Source: Gloeophyllum trabeum ATCC 11539
Taxonomy: Eukaryota > Basidiomycota > Agaricomycetes > Gloeophyllales > Gloeophyllaceae
Direction: 5' to 3'
Length of the DNA stretch: 53,740 nucleotides
NCBI RefSeq assembly: GCF_000344685.1
Contig: NW_006920422.1
Span: 1,052,325-1,106,064, forward strand
The notes below the pieces were generated by a model. The model saw only the letters and a list, made by a program, of their open reading frames with translations, made no database searches and was not told the DNA's origin. A program made the position numbers and the translations under genes. This document shows positions 1 to 53,740 of the stretch, one piece after another; position 1 is the stretch's first letter, and the number at the start of each line of letters is the position of its first letter.

Positions 1-3000
1 GGAGACCCGCTGGCCGACATGCTGATTTTATCCACAATTCCCCCTTCCTTCCAGCCAACCGGACGATATTCACAAGAGTGTAGGGATGCGCTACACAAGG
101 CCCATCCTAGCGGATTTCTTACGGAAGCGGAGTTAAATCTAATGGACGAGTTTATGTGCAAGCACGACCAGGCGTTTGCCTGGAATGACTCGGAGCGTGG
201 CCGATTTCACAAGGACTTCTTTCCGCCCATTGAATTCCCAGTACTCCCTCACACGCCGTGGATCCAGAAGAATATTCCCATTCCGCCTGGTATCCACAAC
301 GAAGTCTGCGCAGTAATTAAAAAGAAGATTGTGGCAGGTGTTTATGAGCCGTCTAATGCTTCTTACCGCTCCAGATGGTTCTGCGTACTCAAGAAGGATG
401 GGAAGTCACTCCGGCTCGTTCATAGCTTGGAACTGCTCAATGCCGTCACGATTCAACACTCCGGCGTCCCTCCGATCCCTCAACACATGGCGGAGCAATT
501 TGCAGGACGCGCCTGTGGCGCTATGTTGGATTTATACGTGGGATACGACGAGCGAGAAATTGCGGAGTCGTCCAGGGACCTTACTACTTTCCAGACGCCC
601 TTCGGAGCGATGCGACTAGTCACCCTGCCCATGGGATGGAGTAATTCGGTGCCCATATTTCACGACGACGTGACCACTATCCTCCAGCCCGAGATACCAG
701 ACGTTACAATTCCCTATATCGATGATGTGCCGGTCAAAGGACCTCCGAGCCGTTACATCCAAGCGGACAGTACCTATGAGACGATTCCAGAAAATTCAGG
801 CATCCGCCGCTTCGTGTGGGAACACTTCCAGAATCTCAACCGTGTCGTCCAGCGAATGAAGTACTGTGGGGGAACATTTTCGGGCTTAAAGCTCACCCTC
901 TGCGGTCCGGAGATTGTAGTTATCGGACACCGCTGTACCTATGAAGGCCGGATCCCTGATGAGTCGCGCGTGGAGGTCATCCGTAATTGGGGACCCTGTA
1001 AGTCACTTTCTGAGGTTCGCGCTTTTCTAGGGACGGTCGGAGTTCTCCGTATTTTCATCCAGAACTTCGCACATCACGCCAATGCTTTAGTCCAGCTTAC
1101 TCGTAAAGGCGTACCGTTTGAATGGGGTCCGGAGCAAAGTCTAGCGCAGGAGGACCTTAAGCAGGCCGTCCTAGAGTTGCCGGTGTTGCGTCTTATTGAT
1201 TACACATTGGAGTCCCCAGTCATCCTCGCTGTGGATACCTCCTATATTGCCATAGGGTATTATCTCTGCCAACAGGACAGTGAAAACTCCAAGTGTCGAT
1301 TTTATAGTCGATTCGGCTCCATCACCCTCAATGACCGCGAGCGACGATTCTCTCAGCCCAAGCTCGAGATCTATGGCCTGTTCCGCAGTCTCCGAGCACT
1401 CCGCCTCTATCTCCTAGGGGTCCGAAATTTAATCGTCGAAGTAGACGCGCGTTACATCAAGGGGATGCTTCAGAACCCAGATATAGCTCCGTCCGCGAGT
1501 ATCAACCGATGGATCGTCTCCATTTTGACGTTTCATTTTACTTTGGTACATGTTCCAGGCAAGGCGCATGGTCCGGATGGCCTTAGCCGTCGTCCGCCCC
1601 AGCCAGGAGATAGACCCGTGGACCCAGATGACGAGTTTGATGACTGGATCGACCGCTTACATGGATTTCTGCACTTCGTCAACCCAGTTCCATACCTGAG
1701 GGCACCAGGGAACTTAGCAATATTTGCGAACACGGTTGCAAGCGATCCGGAGCGACCGGAGGAAATTCTGGAGTACGCTGACTTCCCCCGGAGCGAGAAG
1801 GAGCTAAAGATTGATCGTCGACTCCGTCTCCTACCGGTGTGGTTTCAGACTTTAAGGCGTCCGGACCAGCTGCCTGCAGACGAGTATGAGAGCTTTGTGA
1901 AGTACGCCACGCAGTTCTTTTATTCAGGCGGGAAATTGTGGCGGAAACACCTCCAAGGATCCCACCAGGTTGTGCTTTTTGAGGAAGATCGAGTCAGAGC
2001 ACTCCGGGCTTGTCACGATAATGTAGGCCACAGGGGAATTTACGCTACGAAGGCACTGTTATTAGAGCGTTTCTGGTGGCCCTCCGCAGTCAAGGACGTC
2101 GCCTGGTATGTTAAGACATGCCATATATGCCAGATGTGTCAAACTTGGCAAGTGCTCATTCCTCCAGTCGTTGCGACTCCGGCGCCCTTATTTTCTAAAG
2201 TCCACATCGATACTATGCACCTTCCTAAGTCCAGTGGCTTCGGCTACATTGTTCAAGCCCGCTGCGTCCTCACATTTTACCCCGAGGCGAAGAAACTACA
2301 TGCATAAAATAGTCAAGCGATTGGGGACTGGATTTACGAGGACTTACTCTGTCGCTGGGGCGGACTCCGGGAAATTGTTACCGACAATGGACAGCCCTTC
2401 CTTAAAGCCCTCGAGTACCTGGAGAAGCGTTACCACATCCACCACATTCGAATTAGCGGATATAATTCCAGGGTGAATGGGGTGGTCGAACGCCCTCATT
2501 TTGACTTTAGGCAAGTGCTTTACAAAGCCGCGGACGGCGACGCCGCTCGCTGGTCGCAAGTATTTCACTCCGTACTTTGGTCCGAGCGCATAACAATTAG
2601 GCGATGCATGGGATGCTCCCCCTACTTCGCCGTCACCGGCTCCCATCCCCTCATTCCACTCGACATCATCGAAGCGACTTACCTGCAGCCCCCTCCAATG
2701 TCAATTCTCTCCAGCGAAGATCTTATTGTCCGCCGGGCGATAGCTTTGCAGAAACGTGATGCGCAAGTTGAACGCCTCCATTCTCGTGTCCTCCAACACC
2801 GCATTGAGGGAGCAAGGCGCTTCGAACGTGATCATGCTGCCACCATCCGTGACTTTAATTTCAAGCGCGGTGATTTGGTCCTGGTTCGTAATACGAAGAT
2901 AGAAAAATCTCTCAACCGTAAAATGCGGCCCAGGTACCTCGGACCACTTATTACAGTGTCCAGGAACCGTGGCGGAGCTTATATCCTCGCTGAACTCGAT

Positions 3001-3180
3001 GGTACGCTCTTCGATCGACCCTTTGCTGCGTTCCGCGTCATTCCCTACCTCGCAAGAAAATCCATTACACTCCCGGAGGATTTTACAGATGTCGGCGAGG
3101 GTCAAGTACGAAGGATGGAAGAACAGGACGACCATGGGGACGATGAAGCAGACCAAGATCCTCAAGACGAAGCAAACTGA
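1..3180 (+). pseudogene. pol: Ty3/gypsy pol polyprotein, one in-frame stop, 5' end outside window
   Basis: Reverse transcriptase, RNase H and integrase of a gypsy-type element. The frame is open from base 1, and the first ATG is at 19. Counting from that ATG, RT carries LDLYVGYD (Asp about 171) and the catalytic YIDD box at about 233-236. RNase H follows with AVDTSY near residue 405 and a PKLEIYG segment. Integrase has the H-H-C-C zinc motif (HDNVGHRG ... CHICQMC) and a core with HIDT, VTDNGQ and the glutamate of NGVVERPH, so the D-D-E triad is present. A TAA at 2305-2307 interrupts the integrase core, and the same frame then continues unbroken to 3180. It is therefore a single nonsense change and not a frameshift. 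The C-terminus is acidic. Probably recently inactivated, unless the stop is read through. Confidence 0.9.
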
Positions 3181-3209
3181 GGACAGTTCAGATTTCAGTC
3201 AGGGGGAGG
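3177..3209 (+). other. Polypurine-tract-like sequence, copy 1
   Basis: A 33-bp segment that overlaps the pol stop codon and ends in AGTCAGGGGGAGG. It matches the segment at 4191-4223 at all but about three positions. It has the composition of an LTR-retrotransposon plus-strand primer, but it is not followed by TG, so it probably does not border the LTR. Confidence 0.6.
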
Positions 3210-3514
3210 GAAGCGATGGGCCCCATATACCCAGGCATTTTCGCATTTTTCGAATTCTTCGCATTTGTTTCGCTCACTTTATTTCGCTCCGCTTCTTGAT
3301 TCATGCCTTAGTTAGGACACACATAAAACACAAATATCTCCCATCACTCCATCGGACAGTTCGCAAGCTATGTGACCATTTCTATCATTTTATTCGATCC
3401 TTTACTTTGCGCACCACTTAAGCGCTCTCCCATTCGTTTATTTTATATTATAGAACGGACCCTCTTTGTTTATCTCATGATTCCACCCTCCTTATTCTGA
3501 GCGGACAATATTCA

Positions 3515-4165
3515 CTACAGATATATTATACAGGACGAAGGACCGCAGACAAGGCAACCGGAGCAAAATACGAGTACGTGACGAAGGCGATGGCGGCATA
3601 GGGACGGCCCCTTACATGGTACATGGAGCAGATGATGAAGACAAGGGAAACGAAAAAGGTCCGCATTTAGGAGGAAGGGCTTGGAGCACGACCCCACCTC
3701 TCCCTCACTGTCCAGAGTCTTCTCCACCTCACGCGACTCCTCAGAAGCCTGCTGGTCCATCAGCCGCTCGATATTCACGAGATGGGCGTGGGCGGCCAAG
3801 ATCTGGTTCCGCAGGGCGAGCACCGAATTATTCACCTTGGTCCGCAGGTCAATCACCGTCGTTGACACCCTCCCATGCTCCTCCTGCAGGTTGCGCAGGT
3901 CCGCGCGCGACTCCTCGATGGCCTTCCACACTTCCTGCCACGCCTGATCATTCACCCTCTGCGCCTCATCCAACTCGCGATGGAACCGTGTATTTTCCTC
4001 CCGGAGGCTTACCACATTTTCACGAGCCAGGATCGACTGCTCCCGCAGCTCCGCAATAATCTGATACAGGCGTGCAAGTTGGTCCGGAGCTATCTCGCTG
4101 TGAGGGAACGAAGAGATGAGGGAAAGGTTGGAGCTCGGCGTATGAGAGGGCGAAAGGAGCCCTTT
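3515..4165 (-). CDS. Antisense coiled-coil ORF carried by the gypsy element
   Basis: An open frame on the strand opposite to pol, lying between the two polypurine-tract copies. The translation reads as a long charged helix with heptad-like spacing (for example REENTRFHRELDEAQ, then ESRADLRNLQEEHGRVS), as expected for a coiled coil. A TATA-like ATAAAAAGG lies just upstream at 4161-4169 on the same strand. There is no in-frame ATG before the coiled coil, so the true start is unknown: it could be spliced, non-ATG or lost. The C-terminal 80 residues look less protein-like and may be intron or untranslated. Antisense ORFs between pol and the 3' LTR are known in plant Tat-lineage gypsy elements; the parallel here is my inference. 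Function unknown. Confidence 0.45.
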   Translation of the reverse strand, partial: KGLLSPSHTPSSNLSLISSFPHSEIAPDQLARLYQIIAELREQSILARENVVSLREENTRFHRELDEAQRVNDQAWQEVWKAIEESRADLRNLQEEHGRVSTTVIDLRTKVNNSVLALRNQILAAHAHLVNIERLMDQQASEESREVEKTLDSEGEVGSCSKPFLLNADLFRFPCLHHLLHVPCKGPSLCRHRLRHVLVFCSGCLVCGPSSCIIYL

Positions 4166-4190
4166 TTATCTGCAGGTCGCAACGTGGAGA

Positions 4191-4223
4191 CTGAGGACAG
4201 TCAAGATTTCAGTCAGGGGGAGG
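4191..4223 (+). other. Polypurine tract bordering the 3' LTR (copy 2)
   Basis: Ends in AGTCAGGGGGAGG and is followed directly by TGA, the first bases of the LTR. Polypurine tracts of LTR retrotransposons sit exactly here and prime plus-strand DNA synthesis. It duplicates the segment at 3177-3209. Confidence 0.75.
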
Positions 4224-4226
4224 TGA

Positions 4227-4254
4227 CATCAGGAAATGCGAAATTCAGTATAGG
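4227..4254 (+). repeat. Left terminal inverted repeat of the Plavaka-type element
   Basis: CATCAGGAAATGCG followed by AAATTCAGTATAGG. It pairs with 10627-10656 and is followed by a cluster of ATAGGTTA subterminal repeats at about 4269-4304. Confidence 0.72.
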
Positions 4255-4625
4255 CAGCCCTGATTTCCATAGGTTACCATAGGTTAGATAGGTTGATATA
4301 GGACAGGCCTCGTATAGAGGCCACAGAAGGATGTATATATATACTCTACCAATAGCGAGCTTCATAAACTGTAGGTATCCGCGCTGTCCCAGCGCGTGTG
4401 TGCTGTGATAGCAATGAATCGTGTGACACATGGACTGTGTCACATTGTTGGGGTGACGACCTGTGGCCTCTCGGATGGGTGCCTAAGGTTCAATTTAGGT
4501 CCTAAACATCCTATTGCAACCTAACAATTACTTCCAGATACTAGAAATGACCGTCCAGCCCCCACTTGGGGCAGGAATAAACAAGAGAGCTAGCTATGTC
4601 TGGTCTACATGAAGTATGATCTAAG

Positions 4626-7600
4626 CTACAGACGTAGTGCATAGAAATCGCGTGGCTGGAATTCATAAAAGGTTGCAACATCCAGCCACCGGTTCAAGAT
4701 AAATGACTTACAGTTCTCCACAGCAATGTCAGCAGTCCATGCACGATTGCACTCCGTCCCGAACTTAGGGATCAAGTGACAACTATGTACGATCCGGCTA
4801 ATCGGAATGATCTCCGCATTACGCTGCCCACCACGGCGTGTTGAGCGGGATACGGAATGTGTGTATGTTAGTGGATCTTGCGCGCTGAACAGTGTCATCC
4901 ATTCAACATATGCTAAGTCCACTGGCTGCCGAGGATGATACCTGAGGTATTCCGGCAGCTGGAACAAGAGCCGCACCTGAGCCACTTGGAGACCTAGCAA
5001 ATAGATTAGAAGATAATATAAGATGGATCCGGACTGTCAACATACCTTCCAGGAAGGTTCCAGCTGTATGAGGGTTCAATGATGACACACCCTCCACCCG
5101 AACTAGAGCCATGTCGAAATGTCCGGGGATGAGGGCTGTCCCTCGTTTTGCGCGCTTTGCAGGAACAGCGCGCACCTTGTCCCGAAGCTTAAGTGCATTC
5201 GTAATCACCAGGACCCTGGGCCGCACAATTGTAACTTGTTTGTACACGTCAAAGCGATCAACACCGTCAGGAGATAACAGGTGTCGAGCGTCGGCAGGAC
5301 GCATCTTGTTCAGGTAGACACTCAGCGCATCCAGGAAGAACTCGGCCTTGTAGTCTCGCTGAATACAGTTGACAGTTACCGATGGGACGCTGGGGTGTCG
5401 AGGAAGGGATAGCTGGTGATCAAGGTACGTCGCAACCGCCAGTCGTGGTGCAGCTGGAGCGCGCGCGAGTCGTTCATCACTGTCCGACTCATCCTCCAGC
5501 TCTGAGTCTGATTCGTCAGCAGCCTCACCATGACTGGTGTCGACATCCGAGTTCATGTCCTCATCACTTGAATCCTGAGCCACGAGAGGGCCGGCTATCG
5601 CCCACCTGATATACTTGTCGAACTCCGTGACTGCCTCTTGCCGCGAAAGCCAGTGCGCCATCTGCTCCGTGTAGTCACGCTTGTTGCTTGCGCGATAAGC
5701 ATCCTTCGCGTAGTCGATGTGTAGCCGCTCCGGCGATTCCGTATTGTAGCCATCGCAAGAACCAAGAAGTCGAATGGCCGCCTGGTAGTGTAGCATCGAG
5801 TGTAGCTTTGGTATGTTGAAGTGGTCTCGCCGTCCTAGGGTTATAAAGATGTCCTTGTACTCATGAAAGTCCGCCAGTGCTTGTTCCATGCGTCCCAGGC
5901 TTTCCGAAGTATGCTGATGGAATGATGCGAAGTAAATGAAGTCAACAACCGCACGTGCCGCCTGTAGCGCTCGAGGTTGAATAGCGCCACTTAGCATTGG
6001 TACGAAAACCTTCTCCATTTCCTTATGTTCGGTCCCAGTCCACTGCGAAACAAATGGTATCCCATTTTTGAAGTGCCGCACTGAGTGATGCCGTGCCATG
6101 GCCTTGTACTGCGAATCGACTTCCTCTTCATCAAGGATGCGGACGCACCACTGGACGAGGTGATCTTTGGAGACCCCCTTATGGAGCTGGTGCAACAGAT
6201 CTGGGGTGAAGCAGGAGAATATGTCGCAGTGAGGGAGTTCGGCCCAGAAGGGTTCATAGACAGGTCGCAGACCTTTGTCTTGGAAAGCTATCACACGTCG
6301 TCCCGTAGAGTGATGTTTGAGGATTGTAATGGTGCGTCCTGCGTTTCTTGATGGGATATCGAAGTTCATCTCACCGTGTTTGTCTGGCGGCACTCGGCAC
6401 TTCGGACAGAAGTTTTCCTTGCAGCATGCCACAAGGCACTGCTCGGGATGGTCAGCGACGTATGCAGCCAGGATGGGGTGAACGCGCCGGACATAGCCAT
6501 CCAAACCGTTGCGTCCAGCCTCAATCAGCGGCTCGAGGAGGCAAGCCATACATTCATGAAAGAGTCGATAACCGGCCAACGATCGCATTTTTTCAGACAT
6601 ACAGTCGAGTTTGGCAACGGGCAAGTATCCTATCAGGACTGTGGCATGGGCATTTGTCTGTGGCCACGTCGCCTTGTCGATATTTCCAATTGTCAGGTAA
6701 ACCGGCCATGCGGACTTATCCCCCCGGAATTGTGAGAGCTTTGTCTTGTCAGAGGACAGAATGAGCGGCGCTATTGTAGCCCCTTTGGGCAATCGCTCCT
6801 ATGGGAAGTATTTCAGTGTGAGAATGGAAAACCAGGAACAGGGATGGCGCCATACCTGGACCTTCCACCACCAATCGGCTGTCCACATCTCGTCCAAAAT
6901 TCATATGTGCCCTCTCTCATCTTGATATACTCGTTCCGGTGCGTACGCCATGACATCCCGGAATGTCGGATCCCCCATCAGCTCACGGACACATTCAACA
7001 GGATCTTGCGACCACAGCTCAACCTCCTCCTTCATAAACTCCCCGTCTTCATCCTTTCTATCCCCGGCGATCTTGACTGTGTGACAGGCCCAGTTCACAG
7101 CCTTCGTCGGCAATCCATCAAGCTGTCATTGAAACACTCGATTGTTATGGAATGTCGGGGCTATTCGCTCCTGGATCTAGGTATTAATACGTAAGGTTAG
7201 AGTTCAAACAATCATCTTCTCAGCTCTTACTCACGATGGAAAGCTTAAGAAACTCCTCCGTGGCCGTTTGGCCCACATGTGTTGCTAACCATTGCGCCAA
7301 CTCCCACTCCTGCTCGTCTGCAAATGGATCGTACAAACCTGCGCCCCGTGCCTTCTGGTCTCCCAAGATGTCCTCGAATTTCGTAGGAGCCCTATCAGGA
7401 TATACCGCACCAGCGCACCCTGCTTCAGGATATGCTTCGGCATACCGCCCATAAGAAGATGGCGGTTTGTCGCCCTCATCTTCTACCTCCTCGACTCGAG
7501 CACGACGATCCCCGCTAGCCTCGGGTGCATTGCCATGGTCCGCAGGCTCCGGTGAGTCTGCATAGTGTACCTCGGGAACATCTTCTAGCTCAGAATCTGA

Positions 7601-7783
7601 CATGGGTTCACCAGGCGCGCGTACAGATGAATCATCTGCCCTAACGTCGAAGACATTGACCGTGAAGCGGGCCAGCTGCTTCTTCCACTCCTCATAGCAT
7701 TTAGGGGAGTGTTGTATGTGCTTCTTCATGCCATTCGCAGTCGCAATCTGACGGTTGCAGAAGTTACAGGTATGAGGACGCAT
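4626..7783 (-). pseudogene. Plavaka-family transposase, two nonsense codons
   Basis: Four exons (7783-7235, 7176-6856, 6798-5046, 4993-4626) join in phase to 997 codons including the stop. The N-terminus has a C2H2-type finger (CNFCNRQIATANGMKKH). The centre has the block typical of the family: DEMWTADWWW, then [16 protein letters not shown], then [19 protein letters not shown], with [13 protein letters not shown] and [16 protein letters not shown] further on. Two TGA codons break the frame, at 7126-7128 and 6901-6903 on the minus strand; everything else is open, so the copy is recently dead or repressed. The ATG at 7783 is preferred to the GTG at 7789. Splice sites are GT-AG. A 384-bp intergenic region separates it from the divergent DUF6532 gene within the same element. 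Confidence 0.88.
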
Positions 7784-8167
7784 ATTCACAAGTAAGGGAT
7801 CACGCTGACGAGCAGAAGGTTGCGCTCAGTCAGCTCAATGTTCGCAGTGGTTTACCCGCCCGCCATGCGACCACCCGCCTCGGCGCTGGCTGCCGCTGTC
7901 AAGGCGGCTTGCCCACCCCAATTCCAATTGCAACCGGACCCGTTCATGCACGTGAGCGTGTCGCGGACGCGTTGAGGTATGTTGATCGTTGTTTGATTGG
8001 CTTTCGCGCTATTGCTGTGCTGAATTCAAGAGATAAGGTTCACTATATAATGAGGGGGCCCCTGGAGACTTTATAATAGATGTGCGGACACCCCCTCCTG
8101 ACTCAACAACCCCCACTTGCAGTACACTCAAGAGCTCCTATTGCCCTTTCAATCCTCACTTGTTCTA
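7784..8167. promoter_or_regulatory. Divergent promoter region between transposase and DUF6532 gene
   Basis: 384 bp between the two start codons. On the plus strand a TATATAA at 8044-8050 lies about 120 bp before the DUF6532 ATG, and TTATAAT follows at about 8071. The 7850-7960 part is GC-rich. No clear TATA motif was seen for the minus-strand gene. Confidence 0.4.
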
Positions 8168-10385
8168 ATGCCTCGCAAAATCTCCAATGCTATCCCCACT
8201 CAGCCTCTGCACACTGATGTCAGCCCGACCTTGGCCTCTACTGGGAATGCGCAGGGTACGGTCCCGCCCGTCACGATTATGAATACTCGTGGACGCCGAG
8301 GCGCTTCGTTGGCCACCGTCCCCGTTGCCAGCTCTCTGACGACAGTTCAGGCACTGGGCACTGCCGACGATACTAGCATCCCAGCAACGCGCAGCGGTAG
8401 ACGGGTCACGATGACTGCCAAAAAGGCGGATGCTGGTATGTTATCCACACGTTGTGATGGCTGCGGGAACTCACCCCATTCTACTAAACAGTTAACGACA
8501 AGCAGGAAAAGGCAAATGCTGCAACTAAGAAGGCACAAGTCATGGCTTTGTGTGCACGTCAAGCCAATGAAGAAGCTAGTGGCTTTGTGGAAGAAGACTC
8601 TGGCAAGTAGACCGTTTCTGGCATGCTCTTGTATTACTTATATATCTGGCACCTACTGGCAGGCATTGAATCTGAAGAAGAATACGCCAACAATACGATT
8701 TCAAAGGTCAATGCCGTCAACCAAGTAAGTTCTCTCTTATTAGCTTCGATGCCAGATACTAATCCCATGGCAGTTCACGTTTACTCCAGCTGTTGGCATC
8801 GAGGAACAACCGCGGCGCCTGAGGATCAATCACCGTGATAACACAGGGATAACCGATGAGAATGAGGAGCCAGGCTCTCCTCGTCAGCCCAAGGTAAATA
8901 CTATTTGTCCTCTGATTGTTTCCTACGTTCATTATCGTATTCCAGCCTCCTAAGCGCACTCTGGTTCGTCGGGCTGGGCATGTTCCACCCGGTGGGCGGA
9001 TTGCCCACATTTGGGACAACTATGACGATGAGGCTGTCCCGATGGGTGAGTCGGTGCAGCAATCAGCTCGTGCGCTGTCTCAGGTGACCCCAGCTGCTCA
9101 GAGCAATGCCCGTGAACGCCCTGGCACCCCCCATCCGTCCCGACATCGCGATGTGGATGCGCTTCCTTACCATGAGCATGGGCAGCCTCTCACTCGCCAT
9201 GGCTCCGAAGATGTCCCCGCACCTCGCTCGTCCCCCGCATCCACTGCGAAGATGTGCACCCGTCCCGAAACGATCGCCATCGAGACAACACATGTAGTGA
9301 AGAAGCAGAAGATGACGATGTCAGGCAGCGGTTCTCGTGGCCGCTTGATTGCCGGTGATTTCTCTATGCTTGAGCAGTCGCTCCTTGTTGTCGCTCAGCG
9401 CCATTATCGGAGCCTTATAGCTACAGACTGGCCATACCCGGACCTCACAAAGGCGACAACGTATGCCAAGGATGCCTGGGCGAAGGCTTGCTCAGGCAAA
9501 AATGTGTCTGTGGCATTGACAGACGGCCTCAGTACATTGGTGCATCTTACAGTATCTTCTCAGCTCTAGACGATCTAACTACATCTAGATAACTGCACGG
9601 GGGTCACAGTTGCATGGTGAAGTCAAGAGCAAGTGCTGCACCCTTGTGCCGGTCCTTTACAAGTTGTATGATGCCACTCAGAAGGCGGATCCACGAGAGA
9701 CGCGCGACAAAGTGGCAGTGCTATTGCAGGGCAATTCATTCATTTTCAAGGTAAGGAGACCTCTGCTACAATGAAAATGCTTACAAGATTTGTAGGATCC
9801 GGCGACACGGGAGGGTGCATACATGCACCCTATCATTCAGTCAGTGATTAATGAAACATGGTATGCGAACCGTACAGATGAAGGAATCATGTACGCGGAG
9901 TACTTCGAGTCCATGGTCACCATGGAGCGACGTGGAGAGTGCGCGCGCAAAGGGATACTGCTCATGACTATAGCCCTGGTGCTGACGGCGGTAAGTCCCG
10001 ACTTTTTGCCTGTGGCCTGCACTAACTGGTTGCATAGGTTCAATGTGCTCTCGACGAATGGATAACCGGTCAACGCACGGACATCCAATTTACCGAATCG
10101 GCCTATGCTCAGAAGTTCGATGCGCAGCTTACCGCCCTTGAGACCTTCGACTTCAAGACCAAAGATCTAGATCTTGTCGCCAGGATCCGAGTAAACTTGC
10201 TGAAATGTGCACGGTGAGTCATTATCTTGCTTTGAGGTGCACTTGATTTGCTGAGCTTCTTTCGTAGGAGTTGCGCGAAGGTACCGGAGACAAATGAAGG
10301 TGATGCACGCCTACTTGTCAACGATGACTACACAGCGGCGAGGAGGGAGTGGGAGCTGCAAGGGGTAGAATATGACAGCGAATGA
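8168..10385 (+). CDS. DUF6532 protein carried inside a DNA transposon
   Basis: Nine exons (8168-8435, 8492-8602, 8663-8724, 8774-8893, 8946-9539, 9589-9750, 9796-9990, 10038-10213, 10268-10385) close in phase to 601 aa. The N-terminal half is low-complexity, basic and Ser/Thr/Pro-rich. The C-terminal half fits the basidiomycete DUF6532 pattern: HPIIQSVINETWY, then AEYFESM, then ILLMTIALVLTAVQCALDEW followed by a Y/F-rich helix region and an acidic tail. Intron 2 is a GC-AG intron (donor GCAAGT at 8603), needed to keep the frame. The start at ATG 8168 was chosen because the upstream frame has only a TTG. Unlike the transposase beside it, this gene has no nonsense codon. Function unknown; the family is abundant in agaricomycetes. 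Confidence 0.85.
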
Positions 10386-10626
10386 AGCATCCGGTAGATT
10401 ATTGCTAGAGACCGATTTATGATATGAATGTTATATGATTGAACCCTTCTATGACCGAACTATGCATGACTATGCAGCCTATACTCCAACATCTATGCGA
10501 CTATATGACCTATTTGCCTCTACCTTCGAGCCATATAAGACCTCTCATATATCGTTGCAGTTTATAGTGACCTATGGGGAGGGGGGGAAACCAAAAGACC
10601 ACTCTGCCCTCTGTAACCTACATTGA

Positions 10627-10656
10627 CCTATGCTGGCTTCCGCATGTTTCCTGATG
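10627..10656 (-). repeat. Right terminal inverted repeat of the Plavaka-type element
   Basis: Reads CATCAGGAAACATGCGG inward on the minus strand and pairs with 4227-4254. The 200 bp before it contain several CCTAT/ACCTAT words, the inverted form of the ATAGGT repeats at the left end. Confidence 0.72.
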
Positions 10657-11791
10657 GATAAGCCTCAGGATCGTCTGACCCCCGAAAATGCGGACTCAGC
10701 ACATCGTACAAGCCCTCCGGAGCTTATTCGACACAGCACTCACACGCCACTAGGCTTCTATGGGCTCTAAAGAACTGCTCTATTTAGCTCCGGACTTCCT
10801 AGCATCCTCGAGGCGTACACGGACCCATTCCGCGATTTATCTCCGCAAACAGGAGCTCTGGAGCGACTTAACCAACGCAACTTCTAGATGAATTAGCTCC
10901 GGGGCCGTGGGCACTTCTATCGAGGGGCATCATCCTCATGCCCACCCTCCAGCACTCACTCCCCCTCGTTTCCGTCAAGATACCGAAGGTGCGGACGCAT
11001 ACGAGTCACCATGAGGCCAGCATAAGTCAGCAAGCGGCCGGAGGTAATTAGCACATGACTGGCGCGTCACACGGAGTGATGGGACCGCTTGGATCAGGTG
11101 GCAGAGCGTCAAGGCAACCTCTAGGGGTTGGGACGAGCAAGTAGCAGTGCAAGGGAGTCGTGTGGTGCATGGTATAGCAGCGGCAAGTGCTGAGCAATCC
11201 TGTGGGTAGCAGCGGTTATTTGTTATTTATCTCCGGACGGTCGCAAAGCCATTCCTGTAGTATAAATTGTACAAAGTAGCGTACAGAAAAACAAGTTTCG
11301 ACTTCACCATCTCAGAGAATTAGTGTTACGATCTCAGCGACCCAAGAAGTTCGAAAGCGTCGAACTTAGCGAATTATAACCGATCCTAGCTTTGCCAATA
11401 GGCCTGACTCGTCGAGTAAATTATCTCCGCCATCGATTTAATTAGCTCCGGTGTGTCTCACATAGCGGAATAAAATTAAACAAGTCCTTTTAGCGTTTTC
11501 TACTCCCGTGGGCCCGAACCTACACTCAGTTCCATGGTTTGCGAATTTGTTTGCAACTTTCCAGAGATAAATACTCCGGAGCGTCCATTAGTGTTTGTTT
11601 CAGGCATCAAGGTTTTTTGTTTTATTTTTCTAGGTCTTCCTACGGACTACCCTACGGCGTCTTACTCCTCCTTTCCCCCTCGAACTATTAAATACCCTTC
11701 AGTTGTCTCGGACCACCTTCACCCATATCACGGGGTTTAGGTTTATTTCTTTTGGTCCTTGGTGATTGTTGTGTGTCTGTGCATATCAACG
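10657..11791 (+). repeat. 3' LTR of the gypsy element (remainder after the insertion)
   Basis: Continues the LTR that begins TGA at 4224. It contains many copies of AGCTCCGG and TTATCTCCGG words and a likely TATA box (TATTAAATA at 11686-11694). It is matched along its whole length, inverted, by 11860-12927. Total LTR length would be about 1.14 kb. The 3' end is placed at CATATCAACG, where the two copies diverge. Confidence 0.7.
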
Positions 11792-11859
11792 GGGAACAAA
11801 CTATGCTCCCAAAGGCCTAGTCTGGAGGTTGCCTAGATCTTGAGAAGGAGACCTCACAG

Positions 11860-12927
11860 CGTTGATATGCACTGACACACAGCAGACACCAAAGACCAAG
11901 GGGAAATAACCTAACATACCCAGTGGTATGGGTGGAGGCGGTCCAAGATGATTGAAGGGTAATATTTAAGTTTGAGGGGAGGGGGAGGAGTAAGACGATG
12001 TAGGGTAGTCCGTAGGAAGACCTAGAAAAATAAAACAAAGTCTTGACACCTGAAACAAACACAAATTGAAGCTCCGGAGTATTTATCTCCGAAGATCGAA
12101 AATAAACAAAGGTTGCAAGCACCGACACCTAGCGTAGGATCGTGCTCATGGGATAGAAATGCTAGAGAGACATGGTTAATTTCATTTTGCTATGTAATAC
12201 TCACGGGAGCTAATATTTCAACAGCAGAGATAATTTAATCGACGAGTCAGGCCTATTGGCAAAGCTAGGATCAGTCCTAAATTGCTAAGTTCTACGCTTT
12301 CAAACTTCGAGGTGGCTGAGATGGTAACTCTGATACACTGAGATGGTGAAGATCAAACTTGTTTTTACTTTACTTTACATTGTACATTTTATACTACAGC
12401 AATGACCCTGCGACCGCCCGGAGATAAATAACAAATACTTGCCGCTACTCCATTGACTGCTCAGCACCCGTCCGCCGCTATACCATGCACCATACAATTC
12501 CCTAGTCCCTCCATATGCTCATCCTAGCTCCTAGAGGTTGTCCTGACGCGTCTGTACCTGTCCTGAGCCTTCCCATCACACTGTGCGACTTGCTGGTCAC
12601 GTGCAAATTAACTCTGGCCGCTTGCTGACTGATGCTGGCTTCATGGTCACGGATTCACATCTCAGTGATTTGACGTAGAGGGAGGAGAGGAAGTACAGAG
12701 ATAATTCATGTTGAAGTTCCTTCTTGAGTCACTCCGGAGCACCTGACCTCGGAGCTAAATCTTCATAGGGATTCGCACTTGCCTCGAGGATGCCAGATGC
12801 CCGGAGTTGAAATTGAACCATCATTGTTAGTCAGTTGCATCCTAGAGGCATGTGAGAAGCATGTTGAATAGACTCTGTAGGGTGTGGAGGAAGTGTTGAT
12901 TCCACAATGTTGGTATGGGGCCTGTCA
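11860..12927 (-). repeat. Second LTR copy in inverted orientation (solo-LTR-like)
   Basis: Reading on the minus strand from TGACAGG at 12927 to CATATCAACG at 11860, this follows the plus-strand LTR block by block, including the TATA-like segment and the AGCTCCGG/TTATCTCCGG words, with many substitutions and small indels. A 68-bp spacer (11792-11859) separates the two copies. No pol sequence adjoins it and no clear 5-bp target duplication was found. Confidence 0.68.
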
Positions 12928-14181
12928 CCTAGAGTAGCTCTAGTAGTCATCACCAATGTTTTTTAGATTCAAGCTAGATACGCAGATACACTGAGCGGAA
13001 CGTAGCCTAGAGACCCTCACACTTAGAGGCAGGGTTGCATCGCCTGGTTTGCTGCTCTCTGTCTCACTTTCCCCCCATTCTTTATCTCCCTCCTGCCTCC
13101 TTCAATCATAAGTCCTTCTCGTTCACCTCTGACAGCCTTCCTCGCCGTACCACCTTGGCAGTGTGCCACTTACTTAGGCTGTGTAAGTGCCAGCCGCTCA
13201 GGGGGTTGCAGTTCCTGCTCATTGTTATATGTGTTGCACTCTGTGCCTGTGTGGCTCTTCAAATCCAGAGTGTGCAGCCCAGTTGTTTCACCCAGTCTAG
13301 TATGCTCCATGACAGAGTCTCCATCCTCTATGAGGATCCATTCTTATTGATGCCCCAGTTGGTTAGCCTTCGCTTGCACCTAGGCTGCTCCGTTCCTGGT
13401 TGGTACTCCACGTTGCTGGATGTTGTCCCCGGTCTTTCCTGGGTCTTTCCTGCGTCCAGTCTCCCAGCTTCCAGTGACCATCCCAGAGGTGGATCATACA
13501 CAGGAGCTCCATATGGAGGCATGGCCGACCAATCCTGACGCCTCAGGAGGATGCTGTCTTCCCCAAGTCAGCTGTCTTCCTTTCCCGCGCCTGCTCAGAT
13601 GGTCCGCTCTGCTGCATAGCTGCCACATCCTTGAGTTGCGAGGTGGAGCTTGGTCTCCCAACAGACCATAGGCCCTCACCCACCGAAGGTCAGTTCTGCT
13701 TCAGCTGTAGCCCTGCTTCCCTCTTCTGCACACAGAGTTAGATGAGACATATCACCGCTGGGTAAATAGCTACCACTTTTCAGTGGTACTGCTCCTGGAG
13801 CCTTCCCCCCAGCAACCACCAGGAGGTCTGATAGTCTACATAACCTCACCCTAGTGTATAGAGTGGCATACCACCAAGCCACAACAATTCCCAAACAGTT
13901 TATTACTATACATGGAGATATAGGGATGCACCATTGGCCTGACCCAAAAAAAATAACATATTGCTATACCACATGAACCATCCATCATATCTTCTGGCAA
14001 ACACTTGCTGTCACCTCCCTGGGTATGCCCCTTAGCTTGGTACCAGGATGATAGTAGTGGGTGTATTGTATGGTTTTCTGCCTCACAGGTTTTAAACACT
14101 CTTGTGCTATCACATTATTTTACTGGCATTGTACAGTCTAGAAATACTATCATGGCTGAAGCAACTCTTTATATAGTTGAG
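12928..14181. other. Gene-free interval
   Basis: 1.25 kb between the inverted LTR and the 3' end of the phospholipase gene. Short open frames exist on both strands (for example 13035-13538), but none shows a recognisable domain or a spliced structure. The stretch 13870-14180 probably includes the 3' UTR of the minus-strand gene. Confidence 0.4.
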
Positions 14182-17100
14182 TCAATTCTTCCTTGATGTC
14201 TATCACACATGTGGTTCCAGAGGGAATTCAATCAGATATAAATGGAAATGTATACTTACTTGCAATGTACATACTTCCACATCCTGGACCTGGCTTATTT
14301 CAATCATGGTCTTCCTTGCCATGAGACGTACAGGCTTCGCCTGACGAACATCTCCTTGGAGCCTTCCAAGTACATCAATACCTTCCTCAATCTTTGTCAT
14401 GTCCTGGCTGTGATCTTCAAATATATAACCTGAGCAATTGCAAGGCCAGACTTCAGCCAAGGATGGAATACATACATTTCTTTATGAGCTTGCCCCAAGC
14501 ATCCATGGCAGACTGGGCAGTATTGCGGTCTTTGCTCTCAAATAGATGTATGAAATGTCCTGTCACTTGGATCTTCTCTACATCTTCATAGAGATCCTCT
14601 ATCAAACCAACATATCATGTTGATTCAATGACCCATGAAGCTATCTATGTCTTTGTGCCACTTACCATAGTCTAATAGGGTGGACAGAGTGATAATAACT
14701 GATCGTTCAATGAGGCCATCATGACTCTCCTGGAGTAGTTTGTCAAGCTTGCTAATAAAGCCCATGTCATGGATTGCTTTGCGGAATAGCTCTATATGCA
14801 TATAATGAGGAATCCACAACTCTCATTCCAAATGGAAATAGAACTGACTGGATCTTGCAGAACGCCAGATATCAGTGTATGCTTCATCTCTTGCTTGCTT
14901 GTCCCCTTGTGAGAATGTACTAAGCCATTTCTTCCCAAGTTTTGTACAGCACTTCTCTATTTTAAGCTTGATGTGGTCTATACAAGATTATTATACTGTG
15001 ACAACAGGAAGAAATCAAACATACCATCATCTTTTGCTAATTGGCCCACCCTGAACCACTTGTGTGACTTCATTAATTCCATGATAACCTCTCCATCAGC
15101 CAGAAAGGGTCCCCCCTGTGCTTTGATAAACATATCTGAGTGCATAAGGACTGTATACACCTTGGCCTGTTTATTTCTCCGGAGCAGAAGAAGCATGGAA
15201 TTTTTGAGCTGAGTCTGGATCCTCCTTGGTAGTTTAATGGTCCAAATCTTGCAGAATAAATCAATAAATGACTTCAATAGAGAGAGATTGGAACTGTGTA
15301 GGGGTGGTTTGAGCATCAAAAGGATTCCCTGTTGGTAAAGCCATTCTGCAAGGACTTTCTTGCCTTCCTGGGGCATTGTCTCCACAATGTTGTACACTGC
15401 CCTGATTGCCAAGTGTGTTTGACCTTCCTTCCTACTCCTCAGCAAGTCTCTCAATGTTGCAGAGAATTGAACACTTTTGAACAGAATATTGTAAATATTA
15501 TCTACACTGTGTAAGTTGCATAATCTGCAGAAGACTGGAAACTGGACAAACTATATTGTGAGACTTCTGACAGAGAATGCACCACCAATCCTTTGATGGA
15601 CAACAGCTCAATTTGAAGGTGGTCCTGGAGCCATTCTGAGAAAGAGGCATTATAGCAGCCTAGGCACAATAATGTCAGGCTTGAACACTAAAGCGATAAA
15701 ATTATTTACCAGAGTCATCTGTTAACAACTTGTACAGAAGCTCAGCAAATGCATCTCGCAAGTCCTCTACAACAAGGATGTCATGGATGCTAATGTCATT
15801 AATGAACTGCACTTTACTGTTGTTGATAAAATATTTAATGAGATGTCCACAATGACTTTGGTAATCTTGGAAAAAATATGAGAGACAATGATCAGTTATC
15901 AATTATATGTGGTATAAAAAGAGTCACACACTGGAGTCCTTGTCAAATAGTGGCTGCAAGGCTGGTATGACTATGCAGAGGGTTATGATAAATGGCTCAG
16001 TTTAAAGAGCCATAACTTACAGTCATCTCTTTGGATTAACTGAGACAAAGCCAAGACGGTTGGAACACCATGGATTTCTATAGCATTTTCACAATAGGTA
16101 AGATACATGCTGAATGGAGCAGGTGAACATGGAAACACTTACCTGTTCTACAGTGCACATGGAGATGCTTTATCACAAGAGTCACATAATGCATGATTTG
16201 GTCCACTGGGCAGTCATCAGCCAGTCCTTTGACTAATGTTGTTCATTAACTTATAGTGGTGGAAGGTGAGCACATCCTCACTTTTGGAATTCCCAACCCT
16301 TTGCGTAATCTTTTGAAAGCTAGCAAATACACGAGGACTATGGTGTGTCAGTCTTCTGGGGTGCTGAAGCTCTACATAAAATAGGTAGTTAGCTGCATAG
16401 CCTGTCACAGAGACATTCCACTGTACCTCTCCGAACATAATCAAATTCTGTCATGCGAATAAGGGTAGATATGATAATATCCTGATGGTTGAAATCAAGC
16501 ACATGGAGGATGCTGTGTATGACCCGCTCTGCCAGTAATGTGTCCCCTAATATGTTTAAGGATTCTGGTTGCATCTCTTGGGGATGTTGTGGAAATTTAT
16601 TATTGTTATCCTGAATGCTGTGATTGCTGTCTTTGATGCTGCGAGCAAGCCTACACAGTCGATAAACTGCAGAACCCTTGACATGGGGGAGTATATTGTA
16701 GCTAGCAAACAGTTCTTGCAGCTTTATGTCACGTTGCCAAGCTACATACAATGAAAGTCAGATTTTGGCAAAATCAAAGACCTATGAAACTCACAATCTT
16801 CAAAGAATAACTCCAGAGCAGAAATAGCCTCATCTGCAGCACCTGAGTGGAGCTCAAGATAGATGAGTCTTCTGATGATGTCTAAGTTGCTGTATTTTGA
16901 CCTCAGATTCTTGAGAAATCTCTCATGGTGCTGTTGGTCCAAGGGTGTTAAATTATACTTTGGCTGCAGCAAGAGCAGTATGGTTTTTCTTGCTGAGCAG
17001 GATAAAGGGATATCCCAAGGAATTGCAAGAAGTCCTGATACAATGTTTGACCTTTGTAGGGCATGAAGGCCTTTCTCTTCAGCAGAATCAATGCTTCAAT

Positions 17101-19376
17101 CAATAGCGGATAAATGTTATGCACTTACCATGGCTGGCAACAGTGTTGATCAGGGTCAATGCTTGGATGCGGATGTCATTGGACACCAAGGTGTCCTTTT
17201 CAAAAATAATGGATAGAATATCACTCCACAGCCTCTCTCCTATCTCCAGGAGTGTTTTGATTCCAACCACTTCATATTTTATACAATCATCAGGCTGCCA
17301 TATAGCGCTAGAAATCCACTGCTTACCGGATTGTGCAAGGATATCCATATTTTTCAGTGCATTATAAGTATCTGACATATGCTGCTTCAGCATAGTGTGT
17401 GCTTCTTTGATATTTTTCTTTTGGCCTGGTAACTCTGCTGCAGTATGGGGATAGAGGAAACTTTGCAGCTCTGAGGCAGTTAATGGGTCATATGAATCCA
17501 ATTCAAGCACCTGATTCATGCCTGCACTAGGGTTGGTGGGGCATACTCCATGAGCAAAGATGTGCTCCCAAGATACTGGGTCACAATCATCAGATGGGTA
17601 CCCAGGCCATAACTGTGCCTTTGGCAGATAACCCCGGACTCGGGTTACAGATGCATGTATCTTCTGGCCAGGCATGATATACCGGGGTGCACCACAATGG
17701 GGAAAGAGCCTAAATAGACAGAATTAGTAGTTCATATCACCTGATATGAATCTTTTATACCATCTGTAGCTTACTGGATGTTCCTTCCTTCGGCTTATAA
17801 ATGGGATGATTTCTAGGATATTCCAAAAGCCCTGCAGGGATTCAGTTGGCCGGAGGTTTCTTATGTGTTCATGCTTCCAGAGCAGCTGAGATGGTGCAAA
17901 ACTAGATTCCCTGAACTTGAGGCCAGCTGCTTGAGCTTCATTTGCCATCCATAGTGCAGGGAGGTTGTCCATAATGGTATTGTCATATGACCGTACAGTT
18001 GTTCCACCCCTGAGTAGTTATTTTGTAAGACATTCCAATAACACAGATCACTTGGCACTCACACATCAGAGTGGCAACCAACAAACCAGACTTCTTTCAG
18101 TGGATCAGGCATTGAGTGGCATGATGCAGACTTGAACCCACAAATTTCAGGTATACATAACAACAATAGACTGAGTAAGGGGTGGATCACATACACTGCA
18201 TTTAGGGGTTGTTGACTTAGGCTGATGGAGAGGTACTGGTGGAAATTTGACTCGATGTTCATCAAGTGCCAGTGCATGCCGCACATAGCAGATGTGATCA
18301 GTATCTTGAGCTAGAGGCAGGCCTCTGCCCCGGAGAGCACTGACAGAGGACACAGTATCCCTATACTAATGTTGAAGGTATTTCAGCTGGCAAGTGCAGA
18401 TATACATACCAGAGTCCAACAAAGTGAACATGATCTGGATGCGAAAATGTGTCTTTGAACCTTTGGCACATGTCACGATGACTAATAATGAATTTAGCTC
18501 AGTATACAGGATCATTACAGTGAATATGGTCACCCACTTAGACATGTATAGCTCATAAGCACTTGTCTTTGTGTTATACCATGGACATTGTAGTGAGCAT
18601 AGGAATACATACAAAGGTATCTGCTCTTCATTCCCATGTGCTAAAAGCCCAACCTAGTATGAAGGGAGTAGGTCAGTGGAAGGAAAATGCCAAGTGACAT
18701 TGCTTACACGTGCAATCATTGCCGCTAGTACACGTACTTGGTATGCTCCTCTTGAAAACCCTGTATTATTTGTTATGGTCAATGGTCAATGAAATCTGGA
18801 CTGCAGACACACCAAATAAGAATATCTGGCTCCCCAGCTCATAATTCTCTGATAGCCACCTGTATGCAGCAAGGATTGATTTATGGAAGCTCCTAGAAAT
18901 CTCCAATCTGTTATTGTGATACTTTCTGAGTATTAAGGCAGATAAGAACCATGCTATAGCCAGATCGACAACACTCCCTACAGCCCGCTTAAGGATGTGT
19001 GGTGACCACCACCTTGGTGAAGGTGTTGCATAAGTGCCTACACCACTGTTGTAATACATTCGCTGTTCATCATTCTTCTCAATGCGGCCATACAAGTCAA
19101 CAACATTTGAATACTAGTGAAGACATGTAGTGTGAGGCATCAATAATTCCATGCTTATAGACACACCTGCAATCCAAATTGGTTCAGGGTCCCATCTAAG
19201 GCAACAATCAATTTTCGCTTGCTAGCCCTTGGAGGAAAGTCCACAAGCCCATGAGGCTTGTTCTGTGCTCTAAAAGGAATCAGTGTATGATAGCAACTAC
19301 TATCAGCTTACACAAACTCATTGACATCTTCTGTATACACTTTAGAAAACTCAGCATGAGGTTGACCTGTTGCCAT
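14182..19376 (-). CDS. Tle1-like (DUF2235) phospholipase fused to a long helical-repeat region
   Basis: Twenty-six short exons join in phase to about 1,265 aa, from ATG 19376 (in-frame TAG upstream) to a tentative stop at 14182. The N-terminal third is a DUF2235 alpha/beta-hydrolase: KLIVALDGTLNQFG, SNVVDLYGRI, the nucleophile elbow GFSRGAYQVR (exon at 18760), WDTVSSV, RHALALDEHRVKF and VGCHSDVGG. Ser, Asp and His of the expected catalytic triad are thus all present. From about residue 470 the protein is helical and Leu-rich with armadillo/HEAT-like spacing (for example EIHGVPTVLALSQLI, then LRDLLRSRKEGQTHLAIRA). The smallest exon is 24 bp. The last two splice choices and the donors at 18949 and 15535 are the least certain. 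DUF2235 proteins act on phospholipids in bacteria; the fungal role is unknown. No signal peptide. Confidence 0.85.
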
Positions 19377-21671
19377 ATAGTGGAGCTGGTTGAACTAAAG
19401 ATGATAATGATTGGGGGAGTACCCAAACAGTATTGGAGTTTAGTTAGCAACAGTCCTGGACACAGGTTTTATATACGACTTCCAGACTGATCTGCCAGTG
19501 TGTGATTCAGGGAAGTTCTGCCATGTTAAGATACAGTCATTGCTTAGGCTGGCTGATAACAAGTACTCCACATGTCACATAGAGCTTCCATTCCACAGAA
19601 TTCACTCAATTTACACATGATCATGATCCCTGACTCATATGTCCAAATGCCTGCTGTGTCATGTGTGATCAGAGGGACAAAATAGGTGACATTGGAGACT
19701 AGGGCCATTTTGGTCCTACCACCAGACGCTGACAGGGCCAATAGAAACATGAGCAGACAGGATGTGCCATGGGCTGAGTTACCCTGAGATCAGCAACCTA
19801 TACTGTTCCAAATGATCATTCCAGACTCTGGCCCCTTGGCAACAATCCCACAGCATGCTACACTTGCATCAAATGGAACTTAAGAAGTACCCATGGTACC
19901 AGTGATTGTGGAAAGGTGAACCTAAACCTCTGGCTGTACCACTGGTGAGGCTCCCATTTACTATAATGAGTCACGTCCACATTTGGATATATGTCAATGG
20001 TGAGTGGCAGAAAGCGTGGCACTGCTAAAGGTGAGCCAATTGTCATCGTGCTGCAAACGTGATATTGACACATGGTGGTTGCGACGGCAGATGGAGCTCA
20101 CGCTAGCGGATGCCACGTATAATATGCACCTCCGAGTCAAGCCAATGGCCACGATTACACACTTAAATTGAACTAGGAATCTGGCAAACATATATGGTCT
20201 AATACCAGTGAACCTTTGGCAAACTGGGGGCCTACCCGGTCTACTGCACCCACGGGAGCTCGGAGAGGTGCCACCGCAATCGAGCCATTTGGTACAGGAT
20301 TAATCGAGGCAGAAACTGTTTCTAACCTGCGCGGTAGAGAGTAGCCCGGCTTGTCCCACTGCGGATCGCGTTGACTAGCACCCGCGTTTATTATGCCATA
20401 CCTCTATTTTCTCTCCTCTACCGCTCTGCTCTGATCTAAGCATAGTTCCGACTGAATGGACGTACTCCAGCTGGAAGATGCACATCATGTCATCCCACCG
20501 CGCCGGAAGCCCTTCACTTCACCTCCGCGCATCGTCTAGGTATCATGCCTGTGTCGTCGTACTCGTCGTCCTGCAGATGAAGCAGGGACGTCAAAACTCA
20601 CTGATCGGAATAGAGTACCGCGAGAACAAATGGCTTAACTCCATCTCTTCCACGGACAAGTACCGTGACTTACACCAGCGCTCTCCTTCGTACGGGAGTG
20701 CTGTTGGTCTGGGCGCGTATCCTGAGTTAAAGGGTCACTGGATACCTTGGCTCGTACGCTCGGTTGCCCGATGTGTTCTCGTGAGCATTGTTCAAGCAGC
20801 CATCTGACCCACTTAGAGCCCTCTTGTCGACTGTCAAACTTCTTCCATAACTATGGTCGCGTAGGTGTACGAACCCAAGGACTTACTTAACTCGGTATTA
20901 GCTACTCGGGGATAGCACACTGCATGCTGCGTGCCTACAGAAGCGGTTAGAAAAGGGATCAGCTGTGAACATGGTGGGCCATTGTCCTAGTACTCGGTTG
21001 TTCGACCAATAGAGGATTGGTGGACAGGGGTGCGAGGGGATTTTTCCCCGGTTGCAGTCAGAACTGTGCCCTTAGCGCTGATTCCGCATTCGAGATCCTT
21101 GACTTGTGATGGGTACGTGGGAATTGGACTATCCCTCTTGAAGATGCAAATTGACTTCATGAGCGCTCCAGTCGGTCAGCGTAGGAACAATTATCGTCAA
21201 TGGCCAATCACGACTGGCTTAGGACTCTACCAGATACGTTTATAGCGTATGCATAAAGAGGCTCGTGCCGAAGGTAGATAGGCACGAGGGCTGTACTGAA
21301 TGTTTACTAATTTTCTATCCCATCAGAATTCGTACAACACTGGTGCATCAAGAACCTGTGAAACTAGTACTGTCCCTAGATTTTCCATACGGACTCCAGT
21401 AGAACCCGACGAACGTCTACAGGTACAGGGAAAATGATATATTGTCTTACAGCCGCGGGGAAGTCTCATGCAATCGGGTTTGTAAGACGTGTGGTGAATC
21501 ACTAGACTCGAAAGACATTGAGAGCATAGTGTTGAGTTACTTCTCTAACCAACGTTCGGTATCCACGCTTATAGCATAGCTGATGTCGATCGTTCGTGGT
21601 AGGCATGAATGCGACTATTCTCTACAGAATCTCTGTACTAGCTCCTCTACGTGCCTCAGGCTGCCACCGCG
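19377..21671. other. Gene-free interval upstream of the phospholipase gene
   Basis: 2.3 kb. Short open frames on both strands give no recognisable protein and no consistent exon chain. The first few hundred bases must hold the promoter of the minus-strand gene at 14182-19376; I see no clear TATA box. Confidence 0.4.
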
Positions 21672-23248
21672 TCAGCCTTTAGGTGAGCCATAGCGAGCTC
21701 TGACGATGATATCTCTAACATAGAAATCTATCAGTGATTGCGGCATCACGTCTTCTTTGCTTATATGCGCGGAGCAGACATATCCCGCGGTATTGTCGGT
21801 ATGTACCGCGAAGTCGTGACTGAACCTACCTCCACCATCACAGGTGCCGCGCTCGCGGTATACCTCCTCTGGCAGGTCTTCCTTTGATACGCCGATGGGG
21901 ATCCAATTAATCAAGAAATCAGATTACCTCTCCGCCGATCCGTCCGTAGTCAACGGGTCCGTTTCGCGTCCGATGCTCATCTATCGAGTCTATCTATGGG
22001 AAAGCCAGGCCTCCGCGAATATGGATAATTCAGACACCATGGCGTGCGTGGTAACTCAAAATATGACTGAGCCACAGATTGGAGGTGGCTGTCGAGTGCT
22101 GTAGTACTCACGAGGTGGTCTGATACTGGTGCTGGACGTGTGAGAGCGGGGCTCCGCAACGTCTACCCATTCTACCTCACGCCGGGTTTGGACCACAGTC
22201 AAGCCGTCAGCAGTACGTCGGGCTCCACGGCCGCGGTAGATCTCTTCCATCGCACATGCGCTCCCTTTGCCAATATATTGCTCTTATTTAGTATGTAGGC
22301 CTCTACATCCACTGGCATGTATCTCTATCGCGCCGGTCGGGATGCGTAACCATATGCTGGGGGCCTCGTCTTTCTTGCCGGCGCCGCGACCACCGGTCCA
22401 GTTCGAGTTGTTGGCGTTGTTCGTTCCCCTGTTATCGTTGCCCCTGCCCTTATTCTCGTTATCGCCATTTTCTGTATCCCACCCGCAATCGTTCTTTCCC
22501 TTCCAGTGGCCGTTGTTATATTTGCCCTTCCCCTTGGAGCCATTCGCATGCGGACCCGGTATAGGACGCCGATACACGAACTCCCAGTAATGCGCTTCAT
22601 CACCACTCTGGTGACACACAATTGCAGGCTGTGCATGTATTAGGGGCTCGTATATATCGTCAGCGAGGCACTGTCAGACGAACCTTGTATCCAAATCCGT
22701 CCCGTTGGGCGACGATATACCTGCGTTCCTCCATGGGGCGATCCGAGTCCGAGATGCTGACGTGCAGAGTGAGTGCTTCAGTGCTGGGGGAAAGCGTTAC
22801 TGTGCTCTCACCGACATCTCAGTTTCCCCGGCCGCACGACTGCGAGCAAGTGGAATGGGAACACGGCGTGTAATGCTACTGGGACTTCTTCGTTCTGGAA
22901 GTGTCGCTGGTTATACACGGAGCACCGGTCTGCATTAGCAAGCGGACCTACCCCGAGTATGTATGGACTCAGTCCGTTATGCGCGGCCACAAGCGAATAC
23001 TCCCACTCGCCCTTGCCCTGCATCCTCTCGACGCGGAATTCCTGAAACAAAATTGATGTCCAAGGCCCTTTCCCCAGTCGCGCAGCTAAGGCACTCACGC
23101 AGGTCATGGTCAAGTAAGGATTCCATTCCCGCAGCGTAAGCGCCGACTCGCTCTGCGCGTTCGGATCGATGGTCAACACCTGGCGGGTGGCTTCGTTCTT
23201 GATCACGTAGATCCCGTCTCGAGGCGGGAGCGCTCGGTTCTGAGGCAT
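21672..23248 (-). CDS. Probable beta-trefoil (ricin-B-like) protein with a Gly/Asn/Lys-rich insert
   Basis: Seven exons (23248-23099, 23041-22812, 22783-22684, 22628-22307, 22264-22112, 21980-21928, 21881-21672) close in phase to 405 aa. The N-terminus, RDGIYVIKNEATRQVL, then CEFRVERM, EERRYIVAQRDGFGYK and EAHYWEFVYRR, has the spacing of beta-trefoil repeats seen in fungal ricin-B-type proteins. A Gly/Asn/Lys/Arg-rich stretch (about residues 180-235) follows. The C-terminal part (EEIYRGRGARRT, then LPEEVYRERGTCDGG, an imperfect internal repeat) is unrecognised. No signal peptide, so probably cytoplasmic. The intron at 22306-22265 joins what could otherwise be two genes 34 bp apart; I favour one gene because phase is kept. 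Carbohydrate binding is inferred from fold only. Confidence 0.6.
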
Positions 23249-23504
23249 GGTTGCAGCTGCAGCTCGTCTTGCCAGGGCACTGCGGCGGTAGGAGAGGTAT
23301 TTATCTTGCTCACTGTGAGCAGTCGGGGCGGTGAGTGCTTGATTCCGATGACGCTTTGAGCGCTGGATGATGGCAGTGCGGGTTCCATGTTATTCACTGC
23401 CTCCAGCGTTGTCTTACTTGACGGCGGTACAGCACTTCTGTGTCGTAGGCGCTCCTGGGATACAACGGGCGGATGGAGGAACCGGTGATACCATGAATAG
23501 GAAG

Positions 23505-23512
23505 CTTTTATA
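23505..23512 (-). promoter_or_regulatory. TATA box of the beta-trefoil gene
   Basis: TATAAAAG on the minus strand, 257 bp before the ATG at 23248. The long gap allows a 5' UTR of about 220 bp. Confidence 0.4.
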
Positions 23513-23619
23513 AGTATATTCCCGGCTGATGATACCCAGGATATATGCACAGACGCGCGTTAACCGCGGCGGTGTCTCCGCAGCGCGAACATATGACGAT
23601 GCTGGTTTCGCACCTCAAA

Positions 23620-24720
23620 GGTAAAGGTCGTTCGGAGAAGCGGTACGCGAGCGTCCCAACATAGCACCCTGGCGTAGAAGCGGTTCGAGGCGCTACATCT
23701 TGTTCCCGAGCATGGCATAAGTGCTCTGCTGGAGAGAAACTTGAAGACAGAAATATGAACCTACGCACGTCATTGAAAGTAAGCTGTACAGTGAGAGAAA
23801 AGAAGGTTCTGCCGACACTCGCACCGATTGTGTCGCTCGGGCGTCTCCACTTCCCTTGGGTCCCATCAAGTATCAATCCATATTCAGATGGTATCCCTTT
23901 CGCCGACAGACGGATATACAGCACAGACGATCATGAACATGAACCTACACAGGGCATGGCAAGTGAGCAGTTCTGTGAGCGATCAGGGGGTCTCGCCGAC
24001 ACTCATACTGACTGTACCGCTCGGGCTTCTCCGCCTCCCTCGCGTTCCCTCAAGTATCAATCCACATTCCAATTGTATCCCGTTTGCAGACATTCGAATA
24101 TATCAAAGAGGATTCAGGCTTGAGATCTACGCGATAGCGGGAACCCTCTCGGCTACAGGAGTTCGCCGATCAAGTATCGCCCCTACGTAGACGCATTCGT
24201 GACAGAGAGGTACTGACCCTGCCTCGGCGGGACCACTCGGATGAAGACAGCGATGACGACAATATGGGCGAGGAGGACGGAAAAGCTTCGGGGCGCCGTG
24301 TCCTGGTCACGAGAAAGGCTTAAGCGCTCTCCACTGCGACAGCACGGCACAGACATCTGATTAATACTAGGGTAAGTGTGCAAGACGGTGAGAGATACGA
24401 ATGCCTCATCGGCGCGCACGGCGAAAGTAAAGGTCCTTCGGAGGGGGCAATGCGAGCGTCCCGACATAGCGCCCTGGCTTGGAAGGGATTCGAGGCGCTG
24501 CATCGTCATCATGAGGATGGCATAAGCGCTCTGCTCGATAGAACCTTGAAGACAAATATCAACCTAATCGACGTCATTGCGAGTAAGCTGTACGGCGATA
24601 GATACGAATGCCTCGTCGGCGCTCATACTGAACGTACCGCTCGTGCTTATCCGCCTCCCTCAGGCTTCGTCCCGTATTAATCCGTATTCCGATGGGCTCC
24701 CTTCTCTGCGGATAATGAAG
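23620..24720. repeat. Diverged tandem repeats
   Basis: About 325 bp at 23620-23945 recurs at 24425-24720, an offset of about 805 bp. A shorter copy of the last part lies at 23988-24095. Shared words include GCGAGCGTCCC, GTAAGCTGTAC, and the stretch around ATCAATCC followed by TATTC. Both strands can be read for tens of codons in each copy, so this may be the remains of a tandemly duplicated exon set. I cannot assemble a convincing gene from it. Confidence 0.55.
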
Positions 24721-26151
24721 ACTATTCAGCCCTGTGGTATGGCCCAGCCTCGCCCGTGCCACCGGATAGAGACAACCCCACTGGCAATACGGGCGAGGAG
24801 GGAAACGGGAGCAGGGAAGGTAGATCGATCGACAGCACGGCCCGTTAGGGAGGTTCGTGGTCATGCTTTCTCTGTCTTCAAGCAAAGCCAATGTTTCCGT
24901 AGCAAATATGCAGACGTGTACATGAGTCTGTTCATTGGCGAACACTGGCAGCGGATAGAGACATTTTGGCCGGCGTATTTCCCCTATTTATTCGTAACAA
25001 GCACCACAAGCATGGGCTGTACACAAAGAGTGGTCGACGTTGCACTCTCTATCGACAGTCGACATCCACACGCGTATATGTCGTGACTTGCCACAAGTGG
25101 TTACATATCACTGGCACTACACTGACAGTGCAGACGCTCCTGGAATTCGGAGAGGAAGCTTATTATTATGCCGCAAGTCACGACGCACTGGATTGGATTG
25201 TATGATGCCGCATTGAGGCAAGTCATACGATGTACTTGGCCTGCGCGCAGATGGACAAGGTAGCGAAGTGACAAGGATGAGACACCGGGCACGGCCGGGA
25301 GACGGAGGCGCGGTAAGATGTGCGCACCCGGGCCCGGGCCGGCCCTGCTTCACCTTTTGGACTCACACCGGCATTATTTAGCTCGCTGGACCAGTCGAGC
25401 TCGAAAGTCTCAATATCAGGCCGCCATTGTTTACGAGCCCATGACCGTGAGTCAACTGTAAATGCAGGTAAGTCCAAGGACGTTGTTCCAACCTCGGCGG
25501 ACGAGCTGTCGCGTCACCAAGCATCATTTCACGATCGACAGCGCCGGCGGGAAGTCTATCTGGATTCTCGACGTCAGCCCTTCGTTCTTGCAGTGCTTCG
25601 ACGGACATCTATCTGAATGCTGAGGATCCCTCCGTGGGTGACGGCTATTCCGGACATCTGGCATCTATCAAGTCTAGCTGTCGGACATGTGAAGGGCTAA
25701 CTGGCAGACAGATTCTTGGGCTCGGAAATGTGGGACTCGGATGCGACGACTGCATGCGTCGGGTACAGTACAGACGAAGAGCGTGCTAGACGGCCGTAGT
25801 CGGTTGTCTGTGGATCCCCATGGTTTATAAAGGCCATGCTTGCAGATGATGGCTTGCTTTCGTCGTATAATGCCACCAGCTGTGACCACGACGTCCGCGT
25901 TCACGGGCACCTTGAGGGCAGGTGAAGGGTCTGTACCTGATTCGCATACGAGGGCTTCTGTGGTTTCCCTTTCTCATGGGCCAAGTGTGCTGATCTGAGC
26001 CTGGACCCGGTGGCTTCTGCCTTGGCCAATATCGCGACTGCCAATTGTTGGAGTCCGCGGGCTCGATGTGCTCCTACGATACGTCTCCCCGCGGCGTCTT
26101 CCAGCCCCAAGCCCGCCCCGCAACGCCCGCCCCCTTTCACACCTCGACGCG
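24721..26151. other. Gene-free interval upstream of the hydrophobin
   Basis: 1.4 kb without a gene I can support. Open frames near 25220-25620 on both strands look weakly protein-like but have no domain and no convincing splice chain. The right part should contain the hydrophobin promoter. Confidence 0.35.
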
Positions 26152-26160
26152 TATAAAAAA
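26152..26160 (+). promoter_or_regulatory. TATA box of the hydrophobin gene
   Basis: TATAAAAAA lies 131 bp before the ATG and is followed by a pyrimidine-rich 5' UTR (26190-26260), the usual layout of highly expressed fungal genes. Confidence 0.65.
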
Positions 26161-26282
26161 GATCTAATCCATCCAGTATATCCCCCATTACCGTTCACCC
26201 CGGTTTTACTGTTTCTGTTCCTCTCGCGTCCAGCGCCCACCAGTCGTTCCACCACTCTCGTTAACTCTCAACTCTCAATAAA

Positions 26283-27128
26283 ATGATCACCGTCGCGAAA
26301 CTCACCGCCCTCCTCTCCTTCTCCTTCTTCGTCGCCGCGCTCGCCGTCCCGACCGGCGTGCCCACCTGCTCGTCTGGCTCCGAGTCGGGGTCGGGCGCTG
26401 TCTCCGGCTCTGGGTCGCTCTCGGGCTCTGGCTCGACCTCTGGGTCCTGGTCGGGTGCTGGGTCTGGTGGGGCCTTTGCGGGTGCGGGTGCTGGTGCCGG
26501 TGCATTTGGCTCTGCCGGTGCAGGCGCGGGTCCGGGCACGGGCGTGGGTGCAGGTGCCCCTGGCTCCGGTCCTGCCGGCGCTGGTCTTGGTGCTGGCGCA
26601 GGCTCCGACCCCGCTGGTACAGGCGCTGGCGCAGGCTCCGGCCCCGCCACTAGCGCTGTGTCCCCCACGGCCACCGGCCCTGCCGCGGGTTCCACCCCCG
26701 CCGCTGGCGCCGGCACGTCCTCTGGCAACGGCTCTGGGTCTGGCTCGGGCGTCTCGCAGTGCAACACCGGCCCCGTCCAGTGCTGCCAGAGCGTCCAGTC
26801 CTCTGGCGATCCCGGCATGACCCAGCTCCTCGGCCTGCTCGGCATCGTCCTCGACGGTCTGAACGTGCCCATCGGTCTTACGTGCTCGCCCATCAACGTA
26901 GTCGGCCTGGGACAGGGTGCTAGCTGGTGAGTACGCGTTGTGATGCTTGGGGACTCGGGGGCTGATTCGAACGGATTTTTAGCCAAGCCAACCCGGTTTG
27001 TTGCGAGGACAACTCGAGTAAGTGGCTTCGTTATGGGCTGGTTATCTCTGCTGGTGTGCTTAATCTCTGCTCGACTTACAGACTCGCTCGTCTCCGTCGG
27101 TTGCGTCCCGGTCAACCTGGTGGCTTAA
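26283..27128 (+). CDS. Class I hydrophobin with a silk-like Gly/Ala/Ser region
   Basis: Three exons (26283-26926, 26983-27017, 27082-27128) join in phase to 241 aa. A signal peptide covers about residues 1-21 (KLTALLSFSFFVAALAVP). Residues about 30-160 are almost entirely Gly, Ala, Ser and Pro, first as GSGS-type and then as GAGAGAG-type repeats. The hydrophobin domain then shows all eight cysteines in the canonical order: C, CC (QCNTGPVQCCQ), C (LTCSP), C (created across intron 1), CC (PVCCEDN), C (VGCVPV). Class I hydrophobins are usually about 100-130 aa, so the extra N-terminal region roughly doubles the length. It would be secreted and self-assemble at the wall or air interface. The second and third exons hold only 35 and 47 bp, a common hydrophobin layout. 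Confidence 0.93.
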
Positions 27129-27545
27129 GTCCATCACTGTGCAAAAGTACGTACCCATCAAGCACCGCCATACGGCCGACCTTATTCATGCATTTTTTTT
27201 TCCTCGGAGCAGCCTCATTTCGTTGAATGTCTCGAGCAAAAGTTGGTATTTTCTGGGTCACGGGTCTCTAGCGTTGTCGTTGTTGTCATCCGCACTTTCG
27301 AATGGTCTTTATCGTACTCTTTCGTCGCATCGCAGTTGTCATGTTTTTCGTGTTCGGCGCATAATACAACGTTTGTATGGGTTTTATACGGCCAAGTGGT
27401 CGCTTGGACACGGAAGCTCGACGCGTCTGGCTAATGAGACGCGTCGCGATCGAGAGATAGATCACATGATCATGACAGCTGCTAATGCATACTGACTGAC
27501 GTCATAGGCCCTCGACTATAACGCGTCCCACAATAACATGCAGAC
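27129..27545. other. Hydrophobin 3' flank
   Basis: About 420 bp up to the target duplication of the transposon. It holds two GACGCGTC palindromes (27420-27427 and 27438-27445) and an ACGCGTCC at 27521. No gene seen. Confidence 0.4.
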
Positions 27546-27553
27546 TGTTATTC
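27546..27553 (+). repeat. Target-site duplication, left copy
   Basis: TGTTATTC directly before the left inverted repeat. The identical 8 bp follows the right inverted repeat at 33510-33517. Confidence 0.9.
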
Positions 27554-27567
27554 CAAGAGGGGTGCAA
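27554..27567 (+). repeat. Left terminal inverted repeat
   Basis: CAAGAGGGGTGCAA, 14 bp, perfectly inverted at 33496-33509. The inner block CACCGACC follows at 27583-27590. Confidence 0.9.
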
Positions 27568-27846
27568 AACCAGAATTTCGGACACCGACCTCCAACTTTC
27601 CAGGACCCCCGGAAAGGGGGTAGGGGGGAGCCCCCCTTCCGTGTATAGACGCGGCGAACAGCGGCAGAAGCACGATTACACCCAATAAGGACGATCGCGA
27701 TTCACCCATCGACGCGTCAATTAGCACGACGCGTCTCGAGACTGTACGAGGAACAAAGTGTTTCCAGCAGCAGAATGCAAGTAAACTGTCATGTATTAGC
27801 GGTGATGCTAAGATATTGATAATTACGATACGGATAAAAGTCGTTG

Positions 27847-30800
27847 TTATGTTATACGTTGTTTCTTCGCATTAGACTTCCTTCCACTGCCGCTCGCCGC
27901 GCGTTTGGGGACGGTCATGCGAGACGACATAAGAGAGGTGTTGTCCGTGGGGACTTCTAGTTTTTGCGGTATCTTTTCAGCCGGGATGCCAATTCGTCTC
28001 TCCTCTTCGAATGATATGAACATGTCCGAAGCCATCTTGACAGGTAGTGGGGCTCCATCCCCTACGCCAAAGCTTGACTCAAAGCCAGGATGAGCGGTGC
28101 AAATATGCTCAGTCATGTTGTACTTCCAGATTGCAGTCATCCGGTCAGGATGTTCTACTCTGCACCCAAGCTGGCAGAGTATTGGTGTGTTGGTAGAGGC
28201 TGTTGTGTCGGTAGATTTCAGGCTTGCAGCATAAGCATACTTCTGGAAATACTGGCAATTCGAGACAGCTTGTGGGTTCTTGTTCTTCCCCTTGGGCTTT
28301 GTCAGAAATACCTCGCTACAGGACGTGAGGCCAGAACAGCCACAAATCCCACAAGGCATACTGTCACCGACCTAGGATAGCATGATCAAGTTGTCATATG
28401 GGTAACCTGCCAGTGCGGCGACTATTGACTCACAGCTTCACCTGGAAAGTCTTCCATAATCCCTCTTAGTGCTTTCAGAACATGGATCCCGACATGAGCT
28501 CGGGCCTTGCTAAGGTCCATTTCAACATGGCAATGACAGCAGCGAAACTTCAGACGTGACTTGTCGCATTCAACTTCAAGGCGAGCAGACGCTTCATTGG
28601 AGACTAGAGCCGGGTTGCCTGCGAGAAAATGGCTCGTGAAGACATGTAAATCACTAGCTGAGAGAACACGCACCATTGTGATCCTTGTAGGGGAAGGATG
28701 TGTTAGTGCGAAACACGGGTAATGATGCGAGTGCTTTGTGGCGTTCCACAGATTCCCAGAGACGAGCAATCAGGATCGCCATCTGGGCATCGGTCAGTTC
28801 ATATGTCAGACCAGCCGCATTGAGGTTCGAGAGGTCAAGTTCCGGGTTGAGAGATTTGAAGCGGCTCGAGCAAACAAGATGTGGATTGAGCAGCTCGCAA
28901 AGGTGGCTACAGACCTTGACTACCAGTGTCTTGCGGGATGTCTTTCCTGCAGGCGTCGGGTTATTCTGATTGAGTGCGAGTCGAGCGAAGTCGCCGTTCC
29001 ATAGCCACGTATAAGGTGTATTTGCATTTTCTGATTCTGCCGGAACGTTAACTGAACTATGTGGCATATCCGAAGACAGGTCGGACACAGCAACAATGTT
29101 GTCCGGCGACACTGCCATCTTCATGCCGAGAACTTGACCAACTAGCTTGATCTTTGATACCCCGTGGCTAAGAGAAGCTCGCTTGGCCGTCTCGACAACT
29201 TTCCCATTCTGCTCGATAGCAATGAGCTTGAGAATGGCCACTGATACTGTTGACTCGCAAGCGATAAGCGTCACAAAGAGGTCTCCTGGGGTGATCAATC
29301 CCGGATCCAGGAGGTTGTCTGTGTTGAAGTTTCGTGGCTTGACATCCGATGTAAAGCAGCGAACCCGTAATAGCCGCTCATGAGACTTCCGTGCATAGTT
29401 GGGTGTAATCACCATCCGACAAATGGATGCTTTATGTATCTTTTTCCCATTGTGCTCTATCCAGGGAGAGACAACAGAGACATTAGCCGGAGAGGGAAGT
29501 GGTTCCTCATCAAGATCATCGAGAGCATCATCAAGGCTAAGGCCATCGGCAGAGACATCCTCTGTCCTGCAAGAGTCTGCAGAAACACCATCTATGACAA
29601 CGCTGGCTGGTAGTACCCCAGCTGCAACGATTTCGGCGTCATCCATCTCGGTAACTATTGCCTCATTGTCATCACGAGGATCGCCCGCAGTTTCTTTGGG
29701 GTCTAAGGTAGTGGCATCTTGATCCGGTGTTAGAGATTCAGCAGGGATAGCTTGCGCACCAGATACCGGCTCAAGAGACCGGTCCAAATCGGTCGCAATG
29801 CCAGGGTAGTGTCCGTCACCGAATGGCTTAAGCATGTCAAGCTTCAGACCATCATTATCGGCATTTGTCTGAAATAGAGCATCAAAATCTTCAACAACAT
29901 TGATCTTCTGCAAGACTGCCAGAGCAGCAGTGCGTCCAGAGGTCCAGGCAGACTCGAAATCCACGTTGTTAACAATAGCATTCCCCTTCCAGGCCTCTGG
30001 ATTGAGGTGGTCAGCATGTGCAGCTCGTGCAACACCAAGACGTCGGCTTCCTTCGTCAAGTTCACGATTACGGACAAAGATGGCATCCAGGTCCACTGCT
30101 CCCGCAAGGCGATCAATCAGCTGTTTGAAGGTAAAGTTCGGGTTATGACCAATCTGCATACGGACACGTCCGAAGAGCACCTCAAGTCGATCATCGCCAG
30201 TAAGGAAGAGGAAGAATGGTTTTGTCCCATCAAGCTCTTTCTGCTTGGCTATACAGACATATATGTCATGGATGGTCTTCATCATGTCCCCGTAGAGCTG
30301 GTTAGGCATAAAGCTAACACGGTTTTGACGGAATAAGACAATGGCCATATGAGCATACTTGCTAAGTGAAGAAAGCTGCTGCTGGAGACTCCAGTCGGTC
30401 CTGATAAATGCATCAAGAAATGCACCAAATGTTTCACCAATGACCTCGATTATTTGAAGCTCCTGGAGATCAAGAGGGGAGAGTTCTGAGGGTGAAACAG
30501 AAGGTAATATGGAGACGGTATCTATGAGATCAATAGCACGGGGAACATCTTGAGAGTCAGCAGGGTTCATGATCTGTTGGACGCGATATTCAGTCATGTC
30601 CGGTGCCCGAAGGAGATGGCGAGCGAGTGTATCATTCTTGATGACCGTATTACCAACTTGTAGTCCATCTACAGTTCGTAATAGACGGGCAATGCCTTTA
30701 GACAAGAACATTGAGACAGTACCTACATGACAGAATAAGGCACATACGCTTCAACTCATGCTTCCAGTCAAATGTGCCAGTTACATCATCATCACCGACA

Positions 30801-33119
30801 CAGAGGTTGAAACCAGGGAGACGTCCAAGATATTTATACAATACATGTCCGGGCTTGACAACATGCTTTGAGAACAGTTCATGGACCATTGCGCGCCGCC
30901 CGGCATCACCATCAGAGGCAAATGTCCAGATCGGCCCAAAATGACGTTCACCAACATTCTTCCACGCAGACAGGACCTTCTCGAGCAGAACTGCAGATTC
31001 TTGAGGTGTCTCCTTCTTGCAGGTAGGGGAAATCAAGACCGGAAACGCGCCACGTAAGTCAGTCCCGAAAGACCCAATGGCCATAACGGAAGCTTCCTTG
31101 CCGTAATGGACGGTTCCATCGGCGAGAGCGTGAGCCAGGGATTCTGCAGCCTCAAGGGAGGTGAGCCTAATGTTGACATCCTGAGAATGCTCACGACAAA
31201 GCCCCCCAACGCAATCAGCGTGAGGGAAGTAGCAAGCGACATTCTCTTCGTTGATCTCATCCCACATGATTGACATACCGGTATGGAACAGTTGCACCTT
31301 GTCCACTGGCAAAGTATCGATACGAGACTTGACAAGCTGTGCCATATTAAATTCTATTTCAGCCTCCTTTGGCGCACCAAAGCTGGGCATCAATTGAGTG
31401 AATATCTTCATGGTCCGGAGTCGCCTGATAGATGGAATAACACAGCGGTGACTCAGCGCGTACAGCAGTTTACGACCACCAAGCCGGTAAGCAAGGAGGG
31501 ACATATCAGCATCAGCTTCTGTATAACCCCGAGCCTGGTAGATTCCTTCTAGGGCGTCTTGAACCTTCCCGACAATGCGCCCGATACTGCATTTATCCCT
31601 GATGGCCTGCCGTAGGAGTTGCTGAAAGCGTGGAACATCTTTCGTAGCTGCAAGCATTAGGAACCGCTTCCAGTCCTCAACTTTACTCAGGAGCCGGGCA
31701 CATCTTCGCCCTAGGTCCAGCGTCTGAAGGGCAGATGCGTAAGTATCTGGTGCTAGCCTCAAGAAAACGGCTGACCTTCAGTTTCCAGAATGAAATTGTC
31801 TTGTCCCGGTCCTTCAACAGCTCTCGCAGCTGCAGATGCGTCAAATAGGAATGGTTCGTATGAGGTTGCGCATTTCGCGCCATATTCGCCAGCCGCCCGA
31901 CTTCACCCTTGATCATCCCACAGTCAAAGCAAAACCCCCGGGAATCACTCAGGCTTTTAATACCAGTACAACTATCAGCACGTACACGAAACTTGACACC
32001 GTTCTTTTCGACTGCACAGAAGCTGTATCCAATAGCCTTGAGTGAGAAGCCGTGCCTCTGGAAGGGATAAGACTCGAAGAAATTATCTTCGGGCCAGTCC
32101 AGCTCGATACCCTGGCAGCAGTGCGATTGTGGTGAAGCATCCATGAGCGCAGCTACATCTCTATCTGGAATCGTTGCATACGTGCCTTGAGGGACGATAT
32201 TTTCGCTATCAGAATCCAAGTCGCTAATTAGATATAATCAGTGAATCGTAATGGCTGATTGGCAAAAGATGAGAATGTACCTGTTTAACCAGGCTGGTGT
32301 TGCATTCTCGACAGTCCATGGAGTGATGTTATCCATAAAGACAAAGGGCAGAGGAGATCGAGAGGCTGTACTGCGACCGAGAGAAGTGCTGGACCCTGGG
32401 TGTTGCGGAAAGCATGTTTCCCGCCTCTCACGCGCTCGGGCAATCTCGGCTGTCTGGTCAAGAGCTTTACATTTCCTACCACGCTGATGGGTTGTAAGCC
32501 AGGTGGTGCTTCGAGTCGTAGCTCCAGTCCGGACCCATTTGTTGCAACGGGTGCAGCAGACTTCCCACTTTTTGTCAAATAGTCTCCAATGGTAGTTTTC
32601 AGGATCAGGCAGGAATTGGGGTGCATATATTGAGGCCAGCTGACCTGGGAGCTCAGACTCTTGAGTGTAGGATTGAACAAAGCTGTCGACTAGAGTCGGG
32701 GTAGGGCTAAGCGGCTGTTGGAATGAACCTTCTGTGACATGGGCAGGTATATGTGTTGGAAACTGATGATGCGAAGGGAGAGAAGACCAGTCAGCACTCG
32801 TATCATCCCAGCTAGGGATAGGCAATTGTGCAGAAGTGTTCGGAACATTTTCTCTGCGCCGGGGAGTACTTGGGCCACCGAGAGGACTTAGGGATGGGTC
32901 TGCTTGCCTCGCCTGCTCAGACACATGAAATAAGCAAGTTTGATGTCCAAAGGAGTCTTGCTCCAGAGTAAATGGGGAGGGCTGCAAGAAGTTACCTGGC
33001 TGAGAGCCATCCAAATGAGATGGCTCGGAAATATCAGTTTCGGCCCATGTCCCGCCAGTACAACTTCCTGGATCCAGATTAAATATGGCGGATTCCAGTT
33101 CGTAGTCCTCATTCAGCAT
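27847..33119 (-). CDS. Transposase-like protein, possibly P-element/THAP9-related, intact
   Basis: Six exons (33119-32281, 32223-31776, 31723-30748, 30695-28674, 28618-28434, 28371-27847) close in phase to 1,664 aa with no internal stop. A Cys/His cluster near residues 188-217 (CCTRCNKW ... THQRGRKC) resembles a DNA-binding zinc finger. The likely catalytic core has MWDE (Asp about 584), FASDGDAGRR (Asp about 700), FDWKHELKR (Asp about 748, a D-x-x-H-x-x-K motif) and GDDRLEVLFGRVR (Glu about 926). This resembles the D-D-(DPxH)-E layout of P/THAP9 transposases. The C-terminus has two more clusters, CCHCHVEMD ... HVGIH and PCGICGCSGLTSC, then a basic tail (GRKSNAKKQR). It is the only gene of the element. 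Confidence 0.88.
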
Positions 33120-33495
33120 AGTAGAATTTGAACAGCCCGTATCAGAGCCGAGAAGGGTTCGTCTTGCTCAATGCTCGCAATACACGGTGAGCGGCGCTAT
33201 CCCGGTGGCTGTAAATTAGGGACGCGTACATGCACGTGACCCAGGAGCAGGCACGAGTTTATCTCAGAAAGCCTATACTCGCAGATATTCAGTTGAGGAT
33301 AGACCTCAATTGCAAGGTACATCACAAAATCCGTATTACAGTACTACACGTCCTCATGATTTATTAGGGGGATATGGGACACATATCAACGGTGGCACAA
33401 GGATTCAGAGGAAACCGAGCAAAGAGCGTGGACTAGGACCCCGAACACACATATCACCCTTGTCCTAACACTGGTCGGTGTTCCCGATCCATATC

Positions 33496-33509
33496 TTGCA
33501 CCCCTCTTG
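33496..33509 (-). repeat. Right terminal inverted repeat
   Basis: TTGCACCCCTCTTG on the plus strand, the perfect reverse complement of the left end. The inner block (GGTCGGTG on plus) lies at about 33473-33480. Confidence 0.9.
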
Positions 33510-33517
33510 TGTTATTC
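33510..33517 (+). repeat. Target-site duplication, right copy
   Basis: TGTTATTC, identical to 27546-27553. Only 63 bp separate it from the ATG of the methyltransferase gene. Confidence 0.9.
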
Positions 33518-33580
33518 ACCTAACTGCCCAGCATTCGTTTACGCCGACTTTTGTTTAGCGCATTCCACTCTACAGCAAGG

Positions 33581-34623
33581 ATGGCATGGAGATCGTCGGG
33601 ATCGACCAACGCAGAGCTCATATCGAACATGCTGCGAAACGGCGTGTTCAACTCTGAGAGAGTGGCAGCTGTCGGTGGCTAGTCTCAGATCAGACAGTGC
33701 TGGCGAACTGACGAGTACTCGGGACACTGGGAAGGCGATGACTAAAGTTGACCGAGCCAATTATGTGCTCGACAAGGGTGATGCGTATATGGACTCTCCG
33801 CAGTGAGTGTTGTTGTTTGGTATTGATGTGGGGGGGGATGGGATGGCTGAGCGGGTGGGATTGGGATTGGGGTTGAAGGAGGATTGGGTATGGGGCGACT
33901 ATTTCGGCGCCGCATATGGTGTGTGTGATTCCCTCAACCGTGTTCTGCAAGCGAAGGTAACACCGACAACCCCCCTGCTCACCCACCACCCACGCCCCGC
34001 CCCCCGCCTAGCACGCACACGCGGCGGAGACTCTGCTGCCGTTCCTCAGGCCCGGCGCGCGCGTGCTCGACGTCGGCTCCGGCTCGGGGTATCTGTGCGC
34101 GGTGCTCTTCCACCTCGTTGACGCGCCCGGATCGCAGGGGCAGGGGAAGGTGGTGGGCATCGAGCACGTCCCGGAGCTCGTCGAGCGGTCGACAGAGAAT
34201 CTGAGGCGGGACGGGCTGGGGCGCGCGTTGGACGAGGCGCGCATCGAGGTTGTGGCGGGGGACGGAAGGGAGGGGTACGCGCGCGAAGGTGGGTGGTCGT
34301 TGTCCTGTTTTGGACGCGAGGGAGGGAGGCTGATGTGGGGGATGATGGCAGGCCCGTACGACGCGATCCACGTCGGCGCCGCCGCGCCCAGCATGCCCAA
34401 GAAGCTGGTGGAGCAGCTGAAGGCGCCCGGGCGGATGTTCATACCCGTGGGCACGAGCGAGCAGAAGATCGTGCAGGTGGATAAGGATGAGACGGGCGCG
34501 GTGACGGAGACGGAGTTGATTGATGTTATGGTGAGTGCTTTGTGTGTGGTGGGTGCTGAGGGGAGGCTGATTCAAGTTGATCCGCGTGGGTAGTATGTCC
34601 CGTTGACGGATCGGCCGCAGTGA
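33581..34623 (+). CDS. PCMT1: Protein-L-isoaspartate O-methyltransferase
   Basis: Repairs isoaspartyl residues in damaged proteins using S-adenosylmethionine. Six exons (33581-33670, 33735-33802, 33882-33918, 34012-34288, 34352-34530, 34594-34623) join in phase to 226 aa, the normal family length. Family motifs are clear: MAWRSSG at the start, KVDRANYV, GYGATISAPHMHAHA, the SAM-binding LDVGSGSGYL, then GIEHVPELV, YDAIHVGAAAP and LKAPGRMFIPVG, ending YVPLTD. The 8-bp duplication of the upstream transposon ends 63 bp before the ATG, so the insertion has displaced its promoter region. It converges with the prenyltransferase gene 210 bp downstream. A long antisense frame over exons 4-5 is a GC-rich shadow. 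Confidence 0.95.
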
Positions 34624-34833
34624 GGGTACGTATGGGAGAAAAGGAGGAAAGAAGGTATTAATGTGTGTAGGAATATACGGCCGCAGAAATACTGTAACAG
34701 CGATGTGCTTTTTCGTCGCTACGGTCTTAAGTCGCGTCAACTTTCACGATGAATTGCAACAAAGATATATGATAAGAGATACAAATACATGCTGCCTTAA
34801 GACTGCCTTTCAAGATTCCGCCGCCTACACAAC

Positions 34834-36275
34834 TCAAGATGTCTGCCCAGCCAACGCTTCCCTGATCCGATACTCCCAGTACCTACGCGATCCGAAAGCG
34901 TCAATGAGGGTCTAGAAAGTCTGAATGTTGGGATGAAAACGCACTTTTTCCGGATCGTATCGTACTCGTTCGCCAGGCTCTTCCATAGCTACGAGCGCCA
35001 TCAGCAAACGCAAACGCATACTCATGACCGGTGTCAAGGACTCACCTCCGTAGCCTTCCGCACGCCCTCCCCACTCCCTTCCTGCTCGTACACATCCGCG
35101 AGGAACTCGATCGCGCCCACGCACGGCAGCTCCGCGCCCTTGCTCGGCAGCGGGTCCTCGAGGTCCAGGACGTCCTCCGCCTCTGCGTCCTCGGCGCGGG
35201 GGACGGTGTACGGCTGGACGAAGGAGGTGAGGGAGGAGTACGGGACGCGGTTGTGGTCTAGCACGCCGCGGAGGTAGTTCCACGCGGAGGCGTTGTTCGG
35301 CGCGAGGGAGAGCTTCTGTTTCGTGTACCTGCACACGCTCGTCAGATCCAGAAAAGCCCCTGAGAGGACGGGCGGAAATCAGCACACAGCACTCACGCGA
35401 CCTCGCGCCGCACGACGCCCTCCCTATCCTCCTCGTCCGCGCGCACGCCCGAGCCGAACACGACGAAGAACCGATGATGCCACGCCGAGTTGTTCCGCAC
35501 GTCCTCCGCGAGCATCCGCTCCACCCACTTCGTCTCCCCGCGCCAGAGCGCGTCCGCGTTGAAGTACGCGAGCAGCCACTGGCGGTAGCTCCACGTGTGG
35601 TAGTTCTTCGTGTCGACGTTCAGGCAGCGCGCGATGAAGTCGAGCTCCTCCTGGAGCTGCACGAGGTGGAGCGGGGAGGAGGGCGGCGCGGGGACGAGGT
35701 GCGTGACCAGCAGGCGGCGGTGGTGCCAGACTTGGTACGTCTTGAGGAACTTGATGCAGAAGACGTCCATGAGGCGCAGCTCGTCCTCGAAGCTCGCGCC
35801 CGTGGCGAGGAGGGTCTTGTAGCGGTACTGCCTGGGGGGACCATTAGTTTAGATGGGGCAGGAGGGGGGGGGGAAGTACCATGCGGTGTAGTGCGCGGGG
35901 TTCATCTTGATTATCTTCTCGGTCAGCGCGAGCACGCGTGGGCTCATCTCGCCAGCCTTGACGACCGCGCGGAAGTAGTCCGTCGCATCCTTGTCTAGGG
36001 TAGAGCGAGTTCAGGTTAGCGTTGGCGTAAAACAGCGTCAGGTAGCTGGGGATCATGGTCGGCTGTTGCAGCACAATGCCAGCTTAGATCGCAAGCTCGC
36101 CTCGCAGTTCCAAACATACTAGAGTTCCGGATTGAAGGCGAAACTACTCACATTCAGCAGTATAAAATATCGGCGCCAGAGGGTTCACGTTCTCATACTG
36201 CGGAACGGGGACGACATCCGCCCACTCTGGATCTTCAGCATACAACAGCGGCGGCGTGTCCGTCTGCAGGGCCAT
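34834..36275 (-). CDS. RAM2: Farnesyl/geranylgeranyl transferase type I alpha subunit
   Basis: Common alpha subunit of CaaX prenyltransferases, which attach lipid to Ras/Rho-type proteins; it pairs with the FTase or GGTase-I beta subunit in the cytosol. Six exons (36275-36152, 35994-35880, 35831-35397, 35328-35046, 34988-34945, 34882-34834) join in phase to 349 aa. The prenyltransferase alpha repeats are visible: NPAHYTAWQYRYKTL, KTYQVWHHRRLLV, NYHTWSYRQWLL, NNSAWHHRFFVV and NNASAWNYLRGVL, each with the W-x-x-R type core. The C-terminus ANEYDTIRKKYWEYR is characteristic. The first intron is 157 bp, longer than its neighbours. GC content is high in exons 3-4. Confidence 0.95.
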
Positions 36276-36617
36276 ACTATAGCTCGCAGTTAGGCAGGAG
36301 ACGGTGTGTGTTCACGTTGCAAAGTAGAGGAAAGCAGACAAGGCACTATGAAACAATAGAAGAGTCGCGGGCATGGCAGTTTGCATTCAAGCTCGAGACG
36401 CGCTGTGGCTATGACGGACACTGTCAATAATTAGGGCGAGCACTCGGGCTTGCATCGTAGGACATATATGCAACTCAATGAGACCCGGAGACGGGATAAA
36501 TGTGCTTTACACATTCACAGACTGGAACTGAAACAAAGCACGGATCAAAAAAGGCAGAAGGGCATATTGTCCGCAGGTAAAGGGTAATGTACAACAGCAG
36601 ACGGCAGGACTAGAGAA
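36276..36617. other. Short intergenic region
   Basis: 342 bp between two minus-strand genes, containing the prenyltransferase promoter and the Yra1 3' UTR. No clear TATA box. Confidence 0.4.
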
Positions 36618-38034
36618 TTAAGAAGCAGCCGGTGCAGCAGCAGCGGTTTCGGCAGCGGCGGTCGATGTATAGTCCTGTTACAAAAATGAGTTCCCGGTTC
36701 CATCGAGGCGGAAGAGCATAGAGACGTACCTCCATCTCCGCGTCCAGATCCGCCGCACTTTTCACCGGCCTCTCGTTCCTGCGTCCACCTCTCCCCCTTC
36801 CTCGTCCTCGTCCTCGGCCGCCGCCACTACGTGTTCCATTACTGTTAAGAATGGAACCAATGGACAGTGTGCATGATGACGCACCGAGGGACGCTATCAA
36901 CTACACCTGCGGGTGCAACCCGCGATGCAAGGGTAGCAGGGACCGGCTTGGCCGGGTCCACGACAATTTCAATGCGCATGGGACGTTCTATCCATGTTTG
37001 TAGTTATTCGGGTTCGAGGTCGGATCGGGCGAGCAAAGAGGGTAAGGTGGTGTGGCGAGATATGATGTAGTATCGGAGTGTCGTCAGGAGTGCGGTAGGA
37101 AGTGCGTGGAGACCCAAGAGAAGAGAGAGAGCAGAAGCATCAGTCGCATGTTCGAGGGTAGGGCAGCGGAGAGGAAGGGGAACAGAATAAGCGCGCGCCG
37201 CAACGAATCCGAATCGTTACCAAGTCCATACTTGCTGCGTCTTTCTTGCCCGCACAGGATGGCCATATGACGCTTTTCGTGAGAGGCTAAAAGGAGTTAG
37301 GGTCGCCGTCTCCGGCCCTTTATACAACCTTCATCCATAGCCGCTCCCTCTTCCTGAAACTCCTGCCCCCTAATTATCCTCTGCTTTCTTCGAGCGTTCA
37401 CCGACGGCCATATCGACCGCGGCAAAGAGCGAGCAGAAGCAGCAACAAGGTGCCGTTGGATGTTCGTCACGGCGAGCAAGATGCGCAAGGCGAAGAACGA
37501 GTCACGAATAGAAGTAGAAAGCAGCCGATACTAACTTCCGTCGATAAGCCGGTTATTGTACTGTTGGTACGCCTTGGTCGCGTCTCCCTTTCTCGTGAAG
37601 TGCACAGCGGCGACGCCTTTCGAGCGCCCCGCCGCGTCGTAGTGCAGCGTCACCTCGCGGCACGGGCCGACAGTTTGGTGGAACAGTTCCTGCGGCGCAT
37701 TGCTCGAGATAAGGAATTGGTATGAGGAGAATGAGAGGCAATGCCAACCTTGATTTGCGCCTCGTTGACGTCCAGCGGCAAGTTCGACACGATAATCTTG
37801 TCCGCGGGAGGGGCACCTGCTACGGGTACAGCACCGGCGTAGCGGGCACGAGCGCTAGGGCTGACGGGTCCATTGCCTAGGATTTGAGCGCGCCCGCCAG
37901 GACCTCCACGGCGAGACGAACCGCGACGGATTCCGCGCGGTCTTGAGGCGATGATCTGGAGGAAAACCGACAATGAGCACCTGACTGTCCTGGTAGTAGA
38001 ATACGCCGCTTACGTCGTCGAGTGATTTGTCCAT
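36618..38034 (-). CDS. YRA1: Yra1/ALY-REF mRNA export adaptor (THO complex subunit 4)
   Basis: Nuclear RNA-binding adaptor that couples transcription and splicing to mRNA export as part of TREX. Six exons (38034-38014, 37955-37749, 37689-37536, 36987-36885, 36841-36730, 36674-36618) join in phase to 217 aa. MDKSLDDII at the start is the conserved N-terminal box. An Arg/Gly-rich segment follows, then an RRM: KIIVSNLPLDVNEAQIKELF (RNP2), RSKGVAAVHF (RNP1), RLIDGKRPMRIEIV. The C-terminus has an RGRGRGRG tract and an acidic/Ala-rich end. Intron 3, at 548 bp, is about ten times longer than the others and interrupts the RRM. The start lies 198 bp from the divergent RPC31 start. Confidence 0.93.
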
Positions 38035-38232
38035 GGCAGGCGAGCGTGTTGCAGTTTCAAAGTCGACGGCGGCGGTGGCACTGGCAGTTGCAGGGGACGT
38101 CGGCCAGGCGAGCGCGACGTTGGGGCGGAGCTGCAATTTCGTGCGCGCTTTCTCCCGTAGCCATATGCGGAAACCCCCTATAAGCGTGTTCTGCCCGCTG
38201 CTCTCAAGAGTCAAGTCGATCTTGCATCTGTA
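38035..38232. promoter_or_regulatory. Shared divergent promoter of YRA1 and RPC31
   Basis: Only 198 bp separate the two start codons, so both core promoters must lie here. Moderately GC-rich; no clear TATA motif. Confidence 0.6.
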
Positions 38233-39211
38233 ATGTCTCGAGGAGGACGCGGCGGAGGGCGAGGGGGACGTGGTGGGGGACGAGGAGGGAAGAACATGTT
38301 TGGTCCTGGTAATGCACCGCCCATGGGCCTCACATTTGCGGATATCCAGTCCCTCTCGAGGGAGGCTACTGGCTTGTACCCTGTATGTCTCCCTGATACA
38401 TAACAGCAATCAAATAGAAACTGATTAAGATTATACCTGGAACAGCCCATGGATCCTATGCCCGTGCTCTCAGACTTTACGGAGGAGGAGATACAGATCT
38501 GTAAACTCCAGACTGGTTTCGCAGAGCGTCTCCGGAAGTCAGCATATTGTATCGTCGAGCCGACCAAGTCTACAGGTACGTCCAGCCACTAATCACCCTT
38601 CATATTGTCTTCAACGGACTCACTGTTACACCTCCATAACTAGAGCTCCCCCGGTACTCAGACAAGTATCGTCCCTCTCCCGCCTCACAGCCGACACTGA
38701 AGCGTAAAGACCTGCACCAGCCGTTCTTCCCACAGGAGATATTCGACGACTACTTCAACCCCAAACGCAAGAAGAAAAGTAAGCATCATCTGCACGCCTC
38801 TCTCTCTCTCTCTCTCTCTCTCACCTGACGTTCCTTGGAAAGTGACCAAGAAGACATCCGCTAAAAAGCTTAATCTGGACGAGATGGCAGATGAAGACGG
38901 CGACGAGGTGCGCTGGCTGTCTTACTCCCTCTTTCTCTTTCTCCTACTGTTCCGATGGAGAAGCTCAACTCTTCATCAGGACAAGACTGACGAGGACCGG
39001 TCGGACGCCGGCTCAGCCGCCCCAGACGAGGACTACGACGTCGATGAGGAGTACGACAACGATTACGCCGAGAACTACTTCGATAATGGTGAAGGCGATG
39101 ATATGGACGACCTCGGCGGTGGGGGAGGCGATGAGGGCGGAGGAGGTAAATCTTTATCCTTCGTACTTGGACAGTCTAACTGATTTCGGTCTTCTAGCTG
39201 ATTATGATTAG
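38233..39211 (+). CDS. RPC31: RNA polymerase III subunit Rpc31 (RPC7)
   Basis: Pol III-specific subunit needed for initiation on tRNA and 5S genes. Six exons (38233-38382, 38446-38575, 38644-38778, 38843-38907, 38980-39145, 39198-39211) join in phase to 219 aa. The N-terminus is an RGG box (SRGGRGGGRGG) followed by PPMGLTFADIQSLSREA, the family signature. LQTGFAERLRKSAYCIVE and ELPRYSDKY follow, then DLHQPFFPQEIFDDYFNPK. The C-terminus is strongly acidic (DEDYDVDEEYDNDYAE), ending DYD in a 14-bp last exon. Intron 3 contains a CT microsatellite. The length and the acidic tail match the family. Confidence 0.93.
38798..38822 (+). repeat. CT dinucleotide microsatellite in RPC31 intron 3
   Basis: About twelve CT units just upstream of the intron's acceptor, where they also act as pyrimidine tract. 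Confidence 0.85.
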
Positions 39212-42200
39212 TCCTCGTGGGCTTCTCTTTTTGCACGCTAGCTCTGGCAAAGGTCATGGAATGCTTCATGGCGCCGCCCGCCCTCGTGGCGCTGCTTTCG
39301 TGGTTCTCCCTCCTGACAGGCTCACGAACGTCTATTGGCAAGAAGGTCTGCAGACCGTCTCCGTGCGAGAGACCCTACAGCAGGATGAGGCTCCTTCCTC
39401 CTGCACCCTCCTCCTAATATTGCTGGTCAGTGCTTATTCAGGGAGTCCCTGCCGACAAACATGTAGCGATTATTAGTTTCATCTCTTCTATACCCTCGAA
39501 TTACTGAAGTATTTGATGTGTAGCATTATTCTTCGCAGTCATACACAAGCTTCTGATACAACAGGTATTACAATGCGTCCATTGACAGCCTCTTATTCAG
39601 AACCAATGTCACTTCCGTACGGCCATCGTTCCAACGCGCTCACTTGGAGTCGCCCTTCCAGGGATTCACCCAAATGATCTCATGGTGTCGGCTCCACTCC
39701 AAGAGATAACGTTTGACTGCCACCGAGCGCTCTCATCTACGATGATGAGGCTTGGGTTTCAGTCCATCATAGATCGGCTTCCTGACGGGAGCCAGAGAAA
39801 TTCCAGTGCCTGACTCGAGGCTGACAAGGATGAGTGGCCCCTGCGAGGCAGTATCAGGTGCGAAGAGATTGCTTACCGTTCACCCCGGCGTGCGCTGCCC
39901 ATCAGTCCACCGTTAACGTCTGACGGGTATGCCAGCTCTATGCTCGCTGGGCAAAGACTGAGAGCTGTCATATCGAGGGCAGGTATCGGTAAGTAGCAGG
40001 GATCGGTAAGTAGATTAGACGCAACGGGAGGATGTAGGCGTACCGTCTGTTAGACGACTGCATAGCGTGTTTGATGGGCCAAACTCGCTGAAGCGAGCGA
40101 TGTCCATACTAGAGGCAGGGCAGGCCACTTGAGGAATTCTATCTCATGCAGGACTCTCACTATATATCTCCGAAGCCTTCAGGAAGCATAGCCTCGATGA
40201 CTTGCTTGCACGCCTGCACTCTTTGCGAAGGGAGCAGATTGTCCGAGATGTCCGAGTCACCGCTGGCTGATCGCAGATTAGCCCGGGTGCACTTCCATCC
40301 GGATGCAACGCGGCCTGGGTTAAGGTGAATGGTGTGCTTCAGAAAGGAGTGTGTTAACCTCGGTTCTGTCTGGTGATTGGTCTCTGTAAGACATGGATTT
40401 GTGGCGCTTATCTCTCCTCTAGGTGCCCATTCCGTGGAGATGACAGTCGGATCTAGGGCAGCTGCTTATGGGAGGATATACACCCAACGATTTGCTTCTC
40501 AATCGATACGGTTGTAAATACTCAAGGTGAAACATTGACATGCGACTTATAACGGGTAGAGCGGCGGTGCCAACGATGCGACTCGTTCATCTATACTTGT
40601 CATCTCGGTCGCGAACGCCAGTCTCGGGTGATTCCTTGCACTGCTTGATTCTATTCTGAGTTCTTGGGACTGTTCAACCAGCCGATCCTCCTGACAGGAA
40701 GTTCACGACGTTGGAGAACGGCGTTCGCTCTTGGGCAACTAGCGTCCACGAGGCAACGGACAACCTCATTTCGGACGAGGTTTGTGTCCGCTGGGTACTG
40801 GCTTCCTAACGGGAGCCAAGCTGATACCTGTGCCACTGCGAGGGAATGAGACCGTCAGCTTTATGTCAAGGAAGTATCATATATCATAAGGAGGCTCACC
40901 TTTCACACCTGCCTGGCCCGAGGTTGGTTAACAGCTTGTCGTCTGTGTATTTTAACACTAGATTCACAGGCACTGGACTGAGGACTACGGTAGATCCAGA
41001 ATGATCAGCACAGAAAGTGAGTGAGACGATTGCAGACATACTGTCTGATAGATTGGTCCATAGGGTGCCTAGCACCGACTGCGAGATTCCGCTGACGCTG
41101 ACGCTCATTGTAGCGAAGGGGATGTGCGAGAATAGCTCAATTTCATCCAATGTGTCACAGTAAAGACCTTTCATTCGAGGGAATGCATGGCTGTTCAACC
41201 TATTCCCTCGCTGGATTTCTGACATTCCGAGGGTGCAGACGAAGGTGCGAGAACAGCCTTCATCTGAGGCTGTGTGTCTTACGGCCCTATGTTACCCACG
41301 TTTAAGTACAGCCATACCATTCAGACGACCCATCGCGTTGAGTAGTTGGCCATCGAGCGATGATCATCTGTCGAGGGCTGTGTCAGTTATTACCGGATTC
41401 TGATGGGACGGCACTCGAAGCACCTTAGGCAGGAGCGATTTGATGACATAATAACTTAGATAGCCCATTAATGTGAAGGACTTAAAGGACTAGGTAGGCT
41501 TCATCTGCCCGATGCTTCTCCCTTTAATCCAAATTTAGATGTATTCAAATGCGTGAGAATTCAATAACCTCTGCAGTTCATCGCCAGAGGCTCTTGCAGA
41601 CCATCTCGAGATGGCTTGGAGACGTATCAGAAGAGGCAATTCTCCCTGCAACAATTCTGCATGAATGACTACCATGTTTTACCCACCACAGCTCAGGGTA
41701 TGTGATCATTTACAGGGTGGGGATAGCTGTTATTCCGTCATAATATGATAAATATCAATTAGCTGGGTATCACACATCATTACACGGATGGGCATATCAC
41801 GGGCAAATGCATGTATCCCCCAGTTTTTGCCCTAGTGTAGAGGAAACAAGTGATAGTACTGGAGACGGTTTGATCTCCAGCGTCGCAATTAATGTGGCGG
41901 TATACATATACGCAGCAGATGCATCACACCCATCTTCGGAGACAGCCGAGAGGGGCTCTCTGGCCAATCAGAGAACGAATAGCAATAAGCACCAATTCAT
42001 TGATGTTATAGAGCCGCGGTTCGGTCTCAGAGGACATCTGTGGCAAGGGGGAAATCTATTTAAAAGACCCCCCAATACTCCCAAGCCGCGCCGATGCTCA
42101 TTTCCCGCGGCGATGAAGTGCCGCAACCGGTGGGCGTGATTGTACACTCACTATGCACAAGACTCGTAGCTGCATACTGTACATTACATAGTATATCGTA

Positions 42201-42846
42201 GCGGCGCAAGCGCCAATCCCCGACTCCAGTCAGAAACCATCAAGTATTCCAGTACTAGTGTCTGGTCAAGTTGCGGAATGCCAGTCTTGACGCGTACGGA
42301 CACATACACACTGGCAGTATCGATAAAGTCCTGTCTTATATCTACATCAGTACTTAAAGGGGCTTCCTCCCAGTTCCCGCTCAGAGATACTAGTCACATT
42401 TGTCAGCCTCACTTGTATCAATGCATCCTTTTATCGAATGCACTGCATCACTTTGACCTTTCACGTCAGGTGTGTGTGGGCAGTTGTCTTCAAGTCGAAA
42501 CGAAAGTGGCGTCGGTCCGGTCGGGACGTTGCTTACATGAGGTTCTCACGGCGAGAGCGAGTTGTATGGTGGAGCGACCATTTCTTCCCGACAGAACCCT
42601 CCTCCCAACTACCGTGGGAGTCGGGGATCGAGTGTGTCCTGGCGCGGTTTCACAGGAAGAACTGGTCGCTTCTGTGTAGCTGGGTTTAATACTTATGAAG
42701 TGGTCTTATACAGCCTTTTTGACAGCAATTCGTGACCTATTGCATTCTAAATGTGTGAAGTGACCATCAATACTGGTTCAGCCACCGTATGAAATCCAGC
42801 ATTTTTGGACAGACGGATGTTGAATCGCGCTAGCGGATGCCTCAGG
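39212..42846. other. Gene-poor interval with decayed coding remnants
   Basis: 3.6 kb with no intact gene. The left part shares short words at two places (GGCTTCCTGACGGGAGCCA near 39778 and GGCTTCCTAACGGGAGCCA near 40800), suggesting an old local duplication. The only protein-like frame is at 40896-41225 (minus), listed separately. 41230-42846 shows nothing recognisable. Confidence 0.4.
40896..41225 (-). pseudogene. Protein-coding remnant, possibly from an F-box/LRR-type gene
   Basis: A 109-aa frame with alternating hydrophobic segments (IELFSHIPFATMSVSVSG, then LGTLWTNLSDSM) resembling the C-terminal leucine-rich part of basidiomycete F-box-like proteins. The frame is closed on both sides and I could not find an F-box or a full exon chain. 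The resemblance is from pattern memory only. Confidence 0.3.
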
Positions 42847-42890
42847 CCATCCCCGGTTCTGCGATGTTAAGCAGACACATGGCAGGGGGT
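42847..42890 (+). pseudogene. 5S rRNA-like fragment
   Basis: CATCCCCGGTTCTGCGATG followed by TTAAGCAGA resembles the middle of basidiomycete 5S rRNA (as I recall it, CATCCCGTCCGATCTGCGAA then GTTAAGCAGA), including the box A region. A GGCAGGGGGTTCC that resembles the later GGTGGGGGACC follows about 14 bp too early. The 5' and 3' stem halves are not recognisable. It looks like an internally deleted relic, not a working gene. Confidence 0.35.
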
Positions 42891-43585
42891 TCCTTGCAGG
42901 CGGGTAGCCTTTACTACTCACCAGCTTTGTCCTGATGCACCTATATTCTCCTCTAGCACAATTAATTACCGGTCAAACAGCTTTGGGGGAGTAGTGATAC
43001 ATAGATGAGTATAAGTAGTACATATATACAATATACAGGGCAGAGCAGGCGCAATGCAGACGATGGCTTCGTGCAGCCATCAGGATTGGCATCCACAATG
43101 GGATGCCTACCAAAAGAGGCAGGCGTGGGACCGCCATCAAGTGCATCAAGATCACGCTGTCCGTCCGACTCGGATGGGCGCCCGGCGGCGGCATCGGCGA
43201 GACATCAGCACGAAATCTGTTTGACATCCCCAACTTAGGCTGATGTTGAGACATCCCTACGGCCGGAAATCCATGTAAATGTGTATATAAATATATATAT
43301 CAGCATCTATTAGCAGCCCCGTGCCAGCGTTCCAGCGCCATCGCCGGAGCCTCTCCATATAGTGCAGATACCACGCAATTCGGGCAGCCAGCTATTTAGG
43401 GACTGTATAGGGATACATCGGCCAGATGTGGTCTATCTAGTCCTTTAAGTCCCTCACATTTATGGGCTATACAAGTTATGATGTCATCAAATCGGCCCTG
43501 CCTAAGGTGACTCGAAGCCACAATACTGCCCTTGACGCCAGCCGTGGGAGAGTATCTTCGACAGATTACTAGACCATTGACGATA

Positions 43586-43788
43586 CAGCCGTTTGCAGTT
43601 TGATGGGTCCATTTCTTGAAAATCATTTACAGTCGGACCATGTCGGAGAGGGGAATTCAAGTCCCCGAGGCCCCAATATCAGACCATGGACTTCTTTTAA
43701 TTCCTGGGACGTCCCTGGCACCATGTCCGATACACTCCGACTATATGTGACTTTCTGAAGTGATGGCCTAACGATCTGCAAACGGCTG
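43586..43788 (+). mobile_element. MITE 1 with TA target duplication
   Basis: Starts CAGCCGTTTGCAG and ends CTGCAAACGGCTG, with TA on both sides (43584-43585 and 43789-43790). The inverted termini remain similar for about 68 bp (both continue to a CGGA block). Non-coding, 203 bp. A TA duplication suggests mobilisation by a Tc1/mariner-type transposase. Confidence 0.75.
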
Positions 43789-43845
43789 TAAGACAACTTC
43801 ATGTGCCAGAGAGAGCGGTAGTACGCGTATCGACGCGATTAATTA

Positions 43846-44021
43846 CAGCCGTTTGCAGATCGATAGACCATCAATTCAGAAAACCACGTATAGTCGGAGT
43901 GGGTACCAGGGACGTCGGAAGAAGGTAGAGAAGTCCAGATGGTCTGATCTCTGTCTCTCGGGGACTTGAAATTACTTCTCCGACGTGGTCCGACTGTAAA
44001 TGATTTTCGAAAAGTGGGCTG
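43846..44021 (-). mobile_element. MITE 2, same family, inverted relative to MITE 1
   Basis: Starts CAGCCGTTTGCAGATCG at 43846 and ends in GGGCTG at 44021, again between TA and TA. Its far end lacks about 18 bp present in MITE 1. As a whole it matches MITE 1 in inverted orientation, so the pair can fold into a hairpin with a 57-bp loop. It ends 115 bp before the BTB gene start. Confidence 0.72.
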
Positions 44022-44135
44022 TAATGAAGCGTGACAAGCGACGTGACTAGACGCGATTTTGGCTCGCCGCCGCAGCCCACGACAAAATCGACCGCATCAT
44101 TATCGACAAGGATACCCTTCCTTCATACGTCGATC

Positions 44136-45338
44136 ATGTCTGGCAACAATCCTTTTGATGTTGGTACTCAACTGTATTACGAAGATGGAAACATTGTCCT
44201 TCGCGCACAGTTCAGCGAGACCGGGCAAATGGCGCACTTCAAAGTGCATAAAAGCATACTGTGCATGTACTCGGATATTTTCCGCGACATGTTTGGGGTG
44301 CCAACGCCGGCAGACATGGATATGCATGACGGTGTACCAATGGTCACTCTCCCTGACGACGCACGAGACGTGAAGTCTTTCCTAACCTGCCTATATACTC
44401 CTACGTAAGTGCGCGGCTCTCAGAATCATCATGATGTTACCCGGTCTCATTTAATGTTGCGCTTCAGGCTAGACAGGAAGATATCGGCTGAGGGTGTTGA
44501 CGTATTGTCCCCATATTGGAGAGGACTCTTGGACATGGCCACGAAGTACTTCGTTGAGCCCATCCGGGAATTTATCATCCGTGGGCTCGAGCATCAATAT
44601 CCGACGAACTTGGAAGCTTGGTGCAAGCTGGACGAGAAGAGACAAGCGTTGTGCACTCTCTGGGCTAACCACTGCTCTCTCGACCTAGACGAATGCTACG
44701 ATAGCATGGTCCCGGACCCAGCCACTGCCATACGTTTCGCAAAAGAGTTCAATATCCCGTCCATTCTCCCGGCTGCATTCTACGACTTGTCGACGATCGA
44801 CCCTGAACTCGATTGGACGACCGTTCGGGCTGAAACTATCCTGAAACCCGGGCACACTGGTGGGCATCCTTACTCTGACGAGACGCTCGACGAGGATCCT
44901 CTCTTTAGGGGAGAACGCACCGCAAGATGGGATACACTGGACCAGGCAGACTTCAGGCGTCTCATGTCTGGTTGTGAGAAGCTGGGCTTTCTCGACATAC
45001 AGAACATGATTGTGGACGCGGCTCCACGGGGCTCCTGTCACAACTTCCGCAATCCCGAGCAGTGTCAAGCCGCTAGGGTTGCCGGGGCGCGGGCGTGTCA
45101 GGCGTACCAACTAGACGGGACACTCCGATTCCTTCGTATGCTGGAGCGCTACGACCCCGAGGTAAAGGCCGAGTTGTTCCCGAATCTCTGCGACTTCTGT
45201 ATGGGGAACATCCGGCTCGCTGCCTCTCGGAAAATCAAAGAGGTTTGGGTGGAACTACCTTCTGTCTTTCGGTTAGGTGATGAGCTCTCGGAGTGGGGTT
45301 CTGTCGAGAGGAAGGTCCTTGTGGATCTTGTTTATTAG
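44136..45338 (+). CDS. BTB/POZ domain protein
   Basis: Two exons (44136-44404, 44468-45338) join in phase to 379 aa. The N-terminal 90 residues form a BTB/POZ domain: GNIVLRAQFSETGQMAHF, then KVHKSILCMYSDIFRDMFG and VTLPDDARDVKSFLTCLY. The rest (LLDMATKYFVEPIREFIIRG, then repeated helical segments) is the usual C-terminal part of the large basidiomycete BTB family. BTB domains mediate dimerisation and often Cullin-3 binding; the partner here is unknown. Two MITEs lie directly upstream and may form part of its promoter. Confidence 0.88.
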
Positions 45339-46047
45339 GTGTTACCGCATGCTGTGCGGATCAGGCATCCCTTACATCCAAAACTCATGCACGGAATTGC
45401 CAAGGTCTGCATGCATCATCGATATATTCTGCGTCATTCAATCCTGCGCAGGTTCACCGACCCTTCTCGAAACCCGTGGTCTATGCGCACGCGCGTTCAC
45501 CGACGCGTCTGACCTATACCTCTACTACTTTTAGTCTTCTCCATAATTCGAAACTTAAACCTCCTAGGCCTGTTAGGACATACTATGACTGTTGTCTACT
45601 ATGAGCTACTCGTGGCTCTCCAGGATGATGCCACACAGTTTTTCCCGGGCCTCTGCGAAATATCCAGGCGTGATATCCAGGCAATCTCCCGCAGAAGTGC
45701 AGAAGTGCTGTGCATTCACATGCAGCAGCCCCCCACCCCAATATTCCGCCTTTCATGAGGAGGCATTGCCTTCTGAGTATACATACGGTGCGTATGCGTA
45801 CCTGAGGTTGAGCCCGTCCGCGCGAGAGGGAACTACGCTAGTGAGCGATCCTGCTATGTACATAGCTAATGTCACGTATTATTGACCGTTTTACGCCTGA
45901 TAGGATTAGCTGTCGCTTTGGTGCTCAAGGCTGGCTTGGGTCCGAAGAGCGGATTCAAAAATCAATACCTTCTCAACGATAGTAACCCCGTGTACAGCTC
46001 CAGAAGGCATAAAATAACATTACGGTATATCGTAGTCACAGCTACTT
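45339..46047. other. Intergenic region between BTB gene and ERG2
   Basis: 709 bp between converging 3' ends. Short frames on both strands (about 45592-45885) have no recognisable domain. Confidence 0.4.
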
Positions 46048-46879
46048 TTATATCTTGCCTATTAGTAGATTGCCCAACATCTCTCGCGCGGTGATCCTGG
46101 CTGTACGATAGAACGTAGGGAAGTCCAAAGTGGATGTCAGCGTGTCCATGAACCCGAACGGCAGCATGAGGGGAATCCACCCTAAGACAGTTTCAGTACC
46201 TCAGCGAACGTGGAAAGGGAGGAGATATATACCTCGGGCGTATTCGAGGGCAAAGCACCCCTCGTGCATCTTATACTGCTTGACAGTCCCTCTTGGAAGG
46301 AAATGCACCGAGCCTGGAGGGTACACCTCCTTCTCGAGGGAACCGGGGAGGAACGCCCACTGCTCGCCGTAAAGGATGTTGAAATAGTCATCGGCTGTAT
46401 GGATGCCGGTGTGCCCCTCCGTGCCTAATGGCGTGCCAAAAATGATGAGGTACTCGGTGATGCTGGAATGGATGATGTACATGGCGCCCATGGCACCTCC
46501 CGCGTTGTTGAACATCCATTCGGATGAGTCGGTGTTCAGCTTGATTCGGGAGTCCGGGTAGGTCGCTGTCAGGTTCTTAACGATATGGTCGATCATCCCC
46601 CGCATGTCGTCGCCGCTGACCGCTACCGCCTCTTGCGCTAACTGGTGGAGGCTGGTGGGGTCGAAGACATACCACCGGCCCTGGGATGATAAAGCAGAGG
46701 TTACGCGGGCCCCGTAACGCACGAACCGTTCTCAGACTTACCTTAATGGTATCGAGCCAGCTACACGTCGCGATGAAGGCGAAGAGAGCGGCGAACCGCA
46801 GAACCCATTTCATGAGCTGATTCCGCTTCTGCTCCGACCCCTTGTGCAGCCTGGCCTTCGCTTTCGACGATACTGCCAT
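46048..46879 (-). CDS. ERG2: C-8 sterol isomerase
   Basis: Converts fecosterol to episterol in ergosterol synthesis in the endoplasmic reticulum; homologous to the sigma-1 receptor. Three exons (46879-46742, 46680-46233, 46181-46048) join in phase to 239 aa, close to the usual length. One N-terminal membrane segment ([19 protein letters not shown]) anchors the protein. The catalytic beta-barrel shows [16 protein letters not shown], the [20 protein letters not shown] block, then [36 protein letters not shown] and [20 protein letters not shown]. It is divergent from SPC2, with a 454-bp intergenic region. Confidence 0.96.
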
Positions 46880-47333
46880 TTTAAGCGTGCCAGAAGACCG
46901 TCAACCGTCTGAAGAACTCGTGTGCTGGCCGGGCTGGCTTTTATATGGCTTGTATGATTGACGGCGCCGGGAAAGCGGCATCGTACGACCTCAGCTTGCT
47001 TTAAGCTCACGGCGACGGCGACGGATCGTACGACGCGTTCGACGCGTCCAATTCAGCGCATCCTCCATTCTTGGCTTATGTGCCATTCACCGGAGAGTTC
47101 GGTATATACTGTGAATCAAAATCTCCAGTTGCATAGGCCCAGCGGCCTTCTCCTGCAATCGTCGAGCGAATCCTGGAGCTCTTTCGGTAAAGCCACGAAT
47201 GGAAGTCAGTTCTCACGATCATGTAGAACACGTCGGTGTGGCCTGGAGAGCGCGAGCGTCGATGCCCTAAATCTTGCGCTTGCCTTTCTGCCTTTGTCCA
47301 CAACGTGTCTCGCGGAATTAAGGGTTATCTGAA
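46880..47333. promoter_or_regulatory. Shared promoter region of ERG2 and SPC2
   Basis: 454 bp between divergent start codons. It contains two ACGCGT words at 47033-47038 and 47042-47047, which match the MluI cell-cycle box core. A role is not shown. Confidence 0.45.
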
Positions 47334-48236
47334 ATGGCCAGGATCAGGAAGAGCGAAAATGGTGGCGCAGCGGACGGCACGGCGAGCGACGTGAACGACT
47401 CGAAACCTGCCACGCGACTCGTAAACGTTGTGATTCCAGCCGAGGAGCGCGACCTGGTCAAGGTCAATAACACGAACTTGGTCGACCTGAAGAATGCTTG
47501 CGATGACATTCTGAAGCGCGTACGTGCTCTTGTCCTTCCGCTGCTGAGAAGGTACATGCCGACTCAGGGATATAGCGCGGTGTGAGGTATATTTATTGAC
47601 TGCATATTCCCTGCCGTGCAGTTTTTATCTCGACCGGAACTGTTCAAGCAAATACATACACATACGGACGTACGGCTAGCACTGGGATGGGCGAGTGTGC
47701 TGGTAGCAGCAGGAACGGCGTACTATGGCTGGAAGGTGGAATTTGAGACGTCAAAACCGGTCGTGTGGGCGGGTATGATTGTGTGAGCGTTACTTTGTCG
47801 CATTCGGTTTCTTGTCCGCTTATCTTCCCGTAGGTACGTCGTCTTGGCGATCGCACAGACCTTATACGCATACTTCGTGGAGAAGGACATAGTCTTTGTC
47901 GGAAAGCGGAAGACGTTTGACAAGCGGGTAATGCACTTCACCGCGCCTTGTCAACGGACATCTTCGCTCACCCTGCACACTTAGATCGTCACCGAACGGA
48001 TAACCATGTCGTCCAACACTGTCCCCTCAAGTCCATCGAATCCACCCGCATACTTTCTATCCGCAACGTACGTCCGTTCTGCAAGTGGCGGAAAGTCACT
48101 TCTTGGCAGGGGCAAGGCGAGCGACCAGCGCAGCTACAACGCCTTCTTCGACGAGAACGGCACTATGGACCAGGAGCGATTCGAATCCTGGGTGACAGAG
48201 CTTGTCGAACGAGTGATGCAGGACAAAACGCAGTAG
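47334..48236 (+). CDS. SPC2: Signal peptidase complex subunit 2
   Basis: Non-catalytic subunit of the ER signal peptidase, linking it to the Sec61 translocon. Four exons (47334-47519, 47622-47782, 47834-47927, 47985-48236) join in phase to 230 aa. KVNNTNLVDLKNACDD and QIHTHTDVRLALGWASVLVA are the family signature. Two membrane segments follow each other (LGWASVLVAAGTAYYGW and VVWAGMIVYVVLAIAQTLY), giving the expected hairpin topology with both termini in the cytosol. FVGKRKTFDKR and a C-terminal mixed region complete it. Confidence 0.95.
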
Positions 48237-48837
48237 GGCTGCTTTCTCGTATTGTCTGGTGCTTCGTTCCCTTTGAGTCTTTCTTCCCGTCTGGTGTGCG
48301 TCGTGTGATTTATTCCATGTGTTGTAAGCATCTTAATTCATTGGATTCGGAAACGGAGCTGCTCCCCGACCGAACCGACCATTTTCTGAGCGGCTGCGGT
48401 TCGGTGTCGTGCCGTGCCTCGTCTACATGGTGGCACGCTCGACTCGATTTCAGGATCTTGTACGTGTTTGGAACATGTTGAAGGTAGAATGTCATGAAGC
48501 TCGAACCCCGTATAAGCATCCTTGTATGTAGTCCCATTGAGGTTCGTGCATCGGGGGGCTTACACTTCACCTATGGCGGGGGGATGCTAAACCGCTCCGA
48601 GAGGCGATTATGCTTCCCGTGTTCTAGGCTGAGGGTGGTTACTCCCGTACCGATTTCCCCGGTTACAATACAGGATCCCATTAACAACGGCCGAGCATAT
48701 CTCAAGCATCTACGCAGCAGACCTTTCAAAACTTTCCACGTACCCCCTTGCCTCTCCCATGCCCATGAATGGCGCCGGCAATCGCATGTCAAGTTCCTGT
48801 GTTGTCATCTATCCAAGACCGCACCCACTCTCATTGT
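48237..48837. other. Intergenic region between converging 3' ends
   Basis: 601 bp between SPC2 and the WW/transmembrane gene. No gene seen; it probably holds both 3' UTRs. Confidence 0.4.
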
Positions 48838-51800
48838 TCACGCTTCACTCAATTCGTTTGGTACGTCCTGCGAGTCAGCGGGCGCCGTTCTGATTGCGTG
48901 AAGAGGCGCGCGCAATACTCGCCCTACCGACTGACCCATGGTCAATGTGCCACTGGACACCTGTGACCACATGGATTTGAGGAAGCAGAAGACTTTCCCA
49001 CTCAAGGAGTCGTCCTTCCCTTGCCAGTCGCAGTGCAGGATCCAAACGACGAGTGACAGGGCAATTAGCCACGTCAGGGCCACCGGGATTCTGCCCGCTA
49101 GGCTCGTGGCCTCAATGTCGGGGTTCAGTTGGAAGTATTGACATGTCAAGGCGACGAAGAACGCGCATATCCTGAAGTCCGTGTTAGGTCAGTGATGGTG
49201 CGTCATGGACCGCAAGTGCCGGAGTCAACTTACGACCACATCAGCAAAGCATGGGGCAGGCCGTACATTATAGCCAATACTTCCAACCCCAACTCCGGGT
49301 GGTACTTGCTCCATAGATAGTATTGCTAAGCACATGTAAATGGGGCGAACGTCTTAGCACCGTGCGAGTTACTCACGGCGATGTCGGCGTCGTCGCGCTT
49401 CAATGTCCTATGGTGTCTTGAAAGGGCAAGCCCAATGACAATGCTCGAGACGCTAAGGATGGCAGAGAGGTAACTCGTGAGTTGAGCAGCCGAACGGATA
49501 TCTTCCGACCGGTCCACGCTCTGGATTGCCAGAAACCCAATGTTCACCGTGAGCATAACAGTAGCCTGCATGACAGTTAGATGTGCGGTGGGTCTAGCCA
49601 TATACTCGAACCCACTATGATGGAAATGTGCTCCCATTCATCTTGTAATTTTCCCATTAAGTAATCCCAGGATTGATAATTGATCACTTTGTCCACCCAG
49701 ATGTCGTCCAGTGTTCTGAGATGGAACCTAGGAGCGTTGAAGAACAGCGGAGATACGAGCTTTATGAGCAGTGAGTCGCCCTTCTTTGTGTCCCCGTATA
49801 TAGTTTGGATTCGGGACAGACGAGCACCAGGTAGACCATGATAATGAATGAACCGTTGATGGACTACCGAACTATAAATTAGACGGACAAAGCGATGGTA
49901 TCACACCTACTGACCGAACACACTCATGAGTCTGCCTGAACTAGATTGAGCTTTCTTGTATACATCTACAATGCGGAACACACCAATGACACAAGCTGAG
50001 TATCCATTTTCATTCCCGATATCTGAAGTTGAGGCTCAGGGGCGCGACTAGGATAAACAGAGTTCTGCCCTACCCTTTGTCCCGGATATCATATTCAACA
50101 TCTTTTGCGTAACCTCGGTGAACCATGGTGAAAGAGACGAAGCCGACGTGAGTGAATCTGTGCTATGTTAGGCCAAGGGAAAACATGAGCACATGATATG
50201 CTGACCTATACTCGCATGTAGTAGGATTCCTTGAACCTCATGAATCAGCTGTTCCGGAACTTCACGATGGTTGGGAAACAGTTCACAGTGCGACCTAACA
50301 TCAGGAGTGGTAAGGTAACCGTACTATCTATGGTGTGTAAATCAAGGGCGGCGACGTCGACCGAAACCCAACTTACCAAAGGGACCAGAAACATACCAGT
50401 AATGGCTTTCTAGCTCATGCTCTGAAGATTCTCTTGATTGAATACTTCAGCAAGGACGGACAAAGGATTAGACGTACTAAGGTGCCGTAGGTTGGTTTTT
50501 CCCTGCACCTCTTCAAGCAACTCTTCTACGTCGTAGGTATCAAACCAAAAGAGTGCCCGTGACAGACCGTCAACAAAGTAATATCCACATTCCCTGACGA
50601 GAGTCTCTTTGGCATCATCCACCGTATTTAGTTCCAGGGCGATCTCGCAATCGTCAGGCATGACGATATGATTTTCTTCCAAAGCATCTTCAAGATATCC
50701 TATGCCTGCGAACAGAGCGCGCGCTTCCGCAGGATCGCAGAGATTCGCATCCGTAAGTATACGCTGAGCTTGATTTCAGAAAGCATGATATCTATCCGGG
50801 TTGGTACTGACTTTATTCCTCTGGTAAAAATATAACGCGCCCTCGGGATGTAGACATGCCTCCCAGCCTTCTGGGACGGGGCTATCACTACGTACTTGTT
50901 AAGTTTTGTCAAGTGCTTCACTTAGACAAGTTAACAGACTCACAAATCGAATTCGCGTTTCAACGCTGGGATCTTGGGATTATCTTTCCCATCCTCCTCC
51001 CTTTTCTCGCTGTGGAGTATCAGGTAAAGGAGCGTGCAGCCAGAAGTGTCGATTGACGTACATAACTATCCCCCGATCATATCTGGCACCACTAATCTTT
51101 TTAGCGGTGGTAGGCTTTAGATCAATACGGATTGGACCTGCGCCTCCCGGGCTAGCCACATGCACTGAGCCAAGTGTGGTCCTCGACAGACGCGCGGATG
51201 ACAGGTAATCTATATTGCTGGCGGGGAAAGTCGTCGTTGTACTGACTTCAAGGCATGAACCGCCGGGGGGTTGATGATCTGACCCGCTGGCTACAAGCCG
51301 TAAACTCGACCGTGAACCCAGACCCATGTTTCCCAGGGACGACGGACTTTGAGGCCGCAGAGTCAGCCCTAGGTGTGGAGGCGAATTACTATTTCCATCG
51401 GGTTGCCTAGAGTCCTGGGAAATGAAGGAGGAGTTTCGAGTAGCATATCCATACGGCGACAAGAATTGAGAGCTACCCGCAGGATCTCGGACATCCTCGG
51501 CACTCTCATGTCTGTTTCTAAATTCGAGCGATGTTCCACTGGCGTTTTTAGTGGCGTATCCAGATGTAGGTAGGCTTGATGAGTCTGTAGGCGCGATGAT
51601 AATTGGTACATTGCTAGGGCAAACGTAGCTTGTTTTCGGAGGGCTGTGTATGAGCCTCATATCATCAGGTCTAGAAGGACTGAGGTCGCACTGGTCCCCG
51701 CTTCCACTGGATTGCGACTTCTTCAACCAAGTATACCTGCGGGCGAAGCCCTTCATAAGATGAAGTAAGTAATGGAAGACTCTGAGTATCCATGATAGCC

Positions 51801-51918
51801 CCCTCAGGCTCGTTGGAGCGACCAATCTCCGGATTGCCACCAGCCAGCTATACAGATAATCCATCTCTGAGGTGCGCTGCAGCCAAAACTTGAAGTGGGC
51901 TCCTACAACCAAGGTCAT
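48838..51918 (-). CDS. WW-domain protein with C-terminal transmembrane segments
   Basis: Twelve exons (51918-51062, 51009-50944, 50887-50812, 50763-50478, 50409-50397, 50294-50206, 50157-50074, 50022-49915, 49863-49616, 49565-49377, 49325-49234, 49171-48838) join in phase to 813 aa; one exon is only 13 bp. The N-terminal 300 residues are Ser/Pro-rich and likely disordered. A WW-like domain follows (SPVPEGWEACLHPEGALYFY). Next come a conserved middle (GYYFVDGLSRALFWF, then ELFPNHREVPEQLIHE and RFIHYHGLPGARLSR) and four C-terminal hydrophobic segments (including VNIGFLAIQSV, YLSAILSVSSIVIGLAL and LTWLIALSLVVWIL). I recognise it as a large agaricomycete family of unknown function. ATG 51918 was chosen because the longer frame begins at GTG. 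Confidence 0.82.
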
Positions 51919-53575
51919 GGAGGAGTTGTGCGTTGCCCTGAAGAACTCGGAGCCTGCAGCATAAATATATCGGCGAAATTGCACAGCATTGCACACGTTT
52001 GCAATGAGCGTATCTTCAACCCGTCACCAGGTGGGACATCAGGTTAGTTCCATTGAAGGGGTAATGACAGGTACATGCACAGTGTGCAAATGGCTTCCGA
52101 TACGCTGTTAAGAACCATTGAACTCATGATTTGTAAGATGTAGTGAGCTTTGAATTTACTGAATGTATGATATCCGGTTCTTCCCGCAATCACTGTTAAA
52201 AAATTCTATGAACTCCTTCACTGGCAGGAGAAACACGACAACCAATCTAGCTCCTACTTCTAATTACCTTGTTGTACTGTAGATCAAAGCATGCTATGGT
52301 CGCACCGCCGCTCGTTATATCCACCTGCCGGGTCTGTGCAGCAGGATACTTATTTGAGTCTAAGTAAGTATTCTGGAAGACAGGCGGGTACCTAAACGTT
52401 AACTTATGTTCCCATACGATACCCAGATAAATGAAGCCGGCATCTCATTAATTGCACAAAGTTAGCGTCAGGCAACTTGAACCTTACATTACCATTGGGA
52501 CTGCCACAGGAGACCACAATGTCGCATGTTGATGACGAAAAGGTCTGCCGACCCCGTTGCAGCAGCGTATGTCGTTCATCTTATGGAGAGCGTATCACGG
52601 GGCACATACCGGACTGACGTTGAATGATGTGCCTGTAATGCAAAAGAGGGTAGAACGTATTCGTAGTAAATTTTCAGGACCTTCTGTATCGATGGTCCGG
52701 AAAGTAGCACTGACCACTTGCGCCTTCTGAAGCGCTCAATAACGGCTTGAGTTAGAGGATGTCGACTTCCCATGGCGCTATAGTAGCGGCCATACATGCC
52801 ACCGGCATGGGGAAGAGACCGGATAGAGGTGTGTGCGTATCTTACCTATCAACAAGCACGAGGGCGCCCTGAGGATCCGGCTACAGACGTACCATCACTG
52901 TACCACGGACGAATGTTCACGTCAACGTTCCGTGCAATTTTTTTAGACTAACGACATATTTCCCTCGAACCACAGCATACTTATCAGCGTCAAGGCAAGC
53001 ATAAAGTACGATCACAGCACCAGGACAGAATGATGGACTCATAATGATAGTCCTTTCCCATGCGAGATTCGCCCGACATTTGCTGGGGATTTGAGTACGG
53101 GCAACGCCTTTGGAAGCGTCTTGATCACAAAAGGAACAGCCTACAGTAACGCGTATAGCAAGATGTCTGCCAAAACTTATCCAAAGACCATAGCGGAAGA
53201 GGTCAGAGGATGGCGGCTTTTGGCGGCGGGAGGATGCAGCAACTGCGTTGCCGACTGTCCTCCCTGCCTGATATAGAAGGAGGCAATTCGGTCTGCCCCG
53301 TCCAGCCTCGTCTCTCGTGAGTGCGAGCTGAAGGAACTGCTAACTGGTTGGGTGAGAATCCTGGTTAGTCGGGATTCGGACGCGGTGCAAGGCGAGGCGC
53401 ATACCCCACTTGTACCGCGATTTGCAGTTCCAACAGGTTCACATCACATATGAGCTTACATGGACTGGTATATGATGCATTGTAATGTAATCACTGTATG
53501 AATTGGTATGATCATATGTGGATGGTAAAGAAAAGGTGCGGGTGGGTGGGTTAAATCGAGGTAATATGCCTGCGT
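51919..53575. other. Gene-free interval
   Basis: 1.66 kb. The left part should hold the promoter of the minus-strand WW gene. Frames at 52576-52797 (minus) and 53091-53276 (plus) show no domain. Nothing else recognised. Confidence 0.35.
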
Positions 53576-53740
53576 CTACTGTAGGAACGCTTCGTCGTCG
53601 GTGAACGTCGTCGTCGAGGTCAGGAAGTCGAACGACGAGAAAACTGCTCGAGCACTGCCGCTCGGCTGGACGCTACTGCCGGCCTCTCTCGGCTTCGCTA
53701 GAGCTCGTCTGGCACTGCCACTATTCCAGCCTCGTCTCTC
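53576..53740 (-). CDS. Possible C-terminal exon of a gene running off the window
   Basis: On the minus strand an open frame enters from the right edge and stops at 53576-53578. It gives about 54 residues rich in Ser, Ala and Arg, ending FSSFDFLTSTTTFTDDEAF then LQ. The composition looks protein-like (acidic end after a basic/Ser stretch). It is too short to identify. Confidence 0.35.
   Translation of the reverse strand, partial: ERRGWNSGSARRALAKPREAGSSVQPSGSARAVFSSFDFLTSTTTFTDDEAFLQ

What the first reader, a model, noticed from the sequence alone, without database searches (positions are those of the whole stretch)
27546..33517. Complete DNA transposon with perfect 14-bp ends, perfect 8-bp duplication and an intact gene
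The octamer TGTTATTC flanks both ends, the ends CAAGAGGGGTGCAA are exactly inverted, and the single 1,664-aa gene is open across six exons. Old fungal transposons rarely keep all three, so this copy looks recently inserted and possibly still mobile. I cannot place it in a named family, which makes it the best candidate here for an undescribed element.
Basis: partly seen in the sequence, partly recalled or inferred. Interest (0 to 1): 0.92.

Follow-up and report, generated by a model that had tools for sequence, protein, structure and literature searches.

The report
Mushroom relative of P-element transposons
An apparently intact jumping gene in a fungal genome turns out to be a distant, oversized relative of the fruit-fly P element, accompanied by small non-coding elements with the same ends that have inserted elsewhere in the same genome.

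The parts
27546..27553 (.). left copy of 8-bp target site duplication TGTTATTC
33510..33517 (.). right copy of 8-bp target site duplication TGTTATTC
27554..27567 (+). left 14-bp terminal inverted repeat CAAGAGGGGTGCAA
33496..33509 (-). right 14-bp terminal inverted repeat
27580..27590 (+). inner subterminal block GGACACCGACC (possible transposase-binding site; function inferred)
33473..33484 (-). inner subterminal block GGAACACCGACC, shifted by one base relative to the left end
27554..27671 (+). left end shared at 93-94% with the non-coding elements
33398..33509 (+). right end shared at 79% with the C8 non-coding element (73-74% over up to 150 bp with the others)
27847..33119 (-). transposase gene, 1,664 codons, six exons
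32281..33119 (-). exon 1; holds BED-like finger C189-x2-C192-x18-H211-x5-C217
31776..32223 (-). exon 2
30748..31723 (-). exon 3; proposed catalytic D584 and D700, and D748-x2-H751
28674..30695 (-). exon 4; helical insertion domain with Q803-x-V805-x2-A808, proposed catalytic E926, and the beta-rich C-terminal module
28434..28618 (-). exon 5; C2H2-like finger C1455/C1458/H1470/H1474
27847..28371 (-). exon 6; further conserved Cys/His motifs (PCGICG, WKYN..H), end of gene

Best explanation
The element is an autonomous cut-and-paste DNA transposon of a divergent Agaricomycete branch of the P superfamily. Its 1,664-aa transposase binds the bipartite ends, cuts the element out with a D584/D700/E926 active site on an RNase H fold that holds a helical insertion domain (in the P element, the GTP-binding domain), and joins it to sites eight bases apart, giving 8-bp duplications. 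The same ends let it, or a close sister, move the ~464-bp non-coding elements. Shown: anatomy of the element, duplications, empty sites of two small elements, fold and motif match. Inferred: catalysis, GTP use, end binding, mobilisation of the small elements, present activity.
Against: The window protein has no Pfam hit at E<=1; the P-domain hits of other members are weak (best E 0.0075) or below cut-off, and the RNaseH_C model run on the genome does not hit this gene. No THAP domain. D1-to-D2 spacing is 116 residues against 73 in the fly protein (fly positions from the passages). Against a single P sequence the family profile gives only E 0.0079. The fold was predicted for homologue P0005 (57% identical), not for the spliced window protein. 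Only one coding copy was found, so its own activity is untested.
Confidence: 0.88

Rival explanations
1. A separate, undescribed superfamily: sister to P (and more distantly to Transib/RAG and hAT), not inside it, with similar cut-and-paste chemistry and 8-bp duplications.
For: No convincing Pfam family; identity to the P element about 15% over the aligned core; different accessory parts and size.
Against: The P signature positions plus the Q-x-V-x2-A motif of the insertion domain align in order; the P match stands far above every other solved transposase listed.
Confidence: 0.2
2. A host gene or domesticated transposase that only happens to lie between inverted ends.
For: Single coding copy found in the genome (the tool calls its counts lower bounds); homologues in many mushrooms.
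Against: Flush 14-bp ends and 8-bp duplication; the same ends on six other elements; some homologue clusters hold several member sequences, e.g. 4 to 11 in Mycena and Favolaschia, though these need not lie in one genome.
Confidence: 0.03
3. A hAT, KDZ/Zisupton, Plavaka or DUF6589 (Academ-like) transposon.
For: hAT and Zisupton also make 8-bp duplications (PMC12730594, passages); KDZ, DUF6589 and Plavaka genes occur in this genome or window.
Confidence: 0.04

Closest known systems
Drosophila P element / animal THAP9-type P elements
   Same: 8-bp duplications; RNase H core with D, D, D(2)H and E in order; helical insertion domain; non-coding relatives sharing ends (PMC7776569 and PMC8230255, passages)
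   Different: 1,664 aa with a BED-like finger instead of THAP, 14-bp rather than 31-bp perfect ends (fly), a ~500-residue C-terminal part with a beta-rich module and zinc-finger-like motifs
P elements of rust fungi (P-1_PSt, P-1_MLP, P-2_MLP; PMC3164196, one passage seen)
   Same: fungal host, assigned to the P superfamily, 8-bp duplications, autonomous and non-autonomous copies
   Different: sequences not available here, so not compared; no rust fungus is among the organisms named in the 48 hits of the family profile
Transib / RAG1
   Different: far weaker match; Transib makes 5-bp duplications (recalled)
hAT (Hermes)
   Same: RNase H fold, 8-bp duplications, BED-like finger (the last recalled for hAT)

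Membership tests
P superfamily (broad sense: catalytic core and duplication) | 8-bp target site duplication | tested here: met
   perfect in 6 of 7 elements, i.e. five independent sites; single octamer at empty sites of two of the small elements
P superfamily (broad sense: catalytic core and duplication) | RNase H fold with D, D, E and a D(2)H motif after the second D | tested here: met
   signature as given in PMC8230255 (passages)
P superfamily (broad sense: catalytic core and duplication) | helical insertion domain between second D and E | tested here: met
   structural alignment spans model 101-567 and chain 155-565; helices at model 380-517
P superfamily (broad sense: catalytic core and duplication) | GTP as cofactor | not testable with these tools
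   needs biochemistry
P superfamily (broad sense: catalytic core and duplication) | profile-level sequence homology to P transposases | tested here: met
   hhalign E 3.4e-13, with controls; Pfam P-domain hits are weak or below cut-off
canonical animal P / THAP9 elements | N-terminal THAP domain | tested here: not met
   no THAP model among the Pfam hits of 26 members at E<=1; the N-terminal finger is BED-like. A loose THAP-like spacing pattern fits 3 of 58 proteins, not the window's
KDZ (Zisupton, Dileera, Kyakuja) | KDZ transposase domain PF18758 | tested here: not met
   the model does find KDZ genes elsewhere in this genome. A very divergent member could escape a Pfam scan
hAT | hAT Pfam domains | tested here: not met
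Plavaka | PF18759 domain | tested here: not met
   no hit; the model hits another gene in the window
DUF6589 / Academ-like | PF20231 domain | tested here: not met
   no hit; present elsewhere in the genome. That DUF6589 is Academ-like is recalled.
rust-fungus P elements | sequence kinship with P-1_MLP / P-1_PSt | not tested
   sequences not held

The most novel reading that the evidence does not exclude
The mushroom family is a deep branch at the base of, or beside, the P superfamily whose transposase has gained a chromatin-reading beta-barrel (chromo-barrel or BAH-like) and zinc fingers at its C-terminus, which steer insertion to a chromatin state. In that reading it would be, as far as I know, the first P-type transposase with a built-in chromatin reader.
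Probability: 0.15. Interest if true: 0.78.

Novelty: new variant of a known kind. Interest (0 to 1): 0.55.

Why it matters
It explains a family of large 'hypothetical proteins' of mushroom genomes (57 found here) as likely P-type transposases that Pfam misses, extends a transposon class best known from flies into Agaricomycetes, and offers a genome with one intact coding copy plus a countable set of non-coding elements with the same ends, so that end recognition, cross-mobilisation and GTP dependence could be tested outside animals.

Tried and rejected

Rows left out: profile A3 holds 34 of the 120 P homologues listed, chosen by me for length and spread, plus the typed fly sequence. A4 left out P0014 and P0024. 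A5 holds 28 homologues besides the P0005 piece. One search scanned 5 of the 32 proteins new.

Papers: ten searches; in the listings shown (several were capped) I saw no report of P elements in Agaricomycetes. Passages only were seen of PMC12730594, PMC7776569, PMC3411680, PMC3164196, PMC3985635, PMC8230255, PMC9674265, PMC8290104 and PMC6416283. Activity in Marasmius oreades concerned hAT, Mariner and LINE families (PMC9674265). The 2017 survey of fungal cut-and-paste transposons (evx261) was seen only as a reference, and Repbase not at all.

Full report
Observation. The element runs from 27554 to 33509 (5,956 bp) between two copies of TGTTATTC, with 14 perfectly inverted bases at the ends. 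A second, inner block (GGACACCGACC / GGAACACCGACC) recurs near both ends with a one-base shift. The gene on the minus strand starts at 33119 and stops at 27847, with five GT-AG introns of 52-62 nt and 1,664 codons without an internal stop. Four of the five splice junctions lie in blocks that continue without gaps in homologues from other mushrooms (read by eye off alignment A1). No transcript data were available.

Copies. In the 35.5-Mb genome the coding part was found once (the tool calls its counts lower bounds). The 14-mer occurs 12 times exactly and all 12 sites are ends of seven elements: this one and six of 463-464 bp. Five of the six are 96.8-100% identical to each other; two of these five, on contig 1, are identical and share an identical 200-bp right flank, so I count them as one insertion duplicated with its surroundings. 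The sixth (C8:465860-466323) is only about 62-67% alike outside gaps, found no second copy, and its flanking octamers agree at 6 of 8 positions by my count. Six of the seven elements have perfect 8-bp duplications, which makes five independent sites with five different octamers. The small elements share 93-94% identity with the left ~120 bp and 73-79% with the right 112-150 bp of the coding element; their middles found no match in it. A sister of this element, not this exact copy, may have been their source.

Empty sites. Joined flanks of four sites were searched in the own genome. The site of the coding element has no second copy. The C25 small element lies in a high-copy repeat; the three uninserted copies that I fetched carry a single GTATGTGA and no gap at the junction. 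The C4 small element lies in a lower-copy repeat; an uninserted copy on contig 2 runs across the junction with one mismatch in the octamer. Another uninserted copy, on contig 13, differs from the C4 site by 5 mismatches, and its only internal indel is a 9-bp deletion that begins inside the octamer (two further gaps lie at the very end of the similarity). This fits an imprecise excision, but one case proves nothing. The flanks of the C8 small element gave, apart from their own place, only matches to about the first 150 bases, so they do not inform.

What the protein is. Pfam gives nothing at E<=1 for the window protein. Two searches of 5.8 billion proteins gave 25 and 48 homologues, 57 distinct; the 53 that carry an organism name are all from genera that I know as Agaricomycetes, of which five names were checked in the taxonomy. 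None carries a precomputed Pfam domain. In 26 aligned members, four have a weak hit to the P-element domain TNP-like_RNaseH_C (best E 0.0075), and two of five further members to TNP-like_RNaseH_N (E 0.041 and 0.058, below the curated cut-off).

Mechanism. From the P element (PMC7776569, passages) the likely course is: transposase binds the inner and outer end blocks, pairs the ends, cuts with the D584/D700/E926 site, and joins them to target strands eight bases apart. The duplications and empty sites show the outcome; cutting, GTP use and cross-mobilisation are inference.

Known or new. P-superfamily elements were reported in rust fungi in 2011, with 8-bp duplications, as 'previously unknown in any Dikarya' (PMC3164196, one passage). 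In the listings of ten searches of the open PMC library I saw no report from Agaricomycetes; Repbase and the 2017 survey of fungal cut-and-paste transposons were not seen. I therefore file it as a P-superfamily transposon in the broad sense, not as a canonical THAP-bearing P element: a new variant of a known kind.

Noticed in passing
L024 (G000:C13:626496-627059) against L010: A near-identical copy of the repeat that hosts the C4 small element lacks the element, and its only internal indel is a 9-bp deletion starting inside the 8-bp target: a possible excision scar.
   Followed up: partly
L023 (G000:C22:82913-86661): Distant homologue (about 33% identical) of the transposase; by eye it resembles the Laccaria/Clavulina homologues and has a PHD-like cysteine stretch downstream; no element ends found.
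   Followed up: partly
window 4909-6798: Open frame with a strong Plavaka transposase domain (E 7.7e-87).
   Followed up: no
window 1-2304: Open frame with retrotransposon RNase H and integrase zinc-binding domains.
   Followed up: no
window 27421-27734: Five ACGCGT sites within about 310 bp spanning the left flank and left end of the element, out of 18 in the whole window; significance not tested.
   Followed up: no
G000:C8:465860-466323 (L011): A lone 464-bp element with the same ends but an unrelated middle and flanking octamers that agree at 6 of 8 positions: probably an older relative of the small elements.
   Followed up: partly
G000:C25:20380-21451 (L013): The C25 small element lies in a repeat with dozens of matches in this genome (49 matches listed), unidentified.
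   Followed up: no
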